Shown: in pieces, positions 1 to 64,000 of the stretch | Position numbering within the stretch: the stretch's first letter is position 1 | Layout of the letters: each line of letters opens with the position of its first letter | Assembly: GCA_007556525.1 (NCBI GenBank) | Contig: SWJS01000001.1 | Coordinates: forward strand, 1 to 64,000 | Length of the DNA stretch: 64,000 nt | Direction of reading: 5' to 3' | From: Lysobacteraceae bacterium CU05-9 | GTDB lineage: Bacteria > Pseudomonadota > Gammaproteobacteria > Xanthomonadales > Xanthomonadaceae | Program-made: the position numbers and the translations under genes | The notes under the pieces: model-generated | What the model was told of the DNA's origin: nothing | What the model saw: only the letters and a program-made list of their open reading frames with translations | The model's database searches: none

Positions 1-1
1 G

Positions 2-151
2 GAAGGCGTCGAAATGGTCATGCCAGGCGACAACATCAAGATGAACGTCTCGTTGATCAACCCAGTCGCAATGGACGAAGGTCTGCGTTTCGCAATTCGC
101 GAAGGCGGCCGTACGGTTGGCGCGGGCGTTGTGGCGAAGATCATCAAGTAA
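2..151 (+). CDS. tuf: Elongation factor Tu, C-terminal end (partial)
   Basis: The last 49 codons of EF-Tu, the GTPase that carries aminoacyl-tRNA to the ribosome. The reading frame shows the domain 3 signature with VEMVMPGDN, then [19 protein letters not shown], and ends in the usual VAKIIK. The 5' part lies outside the window. A strong intrinsic terminator follows 26 bases after the stop, so this is the end of its transcription unit. The next gene is not rpsJ and not a tRNA/secE pair, so it cannot be told here whether this is the copy of the str operon or the second tuf copy common in gammaproteobacteria. Confidence 0.97.
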
Positions 152-177
152 TCTCGACACACCCGAGCAACATCAAG

Positions 178-207
178 AACCCTGCAACGAAAGTTGCAGG
201 GTTTTTT
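178..207 (+). terminator. Intrinsic terminator of tuf
   Basis: An 11-bp perfect stem (AACCCTGCAAC paired with GTTGCAGGGTT) with a GAAA tetraloop and a run of six T. It lies just after the tuf stop codon and is a textbook rho-independent terminator. Confidence 0.95.
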
Positions 208-236
208 GTTGTTGGGTGTTCGATTCTTACACTTAG

Positions 237-335
237 GTTGAGTTAGAGGTAGAGGTAGACTATCTAGATGGACGCGCCACGGCGCGTGCTTGCCGCGCAG
301 CGGCTTTCACTACATCGTCTAACTCTACCTATAAC
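237..335. repeat. Hexamer-array inverted repeat, copy 1
   Basis: The left arm (242-260) is made of tandem GTTAGA/GGTAGA hexamers. The right arm (317-335) is its reverse complement with 17 of 19 positions matching. The loop of about 56 bases contains a smaller hairpin (ACGCGCC-AC-GGCGCGT). It is intergenic, between the tuf terminator and a small membrane-protein gene. Bases 244-263 recur in inverted orientation, perfectly over 20 bases, at 774-793 on the far side of that gene. Confidence 0.75.
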
Positions 336-342
336 TAGTTCT

Positions 343-717
343 ATGAAATCACTTAGCTACAAACTCGCCCTAGCCGGCACCGTTATCGGATCACTGTTAC
401 TCATTTGGATGAGTTTGGGCATTGGTATCATCGGGGCGGATGGAGAGCCACTGAATGTGGTTTATGCTGCGGTGATTTTGGTTGGAATCATTGGTGCGAT
501 TCGATCGCGGTTGGGTGCAGCGGGGATGGCGAAGACGTTGTATGCGATGGCGACGGTGCAAGCGATCATCGCGGTAATTGCGATCGTGATGAAATGGGGA
601 ATGCCATACAGTCCGCCGCTGGAGTTGGCGATGTTGAATGGGTTTTATGTCGTTGTGTTTACAGTCTGTGCTCAGCTGTTTCGCTTTAGCCTGGGTCGCG
701 CCGAAGTGACACTTTAA
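343..717 (+). CDS. Small hypothetical membrane protein
   Basis: A 124-residue protein with about four hydrophobic segments: roughly residues 7-27, 36-53, 61-82 and 96-112. I do not recognise a family. The start is the ATG before KSLSYKLALAG. A longer frame runs back through the upstream repeat, but its extra residues are not membrane-like and would be encoded by the repeat itself. No clear ribosome binding site is visible before either start. The gene sits alone between two hexamer-array repeats whose outer 20 bases form a perfect inverted repeat, so it may be carried as a small cassette, although no transposase or target duplication was seen. Confidence 0.6.
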   Translation: MKSLSYKLALAGTVIGSLLLIWMSLGIGIIGADGEPLNVVYAAVILVGIIGAIRSRLGAAGMAKTLYAMATVQAIIAVIAIVMKWGMPYSPPLELAMLNGFYVVVFTVCAQLFRFSLGRAEVTL

Positions 718-720
718 AGC

Positions 721-797
721 AGTTGGAGTTAGAGTTAGTGAGAGTGGCTGTTGGCCGAAGGCGCCGTCACTGAATAGTCTACCTCTACCTCTACCTT
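721..797. repeat. Hexamer-array inverted repeat, copy 2
   Basis: The left arm (about 724-738) carries GTTAGA-type hexamers. The right arm (774-796), read on the minus strand, carries three GGTAGA hexamers. Within the element the arms pair except at one position per hexamer. Inside is a second inverted segment (AGTGAGAGTGGC and GCCGTCACT). The right arm is a perfect 20-base inverted copy of 244-263. Confidence 0.7.
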
Positions 798-805
798 TCA
801 GAGTT

Positions 806-1234
806 ATGCGCTTGTGGTCCCTCCATCCCAAATACTTAGACGCCAAGGGCTTAGTTGCGCTATGGCGTGAGACGCTGCTTGCGCGGGCGGTTTTGCATGA
901 GCAGACGAAGGGTTACCGCAATCACCCGCAGCTGGATCGCTTCAAGGCGGTGAGAGATCCGAAGAAGACGATGGATTTTTACTTGATGCATATCCATGCT
1001 GAGGCAGTGCGGCGCGGTTACAACTTTGATGCGAGCAAGTTTGAAAAGGTGCGTAAACCGAAAGTCATGCCGGTGACGGATGGGCAGGTTGCGTATGAGT
1101 GGCAGCATTTGGATGCAAAGCTCCTGAAGCGTGATCCTGCGAAACATGCTGAGATTCAAGGGGTTTTTGACGTTGAAGTGCATCCGCTGTTTGTTGTCGA
1201 GCCGGGTGGAATCGCGGATTGGGAACGGACGTGA
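806..1234 (+). CDS. Pyrimidine dimer DNA glycosylase / endonuclease V family protein
   Basis: A 142-residue protein of the T4 endonuclease V-like family (Pyr_excise). These are base-excision enzymes that cut the glycosylic bond at UV-induced pyrimidine dimers. The start MRLWSLHPKYLD, followed by LVALWRE, GYRNHPQL and RF, is the characteristic N-terminal block, and the length is normal. It is expected to act on DNA in the cytoplasm. Its TGA overlaps a GTG start of the following acetyltransferase, so the two are probably co-translated. A blue-light sensor gene lies two genes downstream, which is suggestive but not evidence of a functional link. Activity on dimers is inferred from the family only. 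Confidence 0.8.
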   Translation: MRLWSLHPKYLDAKGLVALWRETLLARAVLHEQTKGYRNHPQLDRFKAVRDPKKTMDFYLMHIHAEAVRRGYNFDASKFEKVRKPKVMPVTDGQVAYEWQHLDAKLLKRDPAKHAEIQGVFDVEVHPLFVVEPGGIADWERT

Positions 1235-1749
1235 AAGTCGTCATTCGTGCGATGACGCGCGATGATGTCGATGCATTGCATGAAGCGGTGCGGTCGTCGA
1301 TGCAGGAGTTGAGCGAGTGGTTGCCTTGGTGCCATCCCGGTTACTCGCGGGAGGATGCGAGGAGATGGGTGGATTTTGGACTGGATTGCTGGCTGCGTGG
1401 ATCGGAGTTTCCGATGGGCGTGTTCGATGAGAGTGGGCGATTGCTTGGCGGTGTTGGGTTGAGCAAAATTGATCGTGTGAACCGTATTGCGAACCTCGGC
1501 TATTGGGTGCGGACGGATGTGATGCGCAGTGGTGTTGCGACGGAAGCTGCGCGGCAGATGATGGAATACGGATTGCGCGAGTTGGGATTCAAGCGGATCG
1601 AGATCGTGGTGTTGCCCGATAATCTGGCAAGCATACGCGTGGCGCAGAAGCTTGGTGCAGTGGATGAAGGCATCGTGGAAGCCAAGGCGGAGGTGTTCGA
1701 TGAGTTGGTGGATGCGCGGGTTTTTTCCTTAAGTGAAGAAAGCGTGTAG
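1231..1749 (+). CDS. GNAT acetyltransferase, RimJ/RimL type
   Basis: A 172-residue N-acetyltransferase of the GNAT fold, using acetyl-CoA to acetylate an unknown amine (protein N-terminus or small molecule). Landmarks are the opening VIRAMTRDDVDALHEAV, the WLPWCHPGYS loop near residue 30, the GYWVRTDVMRSGVATEA acetyl-CoA binding region around 90-105, and NLASIRVAQKLGAVDEG near the C-terminus, all typical of the RimJ/RimL branch. I use the GTG that overlaps the previous stop (GTGA). A TTG four codons earlier is possible. Substrate cannot be read from the sequence. Confidence 0.85.
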   Translation: MKVVIRAMTRDDVDALHEAVRSSMQELSEWLPWCHPGYSREDARRWVDFGLDCWLRGSEFPMGVFDESGRLLGGVGLSKIDRVNRIANLGYWVRTDVMRSGVATEAARQMMEYGLRELGFKRIEIVVLPDNLASIRVAQKLGAVDEGIVEAKAEVFDELVDARVFSLSEESV

Positions 1750-1777
1750 GCTAATAAGTCGAACTGAAGGAACTGAT

Positions 1778-2224
1778 ATGACACAACTGGAAACGCTCGC
1801 TTATGTGAGCCAGGCGAGCCGCGAATTGACCACCGGTGAAGTGGATGGGATTTTGGCGGATGCGCGCAAGTTCAACAGTGAGAATGGAATCAGTGGTGTG
1901 CTATTTCACTGCAATGGGCAATTTTTTCAGGTAATTGAAGGAAGTCCGCAGGCGATTGCGCTTGTCTTTGCGAGGATCGAAGAGGCGCGTGCACATGGCG
2001 ACATCGATATCCTAATGCGCGATGAGATTGAAGAGCGCAATTTCGCAGAGTGGCACATGGGATTCGTGTCTGCACCGACGAGCGTTGTGCAGGAATTGGC
2101 GCAGGCCGATTGGGAAGCCGCGATGCCGGTGACTCGCCCGAGTTTGCGTCGATCGAAGGGACTGTCACTTGCGACGTATCATTGGAGCAAGTGGGCGGCG
2201 GAAGCGAACAGCACAGGCGTTTGA
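1778..2224 (+). CDS. BLUF domain blue-light sensor protein
   Basis: A 148-residue single-domain BLUF photoreceptor, which binds FAD and changes its hydrogen-bond network in blue light. Key residues are present in the expected places: Tyr9 (AYVSQAS), Asn33 in the helix before GISGVL, Gln51 in FFQVIEG and Trp92-Met94 in EWHMGF. After about residue 105 comes a short basic tail with no output domain, so it must signal through a partner. The start is the ATG with a GAAGGA ribosome binding site. A longer frame from 1733 overlaps the previous gene and lacks this signal. The TGA overlaps the likely TTG start of the next acetyltransferase. No EAL or GGDEF partner is nearby. Confidence 0.92.
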   Translation: MTQLETLAYVSQASRELTTGEVDGILADARKFNSENGISGVLFHCNGQFFQVIEGSPQAIALVFARIEEARAHGDIDILMRDEIEERNFAEWHMGFVSAPTSVVQELAQADWEAAMPVTRPSLRRSKGLSLATYHWSKWAAEANSTGV

Positions 2225-2646
2225 CGCGAACGGGTGATGGCAAGTTTACCGTTCGCCACGCTGCACCGGGAATTGAAGATTATTGTCGGCTGCGCGAAGT
2301 CGCGGGATTGAGTCCGAAGGCGCGGGAAGCTGCGGAAGTTGGATTGGCCAACACATTATTCGGAGTGCAAATTCTGGATGGTGAAAGGATCGTCGGGATG
2401 GGCAGGGTGATTGGGGATGGTGGATGTTTTTTCCAGGTGGTCGACATCGCAGTCATGCCGGAGTATCAAGGCCAAGGTCTGGGCAAGCTCATCATACGTG
2501 AGATCGCGGAATACATTGAACGGGAAGTGCCGCTGACCGGTTACGTCAGTTTGCTTGCGGATGGTGAGGCGCACCGGTTGTATGTTCAATTCGGATTTGC
2601 GTTGACTGCGCCGAATTCCATTGGAATGGCTTTGAGAAAGGAATGA
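2221..2646 (+). CDS. GNAT family acetyltransferase
   Basis: A 141-residue GNAT protein. The core motif IAVMPEYQGQGLGKLIIREI (about residues 76-95) is the acetyl-CoA pyrophosphate-binding loop, and the C-terminal YVQFGFALTAPNSIGM block is common in small GNATs that act on small amines. Its substrate is unknown. The start is uncertain: I chose the TTG that overlaps the BLUF stop codon (TTGA), because upstream in-frame codons fall within the BLUF gene. The arrangement implies translational coupling with the BLUF gene. Confidence 0.82.
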   Translation: MTRTGDGKFTVRHAAPGIEDYCRLREVAGLSPKAREAAEVGLANTLFGVQILDGERIVGMGRVIGDGGCFFQVVDIAVMPEYQGQGLGKLIIREIAEYIEREVPLTGYVSLLADGEAHRLYVQFGFALTAPNSIGMALRKE

Positions 2647-2650
2647 TGCG

Positions 2651-2743
2651 ATGAGCGATCTTGCGAAAGGTGCGGCGATTGCACGGGATGAATACGTTGC
2701 ACTGGTGTCCAAGGATTTTCCAAACGAATTGGGGATGTTCTGA
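2651..2743 (+). CDS. Possible 30-residue small protein
   Basis: A short frame, MSDLAKGAAIARDEYVALVS and ten more residues, preceded by a good ribosome binding site (AAAGGA ending 8 bases before the ATG) and followed after one base by the ATG of the YCII gene. The spacing fits an operon member. I do not recognise it. It may be a real small protein, a remnant of a longer gene, or a translational relay into the next gene. Confidence 0.4.
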   Translation: MSDLAKGAAIARDEYVALVSKDFPNELGMF

Positions 2744-2744
2744 G

Positions 2745-3185
2745 ATGAAACGTTTTTTGCGAATGATCTTCGTGGTGGTAGCGTTGTCGCTTATCGTTGC
2801 GGCACCGTCATATTCTGCTGAGCCTTCGAAGCAAGCGGACATGATGAAAAACATGCGGCGTTATGTGTTGGTCGTCCTGAAAACGGGTCCGACGCGAGTG
2901 GAAGACAAACAGGCACGTGCTGAGATGTTTCAAGGACATTTTGCGAATATGGAAAGGCTGGCGAAGGATGGGAAGCTATCCGTAGCAGGTCCATTTACGG
3001 ATGGTGGTGAATGGCGTGGACTTTTCATCCTCGCGGTTGACAGCATTGATGAAGCGAAAGAGCTTGTCGCCACAGATCCAGTGATCAAGACCGGCGAAAT
3101 GATTGCGGAATATCACACTCTGTTTTCAACGAGTTCGTTGATGGACGTCAATGCAATGCACGAGAAAGCAGTAAAGGGTGAGTGA
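2745..3185 (+). CDS. Exported YCII-domain protein
   Basis: A 146-residue protein with a signal peptide (MKRFLRMIFVVVALSLIV, cleaved near SYSA-E) followed by a YCII-related domain. The domain shows the family features: YVLVVLKTGP, the conserved HFANMERLAKDGKL with its His, AGPF, and ATDPVIKTGEM with its Asp, the His/Asp pair proposed as active site in the family. Most YCII proteins are cytoplasmic, so export is unusual. Function is unknown, with dehydratase-like chemistry suggested for relatives. I start at the ATG one base after the preceding small frame. The stop overlaps the next start (TGATG). Confidence 0.78.
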   Translation: MKRFLRMIFVVVALSLIVAAPSYSAEPSKQADMMKNMRRYVLVVLKTGPTRVEDKQARAEMFQGHFANMERLAKDGKLSVAGPFTDGGEWRGLFILAVDSIDEAKELVATDPVIKTGEMIAEYHTLFSTSSLMDVNAMHEKAVKGE

Positions 3186-3655
3186 TGGGAACAACGCTGG
3201 AAATTTGGGAGCGCTTCAAGACGAAGCCGTTTGGCAAACAGTTGTTTTCGAAGATGCTGTGCCACAAGGCACCTTACTTCGGAAGCATCAAGCCTGTGTT
3301 CGTAGAGTTAATGCCGGGCTCGTGTGAGGTGCGAATCCGCAAACGTCGCGCCGTGTTGAATCACATTGGCACAGTGCATGCGATTGCAATGTGCAACATG
3401 GCTGAGCTGGCCGCGGGAACGATGACGGATGTCACCGTGCCGAAAACGCATCGATGGATCCCAAAGGGCATGACCGTTGAATACTTGAACAAGGCGGCGA
3501 CGGAGCTCAAGGCTGTAGCGAAGCCGCTCGGCGAAATGCCGTTGGATGCGCCGGGCGAATATCCCGTTGAGGTGCTGGTGACAGATACAGGCGGTACTCA
3601 GGTTTTTCGTGCCAAGATTGCGATGTGGATATCGCCGAAACCAAATCGCACATGA
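3185..3655 (+). CDS. DUF4442 hotdog-fold protein (thioesterase-like)
   Basis: A 156-residue protein that fits the DUF4442 branch of the hotdog superfamily, related to acyl-CoA thioesterases. Visible landmarks are FSKMLCHKAPYFGSIKPVFVEL, the HIGTVHAIAMCNMAELAAG helix (about residues 60-78) that in hotdog enzymes carries the active-site region, and the C-terminal strand VFRAKIAMWISPK. It probably hydrolyses or binds acyl-CoA in the cytoplasm, but the substrate is unknown. It overlaps the gene before (TGATG) and the gene after (ATGA), so it belongs to the same coupled string. Confidence 0.72.
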   Translation: MGTTLEIWERFKTKPFGKQLFSKMLCHKAPYFGSIKPVFVELMPGSCEVRIRKRRAVLNHIGTVHAIAMCNMAELAAGTMTDVTVPKTHRWIPKGMTVEYLNKAATELKAVAKPLGEMPLDAPGEYPVEVLVTDTGGTQVFRAKIAMWISPKPNRT

Positions 3656-4233
3656 AACCAATTGCTTCGACCGTACTTGCCGCGCTGTGCGTGGCTGGTT
3701 GCGCCAAGTTGCCGTCGACTCCGGTTGATGCGCCATTGCGTCCGGGGAAGGTCGTGGTTTTTGATATCGATGGCACGTTGACGCCGGAGAATATCGACGT
3801 ACTGGAAGTCCGGAAAGATGTGGTCAATGTTGTAAAGGCATATTCGGATAAGGGTTATCGAATTTTGTATCTGACTGCGCGGTCGCTGCATCTGCAGCAG
3901 CCAATTCCTTATTGGTTAAATCGCTACGGTTTCCCGAAGGGAGATTTGCAAACGGCGCAGACGTCACAGGACCGTAAAGACCCTGCGACGTTCAAAGCGA
4001 ACATGCTTGAGAACTACAAGAAGGTCGGTTGGAAGATCGCATTCGCATACGGCGACTCAACAACCGATTTCCAGGCGTACGAGCGAGCCGGCATTGCGAA
4101 GGAACATGTTTTTGCATTGTTGCGTGAGAATGACAAACAGTGCCAACCCGGTGTTTACTCGATTTGTCTGAAAGGGTACACCGAGCATCTTCCATTTGTA
4201 GAAACCGTTGCGTCCGTCAAGAGCAGTCATTGA
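3652..4233 (+). CDS. Lipoprotein HAD-type phosphatase (LNS2/lipin-like)
   Basis: A 193-residue protein with a lipoprotein signal (lipobox CVAGC, Cys17), placing it in the cell envelope. The mature part begins with VVVFDIDGTLTPENIDV, the DxDGT nucleophile motif of HAD phosphatases, then LYLTARS (motif II, Thr) and FAYGDSTTDFQAY (motif IV, acidic pair). The wording DIDGT, TARS and YGD-S-TD is close to LNS2/lipin domains, which act on phosphatidic acid, so a phospholipid substrate is a reasonable inference. The ATG overlaps the previous stop (ATGA), while an ORF start further upstream would destroy the signal peptide. Confidence 0.78.
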   Translation: MKPIASTVLAALCVAGCAKLPSTPVDAPLRPGKVVVFDIDGTLTPENIDVLEVRKDVVNVVKAYSDKGYRILYLTARSLHLQQPIPYWLNRYGFPKGDLQTAQTSQDRKDPATFKANMLENYKKVGWKIAFAYGDSTTDFQAYERAGIAKEHVFALLRENDKQCQPGVYSICLKGYTEHLPFVETVASVKSSH

Positions 4234-4243
4234 AAGGACATCA

Positions 4244-4930
4244 ATGCAAGACGATCCCGCACTCGACAATGTTGTTTGGCATGCGCTGAACGGACACCAA
4301 AAGCACTTTTCGGAAGGGAATGATCGCGCAAGACGGTTTGCGCATGGCTTCTCACCGATCGTTGGATTCCCGGATCCATTCAATCCGGACTTCGATGCGT
4401 TGCGGCCGTATTGCGACCTCGGCGAGAAATTTTTCTGCGTCTACTGGACCGGCGAGCCACCGTCGAACGTTGCGTTAAACATGGATACCAAGATGCAGCA
4501 GATGGTTTATGCGGGACAGCCATCCATGGATGATGATGCATTGGATGCGATACCGTTGACCGCCGATCACGCACAACAGGCATTGGACTTGGCATTGCTG
4601 ACGAAGCCCGGGCCGTTTGGCCTACGGACAATCGAGCTCGGTGATTACTTCGGATACTTCGAAGACGGCCGCTTGATCGCGATGGCAGGGGAGCGGATGC
4701 ATGTTGGCAAGCATCGCGAGATTAGCGGTGTGTGCACGCATCCTTCCGTGCAAGGCCGCGGATTGGCTGGCAAGCTCATGCGCAAGATGATGCACCGCGG
4801 ATTGAAGCGAGGCGAGATTCCCTGGTTGCACGTTTATTCGCACAATGAGGTCGGTGTTCATTTGTACGAGAAATTGGGCTTCCGCATCCGCCGCGAAAGT
4901 CCCGTGCGCGTGATTGAATTCAAAGGCTGA
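4244..4930 (+). CDS. GNAT acetyltransferase, FR47-like
   Basis: A 228-residue protein with a C-terminal GNAT domain. The acetyl-CoA motif is ISGVCTHPSVQGRGLAGKLM (about residues 161-180), followed by IPWLHVYSHNEVGVHLYEKL and GFRIRRE, typical of the FR47-like group. The N-terminal half (to about residue 100) is a degenerate GNAT-like region, seen in double-GNAT proteins with one dead half. The start is the ATG after AAAGGACATCA. It lies 10 bases after the lipoprotein phosphatase and is the last gene of this coupled cluster. Substrate unknown. Confidence 0.83.
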   Translation: MQDDPALDNVVWHALNGHQKHFSEGNDRARRFAHGFSPIVGFPDPFNPDFDALRPYCDLGEKFFCVYWTGEPPSNVALNMDTKMQQMVYAGQPSMDDDALDAIPLTADHAQQALDLALLTKPGPFGLRTIELGDYFGYFEDGRLIAMAGERMHVGKHREISGVCTHPSVQGRGLAGKLMRKMMHRGLKRGEIPWLHVYSHNEVGVHLYEKLGFRIRRESPVRVIEFKG

Positions 4931-5010
4931 AACGCTAACGCAGCTTCGACGCGGAAATAACCCGATCCGTCATAAGCTGACGGTGTGAAACTTGAGAGAG
5001 GTTTTTTGAC

Positions 5011-5445
5011 ATGACAAATCCAACTTACGATCCAAACAATCGCGTGAACATTGGCGCAGAAATCAGCCGTCCGATTGAACAAGTATGGAGTGAGTTCACC
5101 AATCCTGAGTCGATTACGCAATGGAATACCGCGCATCCGGATTGGCATACGCCGCGTGCAGAGCATGATTTGCAGAAGGGTGGTCGCTTCAACTATCGAA
5201 TGGAAGCGAAGGATGGCAGCATGGGTTTTGACTTTGGTGGCACGTATGATGATGTGCAGGAAGGCAAGCGCATTGCGTACACGATGGATGATGGGCGGCA
5301 GTCGCAAGTGGACTTCGAAGCGACGGAGACCGGCACACGCATGACGCAGTGGTTTGATCCTGAAGGAATGAATCCACCTGAGATGCAGCAACAAGGTTGG
5401 CAAAACATTCTCGACAGCTTCAAGGCTTGGGTCGAAACGCGTTAA
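5011..5445 (+). CDS. SRPBCC / AHSA1-like protein
   Basis: A 144-residue START-like (SRPBCC) domain. Characteristic pieces are the opening strand INIGAEISRPIEQVWSEFTN, WNTAHPDW, GGRFNYRMEAKDGSMGFDFGGTYDDV, and the final helix WQNILDSFKAWVE. This fold has a deep hydrophobic pocket; members bind small ligands or, like AHSA1, act on Hsp90. The role here is not predictable. A clear ribosome binding site (GAGAGAGG) precedes the ATG. It stands alone, with a terminator-like hairpin about 100 bases after its stop. Confidence 0.8.
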   Translation: MTNPTYDPNNRVNIGAEISRPIEQVWSEFTNPESITQWNTAHPDWHTPRAEHDLQKGGRFNYRMEAKDGSMGFDFGGTYDDVQEGKRIAYTMDDGRQSQVDFEATETGTRMTQWFDPEGMNPPEMQQQGWQNILDSFKAWVETR

Positions 5446-5550
5446 CTGCTTTTGAATGTTTCGTGTTGATTCACGCGGAAGTGCGAGCCTCAACGTGAAC
5501 ACGGGTAACGGTCGTCACATTCGATGCGTTGCTTGATGTTGCTGAAAATG

Positions 5551-5584
5551 AACCGCGCAACATTTCCGTTTTGTGCGGTTTTTT
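5551..5584 (+). terminator. Terminator-like hairpin after the SRPBCC gene
   Basis: AACCGCGC pairs with GTGCGGTT (one G-T pair) around a loop of about 14 bases, followed by a run of T. Position and shape fit a rho-independent terminator for the gene ending at 5445. Confidence 0.6.
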
Positions 5585-5596
5585 GTTGGGTGAATC

Positions 5597-5611
5597 GTTC
5601 ACGTGGTGAAC
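5597..5611. promoter_or_regulatory. 15-base palindrome upstream of the Ala/Pro/Val-rich gene
   Basis: GTTCAC-GTG-GTGAAC is a perfect 6-3-6 dyad, 68 bases before the ATG of the exported protein gene at 5679. It could be an operator. I do not recognise the factor, and chance is possible. Confidence 0.3.
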
Positions 5612-5678
5612 GGCAAGCTGTGCTGACTCGCTGCAGTGCGGTGAGTGAAATCCTGATCTAAAACTTGGAGAGCACAAG

Positions 5679-6128
5679 ATGCGTATCAACACCAAATCCA
5701 CTTTGCTTGCAGCGGCGATTGCGCTGTCACTTTCGGCAACGGGTGCATTTGCACAGAGCACCAATGCGAAAGTGAATCTCGGAACACAAGCCGCGACGCC
5801 TGCGGTGCCGGCGACACCGGCAGTTCCCGCAACGCCAGCCGTTCAAGCAGTGGGTCAAACTGTGGATGATGTAACGGATGCCGTAAAGGCCGTTCCCGCA
5901 ACTCCTGCCGTACCTGCAACACCTGCTGTGAAGGTCGATGCGGATGTCAGCGCGAATGCGAACGCATCGTTGGATCCAACCGCTGTCGCACGCGAACATC
6001 AGTCGACTGATCCACAAGCAGGCGTGAGCGCAGATGCGTCGGCAGACGTCAACGCGACGGCTGATGCGAAGGCAGATGCAAAGCCTGCCAAAAAGGTAGC
6101 AAAGTCCAAGAAGAAAAAGCCACTCTAA
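5679..6128 (+). CDS. Exported Ala/Pro/Val-rich low-complexity protein
   Basis: A 149-residue protein with a Sec signal peptide (MRINTKSTLLAAAIALSLSA, cleavage near AFA-Q). The mature part has no globular domain. It has two blocks of PATPAV repeats (about residues 39-55 and 72-84), an acidic Asp/Ala/Asn stretch with alternating A-D pairs (about 85-132) and a lysine-rich end (PAKKVAKSKKKKPL). This looks like an extended periplasmic or cell-wall-associated linker protein. Opposite charges in the two halves could allow binding to nucleic acid, lipopolysaccharide or itself, but that is guesswork. A GGAGAG ribosome binding site supports the start. It ends at a strong two-way terminator. Confidence 0.75.
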   Translation: MRINTKSTLLAAAIALSLSATGAFAQSTNAKVNLGTQAATPAVPATPAVPATPAVQAVGQTVDDVTDAVKAVPATPAVPATPAVKVDADVSANANASLDPTAVAREHQSTDPQAGVSADASADVNATADAKADAKPAKKVAKSKKKKPL

Positions 6129-6158
6129 AGCGGCATGCCAGGACTCACCATGGCAAAG

Positions 6159-6185
6159 GAAAGCCCCTCGTAATGAGGGGCTTTC
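6159..6185. terminator. Bidirectional terminator
   Basis: An 11-bp perfect stem, GAAAGCCCCTC with GAGGGGCTTTC, and a 5-base loop. It sits between two convergent genes and can serve both. Confidence 0.88.
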
Positions 6186-6189
6186 TGCG

Positions 6190-7614
6190 TTACATCTGTT
6201 CGAGTTCCTTGCCCTTGGTTTCCTTGACCATGTAGATCACGAACAACGCGGAGAGCAATGCAAAGAACGCGTATAAGCCATACGCGAATTGCAGCCCCGC
6301 AGCAGCGAGGGAAGGGAAGCTGATGGTGATGAGGAAGTTCGCCAACCACTGCGCCGCTGCGGCAAGTGACAACGCGACCGCACGGATTTGATTCGGGAAC
6401 ATTTCGCCCAGCAAGACCCACGTAACCGGACCCCAGCTCACGCCGAAGAAAATCACGAACAAGTTCGCGGCAACCAGAGCCAATGTTCCGACATTGCCCG
6501 GCAACGCCAACGTGTCGCCCGAACCGGTTGCTTGCGAGAAACAGTACGCCATGATGCCCAACGTAATCGCCATGCCGATGGAACCAATGAGCAACAATGG
6601 CTTGCGTCCAATTCGGTCAACCAACATGATTGCAACGATGGTCACGACGATGTTGATGATCGATGTCAAAACCGTCAACTGCAACGCATGGTCTTCCGTG
6701 AATCCAACCGAACGCCACAACATCGATGAGTAATAAAAAATCACGTTGATGCCAACGAACTGCTGGAACACCGACACGAGAATGCCGACCCAAACAATCG
6801 GCAGCAGCTTACCGCCGACGAATAAGTCGCGGAATGACTGACGATGCTGCAGATTCAATGTCTCGCGAATGTTCGCAACCATCGAACTTTGCTGCGAGGC
6901 ATCCAGTCCTTGAATGCGACCGAGAACACGTGCGGCTTCATCCTCTCGACGCTTGGCCACGAGATAGCGCGGTGATTCCGGAATCGTCATCGCCAACACT
7001 GCATACAGCACGGATGGAACGATCATGCTCAGGAACATCCAGCGCCACGCTTCCAAGCCGAACCACGACGGGTTTGCTGCACCGCCCGCAGCTTTCGCGG
7101 CGTAATAATCGAACAACAGTGCCGCAAAAATACCCGTCACAATCGCCAGCTGCTGCAGGCTGCCCAGTCGTCCACGCACATGCGCCGGTGCAATCTCCGC
7201 AATGTAGGCTGGCGCAATCACCGACGCCATGCCGACGCCGACACCACCAACAACACGCCAAAGAACCAGATCCCAAACGCCAAACGCGAATGCCGCACCA
7301 ATCGATGCTGCGCAAAACATGATCGCCGCAATCAACATCGTGCGCACGCGACCATAGCGATCCGCCAAGCTGCCCGCAAACCATGCGCCGAGCATCGCAC
7401 CGATCAACGTGGAGGCAACGACGAATCCGAGCAAGCCATCGCTCATGCCGAACTTATCGCGAATCGCATCGACCGTGCCGTTCACAACAGCGGAGTCGTA
7501 TCCGAAGAGAAATCCGCCCAACGCCGCAATGCTGGAGATGCCAATGACTTTCGATGCGCCGGCTGGCTTGATGTCTACGGTCGATGTCGAAGGAGGTGGA
7601 GTATAGTTCGCCAT
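6190..7614 (-). CDS. MFS sugar porter
   Basis: A 474-residue major facilitator of the sugar porter family, an inner-membrane permease with 12 predicted helices, probably H+-coupled. The family signatures are all present: FLFGYDSAVVNG in helix 1, ADRYGRVR between helices 2 and 3, PESPRYLVAKRRE after helix 6, the sugar-binding QQFVGINVIFYYS of helix 7, DRIGRKPLL between 8 and 9, GPVTWVLLGEMFP in helix 10, and the KETKGKELE end. The closest well-known relatives transport hexoses or pentoses, but specificity cannot be read. It is a single gene, convergent with its neighbour at 6128 and separated from the histidine kinase gene by 41 bases. Confidence 0.93.
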   Translation of the reverse strand: MANYTPPPSTSTVDIKPAGASKVIGISSIAALGGFLFGYDSAVVNGTVDAIRDKFGMSDGLLGFVVASTLIGAMLGAWFAGSLADRYGRVRTMLIAAIMFCAASIGAAFAFGVWDLVLWRVVGGVGVGMASVIAPAYIAEIAPAHVRGRLGSLQQLAIVTGIFAALLFDYYAAKAAGGAANPSWFGLEAWRWMFLSMIVPSVLYAVLAMTIPESPRYLVAKRREDEAARVLGRIQGLDASQQSSMVANIRETLNLQHRQSFRDLFVGGKLLPIVWVGILVSVFQQFVGINVIFYYSSMLWRSVGFTEDHALQLTVLTSIINIVVTIVAIMLVDRIGRKPLLLIGSIGMAITLGIMAYCFSQATGSGDTLALPGNVGTLALVAANLFVIFFGVSWGPVTWVLLGEMFPNQIRAVALSLAAAAQWLANFLITISFPSLAAAGLQFAYGLYAFFALLSALFVIYMVKETKGKELEQM

Positions 7615-7655
7615 GCAAGCCTCGGGATCAAAACCCTTGTGGGAATTTGATTAGA

Positions 7656-8954
7656 CTAACTGAGTTTCTCAGCCGATGGGAAATTTAGCGTTGCCTGAGT
7701 ATGGCCGTCATCTGACTCCGCGAAGTTGAGAGACCAACCGAGATGGCTGCAAATACGTGACAAAAGCTGCAGCCCAATCCCCAACTGTCGATCTCCGCCG
7801 CCACCTCTCGCAGCCTTGGCATAAAGCGCACTGATCTCCTTAGGCGTCATGCCATGATCGGGATCCGTAATGGTCACCGTGCCAGGCGCGGCAATCACAG
7901 CGCGAATAACCCCGCGATCGCTGTTTTCGATGGCGTTACGAATGAGGTTTGAAAGTGCAACGTGCGCGAGTTTGGGCGGTGCGTTAACGATGACTCCGGC
8001 ACCTGCAACTTCAAAGCTCAACTCTTTCAGCTCAAGAAGATGCGAGTGTTGTGCGGTGACTTCATTGAGTAGGTCCCGCAAATCAAACTCTTCGTAAAGC
8101 GGCGCGAGTTTGGAAGGATCCCGTGCAAGCACCAGCAAAACGCTCAGCAGATCTGCCATTTCGTCCACTACTTGCGACGATCGTTCTAAGCGCGGCAAAG
8201 GATCAGTGCTGTTGCGTAAGTCCGTTTGCGACAACTGCAAATTGTTGCGCAAGATCGCAATCGGCGTGCGTAACTCATGGCTTGCCGTGTTGATGAATTC
8301 GCGCTCACGCTCAAGGAACTGCCGATTACGCTCGACGTACGCGTTGATTGCATCGGAGATCGTGGTGATTTCGGAAGTGGCGCGGGGAATGGGTGGTACG
8401 GATTGCGTGGCGTTCTCCGGTTTGAGTAACGCGATTTCGTCAGAGAGCTGACGCAACGGTTTCAAGAATCGGTTCAATCCCCAGAATGCAATCAAACCGA
8501 ACAACACCATCAGTGAGGCCATCGTAATCAGGACTTGCTTGGCGAGTTCGCGTTCTTTTTCTTCGACGCTCGTGACATCCACTGCGAGTACGCGCCGATC
8601 ATCATCTTCGCCACGGACCATCGCCGCAAAAAGACGCCCATCCACCTTGATATCGTCGTGTACACCTTTACCCAATGCTGCGAACGGGGCTGGGATCGTA
8701 GCGTTCGATTTTTCGCTGAAATATAGAATTTTGTTTTTGCCGTCGTCCGTCGTCGTTATGGTTCCGGCATCGTCATCATCGACCAGATGCTCAATGCGGT
8801 CCATTTCGAAACCCAGCATCGTCGTCCAGGTGAACCTTTCCGCGCGCTCATTACTGATCACGGTGAATGCAGTAATCACCGTTGTGATTGCAAGAAGAAA
8901 GATCACGAGTGCAGCGACCAATTGCTGGCGGAGGCTTCGCAGTGCAAGTTTCAT
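7656..8954 (-). CDS. Sensor histidine kinase of the lipid A locus
   Basis: A 432-residue membrane kinase. Helix 1 is about residues 11-33, a periplasmic sensor region runs to about 140, helix 2 is about 142-161, then a HAMP-like linker. The H box INTASHELRTPIAILRNN has phospho-accepting His226. N box NLIRNAIENS, a DPDHGM G1 box and RQLGIGLQLLSRI G2 box form the ATPase. The periplasmic part is acidic (DDDDAG, EDDDR), as in sensors that bind cations or cationic peptides. It overlaps the response regulator gene by 4 bases. Divergence from PAP2 and EptA genes suggests a PmrB-like role, which is an inference from context. Confidence 0.9.
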   Translation of the reverse strand: MKLALRSLRQQLVAALVIFLLAITTVITAFTVISNERAERFTWTTMLGFEMDRIEHLVDDDDAGTITTTDDGKNKILYFSEKSNATIPAPFAALGKGVHDDIKVDGRLFAAMVRGEDDDRRVLAVDVTSVEEKERELAKQVLITMASLMVLFGLIAFWGLNRFLKPLRQLSDEIALLKPENATQSVPPIPRATSEITTISDAINAYVERNRQFLEREREFINTASHELRTPIAILRNNLQLSQTDLRNSTDPLPRLERSSQVVDEMADLLSVLLVLARDPSKLAPLYEEFDLRDLLNEVTAQHSHLLELKELSFEVAGAGVIVNAPPKLAHVALSNLIRNAIENSDRGVIRAVIAAPGTVTITDPDHGMTPKEISALYAKAARGGGGDRQLGIGLQLLSRICSHLGWSLNFAESDDGHTQATLNFPSAEKLS

Positions 8955-9643
8955 TTGCCGGTCGCCTCGTCCGTCACTGGCGCCAAGCGATAGCCAATTC
9001 GTGGCAGCGTCTGCAGCAGTTTGTCATTGAATGGACCGTCAATGACTTTGCGTAAATCATAGATGTGTGAGCGCAGACGGTCGGCATCCGGTGGTTCATC
9101 CCCCCAAACCGCAAATTCGAGATCGTCGCGCGTTACGGCAGAGGGACTGGCTTGCATCAAAACTTCAAGCAGACGTCGGCATGCAGGGTAAACATGCAGC
9201 ACCTGATCGCCACGTCGGACTTGCATGGATGCACGGTCATACTCGAGGTCGCCAACACGCAGCACCGTGTTCACACGATTAGCAACAGGCTTCACCAATG
9301 CTTCAATACGGACTTCGAGCTCCTGCAGTGCAAATGGTTTGGTCAGATAGTCGTTTGCGCCGCCGCGAAAACCACTGACCTTATCTTCCACCTCGCCGCG
9401 CGACGTCAGCATGATGATCGGCGTCGCCTTGCCGGCAGCCCGTAGCTGTTCGAGGACCTCCAATCCACTCAGGCGGGGAAGGTTCCAATCGAGAACGTTG
9501 ACGTCGTAGTGGTTGGACTGCGCGAGTGTCAATCCAGTCTTTCCGTCAGGTGCGGAATCCATCGAATAGTCACGCGCTTCGAAGTAATCGAACAGCGTCC
9601 CCACCAGGTCACGGTTGTCTTCAATCACCAAAATCCGAATCAT
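8951..9643 (-). CDS. OmpR-family response regulator of the lipid A locus
   Basis: A 230-residue regulator with a receiver domain (phospho-acceptor Asp52 in VLDWNLPRLSG, MLTSRG, KPFALQ) and a C-terminal winged helix (about residues 130-225, with LRSHIYDLRKVID and LQTLPRIGYRL). I start at MIRILVIEDN; the open frame continues upstream but that stretch is the promoter region and start of the divergent gene. It is translated with the kinase (ATGA overlap). An 11-bp-spaced direct repeat 8-26 bases before its start is a likely binding site, consistent with autoregulation and control of the divergent PAP2-EptA pair. Confidence 0.9.
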   Translation of the reverse strand: MIRILVIEDNRDLVGTLFDYFEARDYSMDSAPDGKTGLTLAQSNHYDVNVLDWNLPRLSGLEVLEQLRAAGKATPIIMLTSRGEVEDKVSGFRGGANDYLTKPFALQELEVRIEALVKPVANRVNTVLRVGDLEYDRASMQVRRGDQVLHVYPACRRLLEVLMQASPSAVTRDDLEFAVWGDEPPDADRLRSHIYDLRKVIDGPFNDKLLQTLPRIGYRLAPVTDEATGK

Positions 9644-9650
9644 GCTCGCA

Positions 9651-9669
9651 TTCTGACAGGTTTCCGACA
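9651..9669. promoter_or_regulatory. Candidate response-regulator direct repeat in the divergent promoter
   Basis: TTCTGACA (9651-9658) and TTCCGACA (9662-9669) differ at one base and start 11 bases apart, one helical turn. This is the geometry expected for a tandem dimer of an OmpR/PhoB-class regulator. It lies in the 48-base gap between the regulator gene and the PAP2 gene. The assignment rests on spacing and context only. Confidence 0.5.
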
Positions 9670-9691
9670 TTTCGGTCACTACTGTGGAGAC

Positions 9692-10429
9692 GTGCAAAAT
9701 ACGAACTCCCTCACCCAGAGCGCCATCCTCCGCCGGTATCTCCTGATTCCGACGATTGCTTTTGCGGCGGCGTTCCTGGCACTGACTTACAGCGGCTTGG
9801 ATCATGCGATCGCCGGCGCAATCTTTGATGCGCTAGGCGGTAGCTGGCGATTGCGTGATAACGCCTTGCTTGAAGTTGGTTTCCACCAATTCGGGAAGTA
9901 TGTTTCGATCCTCGCGTGGTTCGCGTGCATTTCCGTATTCATACGTCACCGTAAGGACGGGCTGGTATCACCCCGCCAAAAAGCACTGCTTCTCCTCATC
10001 ATCGCAGTCATTGCCACCACCACCATTGCGTCGACGTTGAAAGGTGTCACCCACATGGATTGCCCATGGGACTTGACCATCTTCGGAGGGCACAAGGTCT
10101 ACGTGCCGTTGCTTGAGCGTGACTTCTTGAATGCCGAACCAGGTCGCTGTTTTCCTGCAGGGCAGGCGAGCGCGGGCTACGCATGGATTGCACTCTATTT
10201 CGCGGCATTGCTCTACAAACCCGAATGGCGTTGGAAGGGACTGGCAGTGGGCCTCAGCTTTGGACTGTTGTTGGGAATTGCTCAACAAATTCGCGGTGCA
10301 CACTTTTTGTCACATGATTTGACCACTGCATGGATCGCCTGGGTGATCGGCGCAATTGCATATGCCGCTTTCAACAATCTTGGGAAGTACAATTACCGAA
10401 ATGAAAAACCCATTGCAGTTCATCCTTAA
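9692..10429 (+). CDS. PAP2-family membrane phosphatase
   Basis: A 245-residue protein with about five or six membrane helices and the PAP2 (type 2 phosphatidic acid phosphatase) layout. The three signature regions appear in variant form: TLKGVTHMDCPWDL, RCFPAGQASAG in place of PSGH, and IRGAHFLSHDLTTAW with the catalytic His and Asp. Such enzymes remove phosphate from lipids such as undecaprenyl pyrophosphate, phosphatidylglycerophosphate or lipid A (LpxE type). The GTG start has a close GGAG and is the only good candidate. The next gene, an EptA-like transferase, starts inside this one, so a lipid A target is the best contextual guess. Confidence 0.82.
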   Translation: MQNTNSLTQSAILRRYLLIPTIAFAAAFLALTYSGLDHAIAGAIFDALGGSWRLRDNALLEVGFHQFGKYVSILAWFACISVFIRHRKDGLVSPRQKALLLLIIAVIATTTIASTLKGVTHMDCPWDLTIFGGHKVYVPLLERDFLNAEPGRCFPAGQASAGYAWIALYFAALLYKPEWRWKGLAVGLSFGLLLGIAQQIRGAHFLSHDLTTAWIAWVIGAIAYAAFNNLGKYNYRNEKPIAVHP

Positions 10430-12038
10430 GCGCGAGCTCTCCGTTGAGTCCATCGTCCTCGCGGTGAGTTTGTATGCGTCGCTCGTTTTCAATGCGGCAT
10501 TCTGGAAGCAGACGGCTGCGACCGGTATTTTCACAGGTGCATCAGGAGTGTGGACGGCGATCGTCCTCTTCGTGGTGATCACGGCGTTGCATTATTTCAT
10601 CTTGTTGCTGCTCAGCAATCGCTGGTCGCTAAAGGTAGTCGTGCCGTTGGTCCTGATGATCTCTGCCGCGGCGGCATACTTCACGTCGCACTATACGGTC
10701 TACATCGACGGTGACATGATCCGCAATGTGTTGAATACCGACCAAAAAGAATCCCGCGAAGTCATCACCGCCGGGATGGTTGGCAACATCATTTTCCTGG
10801 GTTTGTTGCCGTCGATATTTATCGTGTTGCTGAAGGTCAAGAAGCCACCTGTGTTGCGTTCGTTCTTGAAGCGACTCGCAGTTCTTGCCGTCACTGCCGC
10901 CGTGATTCTCGGTGCGATCTTCAGCTCGTACCAATCGGTGTCGTCGATGATGCGCAATCACAAGCCCTTGCGTTATCTTGTGACACCGGCGAATTTCCTG
11001 GCTGGTACTGCGGGTGTTTTTTTGAAAGATACTCGCAAGGCGCCGCGTCAAACACTCGGTAAAGATGCTGTCTCAACGCGTTCCCGCGGAGAGAAGCCTC
11101 GCTTGATTGTGCTGGTCATCGGTGAAACGGTGCGTACCCAGAATTGGGGCTTGAATGGTTATGCGCGTCAAACAACGCCGGAACTCGCGAAGATCAATCC
11201 TATAAGCTTCGCGGATGTCTCGTCGTGCGGTACGGCGACTGAGACGTCCTTGCCCTGTATGTTCACACCATGGGGTCGGGGTGATTTGGATCTGAAGAGG
11301 ATCAAGAACTCGGAATCATTTTTGCACGTGTTGAACCGTGCGGGCGTGCAAACGATGTGGATTGATAATCAGTCGGGATGCAAAGGTGTTTGTGCCGACC
11401 TTCCGTTCGAATCCATCCAGCAAGTGACCGCGGCAACGGATCATTGCACAGTCGATGCCGGCTGCTACGACATGGAGTTACTCTCGCGCTTGAAGGCATA
11501 TTTGCCCACGGCAGGTACGAAGGACGCGATTGTGGTGCTCCATCAACTGGGGAACCATGGACCAAGCTATTACAAACGATCGCCACCAGCTGCGAAAGTG
11601 TTTTTGCCTGAGTGTGTCTCGGATGAGTTGAGCGATTGTTCGACGCAGGAAATCATCAACGGCTATGACAACGCCATTGTTGCGAGTGATGCATTTCTCG
11701 CAAGCACCATCAAGTATCTGGAAACCTTGACAGACCGCGATGCCGGAATGATCTACATTTCCGATCATGGGGAGTCGCTGGGTGAAAGTGGATTGTTCCT
11801 GCACGGCATGCCGTATGCCATCGCGCCGAAAACGCAAACCAGCGTTCCGATGTTCATGTGGTTCTCGCAAGGTTTCGCGAAGGACCGCGGCATCAACGAG
11901 ACCTGCTTGCGCGAACGTGCGAAGAAGCCAGCGAGCCACGACAACCTCTTCCACTCGGTGATTGGGTTGATGCAGGTGCGTACGGCGGAGTATGTGGCGG
12001 ACCGGGACGTACTGAAAGGGTGTGAGTCCACACCCTGA
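10401..12038 (+). CDS. eptA: Phosphoethanolamine transferase, EptA family
   Basis: A 545-residue inner-membrane enzyme that transfers phosphoethanolamine from phosphatidylethanolamine to lipid A, lowering negative charge and sensitivity to cationic peptides. Five N-terminal helices lie within residues 15-175, followed by a periplasmic sulfatase-like domain. Zinc and catalytic residues are clear: Glu242 (VIGETVRTQNWG), nucleophile Thr280 (SCGTATETSLPCMF), SDHGESLGE near residue 457, and LFLHGMP. Paired cysteines across the domain fit the known disulfides. I start at ATG 10401, inside the PAP2 gene. The gene name follows the family; which phosphate is modified cannot be told. Confidence 0.9.
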   Translation: MKNPLQFILKRELSVESIVLAVSLYASLVFNAAFWKQTAATGIFTGASGVWTAIVLFVVITALHYFILLLLSNRWSLKVVVPLVLMISAAAAYFTSHYTVYIDGDMIRNVLNTDQKESREVITAGMVGNIIFLGLLPSIFIVLLKVKKPPVLRSFLKRLAVLAVTAAVILGAIFSSYQSVSSMMRNHKPLRYLVTPANFLAGTAGVFLKDTRKAPRQTLGKDAVSTRSRGEKPRLIVLVIGETVRTQNWGLNGYARQTTPELAKINPISFADVSSCGTATETSLPCMFTPWGRGDLDLKRIKNSESFLHVLNRAGVQTMWIDNQSGCKGVCADLPFESIQQVTAATDHCTVDAGCYDMELLSRLKAYLPTAGTKDAIVVLHQLGNHGPSYYKRSPPAAKVFLPECVSDELSDCSTQEIINGYDNAIVASDAFLASTIKYLETLTDRDAGMIYISDHGESLGESGLFLHGMPYAIAPKTQTSVPMFMWFSQGFAKDRGINETCLRERAKKPASHDNLFHSVIGLMQVRTAEYVADRDVLKGCESTP

Positions 12039-12072
12039 CGGGGTTATCATGGAAGGATTGCATAACGAATAG

Positions 12073-14313
<2,241 letters not shown>

Positions 14314-14342
14314 GTAACATCACACACAACTAGGGTTCCCAT

Positions 14343-16991
14343 ATGAAGCACCGTCTCGCATTGGCAGTAGGTTTGGTTTTGTCTTCATTGGTTTACGCAG
14401 GGGGTGCTGTAGCAGCACCCTCGGCGGCGACCACCACGCAACTTCCGCGAACGGTGAACCCGTCGCACTACGCGATCACGGTGACGCCCGATGCTGCGAG
14501 CCGGACTTTCAAGGGTAGTGTGCTCATCGACGTCGAGGTGTTGAAGGACACAAAGACGATCGTGATGAATCAGGCGAATCTCAAAGTCACGGACGCGACC
14601 TGGTATGTCGTCAATCCGTTGGCACGCGTCATTCCACGCAAGCCCAAGATCACACACGATGAGAAGGCGCAGACGTTAACGCTCACGCTCGATGATCCAG
14701 CGGTGCCCGGCAAGTATCAGCTGGCGATGGAGTACACCGGCGAGATCAACACGCAGGCGAATGGCTTGTTTTCGCTCGATTACGAAGACGTTGAAGGTAA
14801 AAAACGCGGACTGTTTACGCAATTCGAAAACTCCGATGCGCGACGCTTTGTCCCGAGCTGGGATGAGCCTTCGTACAAGTCCACGTTCGACCTGACTGCG
14901 ATTGTGCCGTCGACGCAAATGGCAGTCAGCAACATGCCCGTTGCAGAAACCAATGAATTGGAAGGCGGCAAGAAGGGCGTGAGGTTTGCAACGACGCCGA
15001 AGATGTCGACGTACTTATTGTTCTTCAGTCTCGGTGATTTCGAGCGCGCAACGACGATGGCCGACGGCGTCGAGATTGGTGTCGTCACTCCGAGGGGTAA
15101 GGTCGATCAAGCGAAATTCGCGTTGGATGGCTCTGCGAAAGTGTTGAAGGCGTATAACGAGTATTTTGGAACGCCATTCCCATTGCCGAAGTTGGACAAC
15201 GTCGCGGGGCCGGGTGGCAGTCAGTTCTTTTCGGCGATGGAGAACTGGGGCGCGATCTTTACTTTCGAACATACGTTGCTGATTGATCCGGTGATCTCGA
15301 CGACGTCGGCGAAGCAACGCGTGTTCGGCGTGGCCGCGCATGAAATCGCACACCAATGGTTCGGCAATCTTGTGACGATGGACTGGTGGGATGACCTTTG
15401 GCTCAATGAAGGTTTTGCAACTTGGATGGCCGGTCGCGTCACGGAGCAGATGCATCCGGAGTGGGATACCAAACTCAATCGAGTAGGGCGTCGCAGTGGT
15501 GCGATGTACATGGATGCGGTGGAATCGACGCACCCGGTCGTGACCCCAATTAAGGATGTCGATCAAGCCAGTCAGGCTTTCGATGGGATTACTTACTCGA
15601 AGGGCGGCAGCGTCATTGCGATGCTGGAGCATTACGTCGGCGACCTAAATTGGCGTAACGGTGTGCGTGCCTACATGAAGAAGCATGCATACGGGAACAC
15701 GAAGTCCGATGATCTATGGTCCGCAGTTCAAGCTGCAGCGGGCAAACCGGTTCTCGACATCGCGCATGATTTTACCTTGAAGCCCGGCGTACCCCTCGTC
15801 AAGATCGCGAGCGCGCAATGCGTCAACGGCAAGACCAAGCTGGCATTGAAGCAGGATGAGTACACGCTCGACCGTCCGAACAAGAAGCCTTTGACTTGGC
15901 GCGTTCCTGTGGCTGCGAATGTTTTGGGCAAAAAGCCACAATGGGTCGTCATGCAAAACCGCAAGGCCAACATGACACTCGACGGATGTGGTCCTGTGCA
16001 GTTGGATCAAGGTCAAACGGGCTACTACCGAATCGCGTATAGCGCTGCGCAAATGAAAGCGCTGACTTCGCAATTGAGCAAGCTCGATACGATCGATCAG
16101 CTGGGATTGGTATCGAATCAGCAGGCGTTGGTTGCGGCGAATCTGGGTTCCGCGGGCAGCATGTATGATCTCGCCGAAAAGATTCCATTGGACGCGAATC
16201 CCGCGCTACTTAGCGAGAAGGTTTCCACCGCTGCGAGCATCTACAACTTGTTTGAACATGATGCGTCTAACGGCGCTCGCGCTGCGAAATATGGACGCTC
16301 GGTTCTCGCTCCGCTCCTTGCGCGACTTGGCTGGGACGCGAAGCCAGGCGAAAACGAAAACATCCCAGGCGTTCGCAGCCGTGTCATTTCCAACTTGGCT
16401 TGGATGGGTGATCCGGAAGTTTTGGCGACGGCGCGGGCGATGTTCGCCAAGGACTTGGACGGCAGTGCGCCGTTGAAGGGCGATGCCAAAAATGCCGTCT
16501 GGAACATCGTCTCTGACAACGCCGATGAAGCAACGTGGAATCAAATCCGCAAGGCGGCACTCTCCGAGAAAACGCCACTGATCCAATCACGCCTGCTCAG
16601 CTATGTTGCATCGACCAAGGATCCGAAGCTTGCGAAGAAGGCATTGGAGCTCGCCATCTCTGATGAAGTCAAAGCAACGCAGGGCGCTTCAATGATCTCG
16701 ACCGTTGCATCCAAGCATCCGGAGTTGGCATTTGATTTCGCGGTCGCAAACGTTGCGAAGGTCCACAAGCTGGTGGATACGACGTCGCAGTATCGTTTTT
16801 ATCCGCGACTCATCCAGGGATCGGATAAGCAGGAGTACATTGCGAAGCTGCAGAACTTCGCCGCCAAAAACATTCCCGCCACCGCCCGCAAGGACACCGG
16901 CGTCGCGATCAATGCGATCAAGGTCAATGCTGCGATGAACGCGCGCCTGCGCAAGCAGACGCTGGATTGGCTGAAGTCGAAGGGTTATTGA
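14343..16991 (+). CDS. Exported M1-family aminopeptidase
   Basis: An 882-residue zinc metallopeptidase that removes N-terminal residues from peptides. A signal peptide (MKHRLALAVGLVLSSLVYAG, cleavage near VAA-P) predicts a periplasmic location, unlike cytoplasmic E. coli PepN. The exopeptidase motif appears as SAMEN (about 297-301), and the zinc site is HEIAHQW (His333, Glu334, His337) with the third ligand in NEGFATW (Glu356). The C-terminal half is the helical ERAP1-like domain (about residues 545-870). The stop overlaps the end of convergent gshB by 7 bases. Confidence 0.92.
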   Translation: MKHRLALAVGLVLSSLVYAGGAVAAPSAATTTQLPRTVNPSHYAITVTPDAASRTFKGSVLIDVEVLKDTKTIVMNQANLKVTDATWYVVNPLARVIPRKPKITHDEKAQTLTLTLDDPAVPGKYQLAMEYTGEINTQANGLFSLDYEDVEGKKRGLFTQFENSDARRFVPSWDEPSYKSTFDLTAIVPSTQMAVSNMPVAETNELEGGKKGVRFATTPKMSTYLLFFSLGDFERATTMADGVEIGVVTPRGKVDQAKFALDGSAKVLKAYNEYFGTPFPLPKLDNVAGPGGSQFFSAMENWGAIFTFEHTLLIDPVISTTSAKQRVFGVAAHEIAHQWFGNLVTMDWWDDLWLNEGFATWMAGRVTEQMHPEWDTKLNRVGRRSGAMYMDAVESTHPVVTPIKDVDQASQAFDGITYSKGGSVIAMLEHYVGDLNWRNGVRAYMKKHAYGNTKSDDLWSAVQAAAGKPVLDIAHDFTLKPGVPLVKIASAQCVNGKTKLALKQDEYTLDRPNKKPLTWRVPVAANVLGKKPQWVVMQNRKANMTLDGCGPVQLDQGQTGYYRIAYSAAQMKALTSQLSKLDTIDQLGLVSNQQALVAANLGSAGSMYDLAEKIPLDANPALLSEKVSTAASIYNLFEHDASNGARAAKYGRSVLAPLLARLGWDAKPGENENIPGVRSRVISNLAWMGDPEVLATARAMFAKDLDGSAPLKGDAKNAVWNIVSDNADEATWNQIRKAALSEKTPLIQSRLLSYVASTKDPKLAKKALELAISDEVKATQGASMISTVASKHPELAFDFAVANVAKVHKLVDTTSQYRFYPRLIQGSDKQEYIAKLQNFAAKNIPATARKDTGVAINAIKVNAAMNARLRKQTLDWLKSKGY

Positions 16992-17941
16992 GCGCGCTTG
17001 CGCTCAATGGCATCGAATAGCTGACCGGCAATGTTGAGTCCAAACTGTGCATCCAATTCACGGATGCACGTTGGGCTCGTGACGTTTACTTCCGTCAAGT
17101 AATCGCCGATAACGTCCAAGCCGACGAACAGCATGTCGTTCTCACGCATGACGGGTCCGACTTGCGATGCGATCCAACGATCACGTTCGCTGATTGGACG
17201 TCCTTCGCCACGACCGCCGGCTGCAAGATTGCCACGGAATTCATCACCTTGCGGAATGCGCGCGAGCACGTAGTCTACGGGTTCACCGTCAATCAACAGG
17301 ATGCGTTTATCACCTTCCGTGATCTCCGGAATGTATCGTTGCGCCATCGCAAGGTCTTTGCCGTTATTCGTAAGCGTCTCGAGAATCACGTTGACGTTCG
17401 GATCACCGTGACTTGCGCGGAAGATCGACTTGCCGCCCATGCCATCGAGCACCTTCAACACCACTTCACCATGTTCCTTGATGAAAGCCTTCATCGCGGA
17501 CGCACTGCGTGAAACTAAAGTCGGTGGGCAACATTGTGGGAAGGGAAGTGCGGCGAGTTTTTCGTTGTAGTCGCGCAAACCTTGCGGGTTGTTGACGATC
17601 AGCGCACCTTGCGATGCTGCCATCGAAAGAATCTGCGAGTCATGGATGTAGTTGTGATCGACGGGCGGATCGGTGCGCATCAGCACGACATCATCGGAGC
17701 CGAATGTGTGCAACTCGAACTCACCCATCTCGAACCAATGCGCTTCGTCGTCAAACACCTTGACCGGTGCGACTAATGCCTGCGCCTGATCCTGCGCGAT
17801 TTGCATGTGACCCGGTTTCACATAGAGCAATCGCTGGCCTCGGCGCTGCGCTTCGAGCATCATCGCGAAGGTGGAGTCCTTTGCGATCTTGATTTTCTCA
17901 ATCGGGTCCATCACGACGATGACGTTGTAGTTCATGCTCAT
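16985..17941 (-). CDS. gshB: Glutathione synthetase
   Basis: A 318-residue ATP-grasp enzyme joining gamma-glutamylcysteine and glycine to form glutathione. Its signatures are VVMDPIEKIKIAKDSTFAMM at the start, MRTDPPVDHNYIHDS, the ATP-grasp core VVLKVLDGMGGKSIFR, and DVIGDYLTEVNVTSPTCIRE near the end. Length matches E. coli GshB (316). Two ATGs lie close together; I use the first after the rsmE stop, and a TTG just upstream is unlikely. It is the last gene of a bioA-rsmE-gshB unit with almost no spacing. Confidence 0.95.
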   Translation of the reverse strand: MSMNYNVIVVMDPIEKIKIAKDSTFAMMLEAQRRGQRLLYVKPGHMQIAQDQAQALVAPVKVFDDEAHWFEMGEFELHTFGSDDVVLMRTDPPVDHNYIHDSQILSMAASQGALIVNNPQGLRDYNEKLAALPFPQCCPPTLVSRSASAMKAFIKEHGEVVLKVLDGMGGKSIFRASHGDPNVNVILETLTNNGKDLAMAQRYIPEITEGDKRILLIDGEPVDYVLARIPQGDEFRGNLAAGGRGEGRPISERDRWIASQVGPVMRENDMLFVGLDVIGDYLTEVNVTSPTCIRELDAQFGLNIAGQLFDAIERKRAQ

Positions 17942-17943
17942 GC

Positions 17944-18669
17944 TCAAAAATCACCAAACAAACATTGTAGGGCAGCCACTGTGGCAATACCCGCCGTTTC
18001 CGTACGCAAGATCCGCGGACCGATGCGTACACCATAAAAACCAAGTCCATCCAGCGTCAGCAAGTCCTGCTCCGACCAGCCGCCTTCTGGGCCAATTGCG
18101 ATCGTGACACTAGGTGAAGAGGCCAAAGGCAAATCGCGCAGCGATTTCAAGGCTAAAGGCTCAAGGTAGATGCGTTCATCGGTCGTCAGCTGCATCAACT
18201 TGAGATCAACGGGTGCCGTTACCGAAGGAACAGCAGCACGGCCGGACTGCTCGCACGCCGAGATGATGACTTCGCGCCAATGCTCAACGCGCTTCGCAGC
18301 ACGCGCACCATCGAGCTTCACTTCACCACGTTGCGAGTAAACCGGCACGAAAGAGGTGACGCCGAGTTCGGTGGCTTTCTGCAAAATCCAATCCATCTTC
18401 TCGCCACGCGCAATGCTCTGCACCAACGTCACTTGCAACGGCGATTCACGCTCCGCAGCAGAGATCGATACAACTCGCGCCGAACCCGAACGCTTCTCCA
18501 TCGCAACGACCTCGGCTTGATAGTCATGACCGTCGCCATTGAACAGCACGCACGCATCACCCGCACTCAAACGCAACACGCGACCCAGATGTGCAACGAC
18601 ATCTTCGGGCAAGGTCACTTCAGCGCCAACCATCAGCGGCATATCCACATACGTTCGCGTCACGCGCAT
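17944..18669 (-). CDS. rsmE: 16S rRNA m3U1498 methyltransferase
   Basis: A 241-residue SPOUT-class enzyme that methylates N3 of U1498 in 16S rRNA. The N-terminal PUA-like part contains HLGRVLRLSAGDACVLFNGDG, the middle LVQSIARGEKMDWILQKATELGV is a hallmark, and the SAM-binding knot includes IAIGPEGGWSEQD and GPRILRTETAG. The start is the ATG overlapping the bioA stop (TGATG). It shows the standard gammaproteobacterial pairing with gshB directly downstream. Confidence 0.95.
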   Translation of the reverse strand: MRVTRTYVDMPLMVGAEVTLPEDVVAHLGRVLRLSAGDACVLFNGDGHDYQAEVVAMEKRSGSARVVSISAAERESPLQVTLVQSIARGEKMDWILQKATELGVTSFVPVYSQRGEVKLDGARAAKRVEHWREVIISACEQSGRAAVPSVTAPVDLKLMQLTTDERIYLEPLALKSLRDLPLASSPSVTIAIGPEGGWSEQDLLTLDGLGFYGVRIGPRILRTETAGIATVAALQCLFGDF

Positions 18670-20057
18670 CAAGCTTCCTCCATTGACATCGCGAAATCAA
18701 TCGCCGCCCGCGTCACTTCACCGAGCATCCGCACATCATCGCGATTCATCACATACGGTGGCATCCAATACAAAACATTCCCCAACGGCCGCAGCACCAC
18801 GCCCAACTCCATCGCACGCTTATAGGCATGACGTCCCACCGAAGTTGCATCTGCGAACGACGAAGAACAAGTCCCATCCGGTGACAGTTCAAACGCCACG
18901 ATCATTCCGGTCTGCCGCACATCGCAAACGTTCGGATGCGAGGCAAGTACCGCGGCTTCTTCCGCCATCCACGCAGCACGCTCAACATTGCGCGCCAACA
19001 CATCTTCCGACTCAAACAACGACAGCGACGCCAATGCCGCCGCACACGCCAACGGATTGCCCGTATAACTATGCGAATGCAGGAACGCCCGTTCGCGACT
19101 GCGATCGAGGAATGCATCGTAAACACGATCGGATGTCAGCACCGCAGCCAACGGCATGGTGCCGCCAGTCAAGCCTTTCGACAAACACAAAAAATCCGGC
19201 TGCACGCCCGCCTGCTCACACGCAAACATCGTTCCCGTGCGTCCGAATCCAACTGCGATTTCATCAGCAATCAAAAACACACCGAACTCATCGCACAACT
19301 CGCGCGCACCACGCAGATACGAAGGCGAGTGTATCCGCATCCCGCCGGCGCATTGCACTAACGGCTCAAGGATTAATGCACAAACCGACGCACCATCGCG
19401 CTCCAACACCGCACGCAAATCCGCGAGCGCTAACGAAGCGGCTTCTTCCGGATCCATGCCAAACGCATCCGGCGACCTCACAAAATTCGGTTCCATCAAC
19501 AACGGCGCATAGACCTTGCGATACAACGGCACATCACCGACCGCCAACGCACCCAACGTCTCGCCGTGATAACCGTTATGCAAACTGAGGAACTTGGTCC
19601 GCGCTGAGTCACCGGTGTTGACGAAATAATGGAACGCCATTTTCAAGGCGACTTCGATTGCCGCCGAACCATTGTCCGCATAAAACACTTTCGCCAATGG
19701 CTCGCGTCCATTTTCGCGTGGCGCGATACGCAGCAACGATTCCGCCAACTCGACCGCAGGAGCATGCGTGAAGCCAGCGAGGATGACATGCGCCAACGAC
19801 GAAGCTTGCGACGCCACCGCCGCAGCGATCACGGGATTCGCATGGCCAAACAGATTCACCCACCAACTCGACACCGCGTCCAGATACGAGCGCCCCTCGA
19901 AGTCTTCGAGATACGCCCCGTGCCCCGAACGTATTGGGACCAACGGCAGCAAATCGGGATGCTCAGACATTTGCGTGCAAGGATGCCAAACAACTGCGAG
20001 ATCGCGTTGACGCCAAGAATCGTCTGATATGATGGATTGCGAATTGAACTCACTCAT
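18669..20057 (-). CDS. bioA: Adenosylmethionine-8-amino-7-oxononanoate aminotransferase
   Basis: A PLP enzyme of class III that converts KAPA to DAPA in biotin synthesis with SAM as amino donor. Clear marks are WHPCTQM near the start, SSWWVNLFGH, the PLP region DEIAVGFGRTGTMFACE, and LSKGLTGGTMPLAAVLTS with the Schiff-base lysine. I take the ATG at 20057 (462 residues); the open frame also has an ATG at 20072 (467 residues), which would overlap the start codon of divergent nudE. Neither has a strong ribosome binding site. No other bio gene is in the window. Confidence 0.94.
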   Translation of the reverse strand: MSEFNSQSIISDDSWRQRDLAVVWHPCTQMSEHPDLLPLVPIRSGHGAYLEDFEGRSYLDAVSSWWVNLFGHANPVIAAAVASQASSLAHVILAGFTHAPAVELAESLLRIAPRENGREPLAKVFYADNGSAAIEVALKMAFHYFVNTGDSARTKFLSLHNGYHGETLGALAVGDVPLYRKVYAPLLMEPNFVRSPDAFGMDPEEAASLALADLRAVLERDGASVCALILEPLVQCAGGMRIHSPSYLRGARELCDEFGVFLIADEIAVGFGRTGTMFACEQAGVQPDFLCLSKGLTGGTMPLAAVLTSDRVYDAFLDRSRERAFLHSHSYTGNPLACAAALASLSLFESEDVLARNVERAAWMAEEAAVLASHPNVCDVRQTGMIVAFELSPDGTCSSSFADATSVGRHAYKRAMELGVVLRPLGNVLYWMPPYVMNRDDVRMLGEVTRAAIDFAMSMEEA

Positions 20058-20070
20058 TCGTCTATTATCC

Positions 20071-20619
20071 ATGACGCGACGCTATCCGATCATTCACGCA
20101 CGCAGACCTATCCGAGGTCACACTCCACACGGCGAAGAAGTCGACCTGGAGTTCCAGAATGGTGAGCGGAGAACGTATCGTCGGATGCTGATGTCGGGTT
20201 TTGGCGCGGTGTATGTCGTGGCGCTGGAAGATCCTGAGACCGTCTTGCTGATCCGCGAATATTCCTGTGGCATGGACCATTACGAACTCGGTCCGGTGAA
20301 GGGACGTATCGACGAAGGCGAACATCCGCTGGAAACGGCGAACCGGGAATTGATGGAAGAGATTGGGTTCGGTGCGAAGAAGCTCGACCACATCCGCAAG
20401 ATCAGCCTCAACCCAAACTACATGACGCATGCGGCGGATCTCGTCATTGCACGTGACCTGTATCCTGCATCGATGGAAGGTGATGAGCCGGAAACGCTGG
20501 AGATCGTTCGGTGGCCGTTGGCGAAGTTGGAAGATCTTTTGTTGCGGGATGACGTAACTGACGGACGTGCGATTGCCGCATTGTTCACTGCGCGCGAATG
20601 GCTCGCGCGAAATCCATAA
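20071..20619 (+). CDS. nudE: ADP compounds hydrolase, Nudix family
   Basis: A 182-residue Nudix hydrolase acting on ADP-ribose, Ap3A and NADH in characterised NudE proteins. The Nudix box is complete: GRIDEGEHPLETANRELMEE followed by IGF. The upstream VDLEFQNGERRTYRRM and YELGPVKG, and downstream LNPNYMTHAADLVIA with the Ala-Asp-Leu pattern, are NudE-specific. It heads the nudE-cysQ-mazG unit, an association seen in other gammaproteobacteria for the first two genes. The start is taken at the ATG before TRRYPIIHAR; no clear ribosome binding site precedes it. Confidence 0.9.
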   Translation: MTRRYPIIHARRPIRGHTPHGEEVDLEFQNGERRTYRRMLMSGFGAVYVVALEDPETVLLIREYSCGMDHYELGPVKGRIDEGEHPLETANRELMEEIGFGAKKLDHIRKISLNPNYMTHAADLVIARDLYPASMEGDEPETLEIVRWPLAKLEDLLLRDDVTDGRAIAALFTAREWLARNP

Positions 20620-20638
20620 AGAATAAGGAGCATTTCGA

Positions 20639-21472
20639 ATGCAGAAACTATTGAGTGCCGATGACATCGGCGCCGTGATTGCGCTTGCCCAAAGGGCAGC
20701 GAAGGAAATCCTCGCAGTCTATGAAACCGACTTCGCAGTGGACCATAAGGACGATGCGTCCCCAGTGACAGAAGCCGACAGAGCGTCCGACGCACTGATC
20801 CAATCCTTGTTGCCGGATGTCGGCGGCAAATGGCCAGTGCTGAGCGAGGAATCACCGGAAGCACACGATCCGAAAGTGCGGCAGCAATGGAGAACCTACT
20901 GGTGCGTGGATCCGATGGACGGGACGAAAGATTTCAAAAACCGCACCGGTCAATTCGCCATCAACATTGGTTTGATCCACAACAACGAACCACACTGGGG
21001 ATTGGTTCTCGCACCGGCGATGAATCAATGCTGGCATGGCGGCAAAGCATACGGCGCGTTCAATCGCGATCTCGACACCAACGAAGACCAACCGCTGACA
21101 CCGGAAATCCCTGCACACAAGCCACTTCGCGCATTGATCAGCCGCAGTCATTCCAGCCGGAACGAAACCAGCATTGTCGACGCGATCAATGCATCCGGTT
21201 ACGGTGAGGTCATCATCGAGAAGCGTGGCTCCTCCGTGAAGTATTGCGCGATCGCCCAAGGCGACGTTGATTTCATGCCGCGCTTCCATCCATGCATGGA
21301 GTGGGATACGGCGGCACCGCAAGCCATCCTCGAAGCCGTTGGTGGAAGTGTGACTGACCTCGATGGCAATCCGCTCAAATACAATCGCGATGACATGACT
21401 AACCCACATCTCGTGGCATTCGCAGATCCAAACTTGCCATGGCGCGAATGGATCGCGAGCAGGGGTGAATGA
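20639..21472 (+). CDS. cysQ: 3'(2'),5'-bisphosphate nucleotidase
   Basis: A 277-residue inositol monophosphatase-fold enzyme that hydrolyses 3'-phosphoadenosine 5'-phosphate, the by-product of sulfate assimilation. The metal-binding motifs are visible: VLSEESPE, WCVDPMDGTKDF (about residues 88-99) and the C-terminal MEWDTAAPQAILEAVGG. The stretch NRTGQFAINIGLI matches CysQ rather than SuhB. It lies 19 bases after nudE with a ribosome binding site AAGGAG and 3 bases before mazG, so the three are likely one transcript of nucleotide-cleaning enzymes. Confidence 0.93.
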   Translation: MQKLLSADDIGAVIALAQRAAKEILAVYETDFAVDHKDDASPVTEADRASDALIQSLLPDVGGKWPVLSEESPEAHDPKVRQQWRTYWCVDPMDGTKDFKNRTGQFAINIGLIHNNEPHWGLVLAPAMNQCWHGGKAYGAFNRDLDTNEDQPLTPEIPAHKPLRALISRSHSSRNETSIVDAINASGYGEVIIEKRGSSVKYCAIAQGDVDFMPRFHPCMEWDTAAPQAILEAVGGSVTDLDGNPLKYNRDDMTNPHLVAFADPNLPWREWIASRGE

Positions 21473-21475
21473 AAC

Positions 21476-22294
21476 ATGCAAGGTAACGTCAAACCATTGA
21501 TTGATGTCATGGCGAGTTTGCGCGATCCGGAGAATGGATGTCCCTGGGATCTCGAACAAAACTTCGACACCATCGCGCCTTACACCATCGAAGAAGCGTA
21601 CGAAGTCGCGGATGCGATTGAGCGCAAGGACATGCACGACCTCAAGGAAGAATTGGGCGATCTCCTGCTGCAAGTTGCATTCCATGCACGCATGGCCGAA
21701 GAGCAGAACGCGTTCAACTTCGATGATGTGGTCAAGGCAATCGTTGACAAAATGGTCAGCCGGCATCCGCATGTTCTTGGCGATGATGACGTTGCGAACG
21801 CGGAAGAACAAACCAAGCTTTGGGAAGAGCACAAGAAGCGCGAACGCGACGCGAAGGGCGAGCAGGACACCAGCGCATTGGCCGGTGTGGCGAATGGATT
21901 GCCGGAATGGATGCGTGCGATCAAACTCCAGAAGAGAGCTGCACGCACCGGCTTCGAATGGCCAAGTCCAACTCCGGTGTTCGCCAAGCTTCGCGAAGAG
22001 CTCGACGAAGTGGAGGCGGAGTACATCAAACGTCAGGACGGTCACCAAAACGACGACGCCATGAAAGACGAAGTCGGCGACCTGCTGTTCGTGGCGGTCA
22101 ACCTCGCAAGGCATCTCGACGTCGACCCGGGAGAGGCGTTGCGCAAAGCCAACCGTAAGTTCGAGGAGCGATTCCGGGGAATGGAAGCCATGGCAGTGGA
22201 GACGAACTCCCGATTCAGTGACCTGAGTCTCACGCAGATGGAAGAACTTTGGGACCGTGTGAAATCCCGTTCAGGTGAAGTCGGCAAACTATAG
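21476..22294 (+). CDS. mazG: Nucleoside triphosphate pyrophosphohydrolase
   Basis: A 272-residue, two-domain MazG that converts NTPs to NMPs and PPi, guarding against damaged nucleotides. The first domain holds LRDPENGCPWDLEQNF, TIEEAYEVADAIE and LKEELGDLLLQVAFHARM with the EEXXE and EXXD metal motifs. The second repeats the pattern with KLREELDEVEAEY and MKDEVGDLLFVAVNLAR. The length matches E. coli MazG (263). It closes the nudE-cysQ-mazG unit. Confidence 0.95.
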   Translation: MQGNVKPLIDVMASLRDPENGCPWDLEQNFDTIAPYTIEEAYEVADAIERKDMHDLKEELGDLLLQVAFHARMAEEQNAFNFDDVVKAIVDKMVSRHPHVLGDDDVANAEEQTKLWEEHKKRERDAKGEQDTSALAGVANGLPEWMRAIKLQKRAARTGFEWPSPTPVFAKLREELDEVEAEYIKRQDGHQNDDAMKDEVGDLLFVAVNLARHLDVDPGEALRKANRKFEERFRGMEAMAVETNSRFSDLSLTQMEELWDRVKSRSGEVGKL

Positions 22295-22348
22295 ATATTC
22301 TTTTTTAAATAGACCCCATTTCAAGGGGCGAACATAGGGACACGTGTT

Positions 22349-23056
22349 ATGCAAAGTCAGCGCGACGGCGGTTTGGTTCTCATCATCGAAGACAATCGCG
22401 AAATCAGCGAGATGGTCGGCGAATATCTTGAGATGAAAGGTTTCGAGGTCGATTACGCAACGGATGGTCTGGATGGCTATCGCCTTGCCGTCGATAACAC
22501 GTACGACGTCATTATTTTGGACTTGATGCTACCACGCATGGACGGTGTCGAAATTTGCCGTCGACTGCGCGAAGATACGCGGAAGGCCACGCCGATTTTG
22601 ATGTTGACCTCGCGTGACACTCTCGACGAAAAACTACATGGTCTCTCCGTCGGTGCCGATGATTACTTGACGAAGCCATTTGCGATCCAGGAATTGGAAG
22701 CGCGCCTGCGTGCGATGATCCGTCGCGAACGCCGTCAGATCGGTGGCGAAATTCTTAAGGTTGCAGATCTCGAACTGGATCCATCGAGCATGCGTGCGTC
22801 ACGCGCCGGCACGGAATTGCAGTTGTCGCCGATCGGACTGAAGTTGTTGACGATCCTCATGCGCGAATCGCCGCGCGTCGTCAGCCGTCAGGAAATCGAA
22901 CGCGAAATCTGGGGTAATTCGCTGCCGGATTCCGATACATTGCGCAGCCACTTGTATAACGTGCGCAAGGCCGTTGACAAAAATTACGACCGTCAACTCC
23001 TCCACACGGTTCAATCTGCCGGTTACCGCATTGCGGACGTGCAGACTTCGGTTTAA
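22349..23056 (+). CDS. OmpR-family response regulator
   Basis: A 235-residue regulator. Its receiver domain has the acidic pair in IIEDNREI, phospho-acceptor Asp58 in IILDLMLPRMDG, the switch Thr in MLTSRD and Lys in TKPF. The winged-helix output spans about residues 135-230 (PRVVSRQEIEREIWG, LRSHLYNVRKAVD, LLHTVQSAGYRI). It pairs with the kinase 24 bases downstream and is followed by dgkA. Unlike the system at 7656-9643 there are no obvious target genes alongside, although dgkA, needed for envelope lipid recycling, is a candidate. I cannot assign it to ColR, PhoP or another named type. Confidence 0.9.
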   Translation: MQSQRDGGLVLIIEDNREISEMVGEYLEMKGFEVDYATDGLDGYRLAVDNTYDVIILDLMLPRMDGVEICRRLREDTRKATPILMLTSRDTLDEKLHGLSVGADDYLTKPFAIQELEARLRAMIRRERRQIGGEILKVADLELDPSSMRASRAGTELQLSPIGLKLLTILMRESPRVVSRQEIEREIWGNSLPDSDTLRSHLYNVRKAVDKNYDRQLLHTVQSAGYRIADVQTSV

Positions 23057-23080
23057 CACCGATTAGGGGAGAATTGGCGG

Positions 23081-24427
23081 ATGTCCAAACGGCTGCCCGC
23101 ACAATTCAAGATTGCGTTCATCAGGCTAGGCTTTTTTGGCTGCCTGATGGCGCTGATCGGATTGTTTGCGCTGGGGTATCTTTTCAAGGAGTACATGGTT
23201 CGCGATCTTCTGCAGCGCGAAGCCATCCATGCGCTTGAATATTCGCAGCAGGATACGCGCGTCAATTCGATTGCGTTGCCGGAGCAACTGACGTTAGTGG
23301 TGCCAAGCACCGCGAGCGGAGTCGTCGCACCGCAGGCCATTAAACTCGACATGAGTCGCGATCAGGTCTTGCGCGAGCAAGCGATGGATCAAATGCGCGA
23401 GCTTGCAGCGCGCGACGACGAATTCATTGATTTCCGCAACGGGTGGCGCGGCACGAAGATCACCCAGAACGCACGCACCGCGTTTGTGGTGAAGGATGTT
23501 CAGTACATCCAGGATGCTTTTTTCAAGTTGATGGCACTGGTATCGGCCTTGGTCCTGTTGACGTTTGGTTTGGTGACATGGCAGACGTATCTCAGCGCGA
23601 AACGGTTGCTCAAGCCGATTCAGGGGTTGTCGGATGAAGTCAAGACCTGGAGTCCGGGCCAACTCGATCCATCCATGCTTCTAGCTTTGGAGACGCAAAG
23701 TTTCAGCAGTGCCGAAGCGCGGAGCTTGTGGAAAGCGCTGCAAGGGCTTGCCGTGCGAGTCAACGATTTCGTCCGTCGCGAACGCAATTTCCTGCGCGAT
23801 GCGAGTCATGAACTGCGCACGCCCCTGACTGTCGTGAGAGTCGCGACGGACATGTTGCGCGCTGATGATCAGCTCAGTGATTGGGGTCAGCGCAACGTTG
23901 CCAAAATCACCGCTGCCGTGGACGGCATGGAATCACGCATCAAGGCGATGATGTTGCTGACCCGCGAAAACGAACTGGACCTTCTGCGCGAACCGTTCGA
24001 TGTCAACGACGTGGTGGATGAACAAGTTGCATTGGCGACGGCTAATGGCGAGACGCATTCGGTGCCAATTCGGATTGAACAGCATGCCGATCCGATGGTG
24101 GTGGGGGCGCCGATTGCGATGGGGTTGATTTTGGAACAGCTTCTATCGAATGCCCTGCAATTCACGGAAGAAGGCGAAATCGTCGTGCATGTTTACGAGG
24201 ACGAAATGCAGGTTTGCGATACCGGCATCGGAATGAGTGACGAGGCGCGCATCCGGGCCTTTGATCCGTTGTTCCGCGAAGATCCGGCACGCAACAGCAA
24301 TAGCGGCATGGGACTGTCGCTTGCGAGACAGCTTGCTGATCGTGCAGGGTGGGGCATTGAACTGCGAAGTACGGTGGGTGAAGGAACGTGCGTCGTACTC
24401 AACTGGCGTCCGAAGGCCGACGCATAA
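23081..24427 (+). CDS. Sensor histidine kinase
   Basis: A 448-residue kinase with helices at about residues 14-36 and 148-168 around a periplasmic sensor of some 110 residues. The H box FLRDASHELRTPLTVVRVA has His243. N box ILEQLLSNALQFT, G1 VCDTGIGM, F box FDPLFRED and G2 NSNSGMGLSLARQLAD follow in order. A good GGGGAG ribosome binding site precedes the ATG. It is the cognate partner of the regulator just upstream. The sensor domain has no family I recognise, so the signal is unknown. Confidence 0.9.
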   Translation: MSKRLPAQFKIAFIRLGFFGCLMALIGLFALGYLFKEYMVRDLLQREAIHALEYSQQDTRVNSIALPEQLTLVVPSTASGVVAPQAIKLDMSRDQVLREQAMDQMRELAARDDEFIDFRNGWRGTKITQNARTAFVVKDVQYIQDAFFKLMALVSALVLLTFGLVTWQTYLSAKRLLKPIQGLSDEVKTWSPGQLDPSMLLALETQSFSSAEARSLWKALQGLAVRVNDFVRRERNFLRDASHELRTPLTVVRVATDMLRADDQLSDWGQRNVAKITAAVDGMESRIKAMMLLTRENELDLLREPFDVNDVVDEQVALATANGETHSVPIRIEQHADPMVVGAPIAMGLILEQLLSNALQFTEEGEIVVHVYEDEMQVCDTGIGMSDEARIRAFDPLFREDPARNSNSGMGLSLARQLADRAGWGIELRSTVGEGTCVVLNWRPKADA

Positions 24428-24495
24428 TCGTCATTTCCCACGGGCAATGTGCCAAAATCAAGGCAATTTACAGAGCACCTCGGGGCAATTGATTA

Positions 24496-24876
24496 ATGGC
24501 TGACGAATACGGACATTTACCGCGCGGAGCCGCACGAATTTTCAAGGCGGCGAAATGGTCGCTGCAGGGCATCAAGGCGGCGTGGCTGCACGAGTCATCA
24601 TTTCGGCTGGAATGCTATCTAATCGCGGTTTTGGCGCCTGTGGCGATCTGGCTGGGAGAGAGTCCGATTGAGCAAGCGCTGATGATTGGTTCGATGCTGC
24701 TCGTGCTGGCAATGGAATTGGCCAATTCGGCAGTTGAAGCGGTGATTGCGCGTTACGGTGACGAATATCACGAGCTGGCGGGACGCGCCAAAGACATGGG
24801 ATCTGCAGCGGTTTTCGTACTGATGATGAATGTATTGGTGACGTGGGGTCTGATATTGGCTCCGCGATTTTTGTAG
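24496..24876 (+). CDS. dgkA: Diacylglycerol kinase
   Basis: A 126-residue inner-membrane enzyme that phosphorylates diacylglycerol, recycling the lipid left by osmoregulated glucan and lipid A modification. Three helices follow an amphipathic N-terminus. The active-site region ELANSAVEAVIARYGDEYHE and then LAGRAKDMGSAAVF match E. coli DgkA closely, and the length is normal. Its product pathway fits with EptA-type transferases, which release diacylglycerol, although eptA is 12 kb away. Confidence 0.95.
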   Translation: MADEYGHLPRGAARIFKAAKWSLQGIKAAWLHESSFRLECYLIAVLAPVAIWLGESPIEQALMIGSMLLVLAMELANSAVEAVIARYGDEYHELAGRAKDMGSAAVFVLMMNVLVTWGLILAPRFL

Positions 24877-24907
24877 AATAACCAATCGACTTTAACGGGA
24901 TTCCCAA

Positions 24908-25645
24908 GTGTTAGAACTCCTTTCCGATCCGCAGGCCTGGATCCTGCTGATCACCCTCGCATCGATTGAAATCGTGCTGGGCATCGACAACCTCGTTTTC
25001 ATCTCGATCGCAGTCAGCCATCTTGATCCGGTGCCGCGTGAACGCGCGCGCAAATTCGGTATCGCTGCAGCCTGCATTACGCGGATCCTTTTACTGCTTT
25101 CGCTGGCGTGGCTGGCGAACCAGAAAGAAGACATCATCACGATCATGGGACATGGGTTCTCTGTCCGTGATATTGTCCTCATCCTCGGTGGTGCGTTCCT
25201 GATCTATAAGGGCATCGCGGAAATCAAGGATCTCATCGCCGGTGAGCCGGAAGAGGACGACATCCACACGAAGCCTAAGAATTCGTTCTGGATGGTGATT
25301 GCGCAGATCGCGGTCATCGACATCGTTTTCTCGCTGGACTCCGTGATTGCGGCGGTCGGCATGGCGTCCGAATACCAGGTGATCATGGTTGCGGCGATCC
25401 TGATCGCAGTGGCAGTGATGTTGCTCGCCGCCAAGCCGTTGGGTAACTTGATCGATAACAACCCGACCATCAAGATGCTGGCGCTGGCCTTCATCGTGCT
25501 GATCGGCGCGTACTTGCTGGTTGACGGTCTGGGCGTCCACATTCCGAAGGGCTATATCTACGGTTCCATGGGCTTCTCGGCGGCGGTGGAAGCGCTCAAT
25601 ATCTGGGCACGTCGTCGCCGTGAAAAGAACTTGATAGGAAATTAA
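24908..25645 (+). CDS. TerC-family integral membrane protein
   Basis: A 245-residue protein with about seven helices and the TerC core: LASIEIVLGIDNLVFISIAV with the acidic ligand-binding Glu/Asp, FSVRDIVLILGGAFLIYKGI, and a second half AQIAVIDIVFSLDSVIAAVG mirroring the first. TerC proteins are linked to tellurite resistance and to metal (manganese) export, often to metallate secreted enzymes. The GTG start has a weak CGGGA upstream. The gap to dgkA is only 31 bases, too short for a manganese riboswitch. Substrate not determined. Confidence 0.88.
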   Translation: MLELLSDPQAWILLITLASIEIVLGIDNLVFISIAVSHLDPVPRERARKFGIAAACITRILLLLSLAWLANQKEDIITIMGHGFSVRDIVLILGGAFLIYKGIAEIKDLIAGEPEEDDIHTKPKNSFWMVIAQIAVIDIVFSLDSVIAAVGMASEYQVIMVAAILIAVAVMLLAAKPLGNLIDNNPTIKMLALAFIVLIGAYLLVDGLGVHIPKGYIYGSMGFSAAVEALNIWARRRREKNLIGN

Positions 25646-25656
25646 GCTTTTTTCGG

Positions 25657-25662
25657 TATGAT
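25657..25662 (+). promoter_or_regulatory. Candidate -10 element before lemA
   Basis: TATGAT lies 36 bases before the lemA ATG in an AT-rich gap (25646-25697). A TTGATA 20 bases upstream is too far for an ideal -35. It is the only promoter-like signal in the gap. Confidence 0.3.
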
Positions 25663-25697
25663 GACCTTGTTTTTCCAATTCCTTGCGGAGCAATGCA

Positions 25698-26345
25698 ATG
25701 CGTAAAATTATGATGGTTCTGGTCGCTGTGGTGATGGCCAGCATGCTCAGTGGTTGTGGCTATAACACCATCATCCAGAAGGATGAAGCCGTGAAGGCGT
25801 CATGGTCGCAAGTCATCAACGTCTATCAACGCCGCGCAGACCTGATTCCAAATCTGGTTAACACGGTGAAGGGTTATGCCGCGCACGAACAGGCAGTTTT
25901 CACGCAAGTGACTGAAGCCCGTGCGAAGGTCGGCTCGATCAATGTCAACGCGGATGATCCGGCTTCGTTGAAGGCCTATCAAGATGCGCAAGCCGGCCTG
26001 CAATCGGCGATCGGTCGTTTGATGATGGTTGCGGAAAATTATCCGAACTTGAAGGCTGACCAGAACTTCCTGCAATTGCAGGCGCAACTGGAAGGTACGG
26101 AAAATCGCATTACGGTTGAACGTCAGCGCTACATCCAAACGGTGCAGGATTTCAACACGTACATCCGTTCGTTCCCGCAGAACATTGTGGCGATGATTTT
26201 CGGTTATAAGGTCAAGCCGAATTTCACGGTCGAAAATGAGCGTGCAATCCAACAGGCGCCGCAAGTGGACTTCGGTACGTCGAATCCACCTGCAACGACG
26301 CAACCTGCGCCACAGCAACAGCCAGCTCCTGCTCCGGCACAGTGA
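25698..26345 (+). CDS. lemA: LemA family lipoprotein
   Basis: A 215-residue LemA protein. The family core is clear: VINVYQRRADLIPNLVNTVK, the AVFTQVTEARAKV helix, AENYPNLKADQNFLQLQAQL and TENRITVERQRY with VQDFNTYIRSFP. Here the N-terminus is a lipobox (LSGC, Cys20), so it is likely lipid-anchored, whereas many LemA proteins have a plain membrane helix. The tail is Pro/Gln/Ala rich. The ATG at 25698 has GGAG 7 bases upstream, and a TTG frame from 25683 is not needed. It is followed by two TPM-domain genes, the usual LemA neighbourhood. The molecular role of the pair is not established. Confidence 0.9.
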   Translation: MRKIMMVLVAVVMASMLSGCGYNTIIQKDEAVKASWSQVINVYQRRADLIPNLVNTVKGYAAHEQAVFTQVTEARAKVGSINVNADDPASLKAYQDAQAGLQSAIGRLMMVAENYPNLKADQNFLQLQAQLEGTENRITVERQRYIQTVQDFNTYIRSFPQNIVAMIFGYKVKPNFTVENERAIQQAPQVDFGTSNPPATTQPAPQQQPAPAPAQ

Positions 26346-26367
26346 TCGAAGCTAAGGCCTCGTGCTG

Positions 26368-27321
26368 ATGCAACGGTCGATTTACAAGCAAGCCACACAA
26401 CGTCTTCAAGCGACGTTGGCGTGGCTTGTTTTGCTTTGCGGATTGTTGATGGCGAGCTTGCCTGCGCTTGCGCAGGAAGCGCTTGCACCCATTCCGGCGT
26501 TGACCGGTCCGGTCATTGATACGACGGGAACGTTGGATGCTGCGACCGTTCAATCGCTGACGCAGCAAGCTTTGGAATTGCAACAACGAAAGGGTTCGCA
26601 GTTGCAGGTTTTGGTGATTCCAACGACGCAACCGGAAGACATTGCGCAATATTCGGTCAGGGCTTTTGAGCAGTACAAGATTGGTCGCGCCAAAGTCGAC
26701 GATGGTCTGTTGTTGGTGGTCGCCAAGGACGACCGCCGAGTGCACATCGAAGTCGGCTACGGGTTGGAAGGTGCGATTCCGGATGCGACTGCGTCGCGCG
26801 TGATCCAGGAATATCTCGTTCCGAAGTTTCGCGCGGGTGATTTCTCAGGCGGGATTACGGATGCGACGCAAACGTTGGTGAAGTTGGTGGATGGCGAACC
26901 ATTGCCGGCGCCGATGGTGAAAGAGCGGGCGAGCAATCAAAGTTCGGACGTCTTGTCGGCTCTGATGATGGCGCTCTTCGCGGCGATTTTCATTAATCTT
27001 TTTTTCCGCTGGTTGCCGAAGATCCTGCGTTTCCCCGCATCACTCGCGATCCCAGGCTTTCTGGCGCTTTCCGCTTCGTCCATGATGCTAATTGGCGTCA
27101 TGGGAGGCGTGATCGGTTTGTTGGTTTTTCTGGCGACGATGGGCGGCGGACGCTTTGCGCGCAGCAGCAGCTGGGGTAACTTTCCGCCGAGTGGCGGTGG
27201 CTGGGGCGGTGGCGGTTTTGGTGGCGGCGGCTTCGGTGGAGGCGGTGGTTTCGGCGGCGGTGGCGGCTGGGGCGGCGGCGGTGGTATGAGTGGTGGCGGC
27301 GGCGCTTCGGGGAGCTGGTGA
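26368..27321 (+). CDS. TPM-domain membrane protein with Gly-rich tail (YgcG-like)
   Basis: A 317-residue protein. It has a signal peptide (to about residue 37, ending PALAQ), a TPM domain (about 45-170: VIDTTGTLDAATVQSL, VLVIPTTQPEDIAQYSVRAF, VDDGLLLVVAKDDRRVHIEVG and GLEGAIPDA), two membrane segments (about 195-255), and a tail of GGGGFGGG-type repeats. This is the standard YgcG/TPM_phosphatase layout found beside LemA. The ATG at 26368 has AAGG about 10 bases upstream; a GTG two codons earlier is possible. The Gly-rich tail explains the low-complexity DNA at 27190-27315. Confidence 0.85.
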   Translation: MQRSIYKQATQRLQATLAWLVLLCGLLMASLPALAQEALAPIPALTGPVIDTTGTLDAATVQSLTQQALELQQRKGSQLQVLVIPTTQPEDIAQYSVRAFEQYKIGRAKVDDGLLLVVAKDDRRVHIEVGYGLEGAIPDATASRVIQEYLVPKFRAGDFSGGITDATQTLVKLVDGEPLPAPMVKERASNQSSDVLSALMMALFAAIFINLFFRWLPKILRFPASLAIPGFLALSASSMMLIGVMGGVIGLLVFLATMGGGRFARSSSWGNFPPSGGGWGGGGFGGGGFGGGGGFGGGGGWGGGGGMSGGGGASGSW

Positions 27322-27815
27322 TGATGCCACGGTGGATTACGAATTTTTTTGCAATGCCGATCGCTACGATGATTCCGAGCGAGGATCTACCACGCATCGC
27401 GGCGGCGATTATGGCCAACGAAGCGTTGCATAACGGACAGATCTGTTTCGCGATTGAGCGTTCTTTGGGCGTGGGTAACGTGCTCGATGGAATGACGGCG
27501 CGGGATCGGGCGCATCAGGTTTTTGCAAATTTGCGTGTTTGGGATACGGCGCGAAACAGCGGAGTTTTGCTGTATTTGCTGACGGCGGAACATCGCATTG
27601 AATTGATTGCGGACCGCGGGTTTCATGAAGTTGTGAGCGATGAGCAGTGGCGTGGCGTTTGTCAGCTGCTGGAAGAACGCTTGCAACAAGGTGATGCAAC
27701 GGATGCGGTCGTCGATGCGATTGATCAAATTTCGGCGATCATTACCGAACATTTTCCGCGTCGTCCTGAAGACGTGGTGCTGAACGAATTGTCGGACTTG
27801 CCGGTGATTCTTTGA
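27321..27815 (+). CDS. TPM-domain protein without signal peptide
   Basis: A 164-residue second TPM protein, cytoplasmic as far as can be seen. The domain shows NGQICFAIERSL, RAHQVFANLRVWDTARNSGV, LLYLLTAEHRIELIADRGF and the helix QWRGVCQLLEERLQ. This shorter form (TPM domain only, near 160 residues) commonly follows the long one in lemA operons. Its ATG overlaps the stop of the previous gene (TGATG). The three genes lemA-TPM-TPM therefore look co-expressed. Confidence 0.82.
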   Translation: MMPRWITNFFAMPIATMIPSEDLPRIAAAIMANEALHNGQICFAIERSLGVGNVLDGMTARDRAHQVFANLRVWDTARNSGVLLYLLTAEHRIELIADRGFHEVVSDEQWRGVCQLLEERLQQGDATDAVVDAIDQISAIITEHFPRRPEDVVLNELSDLPVIL

Positions 27816-27840
27816 TATTTTTTGGGTGAAAAGGCTGTAA

Positions 27841-28701
27841 ATGACCATTCTTCATGACATGGATCCGGTGCTGTTTGGGTTCGGACCGGTTCAACTGCAT
27901 TGGTACGGTGTGATGTACCTGCTGGGCTTCGCGACGGCATTGTGGCTCGGTACGAAGCGCATCAAGGAAGGTCGGTTGCCGGGCGTCGACACGAATCAAT
28001 TCGGTGACTTGCTGTTTTACGGCATTCTCGGCGTGATTCTGGGTGGACGGATTGGATACATTCTTTTCTACGCGTTTGATGACTTTATCCAAGATCCGAT
28101 CATGCTTCTCAAAATCAACCAAGGCGGCATGAGCTTCCACGGTGGTTTGTTGGGTGTGTTGGTCGCCGCGTGGATCTGGTCGCGCCGTCGCAAGATCCAT
28201 TTCATGGATACCGTCGATTTCGTCGCGCCATTGGTGCCGCCAGGTTTGGGCTTCGGTCGAGTCGGCAATTACATCAACGGCGAGCTGTGGGGCAAGTTCA
28301 CGCAGTCGGATTGGGGCGTCGTGTTTCCTTATGCTCCTGAATTGCAGAAGGTGCCGATGGACGAGGTCCGCTCGCAATTTGCGACTGGTGCGTTGAATCA
28401 CTTCGCGCGTCATCCTTCGCAGCTCTATCAAGCCGCATTGGAAGGCTTGGTGATGTTCGTGATTTTGTGGATGTACTCACGCAAGCCACGGCCTCGCTTC
28501 GCCGTAGCGGGCTTGTTTGCGCTGTTGTATGGCATTTTCCGTTTCATCGTGGAGTTCGTGCGAGTGCCGGATGCTCAGTTGGGCTATCTGGCGTTCGGTT
28601 GGCTGACGATGGGACAAGTGTTGAGCGTGCCTTTGATCTTGCTGGGTCTGGGCATGATGATGTACTCGCGCACGGAACCAACCTTGCAGCCAGCGCCATG
28701 A
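27841..28701 (+). CDS. lgt: Prolipoprotein diacylglyceryl transferase
   Basis: A 286-residue inner-membrane enzyme that transfers diacylglyceryl from phosphatidylglycerol to the lipobox cysteine of prolipoproteins. It has seven predicted helices. The conserved pieces are [36 protein letters not shown] with the essential His, and the signature [15 protein letters not shown]. It is followed by thyA with an ATGA overlap, the common lgt-thyA arrangement. It would process the several lipoproteins of this window (LemA, the HAD phosphatase, the protein at 45192-45890). Confidence 0.97.
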
Positions 28702-29492
28702 AGCAGTATCTCGATTTGCTGCGTCACGTGATAGCGCATGGTACGGACAAAAGTGACCGCACCGGTACGGGTACGCGGAGTGTTTTTGGGTATCAAATGC
28801 GCTTTGATTTATCGGAAGGATTTCCTTTAGTCACCACGAAGAAATTACACCTGCGCTCGATCATCCATGAGTTGCTGTGGTTCCTCGATGGCGATACCAA
28901 CATCAAGTATCTCAAGGACAACAAGGTCAGCATCTGGGACGAGTGGGCTGATGCCAACGGCGATCTTGGTCCGGTTTACGGTAAGCAGTGGCGTTCGTGG
29001 GAAACGCGCGACGGTCGGACGGTCGATCAGATATCGTGGTTGATTGATGAGATCAAACGCAATCCGGATTCGCGCCGTTTGATCATTTCGGCGTGGAATG
29101 TTGGCGAACTTCCGCAGATGGCGTTGATGCCATGTCACACGATGTTCCAGTTCTATGTTGCGGACGGAAAATTAAGTTGCCAGTTGTATCAGCGCAGTGG
29201 TGATATTTTCCTGGGCATCCCATTCAACATTGCGTCGTATGCGTTGCTCACGCACATGATTGCGCAGGCGTGTGATCTGGACGTCGGTGATTTCGTGCAC
29301 ACGATTGGTGATGCGCACATTTACTCGAATCATTTTGACCAGGTGGAAGAGCAGTTGTCGCGTGAGCCGTGCAAGTTGCCGACATTGAAGTTGAACCCTG
29401 AAATCAAGGATGTTTTCAGCTTTACGTTCGACGACATCGCGATCGAAGGTTACGATCCATTGCCTGCGATCAAGGCGCCGGTTGCCGTATGA
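28698..29492 (+). CDS. thyA: Thymidylate synthase
   Basis: A 264-residue enzyme making dTMP from dUMP with methylenetetrahydrofolate. Length is identical to E. coli ThyA, and the catalytic cysteine falls at the same number, Cys146 ([10 protein letters not shown]). Other marks are [44 protein letters not shown] and [10 protein letters not shown] start at the ATG that overlaps the lgt stop. A much longer open frame reaches back into lgt but is not ThyA. It is coupled to folA, which regenerates its folate product. Confidence 0.98.
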
Positions 29493-29974
29493 TCGGCTCG
29501 TGCGTGATCAAGTTCATCGTCGCGGTGGACGAGAACAATGGCATCGGTGGCAACAACGAATTGCTGTGGCAGATTCCCGATGATTTGAAACGTTTCAAAA
29601 AACTCACCATGGGCGCCGCAATGCTCATGGGTCGCAAGACGGCGTTGTCATTGGGACGTGCGTTGCCGGGTCGCGAGAATTTGGTTTTGACACGATCAGG
29701 CAAGGTGCCGTTTGAAGGCATGGTCCCCGTTGCTTCGTTGGAAGAAGGCGCGGAGGGCAGGGACTTGTTGTGGGTAATCGGTGGTGGAGAAGTGTTCGCT
29801 CTCGCGATGCCATTCGCCGACGAAATTGAACTGACGATCGTGCATGAGAAGTTTGAGGCGGATGTGTTTTTCCCGCCGCTCAACATGGACGAATGGGAAG
29901 TCACGCAACGCACGCCGGTAACCGACGCGCCGCTGCCTTACACGTTCCTGACGTTGGTGCGGAAAGCCGCTTAA
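29489..29974 (+). CDS. folA: Dihydrofolate reductase
   Basis: A 161-residue enzyme reducing dihydrofolate to tetrahydrofolate with NADPH, the natural partner of ThyA. The sequence has [16 protein letters not shown], the acid residue Asp32 in [13 protein letters not shown] (equivalent to E. coli Asp27), [20 protein letters not shown] and the [17 protein letters not shown] loop. It overlaps the thyA stop by 4 bases. Its own TAA overlaps the TAA of convergent apaH (TTAA), leaving no room for a separate terminator. Confidence 0.97.
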
Positions 29975-30921
29975 GCGCTCGGTGGCGTTGCCGGTGTTGC
30001 AGGACGTGGACCACGACCGCCACGGCGACGACGATGCCCCGTACGCTTTGAAGGTGCCTTGTTCGCAGACGTATTCTTCGTTGCAGGCTTAACCTGCGCC
30101 GGAACGTCGCGTCCTTCCACTTGCTCGAAGCGCGGCACCTCCGCATCCAATTGCAGCGCGGTCAATTTGCCGCCCCAAACGGCGCCGGTATCGATCGCAT
30201 GCACGCCGTTGCACATGGTCAGTCCGAGCGTCGACCAGTGTCCGACGACGAGTTTGAGATCGCGCTGAACTTGTCCGGGCACTGAGAACCACGGGTAGAG
30301 ACCGGCAGGTTGCGTTCCAGGCGCGCCCTTGGCATCAAAATCAATCCGTCCACGCGGCGTCACATAGCGCATGCGAGTCATGATGTTGATGATGGCGCGC
30401 GCACGCTCCATGCCCGCCAGTTGCGGATTCCAGCCTGGCTTATCACCGTACATATTGCGCAAGAGACGCTCAAATTGCTTGCCACGCAGCTTTTCTTCGA
30501 TTTCGCGGGCGTAGCGCTCAGCGTTCGCGATCGTCCACGAGGAATGCAACCCAGCGTGCACCATGCCCCAGCCAAGTTCGCGGTCGGCATGAAACATCTT
30601 CTGGTTACGTAACCATTCCAGCAGTTCCGGTGCATCTTCCGCCATGACGACGCGTTGCAGGTCCGGATTGACCTTGCGCTGCTCGTCCTTGGTGCGCTGA
30701 CCCACCGCAATGAGCGACAAATCGTGATTGCCGAGCACCGTCACCGAGTGATCGCGCAGGGAATGCACCAAACGCAGCGTTTCCAGCGATTGTCCGCCAC
30801 GGTTGACAAGGTCACCGCAGAACCAGATCGTATCGCGTGCTGTGTCGAATTTAATCCTTTCCAGGAGGCGCTGAGTGATGTCGTAGCATCCCTGCAGGTC
30901 CCCAATTGCCCAAACCGCCAT
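29971..30921 (-). CDS. apaH: Bis(5'-nucleosyl)-tetraphosphatase, symmetrical
   Basis: A 316-residue metallophosphatase that splits Ap4A into two ADP and can decap NpnN-capped RNA. The metal-binding motifs are AIGDLQGCYD (about 5-14), FCGDLVNRGG (about 34-43), VLGNHDLSL (about 62-70) and VVGHWSTLG. E. coli ApaH has 280 residues; here the catalytic domain is followed by a tail of about 39 residues rich in Lys, Arg, Gly and Pro (KRTGHRRRRGGRGPRP). The tail is unstructured and basic, and could bind RNA, which is a guess. It is the last gene of the lptD-to-apaH cluster. Confidence 0.95.
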   Translation of the reverse strand: MAVWAIGDLQGCYDITQRLLERIKFDTARDTIWFCGDLVNRGGQSLETLRLVHSLRDHSVTVLGNHDLSLIAVGQRTKDEQRKVNPDLQRVVMAEDAPELLEWLRNQKMFHADRELGWGMVHAGLHSSWTIANAERYAREIEEKLRGKQFERLLRNMYGDKPGWNPQLAGMERARAIINIMTRMRYVTPRGRIDFDAKGAPGTQPAGLYPWFSVPGQVQRDLKLVVGHWSTLGLTMCNGVHAIDTGAVWGGKLTALQLDAEVPRFEQVEGRDVPAQVKPATKNTSANKAPSKRTGHRRRRGGRGPRPATPATPPSA

Positions 30922-30974
30922 GTTGTTCCAATTTATTTTTCAAGGCACTGCTCTTAAGCATCAACCATTTCGGG

Positions 30975-31358
30975 TTAATGCAAGGTGCGCGGGACGGTCA
31001 GCGTAAACATCGGAATTTCCGCATTGAAGTGGGTGCCATCATCGGCCACCATCTCGTAACTGCCGCGCATCGTGCCTAAATCTGTGGGTAGAACCGCCCC
31101 GGATGTATATTCAAAACCTTCGCCCGGCTCCAACCAAGGCTGTTCGCCCACGACACCTTCGCCGTGAACTTCCTCGGTCTTGCCATTGGCGTCGGTGATC
31201 ACCCAATGACGGCTCAAAAGACGCGCACCAACCGTGCCGGAGTTGCGAATACTGATCGTATAGGCAAACACAAACTTTTCCTGCTCGGGAATTGATTGTT
31301 CGTCGACATACTGGGTAAAAACTTCGATGTCGATGGCATAGTCGCGCGCGGTGTTCAT
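30975..31358 (-). CDS. apaG: ApaG protein
   Basis: A 127-residue protein with the ApaG fold (fibronectin-III-like). Conserved segments are VFAYTISIRNSGTVGARLLS, RHWVITDANG, the GEGVVGEQPWLEPGEGFEYT loop and MRGSYEMVADDG. The biochemical function is uncertain, with Co/Mg-related and phosphate-binding roles proposed. It overlaps the end of rsmA by 4 bases (ATGA) and precedes apaH by 53 bases, the classical order. Confidence 0.96.
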   Translation of the reverse strand: MNTARDYAIDIEVFTQYVDEQSIPEQEKFVFAYTISIRNSGTVGARLLSRHWVITDANGKTEEVHGEGVVGEQPWLEPGEGFEYTSGAVLPTDLGTMRGSYEMVADDGTHFNAEIPMFTLTVPRTLH

Positions 31359-32227
31359 GCCGCTATTTTAAGCGAGTTCGCCAGTTGCACAAAGTCATCG
31401 ACGGAAATCTGTTCAGCACGGAGGTCCGGACGGATGCCCGCCGCTTCAATCTGCTCCGCGGTTGCGATGTTGCTCAGGGCATTTCGCAGCGTTTTGCGCC
31501 GTTGGCCGAACGCATCCCGCACCACGGCAGCGAACGTCTTGTGATCCTGCACGTGGATGTCTTCGGGCTTCTTCGGAACCAATCTCACGACCGCGGAGTC
31601 AACCTTCGGAGGCGGGTTGAAGGCTTCCGGCGGCACATCGAACAACGGTGCCACATCGCAGTAAGCCTGCAGCATGACACTCAGTCTTCCATAAACCTTG
31701 CTGCCAGGGCCGGCGGCCATGCGGTCGACGACTTCCTTCTGCAACATGAAAACCATGTCCTTGATCGCCGCAGCGTGGTCGAGTGCATGGAACAGAATCG
31801 GCGACGACAAGTTATACGGCAAGTTACCGACTAGCCTGATGCGAGAATCATCATGCGTGCCTTCGTCCTCAGCCAACGCGGTGAAATCCACTTGCATGAC
31901 GTCACGATGGATCACACGCAACGTGCCGTGTTCGCGAGCCGCTTCCGTCAGCGGAAAAATCAGATCCCGGTCAAACTCAATCACCGTCAACCGACCATGC
32001 GCATCGAGCAGTGGCAAAGTAATTGCGCCTTGTCCGGGACCGATCTCCACCAACCGATCATCATCCTGCGGATTCACCGCCATCACGATTTGCCGGATGA
32101 TGTTCGCATCCGTGAGGAAGTGCTGGCCAAATTGTTTCTTCGCCGCCTTGTCGAATCCTGCAGCGCGGTTGCTGCCATCGCCGTAATGCGCTGCGTGTTT
32201 GCGTGATTTCGTCGTTTTCTTCGCCAT
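31355..32227 (-). CDS. rsmA: 16S rRNA A1518/A1519 dimethyltransferase
   Basis: A 290-residue KsgA/RsmA enzyme that dimethylates two adenines in helix 45 of 16S rRNA. It has KKQFGQHFLTDANII, the SAM motif VEIGPGQGAITLPLL, the catalytic GNLPYNLSSPIL and FNPPPKVDSAVVRL. I start at MAKKTTKSRK, 4 bases after the pdxA stop, giving a basic N-terminal extension of about 25 residues before the conserved core, longer than in E. coli (273 in total). It lies between pdxA and apaG as in many gammaproteobacteria. Confidence 0.97.
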   Translation of the reverse strand: MAKKTTKSRKHAAHYGDGSNRAAGFDKAAKKQFGQHFLTDANIIRQIVMAVNPQDDDRLVEIGPGQGAITLPLLDAHGRLTVIEFDRDLIFPLTEAAREHGTLRVIHRDVMQVDFTALAEDEGTHDDSRIRLVGNLPYNLSSPILFHALDHAAAIKDMVFMLQKEVVDRMAAGPGSKVYGRLSVMLQAYCDVAPLFDVPPEAFNPPPKVDSAVVRLVPKKPEDIHVQDHKTFAAVVRDAFGQRRKTLRNALSNIATAEQIEAAGIRPDLRAEQISVDDFVQLANSLKIAA

Positions 32228-32231
32228 GCGC

Positions 32232-33242
32232 TTATTGTCCTTGATTCCGTGTGCGCCGTCTTTCACGCGCCATCTGCGCACAGATCTGCACCGCCATTTG
32301 CATGCTCGACGCGTCGGCCTTTCCGGTGCCGGCTAAATCCAGCGCAGTTCCGTGATCCACCGCAACGCGCGGGTAGGGCAGACCCAGCGTAATGTTCACC
32401 GCTTTCTCGAATCCGGAATACTTCAGCACCGGCAATCCTTGATCGTGATACGCGGCAATGACAGCATCAAAAGCTTTCATTTTCTGCGGCAAAAACGCTG
32501 TATCCGCCGGCAGCGGTCCCACCAAATCGAACCCTCTTTCGCGCAACTCCTCGAGCACCGGTGCATACACTTCAATCTCTTCGCGACCGAGTGCACCTTG
32601 TTCGCCGGCGTGCGGATTCAATCCGAGAATCGCGACGCGCGGCGTGGCGATGCCGAAGTCGTCGCGCATCGATCGCTCAACGATCTCAATGCATTCGCGC
32701 AACACGTCAGTCGTAATCGCATCCGCGACATCGCGCAAAGGCAAATGCGTCGTCACCAACGCAACGCGCAATGCATCATGCGCCAGCATCATCACGACCT
32801 TCACGCCAGCACGATCCGCCAGCCACTCCGTGGTACCTGTGTATGGATAACCGGCGTTGATCAAATGCGCCTTGTGTGTTGGACCCGTCACGATGCCTTC
32901 AACGTTACCGCGCAACGCAAGATCCGACGCTAAATTCAACGCATCAATGACACTCGCCGCATTCGCCAAATCCAACTCGCCAAATGATGTCGGCGTTGAT
33001 TGCGCAACATCCAACACATGCAAGACATCCGCGCGCGAGAAATCCGCCTCACCCAAATCCGCGATGACTTGAATGGAAATGGGGAGGGCGAGGTGAGCGA
33101 TGGATTTTTGCAAAGTATCCGCATTCGCAATCGCAACTAAGCGTGCAGGCTGCGGCATCGAAACAATCCGCGCCAACAACTCCGGGCCGACACCCGCAGC
33201 CTCACCCGGAACGACAGCCAGCAATGGACGATCATCAATCAT
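32232..33242 (-). CDS. pdxA: 4-hydroxythreonine-4-phosphate dehydrogenase
   Basis: A 336-residue metal- and NAD-dependent enzyme of pyridoxal phosphate synthesis. Family marks are VVPGEAAGVGPELLARI, GIVTGPTHKAHLINAGYPYTG in two overlapping pieces with the substrate-binding His, TTHLPLRDV, ILGLNPHAGEQG (metal His) and AYHDQGLPVLKY (metal His/Asp). The surA terminator lies between this gene and surA, so pdxA expression needs readthrough or its own promoter, which I could not pick out in the 22 bases between hairpin and start. Confidence 0.96.
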   Translation of the reverse strand: MIDDRPLLAVVPGEAAGVGPELLARIVSMPQPARLVAIANADTLQKSIAHLALPISIQVIADLGEADFSRADVLHVLDVAQSTPTSFGELDLANAASVIDALNLASDLALRGNVEGIVTGPTHKAHLINAGYPYTGTTEWLADRAGVKVVMMLAHDALRVALVTTHLPLRDVADAITTDVLRECIEIVERSMRDDFGIATPRVAILGLNPHAGEQGALGREEIEVYAPVLEELRERGFDLVGPLPADTAFLPQKMKAFDAVIAAYHDQGLPVLKYSGFEKAVNITLGLPYPRVAVDHGTALDLAGTGKADASSMQMAVQICAQMARERRRTRNQGQ

Positions 33243-33264
33243 GCCAACCAGTTTAAAGCATGCA

Positions 33265-33291
33265 CAAAAAAGCCCGGATCATCTCCGGGCT
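33265..33291 (-). terminator. Terminator after surA
   Basis: Read on the minus strand: AGCCCGGA, a 5-base loop, TCCGGGCT, then six T. It follows the surA stop by 22 bases and precedes pdxA, so it probably attenuates rather than ends the cluster's transcription. Confidence 0.85.
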
Positions 33292-33313
33292 CTTTCGCAT
33301 TACGACCAACCGA

Positions 33314-34624
33314 TTACTTGACGGCGGTCGTACCTGGCTCGTTCTCGAAGCCCGGAATGAAATACTGGATGAATGCTTCGTTGCGCATCGAACGCATGAA
33401 GCGGTTCCACTCATCTTCCAGCTTACGGCGGCCAATCGCTTCACGCGCTTGGTTACGCAACGCTTCGTTGCCACCCGCAACCTGACGCATGTCCTGACGT
33501 TGGATGATGTGGTAGCCGGCAGCGGTCTTAACAGGCGTCGAAACGGCACCGTTCGCAAGATTCTGCAACGCGGTCGCAAATTCCGGTCCATGCGCTTCAG
33601 GGTCAAACCAACCCAAGTCACCGCCTGATGCCTTCGTCGCGACGTCGCCAGAATAGTCCTTGGCAACCTTCGCGAAATCCGCACCCTTGGAAATGCGGTT
33701 ACGAAGATCGTTGGCCTTCGCAAGTGCGGCGGCATCATCGGCACCGGTAATCGGGACCAGGATGTGGCGTGCCTTGTACTGCGTAACCATTTGCGCGCCA
33801 GCACCTTCGCGCACTTCCTTCAGTTGCAGGATCTGGAAGCCAGTTGGACCACGCACAGGTGGACTCGCCTGACCAGGCTGCAATGTACGGATCGTGTCAA
33901 CTAAAGCAGGCGGGATGTCCGCGACGGAACGCCAGCCGAGATCACCACCTTGCAGTGCGTTCGAAGCATCCGAATATTCCGTAGCGACCGCAGCAAAATC
34001 TGCGCCCGAATCCAGCTTGGCCTTAGCGGCATCAGCCTTCTTCTTCGCTGCGGCGATTTGATCGGCCGTAGCACCTTCCGGCACCGTGACCAGAATGTTC
34101 GCCAAATGCATTTGCACGCCGGTGTTCGCCGAGTTCTTCAGCAAGTTATCCACTTCCGCTTCACTAACGGCGATGCGCTGTTGCGCAAAGCTCTGCTGCA
34201 AGCGCTGCGTCGAAATTTCATCACGCAGCATTGCTTGGTAGCTTGCGAAACTCATGCCGTCCTTCTCGAGGTTCGCACGCAACTGAGCAATCGTCCAGTT
34301 GTTGTTCTGCGCAACTTCGTTGATGGCTGCCATGATGTCTTCATCGGAAACGGTAATGCCGCTCGCTTCTGCGCGGTTGACCTGCAGTTTCGTCATGACT
34401 AGGCGTTCCATCACCTGACGGCGGAGAATGTCTTCAGGTGGCATGCGACCGTTGTTCTGACGCGCGAACTGCTGCGCATAAGTTGTCATCGCTTGATCGA
34501 ACTCGCTCTTGAGAATGACGTCTTCATCGACCGTTGCGGCGATGCCATTCAACTGCGCAGTTTGAGCAAAAGCCGAAGACGCAAGCGCCAGCGAAATCAG
34601 GGTAGGGAATATAAATTTCTTCAT
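33314..34624 (-). CDS. surA: Periplasmic chaperone and peptidyl-prolyl isomerase SurA
   Basis: A 436-residue chaperone for outer-membrane proteins. It has a signal peptide (to about residue 20, SAFAQ), an N-terminal chaperone domain (FDQAMTTYAQQF, RQVMERLVMTKLQVNRAEAS in pieces), two parvulin domains (about 175-275 with GGDLGWRSVADIPPALVD, and about 285-385 with GGDLGWFDPEAHGPEF) and a short C-terminal helix that completes the core. It lies 9 bases after lptD, a key SurA client, which is the usual operon arrangement. Confidence 0.97.
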   Translation of the reverse strand: MKKFIFPTLISLALASSAFAQTAQLNGIAATVDEDVILKSEFDQAMTTYAQQFARQNNGRMPPEDILRRQVMERLVMTKLQVNRAEASGITVSDEDIMAAINEVAQNNNWTIAQLRANLEKDGMSFASYQAMLRDEISTQRLQQSFAQQRIAVSEAEVDNLLKNSANTGVQMHLANILVTVPEGATADQIAAAKKKADAAKAKLDSGADFAAVATEYSDASNALQGGDLGWRSVADIPPALVDTIRTLQPGQASPPVRGPTGFQILQLKEVREGAGAQMVTQYKARHILVPITGADDAAALAKANDLRNRISKGADFAKVAKDYSGDVATKASGGDLGWFDPEAHGPEFATALQNLANGAVSTPVKTAAGYHIIQRQDMRQVAGGNEALRNQAREAIGRRKLEDEWNRFMRSMRNEAFIQYFIPGFENEPGTTAVK

Positions 34625-34633
34625 GCCGCTATT

Positions 34634-36997
34634 TTAGTCCGAATAATTGGAATCGCCGCCTCTTTCCTGCAAGGACGGTGGGATGAGATACAGGTCGTCG
34701 CGGTCGTAACCGACGATCGAACGGCGCAAAATACGACGGGTATCCTGACCGGCAGAGCCTAAGCCCTTGAGTTCGAACTCAAACTGAATGCCGCGATCGA
34801 GCTGTCCAGTACGGTCACGCATGTATTCACGGACCAAAACGCGCGCAGCGATACAGCAGCTCTCCCACTGTACGCCAGCAAGGGTTTCCAGACGCTTCTT
34901 ATCAAGCAACGAATAGTAATACCGTCCGACCGCGCTCCAGTTGGCGTTGATCGGGTACAGGAATGACAGGTCGGCTTGCTTCACCAAATCCTGCGAGGTG
35001 ACCGGACTGCGACGATGGCGATAGCCGAGATTCACGATCCCGTCGTTGTTCATCAAGTAACGGGCACGTAGGCTCATCAGGTCACGTCCCGTGCGCTTGG
35101 GATCCCATTGGTAAGCGGCGTTAATCAACCAGCGGTCGCTCGGCGCAACCATGGCTTCCGCAATGTACGCGGATTTGCCTTGTTCCACGGGGACTTCGCC
35201 TGGCATCACGACTCGGACATCACTGAAGTAATGAATCTGTCCAACCGAAAGCGCGAGGCGCTCTTTACCGCTATTTTCGTCAATTAAGCGGGTCGTCAAC
35301 GCGGCGGTCAGCTGGTTCGCATCGGACTGGCGATCTGCGCCGGTGTAGCGGTTGTCGCGGAATAGTTGGCCCCAGCTAAACGTAAATGGCACGGTATCGA
35401 ACACCGGCAAATTGTCCTGATTGCGATACGGCGTGTACAGGTAGAACAGTCGTGGCTCGAGGGTATTCAAATATTCCTTACCCTTGATGCTGATATGACG
35501 GTCAAAATACATCCCCGCATCCACCGACGCGATTGGCAACGAACGGGTCGGCGTCTTGTTGCCGCCAAGCTGCTGCGCCAATTTCTCATCCAGCGTGTAA
35601 CCCGTGAAGCGATATTGAACCTTCGGCAACACGAACCAGCTAGCACCCTGCAACGGCATGCTCAAATATGGGCGCAAATCCATGCGTGCACCGCCCGGGT
35701 ATTCCGGATGACGGAAGTTGACGACTTCACCCGCGAAACCGGCTTCCAGCATCCCGAACGGACGGTTGTACTCGTAGACAACGCGCGGCAAACGGTCGAA
35801 TGGCAACGCGTGATCCGTCAGTGTGTAATCCGCAAGTTGATAGTGATCCGCGGTCACGGACGCCGACCAATAGCGGCCACGGCCAAAAATTCCCGCATTA
35901 CTTGCGATCAAATACTCCGCCAACCCATAGCGCGAATTGTTGAAGTCTTCGAGGTAATGAAGATCGCTGATCCAGTTGAGGTTCGACGATTGCCACCAAG
36001 TGCGGTTGAACTGGTGGAAATTTTTGAACCCAAAATATGCGCGGTTATCCGGAATATCCTGGTTCGGATAAGGCACACCGTTCTTGTCCTGCATGTAACG
36101 CAGCGGATCGTTCTTCGGCAGACGATCGTTCGGCAGGAAGTTGCCGCTGACGATACCGTTACCCTTCTCATACAGCCAACGGAATTCACCACCGACCGCC
36201 AGCCCACGCTTCGTCATCAAACGCGGCGTGATCGTCGCATCCATGTTCGGCGCAATGTTGATGTAGTAAGGCTGCTTGATGTCGAGGCCATTACGTCCCG
36301 AAAAACTGATCGCCGGATACAGCAAGCCGCTGCGACGGCGATCGTCGATTGGGAACTTGAAGTAAGGCATGTACAGGACAGGCACATTGAAGACTCTCAG
36401 TTTCGCGCTGTGAGCCGTTGCGAATCCGGTTGCATTGTCCACGCGGATTTCATCTGCAATCACTTCCCAGCGACGGTCTTCAGGTGGGCATGTCGAATAC
36501 GTCGCTTGACGCATGTTGCCGACATCGCCATGAAAATTAATTTCGTTCGCCTTACCGTTGCCGCGGCGTTCGAGCAATTGATATTGCAGATTCTCAACGC
36601 GGTGTGTGTCGGCAGCTTGGTTGCCGCTCGCGCTTTCCGCAACGAGGCGCATATTTGAATCCTGATAGCGAACCGAGCCACTTGCCTTATATTCGCCGGT
36701 TTCGTCGTTGTACTTCAGGTCGTCGGTTCCGAGGAACTGATCGCCGCGATGCAAATTGACGTTGCCGCTGAACACCTGCTCAGTTTCGGTACCGGACGCA
36801 CTGTCACCTTCAATGTCGGTCGGCTGACCAAGACGGTTCAACGCATCGGAGCTCGGCTTACCGGCATCCGAAAACTTCGGAACAGCATCCGTGATTGGAC
36901 ACAGACCCCAATCGAGGTTGTCACGATCTTCGGCGTAGGCAGGCAGCGCGACAAGCACAGCCAGGGTTAACGGTAGCAAACGAAATGTTCGGTGCAC
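34634..36997 (-). CDS. lptD: LPS-assembly protein LptD
   Basis: A 787-residue outer-membrane barrel that, with LptE, inserts lipopolysaccharide into the outer leaflet. It has a signal peptide (cleaved near AYA-E), an OstA/LptA-like jellyroll (about 75-185) and a C-terminal beta barrel (about 215-787). The four cysteines needed for the inter-domain disulfides are present: one in WGLCPITD near residue 33, one in STCPPEDRR near 168, and the adjacent pair in WESCCIAAR near 730. It is the first gene of the lptD-surA-pdxA-rsmA-apaG-apaH cluster, so envelope assembly, vitamin B6 and ribosome maturation genes share transcription. Confidence 0.97.
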   Translation of the reverse strand: MHRTFRLLPLTLAVLVALPAYAEDRDNLDWGLCPITDAVPKFSDAGKPSSDALNRLGQPTDIEGDSASGTETEQVFSGNVNLHRGDQFLGTDDLKYNDETGEYKASGSVRYQDSNMRLVAESASGNQAADTHRVENLQYQLLERRGNGKANEINFHGDVGNMRQATYSTCPPEDRRWEVIADEIRVDNATGFATAHSAKLRVFNVPVLYMPYFKFPIDDRRRSGLLYPAISFSGRNGLDIKQPYYINIAPNMDATITPRLMTKRGLAVGGEFRWLYEKGNGIVSGNFLPNDRLPKNDPLRYMQDKNGVPYPNQDIPDNRAYFGFKNFHQFNRTWWQSSNLNWISDLHYLEDFNNSRYGLAEYLIASNAGIFGRGRYWSASVTADHYQLADYTLTDHALPFDRLPRVVYEYNRPFGMLEAGFAGEVVNFRHPEYPGGARMDLRPYLSMPLQGASWFVLPKVQYRFTGYTLDEKLAQQLGGNKTPTRSLPIASVDAGMYFDRHISIKGKEYLNTLEPRLFYLYTPYRNQDNLPVFDTVPFTFSWGQLFRDNRYTGADRQSDANQLTAALTTRLIDENSGKERLALSVGQIHYFSDVRVVMPGEVPVEQGKSAYIAEAMVAPSDRWLINAAYQWDPKRTGRDLMSLRARYLMNNDGIVNLGYRHRRSPVTSQDLVKQADLSFLYPINANWSAVGRYYYSLLDKKRLETLAGVQWESCCIAARVLVREYMRDRTGQLDRGIQFEFELKGLGSAGQDTRRILRRSIVGYDRDDLYLIPPSLQERGGDSNYSD

Positions 36998-37104
36998 GCA
37001 AGTAAATCCACGTCGGCATTAATAATCATGCTAGTTTGCGGTATTGCGGTGAAATCGACAATCCACCACGGTGTTTATCATTCATACAAAATTCGGGCAT
37101 TCAC

Positions 37105-37503
37105 ATGACGCAAACAAATGACTTTGACGATGCCGCATTGCGCGCGAAGTTGACGGATGAACAATACAATGTGACGCGCTGCTCAGCGACCGAAGCTCCG
37201 TTCACCGGCGAATATTGGGATCACCACTCCGAAGGCGTCTATCACTGCGTGGTTTGCGACTCACCGTTATTCGCATCCGATGCCAAGTTCGATTCGGGAA
37301 CCGGCTGGCCAAGTTATTTCCAGCCGCTGTCGGTCGATCTGATCAAGGAAGATTTTGATGAGAGCTATGGCATGCGTCGCGTCGAGGCGAAGTGCGCGAA
37401 GTGCCAGTCGCATCTTGGACATATTTTCACGGATGGGCCGGCGCCGACTGGGCTGCGTTACTGCATTAACTCAGCTGCGCTGAGTTTCAAGGCGAAAGGC
37501 TAA
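37105..37503 (+). CDS. msrB: Peptide methionine-(R)-S-oxide reductase
   Basis: A 132-residue repair enzyme for the R epimer of methionine sulfoxide. The zinc-binding cysteines are Cys48 and Cys51 (CVVC) and Cys97 and Cys100 (CAKC). The catalytic Cys120 lies in [23 protein letters not shown] and [15 protein letters not shown] are typical. The ATG at 37105 gives the normal cytoplasmic length; an in-frame upstream start would add an unrelated stretch. The last four codons lie within the heptamer array described at 37491-37618. msrA is also in the window (44722). Confidence 0.95.
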
Positions 37504-37618
37504 AGGCCGAAGGCCTAAGGCTAATGGATCAAGTTTGAAAATCATCCGTTTCAAAAAGAATGCCTGGAGTTGTTCCTTAGGCCTTTAGCCTTAGGCCTTC
37601 GGCCTTAGAGCTTACGCC
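37491..37618. repeat. GGCNNAA heptamer-array inverted repeat
   Basis: The plus strand has five back-to-back heptamers from 37491 to 37525: GGCGAAA, GGCTAAA, GGCCGAA, GGCCTAA, GGCTAAT. The minus strand, read from 37618 down to 37577, has six: GGCGTAA, GCTCTAA, GGCCGAA, GGCCTAA, GGCTAAA, GGCCTAA. The arms pair over about 28 bases around a spacer of about 50 bases. Both arrays begin inside the last codons of convergent genes (msrB and the adenosyltransferase gene) and contain both stop codons. It could act as a two-way terminator, but there is no T run at the stem base. Confidence 0.85.
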
Positions 37619-38169
37619 TTCCGGCGTTCGTGCTGCCAAGTCACTTCACCGTGACCGCTGGCGCGAGCCAATACGCGCGCGAGAACGAAGAGCAGATCGC
37701 TCAAACGGTTCAAGTAACGGATGGCTTCAGAACGCACGTCTTCTTCGCGTGATAGCGCGACGGCTTCACGTTCTGCGCGGCGCACAACGGTACGCGCAAT
37801 GTGTGCACGCGCGCCGGCTTCGCCACCGCCTGGAAGAATGAATTCCTTCAGCGGAGGCAAATTTTCGTTGTATTTGTCGAGTTCGTTCTCGAGATGATCG
37901 ATGTCAGCGTCAAAAATCGCCGCATGCCCCGGAATGCACAACTCACCACCGAGGTCGAACATTTGATGCTGGATGCGTTCCAGCAATGCGCGGATGTCGT
38001 CGGGCACTTCAGGCGATGCGAGAACCAACCCAATGCAAGAGTTGGCTTCATCGACGGTGCCGTACGAGTTAACTCGCAGGGAATCCTTGCCTGTCCGTGA
38101 TCCGTCGCCCAGACCGGTGCTGCCATCGTCACCGGTGCGGGTGTAGATTTTGGAAAGGCGATTTCCCAT
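37612..38169 (-). CDS. Cob(I)alamin adenosyltransferase, PduO type
   Basis: A 185-residue ATP:corrinoid adenosyltransferase that makes adenosylcobalamin. Signatures are KIYTRTGDDGSTGLGDGSR near the start (ATP-binding loop), the SYGTVDEANSCIGL helix, and the C-terminal VVRRAEREAVAL with YLNRLSDLLFVLARV, the PduO/MMAB pattern. No cobalamin biosynthesis genes are in the window, so it probably acts on imported corrinoid. It is co-transcribed with the DUF6580 membrane protein, whose stop overlaps its start (TAATG). Its last codons form part of the heptamer array. Confidence 0.94.
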   Translation of the reverse strand: MGNRLSKIYTRTGDDGSTGLGDGSRTGKDSLRVNSYGTVDEANSCIGLVLASPEVPDDIRALLERIQHQMFDLGGELCIPGHAAIFDADIDHLENELDKYNENLPPLKEFILPGGGEAGARAHIARTVVRRAEREAVALSREEDVRSEAIRYLNRLSDLLFVLARVLARASGHGEVTWQHERRKA

Positions 38170-38750
38170 TAAACCGTCTGTGCTTGAAGAGCTGGGCTCG
38201 TGCGACGCAGCAGTTGGAAGCCGCCGAACAAAATGCCGCTATACATCAGCGTGCTCAGCAACGACCACTTCAGGAATGGAATGCCGGCAACGTACGCTTG
38301 GCCGAGACCTGCGAAGGTCTTCGGATACATCGCATAGCTCATGAATGCGCCGAAGTTCGTGATCAGGAAGAACAACGCCGTGCTGACGATCGCCGCGCCG
38401 ATGACTGGCAACGAACGCTTGTTGTTGCGCAGGCTGAAACCGATGATGCTCGTCAAAACCATCGCGCCAAACACGAGGATTTGGCTGGTGCTGCCCAGGT
38501 ACGAGCTATACAGGCCACCATTGCCGGCTGCCATGATCAAGTCGGAAATCAACAACGCAACGATCGGAACGAGAATGGCCAACGTGCGATTCGCAAAAAA
38601 CGCGCCACCAAACAGCGCCACCGCGGCAACCGGCGAGAAGTTCGGCGGGTGCGGCATGAAACGGCTCAGGCAAGCCAGCACGATCATCGCAGCCAGGATC
38701 CAAGGACCCAGTGCAAGTGAAGAAGAATTGGAGTGACGTGAATCGTTCAT
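38169..38750 (-). CDS. DUF6580-like small membrane protein, candidate transporter
   Basis: A 193-residue protein with about five or six helices. The N-terminal block SRFMPHPPNFSPVAAVALFGGAFF is the hallmark of the family annotated as DUF6580 putative transport proteins, whose size and topology resemble ECF-type S components. It overlaps the start of the adenosyltransferase gene, so the two are translated together. This suggests a corrinoid or precursor as cargo, comparable to solitary S components such as BtuM, but I see no direct sequence proof. I start at MNDSRHSN; an upstream ATG at 38780 would overlap the promoter region of the divergent gene. No cobalamin riboswitch is visible. Confidence 0.7.
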   Translation of the reverse strand: MNDSRHSNSSSLALGPWILAAMIVLACLSRFMPHPPNFSPVAAVALFGGAFFANRTLAILVPIVALLISDLIMAAGNGGLYSSYLGSTSQILVFGAMVLTSIIGFSLRNNKRSLPVIGAAIVSTALFFLITNFGAFMSYAMYPKTFAGLGQAYVAGIPFLKWSLLSTLMYSGILFGGFQLLRRTSPALQAQTV

Positions 38751-38792
38751 GTTGAATTGTCGGACAATAGATAGAACCATTAGGATAACGCA

Positions 38793-40031
38793 ATGCCGAC
38801 CGAATCTAAACTCAACACGGACCTTTCCAGCGCTTTTGACGTCGTCATCGTCGGCGGTGGCTTAGTTGGTGCGTGTCTTGCAATTGCCCTCGAGAAACTT
38901 CCGCTACGCGTTGCGATGCTCGAAGCGCAGGGTGGCGGGGCGATGCCGGCGGTTTTTGATCAGCGTAATTTGAGTTTCAACGAAGCGACATTGAATGCGT
39001 TGACGCATCTGGGTGTGTTGCCGATGCTGTCGCGTCCGTCGGGCGATATTGCGTCGATTGAGACGTCGCGGGTTGGAGATTTTGGACGGGTTTGGTTGCG
39101 CGCCGCGGATTATGGTCGCTCTTACTTCGGTCAAGTTGTGGTCGCATCGGATTTCGGTGAAGCCCTCGAAAAAAGACTCGCTCTCGTACCCAACCTCACA
39201 CGCCTCCGTCCGGCGAAGTTTGTTTCGTCAACGTTGGATGGTGATTCGCGCGTTGTTGTTTATTCGGATGCATCCGGTGCAGAGCATTCGTTGACGTGTT
39301 CGTTGTTGGTTGGTGCGGATGGCGCAGTGTCGTCCGTGCGTTCGTCGTTGGGCATTCCGTCGGAGTCTTTTGATTACGGTCATTCGCTGTTTGTGTGCCG
39401 GCTGCAAATGCGTAAGCCGCCTGCCGGTATTGCATATGAGCGCTTGAGTGCGGAAGGGCCGATTGCAGTTTTGCCGCGTGGTGACGGACATTTTGGCTTG
39501 GTGCTTGGTGTTGCGTCTGATGATGTTGCGCGTGTGCGTGGCATGTCGGATGCCGAGTATGTGGCGTATGCGCAGGATCGTTTTGGCTATCGTGCCGGCG
39601 AATTCGTGTCCGTCGGCGAGCGTTCGGTTTATCCGGGCATGCGCGTTGTTGCGTCGTCGGTTGTTGCGGACCGCGCTGTGTTGGTTGGCAACGCTGCGCA
39701 ATCGTTGCATCCCGTCGGAGCGCAAGGTTTCAATTTAGGTCTGCGCGATGCGATGACGTTAGCCGAGTTGATTGAAGATGGTGAATCGTCTTTGGGTTCC
39801 GCGGTGATGCTGTCTTCGTATGTTTCGCGACGTTCGGCAGACCGTGACCGCACCATGCAGATGAGTCATTCGATGGCAACGATTGGCACAGCACAAGATA
39901 TTGCTTCGCGTGTCATGCGCGAAATTGCGATGGTCGGTGCGGGTCGCGTGAAGTCGGTGCAAGCGAGATTGGTGGGTGGCTCGATGGGTTATGCCGGCGA
40001 TGTGCCGCGTTACTGCCGGAGTGCATCATGA
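38793..40031 (+). CDS. ubiH: UbiH-type FAD-dependent ubiquinone hydroxylase
   Basis: A 412-residue flavoprotein monooxygenase of the UbiH/COQ6 family, adding a ring hydroxyl in aerobic ubiquinone synthesis. It has the N-terminal dinucleotide motif VVIVGGGLVGACLAIAL, the middle LLVGADGAVSSVRSSLGI (DG motif), and the FAD ribityl-binding motif GNAAQSLHPVGAQGFNLGLRDAMTLAE. The last, with AAQSLHP rather than AAH, is most like UbiH (C6 hydroxylase). It is followed by a second family member with an ATGA overlap. The exact ring position is an inference. Confidence 0.87.
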   Translation: MPTESKLNTDLSSAFDVVIVGGGLVGACLAIALEKLPLRVAMLEAQGGGAMPAVFDQRNLSFNEATLNALTHLGVLPMLSRPSGDIASIETSRVGDFGRVWLRAADYGRSYFGQVVVASDFGEALEKRLALVPNLTRLRPAKFVSSTLDGDSRVVVYSDASGAEHSLTCSLLVGADGAVSSVRSSLGIPSESFDYGHSLFVCRLQMRKPPAGIAYERLSAEGPIAVLPRGDGHFGLVLGVASDDVARVRGMSDAEYVAYAQDRFGYRAGEFVSVGERSVYPGMRVVASSVVADRAVLVGNAAQSLHPVGAQGFNLGLRDAMTLAELIEDGESSLGSAVMLSSYVSRRSADRDRTMQMSHSMATIGTAQDIASRVMREIAMVGAGRVKSVQARLVGGSMGYAGDVPRYCRSAS

Positions 40032-41176
40032 GCCGCGTGGATTACGATGCCGTTGTTGTGGGCGGTGGCGCCATTGGTGCGGCTGCAGCGCTGGCTTTGT
40101 CGCAAGCCGGTCAGCGCGTTGCATTGATCGAATTGAACGAGCCGCGTGCTTGGTCACGCGAAGTGCCGGACTTGCGCGTATTTGCATTGGCCGCAGATTC
40201 GATTGAACTGTTGCGTTCGTTAGGTGCGTGGGATCGCATCGCGACGTCGCGCGCTACGGCATATCGCCGCATGCAGGTGTGGGATATTTCGGCGCCGGAT
40301 TTCATTGAGTTTGATGCAGACAAGTTCGGTCGTCGTGAGCTTGGTTACATCGTCGAAAATGCCTTGATTCAAGATGCTTTGTGGGAACAGGTGCGCGCGT
40401 CGAATATTCGTGTTTTGCTCGGGAATCGTGTTGTTTCGCTGGATGGCGAAATGGTGCAGCTCGAAGATGGCACGCTGCTGAGAACGTCGCATGTGATTGC
40501 TGCCGATGGTGCACAGTCGTCGATCCGATCGATGATGGGTGTGGAAGTCTCTGGAAAGGATTACTCCCAAAAAGGCCTCGTCGCCTACATCGACCACACC
40601 GCCTCGAATCAAGCCACCTGTTGGCAGCGGTTCGTTCCATCGGGACCGATTGCGTTTTTGCCGGTTGGTGATAAGCGTAGTTCGATCGTCTGGACATTGC
40701 CAACGGAGGAATGCGATCGTTTGCTTGCCGTTGATGACGAGGCATTCCTGCGCGAGCTTTCCAATGCGTTTGATGGACCTGTTGGTACGTTGACTGCAGT
40801 TTCCAAGCGTGCGGCGTTTCCGCTGCGTCACCAAATCGCTTCGACGTTTTTATCGGGCAATGTCATGTTCATTGGCGATGCGGCACATGTCGTGCATCCA
40901 TTGGCGGGGCAGGGCGTGAACCTAGGATTCCGCGATGTGATTGCGTTGCGTGATCTTTATGCATCGCGCCGCGTTTCACCGGCATCGCTTGCGAAGTGGG
41001 CACGCGTTCGCAAGTCGGAAAGCACCGTCGCAGCGCAAAGCTTCACCGCATTGAATTCGTTGTTCTCGAACGAGGATGTTCTGCCTGTGCTGATTCGTGG
41101 CAAGGGACTCGGATTGGTGAACCGGATTCCTGGTGCGTCGCTGTGGTTTTGGAAGAAGGCGGCTGGCCTAAGCTGA
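40028..41176 (+). CDS. UbiH/UbiF/VisC-family FAD-dependent hydroxylase
   Basis: A 382-residue paralogue of the preceding hydroxylase. Motifs are AVVVGGGAIGAAAALALSQA, VIAADGAQSSIRSMMGV and FIGDAAHVVHPLAGQGVNLGFR. The GDAAH form resembles UbiI, UbiF and UbiM, so it likely supplies another ring hydroxylation (C5 or C7) of ubiquinone. With the upstream gene it forms a two-gene unit of aerobic ubiquinone synthesis. The stop is followed after 5 bases by the AAANGGG heptamer array. Confidence 0.85.
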   Translation: MSRVDYDAVVVGGGAIGAAAALALSQAGQRVALIELNEPRAWSREVPDLRVFALAADSIELLRSLGAWDRIATSRATAYRRMQVWDISAPDFIEFDADKFGRRELGYIVENALIQDALWEQVRASNIRVLLGNRVVSLDGEMVQLEDGTLLRTSHVIAADGAQSSIRSMMGVEVSGKDYSQKGLVAYIDHTASNQATCWQRFVPSGPIAFLPVGDKRSSIVWTLPTEECDRLLAVDDEAFLRELSNAFDGPVGTLTAVSKRAAFPLRHQIASTFLSGNVMFIGDAAHVVHPLAGQGVNLGFRDVIALRDLYASRRVSPASLAKWARVRKSESTVAAQSFTALNSLFSNEDVLPVLIRGKGLGLVNRIPGASLWFWKKAAGLS

Positions 41177-41181
41177 CGCTG

Positions 41182-41249
41182 AAATGGGAGAAAGGAAATG
41201 GGAAATGGGATGGACCATATTCCCTTTTCGTTTTTCCCATCTCCCTTTT
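41182..41249. repeat. AAANGGG heptamer-array inverted repeat
   Basis: The plus strand has four tandem heptamers (41182-41209): AAATGGG, AGAAAGG, AAATGGG, AAATGGG. The minus strand, read from 41249 down to 41222, has four: AAAAGGG, AGATGGG, AAAAACG, AAAAGGG. Units at the same rank correspond in both arms (the second starts with AGA). It lies between two convergent genes and its right arm ends at the rlmM stop codon. The T-rich right arm could also end transcription from the left. Confidence 0.8.
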
Positions 41250-42325
41250 CAGGGCTTCTTCGCTTGCGCGAACACCGTGATTTCCTCGCGATCGTGATAG
41301 AGCTGCTTCGCCCGCACCGTCATCGGCTTACCGCACACGGCTTCGAAACGTTCAAGGCAGAGTTCGACTTCTTGCCAGCGTTTTTTCATCGGTAATTTCA
41401 GGTTGAAAACGCTGTTGCGGCACCAATCATTCGCAAACCATTCGCCCATGCGTTCGGCGACGCGACGCGGCTGTTCCACCATGTCGCAGACCATCCAATC
41501 CAATGTGCGTGATGGCGACCATTTGAATCCGTCAGCACGAAGATGCGTGACGCGCGGCGATTCCATCAAGCTCTCACGCAGCGGACCGTTGTCGATCGAC
41601 GTCACCTGCAAACCGTTGCGCACGAGCACCCACGTCCAACCACCCGGTGCAGCGCCGAGATCACACGCTGTCATACCGTCGCGCAAAAATTTCGCACGCT
41701 CATTCGCATCCAACAAAACCAAAAACGCTTCTTCCAGTTTCAACGCACTGCGTGACGGTGCGTCGGCGTGCATCCGCAAGCGGGGAATGCCCATCTCGAA
41801 AGGACTGGAAGTTCTCGAGTCGCTGAAGCCAATCGCGCAAGACGTTTCGTCCTTCAGGAAAACATGCAATTGCACTTCATGGCGGTTGTCCTTCGGCGCG
41901 ATCAATCCTTCCTTGCGCAAAATGCCGCGCAATGCATTGCCGAAGCTACGTGAGAGTCCTGCGAGTTGGCGACCCTCATCTGCATCGCTGTGCTCGACGA
42001 CAACGGAACCAAATGGTTTCAAGTCATTGGCAGTGAGCCATTCGCGAACGGCATTGACGATCGGCGTGGCACGGTCATTGCGCGATACGAGATTCAACGC
42101 GGCGAACTGTACGATGCATTGCCGACCGAAAATCAACGTCGACGCATTCAACTCGCGGCTCAACGCGAGCGCATCGTCGCAAATGAATTCGACGAAGCCG
42201 GAGTCGCGTTGGGTTTTCGCGTAGCCTGCGAATCCAAGTTCAGCAGATCGTGCGTGAAACTCGGCAGCGAGCTCCGGTTCGAAACCGGCTCGGCAATACG
42301 CAAGCAAGCCGGTTGCGTTCGGCAT
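41249..42325 (-). CDS. rlmM: 23S rRNA 2'-O-ribose methyltransferase (C2498)
   Basis: A 358-residue SAM-dependent enzyme that methylates the ribose of C2498 in 23S rRNA. Length is close to E. coli RlmM (366). An N-terminal THUMP-like region (to about 150) is followed by the Rossmann-like methyltransferase with CDLGAAPGGWTWVLV (SAM motif), DWMVCDMVEQPRRVAE and FNLKLPMKKRWQEVE (catalytic lysine region). It overlaps the deaminase gene upstream by one base (TAATG-type), so the two are co-translated. Confidence 0.94.
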   Translation of the reverse strand: MPNATGLLAYCRAGFEPELAAEFHARSAELGFAGYAKTQRDSGFVEFICDDALALSRELNASTLIFGRQCIVQFAALNLVSRNDRATPIVNAVREWLTANDLKPFGSVVVEHSDADEGRQLAGLSRSFGNALRGILRKEGLIAPKDNRHEVQLHVFLKDETSCAIGFSDSRTSSPFEMGIPRLRMHADAPSRSALKLEEAFLVLLDANERAKFLRDGMTACDLGAAPGGWTWVLVRNGLQVTSIDNGPLRESLMESPRVTHLRADGFKWSPSRTLDWMVCDMVEQPRRVAERMGEWFANDWCRNSVFNLKLPMKKRWQEVELCLERFEAVCGKPMTVRAKQLYHDREEITVFAQAKKP

Positions 42326-42897
42326 CAGTAAACGACGCCGCCCTGATCGCGGTATTGTTCGAGAACGCCACGGGCTTTGTCACGCAGCACATCCTGCACA
42401 ACGGTAATGCCACGCTTCGCCAACTCGCCTTGCCAATCGGCAGGCAATGGACCTTCGTCAAAGCCGGCAAGCGTTTCAATGTCTTCGGCGTTCGCGGCAA
42501 TCAGCAAGCGATCGATGCCTGCCCAAACAGTTGCGCCATAGCACTGGCAGCACGGCTGACCGGAAGTCGCCAACGTCACAGGGCCGACGTAAGTGCCGTC
42601 GTCCAACGCATTCAAGCGATTGCGTTGCGTGCGTTGCTGCGCGGTCATGTACGCCATGATCTCGCCGTGAGCCAACGAACAGGCTTGTGGCACGACGCGA
42701 TTCACGCCAACGGAGATCACGCGATCATTCGCATCAAAAATCGCCGACCCAAACGGCCCACCACTGCGATGCTCCACGTTGAGACGGCTGAGTTCGATGG
42801 CGAGATTGATTTTGTCTTCGTCGCTTGGATACGTGCCCGACACGTCGAGATCATGCACCCACGCAGGCAACGTCAAATGAACTTGCGCATACAACAT
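42325..42897 (-). CDS. Nucleoside deaminase (CDA/TadA superfamily)
   Basis: A 190-residue zinc-dependent deaminase. The zinc ligands are in SLAHGEIMA (HxE, His and catalytic Glu) and SGQPCCQCYGA (PCxxC). GGPFGSAIFDANDRVISVG and the overall layout resemble guanine deaminase and the tRNA/cytosine deaminase group. The C-terminal half (IETLAGFDEGPLPADW and LEQYRDQGG) is typical of a subgroup annotated only as nucleoside deaminase. Substrate is unknown; a free base such as guanine is plausible. It lies between glnS and rlmM on the same strand. Confidence 0.85.
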   Translation of the reverse strand: MLYAQVHLTLPAWVHDLDVSGTYPSDEDKINLAIELSRLNVEHRSGGPFGSAIFDANDRVISVGVNRVVPQACSLAHGEIMAYMTAQQRTQRNRLNALDDGTYVGPVTLATSGQPCCQCYGATVWAGIDRLLIAANAEDIETLAGFDEGPLPADWQGELAKRGITVVQDVLRDKARGVLEQYRDQGGVVY

Positions 42898-42900
42898 TGC

Positions 42901-44670
42901 TTAACCTCCTTGCCACGAATCCCGCAGACCGACTGCGCGGTTAAAGACCGGTGCATCTGCCTTGTGCGTCTTGCGATCCGTCACGAAGTAACCCGTGCGT
43001 TCAAACTGGAAATGGGTTTCCGGCAAAACATTCGCCGCCGCCGGCTCCACATAACCCGTCACCGTGCGACGTGAATCCGGATTCAAATAATCCTCGTACG
43101 ACTTGCCTTCCGCATCGTTGTCCGGATCCGGAACGACGAACAGGCGATCATACAAATGCACAACGGCAGGCACCGCATGCTTCGCGCTCACCCAATGGAT
43201 CGTGCCCTTGATCTTGCGGTTCGAACCTTCCATGCCAGGACGCGAATCGAGATCCAACGTGCAGAGCAATTCGGAAATGTCGCCGTTGATGTCGCGCACG
43301 ATTTCATCGCAACGGATGATGCCCGCACCACGCAGACGGACTTCACCGCCGAGCGTTAAACGCTTGAAGCCCTTCGGTGGAACTTCTTCGAAATCTTCAC
43401 GTTCAATCCAAAGCTCACGGCTAAAAGGAACTTCGCGCGTGCCGGCTTCTTCATTCTTCGGATGATTGTGGAACGTCAGCATTTCTTCATGCGATGGATC
43501 CACGTTGGTGAGAATGACCTTGACTGGATCCAGCACCGCCAAGCGACGTTCCGCCGTTGCATCCAAGTCTTCGCGCAGACAGCCTTCGAGGACGCTGAAA
43601 TCGATCAATGAATTTTGTTTGCTGATACCAATGCGGTCTGCGAACAAACGCAACGAAGCTGGCGTGTAGCCGCGACGGCGAATGCCTTGCAGCGTTGGCA
43701 TGCGCGGATCATCCCAACCATCGACGAGATTGTTTTGCACCAGTTGCATCAACTTGCGCTTGCTCATGATGGTGTAGTTCAAGTTCGCACGCGAAAACTC
43801 AATCTGACGCGGCGTACCGGCTTCATTTGGAATGCCATGCGATGCTTGCAATGGAGCGAGCAATTCCGGCGAGTTCGCCAGATCGACCTTCTCGACGCAC
43901 CATTCGTACAACGGACGGTGATCTTCAAATTCCAACGTGCACAGCGAATGCGTAATGCCTTCGACGGCATCACCCAACGAGTGCGCGTAATCGTACATCG
44001 GGTAGATCGGCCATTCGTTGCCGGTGTTCTGATGCTCAACGTGCTTGATGCGGTAGATCGCCGGATCGCGCATGTTCATGTTCGGCGAGGCCATATCGAT
44101 CTTTGCGCGCAATGTGCGTGCGCCATCCGGGAATTCACCGGCGCGCATACGCTTGAACAAATCGAGATTTTCTTCAACGCTGCGATCACGGAAAGGCGAG
44201 TTGCGACCTGGCTCCGTAAACGTTCCGCGGTATTGATGCACTTCTTCAGCCGACAAGTCGCAAACGAACGCATCGCCTTGCTCGATCAACTTCAATGCGC
44301 CGAGATAAAACGTTTCGAAGTAATCACTCGCATGACGCAAGTTCGCCCAGTTGAAACCGAGCCACTGCACGTCTTCTTGAATCGCGCGGACGTACTCGGG
44401 ATCTTCCTTCACCGGGTTCGTATCGTCGAGGCGCAAATTGCAGGTGCCCGCAAATTCCTGTGCAATCCCAAAATCCAGGCAAATCGCCTTCGCATGACCA
44501 ATGTGCAAATAGCCGTTGGGTTCAGGCGGAAAACGCGTTTTGATAAAAGTGTGCTTGCCGCTTGCAAGATCATCACGCACGATCTGACGGATGAAATCCT
44601 GCTTCACGGTTCCCGTGGTGCCATCAGTTTCAGGGCGGGATGCGGCGGGTTGTTCAATACGTTCAGACAT
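42901..44670 (-). CDS. glnS: Glutaminyl-tRNA synthetase
   Basis: A 589-residue class I synthetase charging tRNA-Gln. The ATP-binding HIGH motif is in [20 protein letters not shown] (about residues 48-67) and the KMSKS equivalent is [29 protein letters not shown] is GlnRS/GluRS specific, and the two C-terminal beta-barrel anticodon-binding domains are present (about 350-580). It has an N-terminal extension of about 20 residues relative to E. coli (554). Divergent from msrA with a 51-base gap. Confidence 0.97.
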
Positions 44671-44721
44671 GCGACTTCATATAATTGGATGTAGACTCGA
44701 AATTGTAACCGACAGCGGGGT

Positions 44722-45234
44722 ATGACCGTGGCGACAATGTATTTTGGAATGGGCTGTTTTTGGGGCGCAGAACGCCGTTTCTGGCAGCAACCGGGTGTAA
44801 TTGGCACGCAAGTGGGATATGCGGGCGGTGATACCGTCAATCCATCCTATGGTTCCGTTTGCACGGGTGACACGGGTCATGCCGAAGTGGTGCGCGTCGA
44901 TTTCGATGAGGCGCAAACGTCGCTCAGTGCGTTGTTGAAGGTGTTTTGGGAATCACACGATCCAACCCAGGGCAATCGTCAGGGCAACGACATCGGCACG
45001 CAATATCGTTCCGTGATCTACGCAACGTCACCTGAGCAATACGCCGAAGCCATTGCATCCAAGGACGCCTACGATCAAGCACTCGCGAAGCAAGGACTGG
45101 GTGCCGTCACCACGCAGATTCGTTATCCAGCGCCGGAATTCTGGCCGGCGGAAGAATATCACCAGAGATATTTGGAAAAAAATCCAAACGGTTACTGCGG
45201 CTTGCGCGGCACCGGCGTGACTGCGCAAACGTAA
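44722..45234 (+). CDS. msrA: Peptide methionine-(S)-S-oxide reductase
   Basis: A 170-residue repair enzyme for the S epimer of methionine sulfoxide. The catalytic Cys12 is in [14 protein letters not shown]. Other marks are [27 protein letters not shown] in shorter parts, [23 protein letters not shown] and a C-terminal resolving Cys in [17 protein letters not shown] ribosome binding site precedes the ATG. Its 3' end overlaps the convergent lipoprotein gene by 43 bases. Confidence 0.95.
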
Positions 45235-45890
45235 ATCACTTCGCAACCACCCGCACCGGTATCACCGCGGGAGGTTGAACTGCGCCAAACCCAACCATCA
45301 TTGCTGCGTGCTTCAACCAGCCAACCGTCGATGCGAACGTCATCGCCTGCCTTGATTGATTGCAGCGCTTTCAAAACTTTGTAATCCGACGGAATCATGT
45401 GCATGTTCGCACTCGAACTGATGATCTCGGCGGAAGGTAAGGGTTCGACGCCGTGCCATTCCCAGTGATACCAGCGATTGCGCTGCGTAACGTTCAACGC
45501 CTTGATGATGTTGTCGTCACGCATTTTGCCCCAGGCCAACGCAAGATCAATCGGCGCCAAATCCGCTTCGCGGTCTTCGGAATAGTCATGCCGCGACATG
45601 ACGGTTGCATCCACGCTAAAACCAAAAAGCGGCTTCAACCGATACTCGTTAAACGAATACGTGCCCATGCCTTTGGGTAAAGGCGATTGCGCGGGCTCGT
45701 CACCCAAGCTTTTCTGCGCGGGTGGGGCACATTTGCCGAACACCGTCTCAATGCCACGCTCGCGCGCTTGCACCGTCGCAGGCAAATGCACGGCATTCAC
45801 AACTTCCTGGACGGCTTCCGGTTGCGGTGACGGCTGTTGTGTACAACCGACTAAGACCAACATCGCGACGAGGGTGAGATGAATTTTCAT
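45192..45890 (-). CDS. Conserved lipoprotein at the end of the peroxide operon (orfX position)
   Basis: A 232-residue protein with a lipobox (VLVGC, Cys16). The mature sequence has [20 protein letters not shown], then [37 protein letters not shown] and a C-terminal [20 protein letters not shown]. This pattern belongs to a widespread uncharacterised family. It lies 9 bases after oxyR and so occupies the place of orfX in the Xanthomonas ahpC-ahpF-oxyR-orfX operon. Function unknown; co-expression with peroxide defence is inferred. Its end overlaps convergent msrA by 43 bases. Confidence 0.75.
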
Positions 45891-45899
45891 CCCATCACT

Positions 45900-46799
45900 T
45901 TACAGCGATTGCAGGATCGGTAACGTCTTGATGAACTCCGCAACGGATTGCAAAGTCGGAGTGATCGGACTGCTTTGACGCCACACCATCGCGATTTCAC
46001 GATACGGCGGCTCGCCAACGAATGGTGTCACTTCAATTTCTTCCGAGCCATGCACGACTGGCAACGTCGCGAGCTTCGGCAACAACGTAATGCCCAAACC
46101 GGTGCCGACCATCTGCCGCAACGTTTCCAAACTCGTCGCACGGAAATCCTGCTGCTCACGCGCGCCGCTGAGTTTGCAAACTTCCAGCGCCTGATCACGC
46201 AAGCAATGACCTTCATCGAGCAAAAACAACGTCTCACCCTTCAAGTCATTCATCTCAAGATGCTTGTCCCGCGACAACGCATGTTGCTTTGGCGTCGCCA
46301 ACAAAAATTCTTCTTTGAACAACGGCGCCACCGTCAACTGCTCATCGTTAATGGGCATTGCGAGCAACGCGGCATCGAGCTTACCTTGTTTGAGTTGCTC
46401 GGTGAGGTTGTCGGTTTTTTCCTCGATCAAAAACCACTCAATCCGCTCAAATTCCTTGTGCAACGCAGGTACCATGTGCGGCAGCAAATACGGACCTAGC
46501 GTCGGGAAAATACCGAGGCGAACCTCACCGCTCTCCGGATCTTGCGAACGCTTGGCGAGCGTCACCATCTCATCGACTTCACGCAACACTTCACGTGCAC
46601 GCGCAATGATCTGTTCACCGATCGGCGTCAACATCACGTTGCCCGGCGCGCGTTCGAAAATCGTCACGCCGAGCTCTTCTTCAACCTTCTTGATCTGAGT
46701 CGACAACGTGGGTTGGCTGACAAAGCATGCCGTCGCTGCCTTGCCAAAATGCTGGTAATCCGCCAGCGCCGTCAAATATTTCAGATCGCGAAGATTCAT
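45900..46799 (-). CDS. oxyR: Hydrogen-peroxide sensor OxyR
   Basis: A 299-residue LysR-type regulator. The N-terminal winged helix reads LKYLTALADYQHFGKAATAC with FVSQPTLSTQIKKVEEELG. The two redox-active cysteines lie in EGHCLRDQALEVCKLSGARE, matching Cys199 and Cys208 of E. coli OxyR, so it should form the peroxide-induced disulfide. It follows ahpF by 2 bases, so it is co-transcribed with its own targets. Two ATAG-N7-CTAT sites stand upstream of ahpC (49388-49450). Confidence 0.95.
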   Translation of the reverse strand: MNLRDLKYLTALADYQHFGKAATACFVSQPTLSTQIKKVEEELGVTIFERAPGNVMLTPIGEQIIARAREVLREVDEMVTLAKRSQDPESGEVRLGIFPTLGPYLLPHMVPALHKEFERIEWFLIEEKTDNLTEQLKQGKLDAALLAMPINDEQLTVAPLFKEEFLLATPKQHALSRDKHLEMNDLKGETLFLLDEGHCLRDQALEVCKLSGAREQQDFRATSLETLRQMVGTGLGITLLPKLATLPVVHGSEEIEVTPFVGEPPYREIAMVWRQSSPITPTLQSVAEFIKTLPILQSL

Positions 46800-46801
46800 T
46801 T

Positions 46802-48382
46802 TTATGCTGCCTTGGATTCTTCTGCCGCAGGAGTGCGGATCAGATAATCAAATGCGCTCAACGCAGCAGTCGAACCCGCGCCCATCGCAATGATGATTTG
46901 CTTGTATGCAACGTTGGTGCAGTCGCCTGCTGCCAAAACGCCGGGAATATTCGTACGGCCATGCGAGTCAATCATGATCTCGCCAGTCTGCGTCAAGTCA
47001 ACGACGTCCTTCAGGAACTTCGTATTCGGCACCAAACCGATTTGCACGAACACACCTTCGATATCGAGCTCATGCGTTTCGTTGCTGGTGCGATCGGTGT
47101 AGCGCAAACCCTGCACCTTCTGATCACCGAACACTTCACTCGTTGCCGCCGACTTGATCACCTTCGTGTTCGGCATGCTGTTCAACTTACGCTGCAAAAC
47201 TTCATCCGCACGCAACGTGTCCGCAAATTCCAGGACGGTCACGTGATCGACGATGCCTGCCAAATCAATCGCGGCTTCGATACCCGAGTTGCCACCGCCG
47301 ATGACGGCGATTTTTTTGCCCTTAAACAAAGGACCATCGCAGTGCGGGCAGAACGTGACGCCCTTGTTGCGGAATTCGTTTTCGCCGGGAACATTCATCG
47401 TGCGCCACGATGCACCCGTGGACAAAATCACCGTCCGAGACTTCACCATCGCACCATTCTCGAGTTCGACGGTATGCAAACCACCTTCCACCGTCGCCGG
47501 AATCAACTTCGCGACGCGCTGTGAATTCATGATGTCGACTTCATACTGACGCACATGCTGTTCCATGTTCGCAACGAGCTTCGGACCTTCCGTGTATTCA
47601 ACGGAAACGAAGTTTTCGATCGACATCGTATCCAATACTTGCCCACCGAAACGCTCACTGATGATGCCCGTGCGAATGCCCTTACGCGCCGAATAAATCG
47701 CCGCCGCTGCACCTGCCGGTCCACCACCAACGATCAAAACCTCAAACGGTTCCTTCGCATTGATCTGATCCTTCGCACGCGCACCCGCATTCGTATCGAG
47801 CTTCGCAACGATCTCATCAACGCTCAAACGACCTGTCTCAAAGAACTCCCCATTGAGGAAAACCGTCGGCACCGCCATCACTTCGCGTTGCTTCACTTCA
47901 TCCTGGAACAACGCACCGTCGATCGCAATGTGCTGAATCTTCGGGTTCAACACGCTCATCAAGTTCAGCGCCTGCACCGTATCCGGGCAGCTCTGGCATT
48001 GCAGCGACATGAACGTTTCAAACTTGAAGTCACCATCCAACGAACGCACGTGGTCCGCCACTTCATCACTGATGCGGGCAGGGTGACCACCGACTTGCAA
48101 CAGTGCCAAAACCAACGACGTAAACTCATGGCCGAGCGGGATCGCTGCAAAGCTCACTTGTTCTTCACCGCCCGCGCGCCTAATCGTAAAGCTCGGCTTG
48201 CGTGCCGCCGGATCATTGCCTTCCACGACCGTCACCTTATTCGACAGCGACGCCAGGGTATTCAACAAGTCGCGCAACTCCGCCGACGACGAACCGTCAT
48301 CGAGGTTGCCAATCAGCTCAATCGGATGCACCAATTTCTCAAAGTACGCCTTGATCTGAGCCTGCAACTCTTGGTCTAACAT
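46802..48382 (-). CDS. ahpF: Alkyl hydroperoxide reductase subunit F
   Basis: A 526-residue flavoprotein that passes electrons from NADH to AhpC. The N-terminal thioredoxin-like module has the CxxC in [13 protein letters not shown] (about residues 128-131). The thioredoxin-reductase-like part has [17 protein letters not shown] (FAD), the redox pair in [13 protein letters not shown], and [16 protein letters not shown] (NADH). Length matches E. coli AhpF (521). It lies 392 bases downstream of ahpC, and that gap holds a large nested inverted repeat. Confidence 0.97.
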
Positions 48383-48493
48383 GTGGTTGTCTCCAATGGG
48401 TTTGTAAAATTCGATATACCTATTCTATCGACTCAGGCTTTATTTGTAAATTTGATAATGCTGATAATCTCGATAGAGATGGTCTATAAGCAC

Positions 48494-48750
48494 GAGTTAG
48501 AGTTAGAGGAGTGAGTGACAGCCGCTGCGCAGTCTGAGGCGCACTGCGGCGGGCCACTCTCCCTTTCTCGGGGTGTCACAGTTGTGACAAATTGATGCGC
48601 TTTGCTTGCGAGATGGTTCCAAAACGCCACCATTTCGGTGCGTTTTGTCGCGTTTTGTCACAATTGTGACACCCCAAGAAAGAGAAAAGCCCAGCAACCA
48701 AACGGTCACCGGGCTTTTACTCACTCCTCTAACTCCTACTCGAACTCGGA
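48494..48750. repeat. Nested inverted-repeat element between ahpC and ahpF
   Basis: The outer arms are GTTAGA-type: 48500-48516 is a perfect 17-base inverted match to 48719-48735. Middle arms 48563-48591 and 48654-48682 match at 27 of 29 bases and each contain the palindrome TGTCACA(A/G)TTGTGACA. An innermost hairpin (AAAACGCCACC and GGTGCGTTTT) lies at 48620-48646. The 391-base gap holds nothing else that codes. Outer arms share the hexamer unit of the copies at 237-335 and 721-797. Confidence 0.75.
48685..48718 (-). terminator. Terminator-like hairpin after ahpC
   Basis: AAAAGCCC and GGGCTTTT pair over 8 bp around an 18-base loop; on the minus strand it is followed by a pyrimidine-rich TTTTCTCTTTCTT stretch. 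It lies 57 bases after the ahpC stop and would lower transcription into ahpF, as is usual for ahpC-ahpF operons. Confidence 0.6.
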
Positions 48751-48774
48751 GCGAGGCGGTAGATCAAGCGAAGC

Positions 48775-49338
48775 TTAGATCTTACCGACGAGGTCGAGAG
48801 ATGGCTTCAGAGTTGCCGCGCCTTCTTCCCACTTGGCTGGGCAGACTTCGCCTGGGTGCGACGCGATGTACTGAGCCGCCTTGACCTTGCGCAGCAGTTC
48901 CGAAGCGACGCGGCCGATGCCGTTGTCGTGGATTTCGAGAACCTTGATTTCGCCTTCCGGATTGATCACGAACGTACCGCGCAGCGCCAGACCTTCTTCT
49001 TCGATCAAAACTTCAAAGTTGCGCGACAAAACCTGCGTCGGGTCAGCCAGCATCGTGTACTTGACCTTGCCAATCGCTTCCGAAGTGTCAGCCCATGCCT
49101 TGTGCGCGAAATGCGTGTCGGTGGAGACCGAGTAGATCTCGACGCCGAGCTTTTTGAACTCTTCGTAATTGTCAGCCAGATCTTCCAGTTCGGTTGGGCA
49201 CACAAACGTAAAGTCAGCTGGGTAGAACACGAGGACCGACCACTTGCCCGCCAGGTCAGCGTCCGTCACTTCGATGAACTTGCCTTCCTTGTAGGCTTGG
49301 GCTTTGAATGGCTTAATTTTGGTATTAATCAACGACAT
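48775..49338 (-). CDS. ahpC: Alkyl hydroperoxide reductase subunit C
   Basis: A 187-residue typical 2-Cys peroxiredoxin that reduces H2O2 and organic peroxides. The peroxidatic cysteine is in [19 protein letters not shown] (Cys47) and the resolving one in [13 protein letters not shown] (about Cys166). GGLG-type and YF-type features are not clearly resolved here. Length equals E. coli AhpC. I start at [11 protein letters not shown]; the longer frame adds 16 unrelated residues. The first gene of the ahpC-ahpF-oxyR operon, preceded by OxyR-like sites. Confidence 0.97.
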
Positions 49339-49385
49339 CAGATTTCCTTCATTCGTAGAGGTGGGGTAAAAATCGAGTGACACCA

Positions 49386-49414
49386 TGATAGGCGTCCGCT
49401 ATGAATCAATCAAA
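49386..49414 (-). promoter_or_regulatory. Candidate ahpC promoter
   Basis: On the minus strand TTTGAT (49414-49409) and TATCAT (49391-49386) are separated by 17 bases, a fair sigma-70 pattern placing the transcript start near 49379, about 40 bases before the ahpC ATG. The -10 overlaps one ATAG-N7-CTAT site. Confidence 0.5.
49388..49402. promoter_or_regulatory. oxyR: OxyR-like site, proximal
   Basis: ATAG-GCGTCCG-CTAT matches the ATAG-N7-CTAT element bound by one OxyR dimer. It overlaps the candidate -10 of ahpC, a position better suited to repression by reduced OxyR. Confidence 0.6.
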
Positions 49415-49435
49415 TTGATTATTTGGATTCTATTA

Positions 49436-49450
49436 ATAGGCAAGCACTAT
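49436..49450. promoter_or_regulatory. oxyR: OxyR-like site, distal
   Basis: ATAG-GCAAGCA-CTAT is a second full ATAG-N7-CTAT element, about 60 bases upstream of the predicted ahpC start and also within the promoter region of divergent prmC. The two sites start 48 bases apart, whereas a canonical OxyR tetramer has 22. Confidence 0.65.
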
Positions 49451-49511
49451 CAGCACTCGAATCCATATAGATAGTCTGTGACAATACCCGTGACAAATCA
49501 GTGGATATTCC

Positions 49512-50345
49512 ATGAAAAATTCAATGCAAGTCAGCGAATGGCGCCGCAACGCGTCAGAACAAGTCGCAACCGAAGATGCCGACGCGCTCTTGCAATTCGT
49601 CACCGGCTGGAATCCGACCCAGCTGATCATCCGTAGCGAAGACGCACTGACCGACGCGCAACTGCAACGGCTCAGCGAATGCCTCGAACGACGCAAGCGC
49701 GGAGAGCCAGTGGCGTACATTACGGGGAGCCGTGGGTTTTGGTCGCTCGACTTGCATGTCAACGAACACACGTTGATCCCGCGCGCCGATACCGAAACGC
49801 TCGTCGAAGCCGCGTTGCATTCGATGCAAGGAATCGATGAACCCAAAATCCTCGACCTCGGCACCGGCAGCGGCGCCATCGCACTCGCCATCGCGAAGGA
49901 ACGCAAAGACGCAACCGTCATCGCAACGGACCGCAGTCCCGAAGCACTCGACATGGCCGCGCGCAATGCGAACCGATTGATGATCCGCAACGTCTGCTTC
50001 ATGCAAGGCGATTGGTTTGGCGCGTTTGCGTCGGCGCAGAGTTTTGACTTGGTGGTCAGCAACCCGCCATACATTCGTGACAACGATGAGCACCTCAGCA
50101 AAGGCGACCTCCGCTTCGAACCCCGCAGCGCATTATCGTCGGGCGCCGATGGACTCGATGACATTCGCGCGATTACGGCGAGAGCGGGTGATTTTCTCAA
50201 GACAAACGGTTGGTTGATGCTCGAACATGGCTACGACCAAGCAGCGGAAGTACAGGCATTGATGCAGCAACATGGCTTCATCAACGTACAAACGCACAAA
50301 GACTTCGGCGGCAACGACCGCGTCACTTGCGCACAACGCGCATGA
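49512..50345 (+). CDS. prmC: Release factor glutamine N5-methyltransferase
   Basis: A 277-residue SAM-dependent enzyme that methylates the GGQ glutamine of release factors RF1 and RF2. Evidence is RRKRGEPVAYITGSRGFWSL and HTLIPRADTETLVE (PrmC-specific), SAM motif ILDLGTGSGAIALAIA and the catalytic NPPYIRDND. Length equals E. coli PrmC (277). It is not next to prfA here. It diverges from ahpC across a 173-base region that holds two OxyR-like sites. Confidence 0.95.
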   Translation: MKNSMQVSEWRRNASEQVATEDADALLQFVTGWNPTQLIIRSEDALTDAQLQRLSECLERRKRGEPVAYITGSRGFWSLDLHVNEHTLIPRADTETLVEAALHSMQGIDEPKILDLGTGSGAIALAIAKERKDATVIATDRSPEALDMAARNANRLMIRNVCFMQGDWFGAFASAQSFDLVVSNPPYIRDNDEHLSKGDLRFEPRSALSSGADGLDDIRAITARAGDFLKTNGWLMLEHGYDQAAEVQALMQQHGFINVQTHKDFGGNDRVTCAQRA

Positions 50346-50380
50346 AGTAAACTTGAAGCACTTCGAACAGGGACCAAAAA

Positions 50381-51325
50381 ATGCGCGAACTTTATCCGGC
50401 AATCCAACCATACGGGACTGGCACGATCCAAGTCGATGACCGTCACACGCTGTATTGGGAGAAGTGCGGCAATCCCGATGGCAAGCCGGTGGTGATGTTG
50501 CATGGTGGTCCTGGCGGTGGTTGCACCGAGAAAATGCGACAGTTCCACGACCCTGCGAAGTACAACATCATTTTGTTCGATCAACGTGGTTCCGGCCGTT
50601 CGAAACCGCATGCGGATTTGGTCAACAACACGACGTGGGACCTCGTCAGCGACATCGAAAAAATCCGCGAACTTTTCAACATCGACAAATGGCAAGTGTT
50701 CGGTGGTTCGTGGGGATCAACATTGGCACTCGCATACGCCGAGAAATTTCCGGAGCGCGTCACCGAGCTCGTGTTGCGCGGCATTTTCATGCTGCGTCAT
50801 TGGGAGTTGCAGTGGTTTTATCAGGAAGGTGCGAATCGTTTGTTCCCGGATCCGTGGGAGTATTACCTCGCGGCGATTCCGGAAGAGGAGCGCGGTGATT
50901 TGATTGCGGCGTATCACAAGCGACTCACGTCGGATGACGAAGCAACGCGATTGGCCGCGGCGAAAGCATGGAGTGTGTGGGAAGGTGCGACGAGCTTCTT
51001 GCACGTCGACGATGACTTTGCCAATGCGCATGAAGATCCACAGTTTGCGCTGGCTTTTGCACGGATCGAAAATCATTACTTCACCAACAAGGGCTTCTTT
51101 GAAGTTGATGATCAGCTGTTGCGTGATGCTCACAAAATCAAGGACATCCCCGGCGTCATCGTGCACGGTCGTTACGATGTCGTGTGTCCGGTAAATAACG
51201 CGTGGGATTTGCATAAGGTGTGGCCGAAAGCGCAGCTCATCATTACGCCTGCTTCGGGTCACAGTGCCTTCGAAGCTGAGAATGCTGCTGCGCTTGTCGA
51301 AGCCACCGACGCATTTGCGGATTGA
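50381..51325 (+). CDS. pip: Proline iminopeptidase
   Basis: A 314-residue alpha/beta-hydrolase (peptidase S33) that removes N-terminal proline. The oxyanion loop is VMLHGGPGGGC, the nucleophile is in GGSWGSTLALAYAEKFP, DQRGSGRS is family-specific, and the acid and His lie in VHGRYDVVCP and SGHSAFEAEN. Length and sequence are like the Xanthomonas enzyme of known structure. It starts 35 bases after prmC and ends 11 bases before the first Sel1-like gene, so they may share a transcript. Confidence 0.95.
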   Translation: MRELYPAIQPYGTGTIQVDDRHTLYWEKCGNPDGKPVVMLHGGPGGGCTEKMRQFHDPAKYNIILFDQRGSGRSKPHADLVNNTTWDLVSDIEKIRELFNIDKWQVFGGSWGSTLALAYAEKFPERVTELVLRGIFMLRHWELQWFYQEGANRLFPDPWEYYLAAIPEEERGDLIAAYHKRLTSDDEATRLAAAKAWSVWEGATSFLHVDDDFANAHEDPQFALAFARIENHYFTNKGFFEVDDQLLRDAHKIKDIPGVIVHGRYDVVCPVNNAWDLHKVWPKAQLIITPASGHSAFEAENAAALVEATDAFAD

Positions 51326-51336
51326 GAGATAGCTAA

Positions 51337-52092
51337 ATGAAACGCATCGCACTCGTATCGGTGTTGATGGTTCCGCTGATGACGGTGGCCGCAGAGCCTC
51401 GTCAGGATCCATCGGCAATCAAGGCGAAAGGTGAGCAACTGCTGACCTATCGTGAAGCGCAGGCGATGTCGACGGATACGTTCCTCAACTCTCACCTGGA
51501 TTTGAAGTATCTGTTGCTCGGACGAAAAGCCTATCTCGCGGGTGATTTCAAGAAGGCGATGCAAGAGTTGGATCGCTCGGCATACTACGGCGAGAAATTG
51601 GCGCAGGCGATGATCGCTGAAATGTATTGGAACGGCGAAGGCGTTGCTGTGAACAGGGCGCGAGCCTATGCCATGTCGGACGTTGCGGCCGAACGAATGA
51701 CCGAACCATTCCTTGTTTCATTGCGCGAACGGTACTGGGATGCAATGACAGCGCAAGAGCGCAGCGATGCAGTTGAGATGAGCGAAGAGATTTTGGCACG
51801 TTATTCCGACAAGGCGACGTTCCCCAGAGTGGAACAGATGTTGCGCAATTCGCAGGATACGCACCGTGTGAAGGGCTACGGACGGTTGTTGACGAAGATG
51901 ATTGCGATCAATGCCGACGGCAGCGCTGAGGAAGACATTTGGCCGGATGCATTTTTTGCGAAGAAGTTCTGGGATCCGAAGGAATACGTGACGTTCAAGG
52001 ACAAATACGTCGGCGCAGCAATCCGGCATGGTACCGTGAAAGTGAAATTTGGCGGAAAGCAAGAAGACGAAGTTCAAGGGAAATCTAAGTGA
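51337..52092 (+). CDS. Secreted Sel1-like protein, paralogue 1
   Basis: A 251-residue protein with a signal peptide (MKRIALVSVLMVPLMTVAAE). A single Sel1-like repeat region (about residues 65-110) reads GDFKKAMQELDRSAYYGEKL, AQAMIAEMYWNGEGVAVNRA and RAYAMSDVAAERM. The C-terminal module shared with the next three genes is FFAKKFWDPKEYVTFKDKY, then GTVKVKFGGK. Sel1 repeats usually mediate protein binding. It is likely periplasmic or surface-exposed; function unknown. It overlaps paralogue 2 (GTGA), so they are translated together. Confidence 0.8.
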   Translation: MKRIALVSVLMVPLMTVAAEPRQDPSAIKAKGEQLLTYREAQAMSTDTFLNSHLDLKYLLLGRKAYLAGDFKKAMQELDRSAYYGEKLAQAMIAEMYWNGEGVAVNRARAYAMSDVAAERMTEPFLVSLRERYWDAMTAQERSDAVEMSEEILARYSDKATFPRVEQMLRNSQDTHRVKGYGRLLTKMIAINADGSAEEDIWPDAFFAKKFWDPKEYVTFKDKYVGAAIRHGTVKVKFGGKQEDEVQGKSK

Positions 52093-52853
52093 GAGTTTTT
52101 GCAACTGTATTGATGTTTGCAACCGGCGCCGCGATGGCGCAATCGACACCGGCACCTACTGCGCCGAAGCCGGAGAAGTTACTCAGCACGCAGGAAACCG
52201 CGATGATGGATTCTGTGGGCATCATCCGCTCGCATCCTGATTTGCTGCATTTCCGCGAAGGCGTGATTGCTTACAACAAGAAAGATTTCAAAAAGGCCCG
52301 CCGCAGCTTCCACTTGTCCGGTTTGTACGGTGACAAGATTTCGCAGGCAATGCTCGCTGAAATGAATTGGAAAGGTGAGGGTGGTCCGGTCGATCGTCCG
52401 CGCGCTTATGCGTTGATGGATATTGCAGCGGAGCGCGCAACGAATCCGGATCTTTTGAACATCCGCGAGAAATATCGGGAAGCCATGACGGAAGCGGAAC
52501 GCCAGAAAGCGATTGCTCTCGGTGACGACATTGTCAGTAAATATTCCGATGATGCGGCATTGAAGAAATTGGCGATCGCATTCCGCACTGACCGGTTGTC
52601 ACGTATCCGTGTTCCGCCGGGACGTTTGCAAAGTGTCCTCATTCACGGCGACGATGGCAATGACGAGAACCTCAATGCCGAAGAAGTGAACCCAAGCCAT
52701 TTCTACGCGAGCAAGTTCTGGGAGCCGAAGGAATATATGCAGATGCGTGATGACGTCACGAACCGCATGATCCGCAACGGCCGCGTGAAAGTGAAGTTCG
52801 GCGGTGCAGTCGAAGATGTCAACGGCAAGATCAAGATCGTGCCGAAGAAATAA
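52089..52853 (+). CDS. Secreted Sel1-like protein, paralogue 2
   Basis: A 254-residue member of the same family. The GTG start overlaps the previous stop and gives a signal peptide (MRVFATVLMFATGAAMAQ). The repeat region reads KARRSFHLSGLYGDKISQAM, LAEMNWKGEGGPVDRP and RAYALMDIAAERA. The C-terminal module is FYASKFWEPKEYMQMRDDV and GRVKVKFGGA. It is the most diverged of the four at the N-terminus and in the middle (LSRIRVPPGRLQ replaces the RxxGxGRL of the others). Function unknown. Confidence 0.78.
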   Translation: MRVFATVLMFATGAAMAQSTPAPTAPKPEKLLSTQETAMMDSVGIIRSHPDLLHFREGVIAYNKKDFKKARRSFHLSGLYGDKISQAMLAEMNWKGEGGPVDRPRAYALMDIAAERATNPDLLNIREKYREAMTEAERQKAIALGDDIVSKYSDDAALKKLAIAFRTDRLSRIRVPPGRLQSVLIHGDDGNDENLNAEEVNPSHFYASKFWEPKEYMQMRDDVTNRMIRNGRVKVKFGGAVEDVNGKIKIVPKK

Positions 52854-52948
52854 TCCGGGAAATGCGATGCCTATCTTATTTCTGATGGGCGTGCTAAAAC
52901 TGGACATATACCCCGAAGCTGCAACCCGACTTTTCCCTGGAGATATCT

Positions 52949-53743
52949 ATGTTGAAGTGTATTGCTGTAGCCATGATGTTCTCGCTTCCACTCACTGCAA
53001 CTGCGCAGGAGGATACGAAGCCAACCGTCGAGCTGGGATTGACGAAGACTGCAGAAGGCGAGGTCATTCTGACCCGCGATGAGGCGGAGGCCATGTCCAC
53101 GGATGCTTTCATGGATTCGCACTTGGACATCAAGTATCTATTGATCGGTCGCCAACGACTGTTGAGCGGTGATTATCCGGGAGCGCTCTATGCGTTGGAT
53201 CGCTCTGGTTCGCACGGGGATAAGTTGGCTCAGGCGATGCTCGCCGAAATGCATTGGGAAGGAAAGGGAACGAAAGTCGACCGAGTCCGTGCATACGCTC
53301 TCGCTGACATCGCTTCGGAGCGTCTCAATGATCCGTTCCTGGTCGGCATTCGTGAGCGCTATTGGGAGGCGTTGACAGAAGCGGAGCGTGCGCAAGTTCC
53401 GGGCATCGCAAAGGAAATCGTTGATCGCTACGGCGAAGTCAACACAAACCGACGCGTTCAACAGCACTGGCGCAACTCCAGGGACATGCGTCGCCCATCC
53501 GGTGCAGGCCGTTTGCTTGGCTTCATCGTTCTCGACAACTACAGCGACGGCACGTCGAGCGAAGTACGTGGCGATGCGTTTTTCGCCGAGAAATTCTGGA
53601 ATCTCGAACGCTATCAGGAGTTTAAGGACAAGTTCGTTGCCAATGCGTCACGCTACGGTACTGTGAAAGTACGGATGGGAGATCAGGAACAAAGCAGCCG
53701 CGTCCGTGCTGATGAAAATGCTGAGGATTCAAATTCCAATTAG
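52949..53743 (+). CDS. Secreted Sel1-like protein, paralogue 3
   Basis: A 264-residue member with a signal peptide (MLKCIAVAMMFSLPLTATAQ) and its own ribosome binding site (GGAG) after a 95-base gap, so it may have its own promoter. The repeat region is GDYPGALYALDRSGSHGDKL, AQAMLAEMHWEGKGTKVDRV and RAYALADIASERL; the C-terminal module is FFAEKFWNLERYQEFKDKF and GTVKVRMGD. The stop overlaps the end of convergent nudF by 4 bases. Confidence 0.78.
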   Translation: MLKCIAVAMMFSLPLTATAQEDTKPTVELGLTKTAEGEVILTRDEAEAMSTDAFMDSHLDIKYLLIGRQRLLSGDYPGALYALDRSGSHGDKLAQAMLAEMHWEGKGTKVDRVRAYALADIASERLNDPFLVGIRERYWEALTEAERAQVPGIAKEIVDRYGEVNTNRRVQQHWRNSRDMRRPSGAGRLLGFIVLDNYSDGTSSEVRGDAFFAEKFWNLERYQEFKDKFVANASRYGTVKVRMGDQEQSSRVRADENAEDSNSN

Positions 53744-54315
53744 CGTTCGATCAGCGATCCATCCGGATTGCGTTCGATCATCCACAAGCCGCCCCAGAGT
53801 TTCAGATCCAATTCGAAACCTTCCGCTTGTTTCTCGAGCAACCAACGCGGTGCCTCTTCGCGGGGCACTTCGTGGACGATGATGTTTTCGTCATCGACGC
53901 CACCGCCATCGGACACGCGACGCAATCCCATCGCGCGCACATAGGCTATGCGTTCAGTGCTCAGTCCGGCTGACGTCGGACCAATCAATAGAACTTCCAC
54001 ATGCTCGGGTTCGTACCCGGTCTCTTCGATCAGCTCGCGACGTGCGGCATCTTCCAAAGTGTCTTCGCCTTCTTGATCACCGACGAGACCCGCCGGCATT
54101 TCGATCGTGCGCTTGCCCAGCGGAATGCGGTCCTGCTCAACGAAAACGACTTTGTCATCAGCGGTCACTGCAATGATGATGACGGCCATGCCGATGCCGT
54201 GTACGCGTTCGACGTATTCCCAGCTCCCGCGCTTTTTCATGCGGACCCATTTGCCTTCGTAAACAGTCTCAACGGGCAACTTAGCGATAGGGGAGTGCAG
54301 ATCTGCTTTTGACAT
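53740..54315 (-). CDS. Nudix hydrolase, ADP-ribose pyrophosphatase-like
   Basis: A 191-residue Nudix protein. The box is GLVGDQEGEDTLEDAARREL followed by IEETGY, complete in its catalytic glutamates. The N-terminal YEGKWVRMKKRGSWEYVERV and FVEQDRIPLGKRTIEMPAG and the later IGPTSAGLSTERI fit the ADP-ribose/NDP-sugar pyrophosphatase group. It lies between Sel1-like paralogues 3 and 4 in the opposite orientation. The exact nucleotide substrate is not determined. Confidence 0.88.
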   Translation of the reverse strand: MSKADLHSPIAKLPVETVYEGKWVRMKKRGSWEYVERVHGIGMAVIIIAVTADDKVVFVEQDRIPLGKRTIEMPAGLVGDQEGEDTLEDAARRELIEETGYEPEHVEVLLIGPTSAGLSTERIAYVRAMGLRRVSDGGGVDDENIIVHEVPREEAPRWLLEKQAEGFELDLKLWGGLWMIERNPDGSLIER

Positions 54316-54406
54316 ATTCCACCCATATTTGGACTACTCCGATGTTACCAGCCGCCAGCGACTTACATAAAGTCTAGTCGCACCGTGACGCTACATACTT
54401 CACTTC

Positions 54407-54415
54407 GGGGGGGGG
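54407..54415 (+). repeat. Nine-G tract upstream of Sel1-like paralogue 4
   Basis: An uninterrupted run of nine G ends one base before an ATG (54417) that is in frame with the downstream gene, and 43 bases before the ATG I prefer. Such tracts are prone to slipped-strand length change. It is the longest G run I noticed in the window. Confidence 0.9.
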
Positions 54416-54458
54416 TATGTTATTAATGTTGGTAACGAGAAGACGAGGTGCGTCCCCC

Positions 54459-55331
54459 ATGCTGAAGCCGTTTTTTGCTGTTGTATTTTTAGCCGCGCCG
54501 ATTGCACTTTTCGCTCAGCCGAAAGTTCCTTACAAGGAAGCGCATCAGAATCCGGCTCCAATCATCGCGCCAGACGGAAAGGTGGTGTTGACGTATCGTG
54601 AGTCGCAGGCGATGTCGAGTCCGTCGTGGCTGAATGAGCACCCCGACGTCAAGCATTTGTTGATTGGTCGCAAACGGCTTTTCTCGGGCGATTATCAAAG
54701 TGCCATTTGGAATTTCGACCGCGCCGGCTATTTCGGAGATAAGCTCGCACAGGCAATGCTTGCCGAAATGTACTGGGAAGGAAAGGGTACGCCCGTCGAC
54801 CGCGTGAGAGCATACGCGCTTGCGGACGTTGCTGCCGAACGAATGAATGACCCCTTCCTGCTGCGCATTCGCGAAACCTATTGGGAAGGGCTAACGCCGG
54901 CTGAGCGCGCAGCCGTTGAGCAAATCGCGGACGAAATTCTGGGGCGCTATTCAGACGAGGTTACGTTGCTCAAACTTCAGCAACATTGGCGAAACCGCAA
55001 GCAATACTTCATGACCAAGGGAAGTGGTCGCCTCATTAGAGGGATGATCGTCTACAACCACGAAAACGGCTCTGTGGATGATGATTACTCACCTAGTGCG
55101 TACTACGCGCGCAAGTTTTGGGACGTGAGAGAGTACAAAACATTCAAGGACGACTTCACAGCCGCAGCAACTCGATATGGGAAGGTCAGCGTGAAATTCG
55201 GCGGCAAGACCCAGACATCGCGGGTCAGCACGAAAGACAAATCATTCCTGGATGACATTGAGGTCGAGGATGATGGCAAAGACTACGTGGATGATGATGA
55301 AATCGCGCCAACGCAGCCGCCATCAAATTGA
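54459..55331 (+). CDS. Secreted Sel1-like protein, paralogue 4
   Basis: A 290-residue member with a signal peptide (MLKPFFAVVFLAAPIALFAQ). The repeat region is GDYQSAIWNFDRAGYFGDKL, AQAMLAEMYWEGKGTPVDRV and RAYALADVAAERM, nearly identical in layout to paralogue 3. The C-terminal module is YYARKFWDVREYKTFKDDF and GKVSVKFGGK, followed by an acidic tail (DDIEVEDDGKDYVDDDE). I chose this ATG because it gives a clean signal peptide and has GAGG 10 bases upstream; the ATG at 54417, directly after the G9 tract, would add 14 residues. Function unknown. Confidence 0.78.
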   Translation: MLKPFFAVVFLAAPIALFAQPKVPYKEAHQNPAPIIAPDGKVVLTYRESQAMSSPSWLNEHPDVKHLLIGRKRLFSGDYQSAIWNFDRAGYFGDKLAQAMLAEMYWEGKGTPVDRVRAYALADVAAERMNDPFLLRIRETYWEGLTPAERAAVEQIADEILGRYSDEVTLLKLQQHWRNRKQYFMTKGSGRLIRGMIVYNHENGSVDDDYSPSAYYARKFWDVREYKTFKDDFTAAATRYGKVSVKFGGKTQTSRVSTKDKSFLDDIEVEDDGKDYVDDDEIAPTQPPSN

Positions 55332-55332
55332 G

Positions 55333-56238
55333 TTAGCTCGTCAGCTCAACGCCGGCAACATTCGCGAGACGGCGTCGTGTAATTGGGCCGAGTTTCAATT
55401 GATATGCAAGTTCCGATAGCGCTTCGGCGTCGGGCGAATGACGGACAAAATGATGCGACGTATCACCCAGCGGTGCATCCAACGCGATCACCGTGAGCTG
55501 ACGGTACAAGCGCGCCAAGTGACCATGCTCATGCAACTTCGCAGCGACGGACTTCGCACCACGCATCGTTAGGAAAGGTACTTCATCAATCCGGTCCAGC
55601 AGTTCATCCAACGAAGCGAAATGGTTGAGGAGTTGGGCGGCTGTTTTGGCACCGATACCGGGAATGCCCGGAATGTTATCGACCGCATCACCGCTCAGCG
55701 CTAAATAATCTGCAACTTGATGCGCATGCACGCCATGCTTATCACGCACGCCATCCAAGCCCCAACGTTGGTTGCGCGCGAAGTCCCATTGCAGGTCATT
55801 CGCTCCGAGCAACTGCGAAAGATCTTTGTCGGCTGACACGATGACGCCGTGATAGCCATGATCACGCATCACATGCAACGCGCTGCCGATCAGATCATCC
55901 GCTTCGTATCGATGGTCCGACAAAACTTTCAATCCCATCGCCTCACACAACGCACGGCAGTACGCAAACTGGCGTAACAACTCTTCCGGCGCGGGCTCGC
56001 GATTCGCTTTGTAGAGATCGTAAATCTCGTTACGGAAACAACGGTCCAACGCTTCGTCGAAGGCGATCGCAATGTTTTGGGGCTTCTCATATTCAACGAC
56101 ATCGAGCAAGAACCGCAAAAACCCCTGCACCGCATTCGTCGGCCAGCCTTCGGAATCAGTGAATTCGTTCGGCATGGAGTGCCACGCGCGGAACACGTAG
56201 ATGCTCGCATCCACCAGATACAACTTGCGTGCCGACAT
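55333..56238 (-). CDS. 5'-3' exonuclease, PolI N-terminal-domain type (Xni-like)
   Basis: A 301-residue FEN-family nuclease. The metal-binding acids are in LYLVDASIYVFRAWHSMP, the RYEADDLIGSAL cluster, VSADKDLSQLL and GDAVDNIPGIPGIGAKTAAQ (helix-hairpin-helix). All the acidic positions of the Pol I exonuclease domain look present, whereas E. coli Xni lacks some, so this may be an active flap endonuclease. It is a stand-alone domain with no polymerase. It overlaps the nitroreductase gene upstream by one base (TAATG). Confidence 0.87.
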   Translation of the reverse strand: MSARKLYLVDASIYVFRAWHSMPNEFTDSEGWPTNAVQGFLRFLLDVVEYEKPQNIAIAFDEALDRCFRNEIYDLYKANREPAPEELLRQFAYCRALCEAMGLKVLSDHRYEADDLIGSALHVMRDHGYHGVIVSADKDLSQLLGANDLQWDFARNQRWGLDGVRDKHGVHAHQVADYLALSGDAVDNIPGIPGIGAKTAAQLLNHFASLDELLDRIDEVPFLTMRGAKSVAAKLHEHGHLARLYRQLTVIALDAPLGDTSHHFVRHSPDAEALSELAYQLKLGPITRRRLANVAGVELTS

Positions 56239-56828
56239 TAAACAGCTCCCGGCAAACGTGAGACGTCGAATGCAGAGACCAACGACATCGCATCCGGTCG
56301 ATCGCGTTCCGGCACATTAATTTTCGGTGTGCCCAGATGGATGAAGCCGATGATGTTTTCGTTCTCTTCCAAACCGAACCAGTCCATCACGGTGCGGTCG
56401 TACGCCGCCCAGCCGGTCAGCCAGCAACCACGGAAGCCTTCCGCCTGCGCGGCTTGCAATAACTGGAATGCCACGCAGCCTGCGCTGAGGACTTGCTCGA
56501 CCTTCGGTACCTTCGCGTGCTCGACCTGCCGGCCGATAACGGTGATGATCAATGGGGCGAAGGTGAAACGGAGACGGTCTTTTTCGAGAATGCCACTCGC
56601 AACGTCGGGCTCAAGCGCAGCGTGATGTGAAGCCATCGCTTCTCCCAGCCGCGCACCCGCGTCGCCGGTGATCGTCACGAAACGGAACGGAACGAGCTTG
56701 CCATGGTCAGGAACCCGGGTCGCCACCGCCAAAATCCGCTTCAACGTCTCCTCATCCGGTCCCGGCGCCTCAAGCTGCATATTCGGCACGGAGCGCCGCG
56801 TCGCCAGATCGTCCAGTCGCAAAGTCAT
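56238..56828 (-). CDS. Nitroreductase-family flavoprotein (YdjA-like)
   Basis: A 196-residue FMN-dependent NAD(P)H oxidoreductase. The opening LATRRSVPNMQLEAPGP with the double Arg, the VPDHGKLVPFRFVTI segment, AGCVAFQLLQAAQAEGFRGCW and FIHLGTPK place it in the small YdjA branch. These enzymes reduce nitro compounds in vitro; physiological substrates are mostly unknown. Co-translated with the exonuclease gene. The start diverges from the membrane-protein gene at 56877 with 48 bases between. Confidence 0.87.
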   Translation of the reverse strand: MTLRLDDLATRRSVPNMQLEAPGPDEETLKRILAVATRVPDHGKLVPFRFVTITGDAGARLGEAMASHHAALEPDVASGILEKDRLRFTFAPLIITVIGRQVEHAKVPKVEQVLSAGCVAFQLLQAAQAEGFRGCWLTGWAAYDRTVMDWFGLEENENIIGFIHLGTPKINVPERDRPDAMSLVSAFDVSRLPGAV

Positions 56829-56876
56829 TCAGTCAGCCGCCTTCGTCTTCATAGGTGATTTGCTATTCTACTGCGT

Positions 56877-57338
56877 ATGTCAAAAAGACCCCTCTCAGTC
56901 ACCCTCATCGGCATCTTCGTCATCGTCCAGGCGGCGTTGAACCTGTTTTCGCTGTCCGCCGCCCGCAGTAACCCGGAGTTGCTGACGCAAATGCTGCCAC
57001 CGGGCGCGACGCCGGAGATGCTCTCGCAGGCGATCCCGATTGCGATGTTCGCCAGCGTGGTCATCGGCCTGATCGGCATTGGGTTGCTCCGTGGCCTGAA
57101 TTGGGCACGGATTGCGATGGTGGCGATCGCAATTTTGGCGCTGTTGATGGGTGTGATGCAGGGCAATCCGGTCATGCTGCTGTCGGCGGCGTTGCAGGGT
57201 GGGCTGGCATTTTTGCTGTATCGTCGGCAGGCGAGTGCGTTTTTTGACCTCAAAAGACGTCGCCATCTTCCTCCGGGTCCTGGCAATGACGGAAATCCAC
57301 CGTCCAGCGGGTCCAACACGGGCACTTTCGTCGCCTGA
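56877..57338 (+). CDS. Hypothetical small membrane protein
   Basis: A 153-residue protein with about four hydrophobic segments: roughly residues 7-27, 54-72, 78-95 and 98-115. Then comes a basic stretch (FDLKRRRHLPPGP) and a Gly/Ser/Asn-rich tail. I recognise no specific family, although the topology is like small proteins of unknown function in other Xanthomonadales. It is the last gene before the S10 operon promoter, on the same strand. Confidence 0.6.
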   Translation: MSKRPLSVTLIGIFVIVQAALNLFSLSAARSNPELLTQMLPPGATPEMLSQAIPIAMFASVVIGLIGIGLLRGLNWARIAMVAIAILALLMGVMQGNPVMLLSAALQGGLAFLLYRRQASAFFDLKRRRHLPPGPGNDGNPPSSGSNTGTFVA

Positions 57339-57380
57339 CCGTTTGAGGGCGCTAAGTGCATGATTTTTGTGCGTTTGCAC

Positions 57381-57410
57381 TTGCACAGAGCCCAAAAATC
57401 AGGTTAGAAT
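57381..57410 (+). promoter_or_regulatory. Promoter of the S10 operon
   Basis: TTGCAC (57381-57386), an 18-base spacer and TAGAAT (57405-57410) form a good sigma-70 promoter. The transcript would start near 57417, leaving a leader of about 280 bases before rpsJ. A second TTGCAC lies just upstream (57375-57380). Confidence 0.7.
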
Positions 57411-57585
57411 GGCGGCTCACTTCGTTAACTCGATGTGTAAATACTGCGAAATGAGGCATAGGATTTGCTTCGTATTCGCCCGACACGGATGCGTCGCATG
57501 GCTTTGCTGGTAGTCACAATATCCCTTGTTTTATAGGGGTTTTGCGCATCAGCGGTGTTCTGCGCCACATAAGCATTTGAGTCAG

Positions 57586-57613
57586 GCGGACCGGGAAACC
57601 GGACCGCTTTTTT
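57586..57613 (+). terminator. Hairpin 1 in the rpsJ leader
   Basis: GCGG-A-CCGG, a GAAA loop, CCGG-A-CCGC and then six T. The stem has one A-A mismatch. It looks like an intrinsic terminator placed about 170 bases into the leader, so it may act as an attenuator. Confidence 0.65.
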
Positions 57614-57641
57614 GTTGTTTGTTTCACCCGTTTTATTCATG

Positions 57642-57682
57642 GGGTTGGGCACCATGTGCTGCTCAACCCGTCGCTCTTTTTT
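57642..57682 (+). terminator. Hairpin 2 in the rpsJ leader
   Basis: GGGTTGGGCA pairs with TGCTCAACCC over 10 bp (one G-T wobble) around an 8-base loop. A run of six T (57677-57682) follows after 7 bases. It ends 17 bases before the rpsJ ATG. In E. coli the S10 leader has an L4-controlled attenuator in this position; whether L4 acts here cannot be told. Confidence 0.6.
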
Positions 57683-57699
57683 GAACAGGAACTACCGTA

Positions 57700-58011
57700 A
57701 TGGCGGACCAAAAGATCCGAATCAGGCTGAAGGCCTTCGATCATCGACTGATCGACCGTTCAGCAAGTGAGATCGTTGAGACGGCTAAGCGCACCGGCGC
57801 CCAAGTTAAGGGCCCAATTCCGCTGCCGACCAAGATCGAACGCTACACCATCCTCGTATCCCCGCACGTCGACAAGGACGCGCGTGACCAGTACGAGACC
57901 CGCACGCACAAGCGTGTACTCGACATCGTGGACCCTAACGACAAGACCGTCGACGCTTTGATGAAGCTCGAACTGGCCGCTGGCGTTGATGTCCAGATCA
58001 AGCTGAGCTGA
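57700..58011 (+). CDS. rpsJ: 30S ribosomal protein S10
   Basis: A 103-residue protein of the 30S head, also known as transcription factor NusE, which binds NusB in antitermination. [39 protein letters not shown] and [20 protein letters not shown] are standard. First gene of the S10 operon, with its own promoter and structured leader. In many relatives it directly follows tuf; here tuf is 57.5 kb upstream. Confidence 0.98.
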
Positions 58012-58021
58012 GGACTGAACC

Positions 58022-58675
58022 ATGACTGCGAAGAAATATTCGTTGGGCATCGTCGGTCGTAAGGCTGGCATGAGCCGCTTCTTCACGGAAGACGGCAAGT
58101 CGGTTCCAGTGACTTTGATTGAAGCCACGCCGAACCGCGTCACCCAAATCAAGACGCAGGAAACTGACGGCTATTCGGCTGTTCAAGTGACCGTTGGCGT
58201 CCGTCGCGCTGCGCTGATCAACAAGCCAGCTGCCGGTCACCTGGCGAAGGCCAAGGTTGAAGGCGGCCGTGGTCTGTGGGAACTGCGCGTCGAAGACGAC
58301 AAGATTGCTGACTTTGAAGTCGGCGGTGAAATCAAGGCTGACATTTTTGAAGTCGGTCAAATCGTTGACGTTCAAGGCGTCACCAAGGGTAAGGGTTTCC
58401 AAGGCACGGTTAAGCGCTGGAACTTCACCATGGGTGATGCGACTCACGGTAACTCGCTGTCGCACCGCGCGCCGGGTTCGATTGGTCAGCGTCAAACTCC
58501 GGGCCGTGTTTTCCCAGGCAAGAAGATGTCGGGTCACATGGGCGATGTCCAACAAAGCACGCAAGGCCTTGAAATTGTCAAGGTTGACGTCGAACGCGGC
58601 CTGATCGCCGTGAAGGGCGCAGTGCCGGGTGCTCCAGGCGGTGATGTCATCATCCGTCCTTCGAGCAAGGGTTGA
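58022..58675 (+). CDS. rplC: 50S ribosomal protein L3
   Basis: A 217-residue protein near the peptidyl transferase centre. It has the [20 protein letters not shown] opening, [19 protein letters not shown], and the tip loop with [20 protein letters not shown]. The last includes the Gln that is methylated by PrmB in other gammaproteobacteria. It lies 10 bases after rpsJ in conserved order. Confidence 0.98.
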
Positions 58676-58686
58676 GGTAGAGAATA

Positions 58687-59292
58687 ATGGAACTGACTGT
58701 TTTTAATAGCAGCAACAAGGTCTCGGTCTCGGACGAAGTTTTCGGTCGTGATTTCAGCAAGGACCTGGTGCACCAAGTCGTCGTTGCATACCGCAACGCA
58801 GGCCGCGCCGGTACGAAAGCACAGAAGACCCGTTCGGAAGTTGCCGGTACGACCAAGAAGTCGAAGAAGCAGAAGGGCGGTGGCGCACGTCACGGCGCGC
58901 TGACGGCTCCGATCTTCGTCGGTGGTGGTGTGACGTTCGCAGCGAAGCCACGTAGCTTTGCGCAGAAGGTCAACCGCAAGATGTACCGCGCTGCAATCCA
59001 ATCGATCCTGTCGGAATTGAACCGTCAAGGTCGCATCACTGTTGTCGAGTCGTTTGACGTTGACGCACCGAAGACTTCCGGTCTGGTGACGAAGCTCAAG
59101 GATCTCAACGCAGGCAAGCGTCCACTGATCGTGACCGAAGATGCAACTGAGAATCTGTATCTGTCGGCCCGCAACCTGCCTTACGTCCAAGTGCGTGATG
59201 TGCAAGGTCTGGATCCAGTGTCGTTGGTCGGCGCTGACACCGTGTTCGTAACGGTCGACGCACTCAAGAAAATCGAGGAGTGGCTGGCATGA
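58687..59292 (+). CDS. rplD: 50S ribosomal protein L4
   Basis: A 201-residue protein with a globular domain and the extended loop lining the exit tunnel ([20 protein letters not shown], then [19 protein letters not shown]). L4 is the autoregulator of the S10 operon in E. coli, which makes the leader hairpins upstream interesting. The stop overlaps the rplW start (ATGA). Confidence 0.98.
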
Positions 59293-59585
59293 ACGACGCT
59301 AAGCTCTACAACGTAATCCGCGCACCGCGCGTGTCCGAAAAGACCGCACGCCTGCAGGAACTTTCCAATCAATACGTCTTTGAAATCGCAACGACTGCAA
59401 CGAAGGCTGACGTCAAAGTCGCCGTCGAAAAGCTGTTCAATGTGAGCGTGGAAGCCGTCAACGTGGTGAACGTCAAGGGTAAGTCCCGTTCGTTCAAGTT
59501 CCGCGATGGCAGCCGCAAGGACTGGCGCAAGGCGTACGTGAAGTTGGCTGAAGGCCAAACGATCGACGTCACTGCGATGGCTTGA
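59289..59585 (+). CDS. rplW: 50S ribosomal protein L23
   Basis: A 98-residue protein at the tunnel exit, docking site for SRP and trigger factor. [16 protein letters not shown] and [20 protein letters not shown] with [15 protein letters not shown] are typical. I use the ATG overlapping the rplD stop, with GAGGAG upstream; an earlier in-frame ATG (59280) is inside rplD and lacks that spacing. Confidence 0.97.
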
Positions 59586-59598
59586 GGAATAGAAGACT

Positions 59599-60426
59599 AT
59601 GCCTTTAATGACATTTAAGCCAACCTCGCCAGGTCGCCGTAGTGCGGTCCGCGTGGTTACCCCGGATCTGCATAAGGGTGCTCCTTATGCGCCTTTGCTC
59701 GAGAAGCAAAGCCGTTCGGGTGGCCGTAACAACTACGGTCGCATCACGACCCGTCACATCGGTGGCGGCAGCAAGCAGCATTACCGCATCATCGACTTCA
59801 AGCGCGATAAGATCGGTATCCCTGCGAAGGTTGAGCGCATCGAGTACGATCCAAACCGTACCGCGCACATCGCATTGTTGCTGTACATCGACGGTGAGCG
59901 TCGTTACATCATTGCACCTAAGGGTTTGAAGCAAGGTGACCAGGTTCTCGCCGGTCGCGATGCTCCGATCCGTGCAGGTAACTCGCTGCCACTGAGCAAC
60001 ATCCCAGTCGGTACGACGGTCCATTGCGTGGAAATGAAGCCAGGCAAGGGCGCACAGATGGCACGTGCAGCAGGCGCAGGTGTATACCTCGTTGCCCGCG
60101 AACACGGTTACGCTACGCTGCGTCTGCGTTCGGGTGAAATGCGCAAGGTTCCAGTTGACTGCATCGCAACTGTCGGTGAAGTCGGTAACTCTGAGCACAG
60201 CCTTGAGAAACTGGGTAAGGCCGGTGCGAAGCGCTGGCGTGGTATCAAGCCAACCGTCCGCGGTGCGGCTATGAACCCAGTCGATCACCCGCACGGTGGT
60301 GGTGAAGCGAAGGCCGGTCAAGGCAATCCGCATCCAGTCACTCCGTGGGGCGTCCCAACCAAGGGTTACAAGACCCGTCATAACAAGCGCACGCAGAAGT
60401 TCATCGTGCGTGATCGTAGGAGCTAA
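59599..60426 (+). CDS. rplB: 50S ribosomal protein L2
   Basis: A 275-residue protein needed for subunit association and peptidyl transfer. [34 protein letters not shown] and the C-terminal [20 protein letters not shown], with the conserved His of the [11 protein letters not shown] type, identify it. It ends [18 protein letters not shown]. Confidence 0.98.
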
Positions 60427-60432
60427 TAGGCC

Positions 60433-60699
60433 ATGGCACGTTCACTGAAGAAAGGCCCGTTTGTCGATCACCACTTGATGGCGAAGGTCGAAGCCGCGGG
60501 TAACACCAAGAAGCCGATCAAGACCTGGTCGCGCCGTTCCACCGTCTTGCCGGAAATGATCGGTTTCACGATCGCTGTCCACAATGGCAAGAACCACGTT
60601 CCAGTTTTGGTCAATGAGCAAATGGTTGGCCACAAGCTGGGTGAATTCGCCCTGACCCGTACCTATAAAGGTCACGGCGCAGATAAGAAGTCGAAGTAA
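60433..60699 (+). CDS. rpsS: 30S ribosomal protein S19
   Basis: An 88-residue protein of the 30S head that contacts S13 and the tRNA region. [35 protein letters not shown] and [20 protein letters not shown] are standard. It starts 6 bases after rplB and is slightly shorter than the E. coli protein (92). Confidence 0.98.
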
Positions 60700-60711
60700 G
60701 GAGATATGACG

Positions 60712-61053
60712 ATGGAAGCGAAAGCAATTTTGCGCACCGCGCGCATCTCCCCGCAGAAGGCTCGCCTGGTGGCTGACCAAGTTCGCGGCTTGTCCGCAGA
60801 GCGCGCGGTCAACCTGTTGAAGTTCTCGGACAAGAAAGCTGCACACATGATCAAGAAGGTCGTGGAATCGGCAATCGCAAATGCTGAGAACAACAACGGT
60901 GCAGATATCGATGCACTCAAGGTTCAAACCATCATGGTTGACGAAGGTCCTACGCTGAAGCGCTTCATGGCGCGTGCGAAGGGTCGCGGCACCCGTATCC
61001 TCAAGCGCACGAGCCACATCACTGTGATCGTGGGCGAAGGCAAGAAAGGTTAA
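60712..61053 (+). CDS. rplV: 50S ribosomal protein L22
   Basis: A 113-residue protein whose beta-hairpin lines the exit tunnel and is a macrolide-resistance site. [38 protein letters not shown] and [20 protein letters not shown] are typical. I choose the ATG at 60712, 8 bases after GGAG; the ATG at 60706 is only 2 bases from it. Confidence 0.96.
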
Positions 61054-61064
61054 GGCAGAGCACT

Positions 61065-61814
61065 ATGGGTCATAAAGTTCATCCAACCGGCATTCGCTTG
61101 GGCATTTCCAAAGACTGGAACTCCAAGTGGTTTGCCACCAAGAAGCAATACGCCGAGTTCCTCGCTGCCGATTTGAAGGTCCGCGAAGTCCTGCGTAAGA
61201 AGCTGGCACAAGCAGGCGTCTCGAAGATTTTGATCGAGCGTCCGGCCAACAATGCACGCGTCACCATCTACACCGCCCGTCCAGGCGTTGTGATCGGTAA
61301 GCGTGGTGAAGACATCGAGAAGCTGCGTAAGGAAGTTTCGGAAGTGATGGGCGTTCCTGCGCACATCAACGTCACCGAAGTCCGTAAGCCTGACCTCGAC
61401 GCTCAGTTGGTTGCCGAATCGATTGCACAGCAACTGGAACGCCGCATCATGTTCCGTCGCGCCATGAAGCGCGCCGTCGGTAACGCGATGCGCCTGGGTG
61501 CCCTGGGCATCAAGGTCAACGTTGCAGGCCGTTTGAACGGCGCGGAAATCGCACGTTCGGAATGGTACCGTGAAGGCCGCGTGCCTTTGCACACGCTGCG
61601 TGCAGACATCGATTACGGTACTGCTGAAGCGCTGACGACGTACGGCATCATCGGTATCAAAGTGTGGATCTACAAGGGTGAAGTCTTTGACTTCTCGCAA
61701 GTAGGTCAAGAAAAGCAAGACGACAGCGCCCCACAAGGTCGCGGTGACCGCGGTGATCGCGGCGACCGCAATGACCGTCCGGGTCGTGGCCGTCCAGCAC
61801 GTGAAGCGAGGTAA
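61065..61814 (+). CDS. rpsC: 30S ribosomal protein S3
   Basis: A 249-residue protein at the mRNA entry tunnel with helicase function. [13 protein letters not shown], the KH domain [20 protein letters not shown], and [19 protein letters not shown] are standard. Past the usual end (about residue 215) there is an extra charged tail with [19 protein letters not shown]. Such tails are seen in some proteobacteria. Confidence 0.98.
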
Positions 61815-61820
61815 TCCGCC

Positions 61821-62234
61821 ATGTTGCAACCTAAACGTACTAAATTCCGTAAGGTCCATAAGGGCCGCAATGACGGTCTGAGCTGGTCGGCGAACCAAGT
61901 TTCGTTCGGCGAGTTCGGCCTGAAGGCGACTGCTCACGGTCAAATCACGGCACGCCAAATCGAAGCCGCACGTCGTGCGATTTCCCGTCACGTGAAGCGT
62001 GGTGGCAAGATGTGGATCCGTGTTTTCCCGGACAAGCCAATCACCAAGAAGCCAATCGAAGTCCGCATGGGCTCCGGTAAGGGTAACGTTGAGTATTGGG
62101 TCGCCCAAATCCAACCCGGCCGCATGATCTATGAGATCGAAGGCGTCAGCGAAGAAGTGGCACGCGAAGCGTTCCGCCTGGCTGCAGCCAAGCTGTCGGT
62201 GACCACCACCTTTATCACCCGTACGGTGCGCTAA
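61821..62234 (+). CDS. rplP: 50S ribosomal protein L16
   Basis: A 137-residue protein that helps place A-site tRNA. It starts [18 protein letters not shown] and contains ALEA-equivalent [38 protein letters not shown] and [20 protein letters not shown]. The TAA overlaps the rpmC ATG (TAATG). Confidence 0.98.
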
Positions 62235-62431
62235 TGAACACGAAAGATCTTCGTTCCAAGTCCGCCGACGAGTTGAATGCTTATTTGACCGACCTGCATA
62301 AGGAAGCGTTTGCTCTCCGCATGCAGAAGGCCACCGGCCAACTCGCCGCAACCCATAACGCCAAGCGCGTTCGCCGCGACATCGCTCGCGTGAACACATT
62401 GCTCACTGAGCAAGCTGGCAAGAAAGCTTAA
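62234..62431 (+). CDS. rpmC: 50S ribosomal protein L29
   Basis: A 65-residue helical-hairpin protein near the tunnel exit. [32 protein letters not shown] and [12 protein letters not shown] fit the family. Overlaps rplP by one base. Confidence 0.97.
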
Positions 62432-62440
62432 GGACTCCCA

Positions 62441-62710
62441 ATGACCGACAACAATACAGAGAAAGCCATTCGCACGGTAGAAGGCCGAGTCATCTCCAAC
62501 AAGATGGACAAGACCGTCACTGTTCTGGTGGAACGTCAAGTCAAGCACGCACTGTACGGCAAGTACGTGCGTCGCTCGACCAAGCTGCACGCTCACGATG
62601 CTGAGAATGCATGCCAAGAAGGCGACGTCGTTCGCGTGAAGGAAATCGCGCCGATGTCAAAGACCAAAACCTGGAGCGTGGTTGAAATCGTCAACCGCGC
62701 CGCTGAGTAA
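62441..62710 (+). CDS. rpsQ: 30S ribosomal protein S17
   Basis: An 89-residue primary 16S rRNA-binding protein with an OB fold. [35 protein letters not shown] and [20 protein letters not shown] are typical. It ends the S10 operon genes; the spc-type genes start 17 bases later. Confidence 0.98.
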
Positions 62711-62727
62711 GTTAGAGGAGCTGACTC

Positions 62728-63096
62728 ATGATTCAAATGCAAAGCTACCTCGACGTTGCTGATAACTCGGGCGCAAAGGAAGTCATGTGCATCAAGGTGC
62801 TCGGTGGTTCGAAGCGTCGTTACGCTGCGATCGGCGACATCATCAAGGTGACCGTGAAAGACGCAATCCCACGTGGCAAGGTCAAGAAGGGCGACGTTTA
62901 CGACGCCGTTGTTGTCCGCACGCGTAAGGGCGTCCGCCGCCCGGATGGTTCGTTGATTCGTTTCGACGGCAACGCCGCTGTTCTTTTGAACAACAAGCAA
63001 GAGCCAATTGGTACTCGTATCTTTGGACCTGTCACCCGCGAATTGCGTACCGAGAAGTTCATGAAGATCGTCTCGCTCGCACCTGAAGTGCTGTAA
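62728..63096 (+). CDS. rplN: 50S ribosomal protein L14
   Basis: A 122-residue protein at the subunit interface. [40 protein letters not shown] and [13 protein letters not shown] are standard. GAGGAG precedes the start. First gene of the spc operon in E. coli; here there is no visible promoter in the 17-base gap, so it may be read through from the S10 operon. Confidence 0.98.
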
Positions 63097-63110
63097 TTGG
63101 AGGCCTCAGA

Positions 63111-63425
63111 ATGAACCGTATCAAGAAGGGCGACCAAGTCGTCGTCATCGCCGGTAAGAACAAGGGTTCGCAAGGTGAAGTCCTGCAAGTTGCAGGCGAC
63201 AAGGTCACTGTAGCGAATGTCAACATGATCAAGCGTCACACGAAGCCGAATCCACAACTGGGCAACCAGGGTGGAATCGTTGAACGTGAAGCACCGATCC
63301 ACATCTCGAACGTCATGCTGTTCAACCCTGCCACGGGCAAGGGTGAGCGCGTTTCGATCAAGGTCGAAAAGGTCGACGGCAAGAACGTGCGTACACGTCA
63401 CTTCCGTTCGGGCGCTGCAGTTTAA
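63111..63425 (+). CDS. rplX: 50S ribosomal protein L24
   Basis: A 104-residue assembly initiator of the large subunit with a KOW motif ([20 protein letters not shown]). [20 protein letters not shown] and [20 protein letters not shown] follow. Ribosome binding site GGAGG; conserved order with L14 and L5. Confidence 0.98.
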
Positions 63426-63437
63426 GGAATTACAGAA

Positions 63438-63977
63438 ATGACTACACGTCTCGAAAAGTTTTACAAAGAAGAAGTCGTTCCTCAGTTGACTGAGAAGTTC
63501 GGCTACAAGAACCCAATGGAAGTGCCTAAGATCGTCAAGATCACGCTGAACATGGGTGTGGGCGAAGCGGCAACGAACAAGAAAGTTCTTGAGAATGCCG
63601 TTGCCGACATGGCGAAGATCACCGGCCAACAGCCGATCGTCACCAAGTCGCGCGTTTCGGTTGCATCGTTCAAGATCCGTGACGGTTGGCCAATCGGCTG
63701 CAAGGTCACCTTGCGCTCGGCCCGCATGTTCGAATTCCTGGACCGCCTGATCAACGTCTCGCTGCCACGTACCCGCGACTTCCGCGGTGTGTCGGGCAAG
63801 TCGTTTGACGGTCGTGGTAACTACAACATGGGCGTCAAGGAACAAATCATTTTCCCTGAAATTGATTTCGACCAAGTTGATGCCGTCCGTGGTATGGACA
63901 TTGCGATCACCACCACTGCCAAGACCGACGCGGAAGCCAAGGCCTTGCTGGAAGCGTTCCGCTTCCCATTCCGTTAA
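63438..63977 (+). CDS. rplE: 50S ribosomal protein L5
   Basis: A 179-residue 5S rRNA-binding protein. [51 protein letters not shown] and [20 protein letters not shown] are the family marks. Full length; the next gene begins 18 bases later. Confidence 0.98.
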
Positions 63978-63995
63978 TTAAGGATAGGACTAGTA

Positions 63996-64000
63996 ATGGC
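63996..64000 (+). CDS. rpsN: Start of the next gene, probably 30S ribosomal protein S14 (partial)
   Basis: Only the ATG and two more bases are inside the window. A ribosome binding site (AAGGATAGGA) precedes it. The identity rests on the conserved spc order L14-L24-L5-S14. Confidence 0.6.

Follow-up and report, generated by a model that had tools for sequence, protein, structure and literature searches.

Facing heptamer arrays at the 3' ends of the convergent msrB and cobalamin adenosyltransferase genes of Lysobacteraceae bacterium CU05-9

In the genome of Lysobacteraceae bacterium CU05-9, the convergent genes msrB and cobalamin adenosyltransferase each end in a tandem array of 7-nt repeats, and the two arrays face each other across the gap between the genes. 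They are best explained as paired heptamer microsatellites in the 3' UTRs of the two convergent genes, which would have originated by 7-nt duplication and whose hairpin may end transcripts in both directions or shield their 3' ends; we give this reading a probability of about 0.45. It is supported by the excess of arrays at gene 3' ends, by their strand bias, by a predicted 22-bp stem at the locus and by a scan of the gap that detected no canonical terminator.

The locus between msrB and the adenosyltransferase gene

The features of the locus are listed below, with positions counted in the window, i.e., the whole 64-kb stretch of DNA that was analysed.

37105..37503, plus strand: msrB (SelR, Pfam), start codon picked by eye
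37491..37525, plus strand: five GGCNNAA-type heptamers on the msrB sense strand, the first base lying 10 nt upstream of the stop codon
37501..37503, plus strand: msrB stop codon TAA, inside the second unit
37503..37606, no strand assigned: predicted hairpin, from RNA folding of each strand
37577..37618, minus strand: six heptamers, one of them degenerate, on the adenosyltransferase sense strand, holding its stop codon
37612..37614, minus strand: stop codon of the adenosyltransferase gene, within the outermost unit
37612..38169, minus strand: cobalamin adenosyltransferase gene (Pfam Cob_adeno_trans)

The plus-strand array reads GGCGAAA, GGCTAAA, GGCCGAA, GGCCTAA and GGCTAAT, i.e., four exact GGCNNAA units and a fifth with one mismatch. 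The minus-strand array, read from 37618 to 37577, consists of GGCGTAA, GCTCTAA, GGCCGAA, GGCCTAA, GGCTAAA and GGCCTAA, of which five are exact and the second is degenerate. The initial annotation had described five and six facing heptamers of period 7 in inverted arrangement that supply the stop codons of both genes. All of this is borne out by the positions of the units and of the two stop codons, with the reservation that one unit on each strand is imperfect. None of the units contains GGG. Pfam confirmed the identities of both genes, and the array supplies nearly all of the coding sequence for the last residues of MsrB, KAKG. The window contains five three-unit matches, where dinucleotide shuffles give an expectation of 0.01; an origin by chance at this composition, which the initial annotation had considered, is thereby dismissed, and chance does not produce the array pair.

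In the predicted fold, a continuous 22-bp stem joins 37503-37524 with 37585-37606, and two shorter helices extend outward from it. Each strand folds better than 200 of 200 shuffles (z -6.8 and -7.2), and the paired arrays make the strongest hairpin seen in the gap. The predicted hairpin has no U-run, and the combination that marks intrinsic terminators (GC stem, short loop, then U-run) was not found at the locus: a scan restricted to loops of 3-8 detected no canonical terminator-like site between 37504 and 37611. No Rfam 15 family scored above its gathering threshold in the whole window, and the five matches at the locus are all far below the gathering score. Since no canonical terminator was found here, the paired arms may themselves be a two-way transcript end; this, or protection of the 3' ends, would be their most likely role, and it is plausible, as the initial annotation had raised, that the pair ends transcripts from both sides.

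Bidirectional intrinsic terminators are inverted repeats between convergent genes with an A-rich 5' arm and a T-rich 3' arm. The locus has a similar layout, but it differs from them in lacking the U-run, in its long loop and in arms built of tandem heptamers. The inner dinucleotides of the two arms agree in order at p 0.041 (one of ten such tests), and an alternative form of the arm-order test gives p 0.31.

Heptamer arrays elsewhere in the CU05-9 genome

Further copies, for which the initial annotation had proposed a search, are present, and the repeat is not confined to the locus. A 24-mer AAGGC-type query gave 7 matches in the whole genome against 0 for its reversed control, a 17-mer query gave 17 against 1, and three-unit AAGGC matches occupy 10 places. 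Two more facing AAGGC pairs were found at C9:308633/308758 and C10:48837/48969. Reading of gene ends and a lag-7 scan revealed other heptamers at the same kind of position, namely AAATCTG, AAACCTG, AAACTTG and AAATGGG; the AAATCTG arrays have no G-tract and occupy the same kind of site as AAGGC. GAAATCN arrays give 21 matches at 9 places. Close convergent pairs on opposite strands also occur in this genome. In a list of eight facing pairs that was compiled by hand after the data were seen, the same unit is found on both sides in six (35% by chance, p 0.026), and in two facing pairs the units are unlike (AAATCTG vs AAGGC), for which poor pairing is expected.

Placement relative to genes was studied in a 734-kb sample comprising the window, C9, C10 and C11. 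All 21 strict lag-7 runs in this sample are noncoding or at a gene edge, and one Markov-3 control had none; with looser thresholds the Markov control was also positive (7 vs 27 real, and 24 vs 55 real). Lag-7 runs were present at 14 of 582 gene 3' ends, at 1 of 582 5' ends and in 0 of 582 mid-genes (Fisher p 0.0009), counts that are affected, like the reading of convergent ends, by a home-made gene caller that missed at least msrB. For no other period between 4 and 11 did the count at 3' ends exceed 2 in the same sample.

The arrays are also biased in strand. When 19 exact array places (10 AAGGC and 9 AAATC) were compared with open frames of 87 codons or longer, the AA strand began at a frame end in 16 cases, three of the accepted frames having only 87-89 codons; the opposite strand does so in 3 of 19 and random positions in 462 of 6000. 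A start at a frame end was defined here as lying from 15 nt before to 20 nt after the last base of the stop codon. The three places that do not fit are C1:378044, C10:48837 and C10:48969. At several array places the stop codon forms part of a unit. Automatic scoring of polarity, which the same gene caller affects, classed 19 of 27 as inward. Four of the eight misses were judged to be scoring faults (msrB skipped; two arrays taken as one; one array in contact with a gene on either side; one AAATCTG array that is half purines), and four are genuine (C9:202126, C10:48818, C10:69812 and C10:116964).

Canonical terminators were found at 8 of 20 array-bearing gene ends, and seven of these eight overlap the array end or lie at most 5 nt from it; a common order is therefore stop codon, array, terminator. 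At C9:126615-127515 and C11:30588-33549 and, by eye, at C8:443025, the terminator stem has as its foot the final unit of the array, which is partly degenerate. The 8 of 20 compare with 80 of 562 other ends when gaps are not matched, and with gap matching the excess is not significant (7 of 16 array-bearing vs 62 of 207 other ends, p 0.27); the omissions of the gene caller bear on these counts too.

Other repeats were observed in intergenic positions. Elsewhere in the window, at 41177-41248, the unit AAATGGG forms another facing heptamer pair, which occupies most of a 72-bp convergent gap. Hexamer arrays of GTAGAG / GTTAGA type are located at convergent gene ends at C9:6706, C10:80198-80338, C11:81600-81850 and C11:107843-108084, and those of the last three gaps face inward. 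Also dispersed in the genome is a palindrome around TTTCAAAGGTTGAACTTGTGTCCATGGACAGAAGTTCAACCTTTGAAA, with 31 sites when as many as 3 mismatches are allowed in the core (among them L057-L075 at position 1501), in some cases between facing arrays, and short palindromes of the TGTCACAATTGTGACA type are repeated in intergenic gaps (e.g., C11:161052-161128).

Relatives, other phyla and known heptamers

Among 299 genomes of the phylum, facing AAGGC arrays with a gap of 40-70 were found in CU05-9 only and in none of the 298 others; the outward version was found in 0 of 299. In relatives, none of which is of the same genus, the AAGGC-type unit is not enriched: the 24-mer matched 4 of 59 other genomes, with near-identical units, and its reversed control 9 of 59. 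An msrB match was obtained in 59 of 60 genomes, CU05-9 included. Thirty msrB loci are among the matches listed, one of them that of CU05-9; of the 29 relatives, 24 could be read and five were unreadable. No array was seen at msrB in the 24 relatives read, and conservation is therefore not seen.

The architecture itself has a precedent in the family. Rehm et al. (2015, PMC4692102) describe GGGAATC heptamers in Xanthomonas that lie on the coding strand, mostly intergenic, within 50 bp of stop codons or overlapping them, and count 70 and 75 convergent pairs in the two genomes concerned; inverted pairs are there allowed to form stem-loops within a quadruplex view, and function is left open. GGGNATC was found in 15 of 59 relatives, 12 of these being among 35 other genomes of the same family, in a search whose reversed control was positive in 4 of 60 genomes. 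The repeat shared within the family hints at a kinship of CU05-9 with Xanthomonas. Two statements of the initial annotation, that it knew of no named repeat of this kind in the lineage and that its closest analogy, the heptanucleotide repeats of cyanobacteria, is not arranged as inverted arrays, are in part contradicted by these data. The arrays of CU05-9 share three of five features with the Xanthomonas repeat (period 7 in noncoding DNA, sense-strand placement at stop codons, convergent pairs). They differ in the unit, which at the locus is AAGGCNN with variable inner bases instead of GGGNATC, and, again at the locus, in lacking the four GGG tracts that a quadruplex would require. CU05-9 also has several unit types, and three consecutive GGGNATC units had 0 matches in its genome. 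The layout is thus already known from Xanthomonas, and the variation here consists in repeat units mostly without G-tracts. GAAATCN arrays occur in 3 of 59 relatives. TGAAATC and GGGAATC differ at two bases, and from this likeness TGAAATC may be GGGAATC with the G-tract lost and with site and strand kept.

Two other published heptamers are comparable. The GGGGA(C/T)T heptamers of Nostoc have period 7 and are dispersed and mostly intergenic, with a different unit (PMC4692102). The TAACTGA direct repeats of marine Beggiatoaceae are also intergenic and of period 7, but are mostly directed at a downstream start codon, with one inverted case (PMC4679880). Literature searches, thin on subscription journals, returned no description of G-tract-free sense-strand heptamers at stop codons as a class.

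Facing AAGGC arrays with a gap of 86-116 were found in at least 118 stretches across all GTDB species, and Acidobacteria, Bacteroidetes, Verrucomicrobia, Methylobacter, Chloroflexi and cyanobacteria are among the stretches listed. Eighty of these loci were classed with a crude longest-ORF caller: 15 have convergent neighbouring genes, 32 co-oriented and 4 divergent ones, while 21 are inside ORFs and 8 at contig edges. Twenty genomes from many phyla were hand-picked from those behind the 80 loci, each having at least one inward match by selection; in them the inward AAGGC pattern has 295 matches vs 2 for the outward one, with each overlapping match, and each strand of a pair, entering the count on its own. 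The reversed control of the outward search was positive in 2 of the 20 genomes, which may be the same arrays in another phase. The largest number of inward matches among the 20 genomes, 113 in about 4 Mb, belongs to the unclassified MAG Bin_7_3 (L122, L124, L141, L146 and others). The unit-order test of the arms was informative at 10 of 83 loci across phyla, and only the msrB/adenosyltransferase locus had p<0.05, uncorrected. In the other arm-order test 51 of 80 loci were heterogeneous and 21 had p<0.05, a result that overstates matching, as the shuffling breaks the array-then-core order.

Origin and possible role of the arrays

From the sequence, period, placement, polarity, unit variety and predicted fold described above, we infer an origin by slippage and a function at transcript ends. 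Tandem duplication of 7 nt would create arrays in 3' UTRs; inside a gene it would cause a frameshift, and between stop codon and terminator it would be tolerated. Each array extends from the stop codon into the intergenic region, AA-strand first, and different unit sequences are found at the same kind of site. Facing pairs would arise where each convergent gene has its own array, and a unit shared by facing arrays would let both transcripts fold into a long hairpin directly downstream of the stop codon. For msrB and the adenosyltransferase gene, the most likely role of such a hairpin would be to end transcripts in both directions or to shield their 3' ends. A general role of the hairpin is weakened by the two pairs of unlike units, by the weak arm test across phyla and by the p of 0.31 at this locus.

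Nearly as likely as this favoured reading is a neutral one, according to which 7-nt slippage leaves microsatellites only where a frameshift is harmless and the hairpin is a by-product without a role. It accords with the absence of an array at msrB in the 24 relatives, with the difference of units between genomes, with the opposition of unlike units at two places and with the lack of a significant link to terminators. Frame avoidance alone would not lead one to expect the 14:1 ratio of 3' to 5' ends, the strand bias (16 vs 3 of 19) or the 295:2 polarity, although promoters may also keep arrays away from 5' ends. That the arrays are loading sites for Rho appears improbable. Rho prefers pyrimidine-rich, regularly spaced sequence, and the antisense of the arrays has both properties, so that Rho loaded there would stop transcripts invading the opposite gene; the inward polarity would put the pyrimidine-richer strand on any read-through transcript, but the AAATCTG arrays are poor in C.

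We regard as still more improbable that the arrays are G-quadruplex elements of the kind suggested for GGGAATC in Xanthomonas, even though the architecture is the same and transcript starts and stops are reported to be more frequent in repeats capable of forming a quadruplex than in control repeats (PMC4692102). With four GG tracts, AAGGC units could form a quadruplex of two layers at most; the unit AAATGGG does contain GGG. Against this stand the GGG-free units at msrB, the absence of threefold GGGNATC from the genome and the AAATCTG arrays, which have no G-tract at the same kind of site; a quadruplex therefore cannot be the common cause. There is equally little to recommend a remnant of a mobile palindromic element of the REP type, a class marked by a conserved palindrome and an associated RAYT transposase. 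The 31-site palindrome family (up to 3 mismatches) does lie between some facing arrays, but it is a separate family; of 19 palindrome sites examined together with their flanks, the majority lack an AAGGC array, and at the same tolerance the msrB/adenosyltransferase locus contains no copy of the palindrome.

Beyond paired 3'-UTR microsatellites at single gene pairs, it is conceivable, if doubtful, that heptamer arrays make up a general class of bacterial 3'-UTR elements. Period 7 and an inward, A/G-first polarity would define this class, units would be swapped between lineages while site and polarity are kept, and a process linked to transcript ends, not the quadruplex, would make and keep the arrays. 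The CU05-9 genome offers a natural comparison in this respect, having repeats at the same site and on the same strand as the Xanthomonas heptamers with units mostly free of G-tracts, and this lets period, hairpin, sequence or mere tolerance be weighed as the cause. The inward polarity in 20 genomes of many phyla is a simple rule that can be tested at scale.
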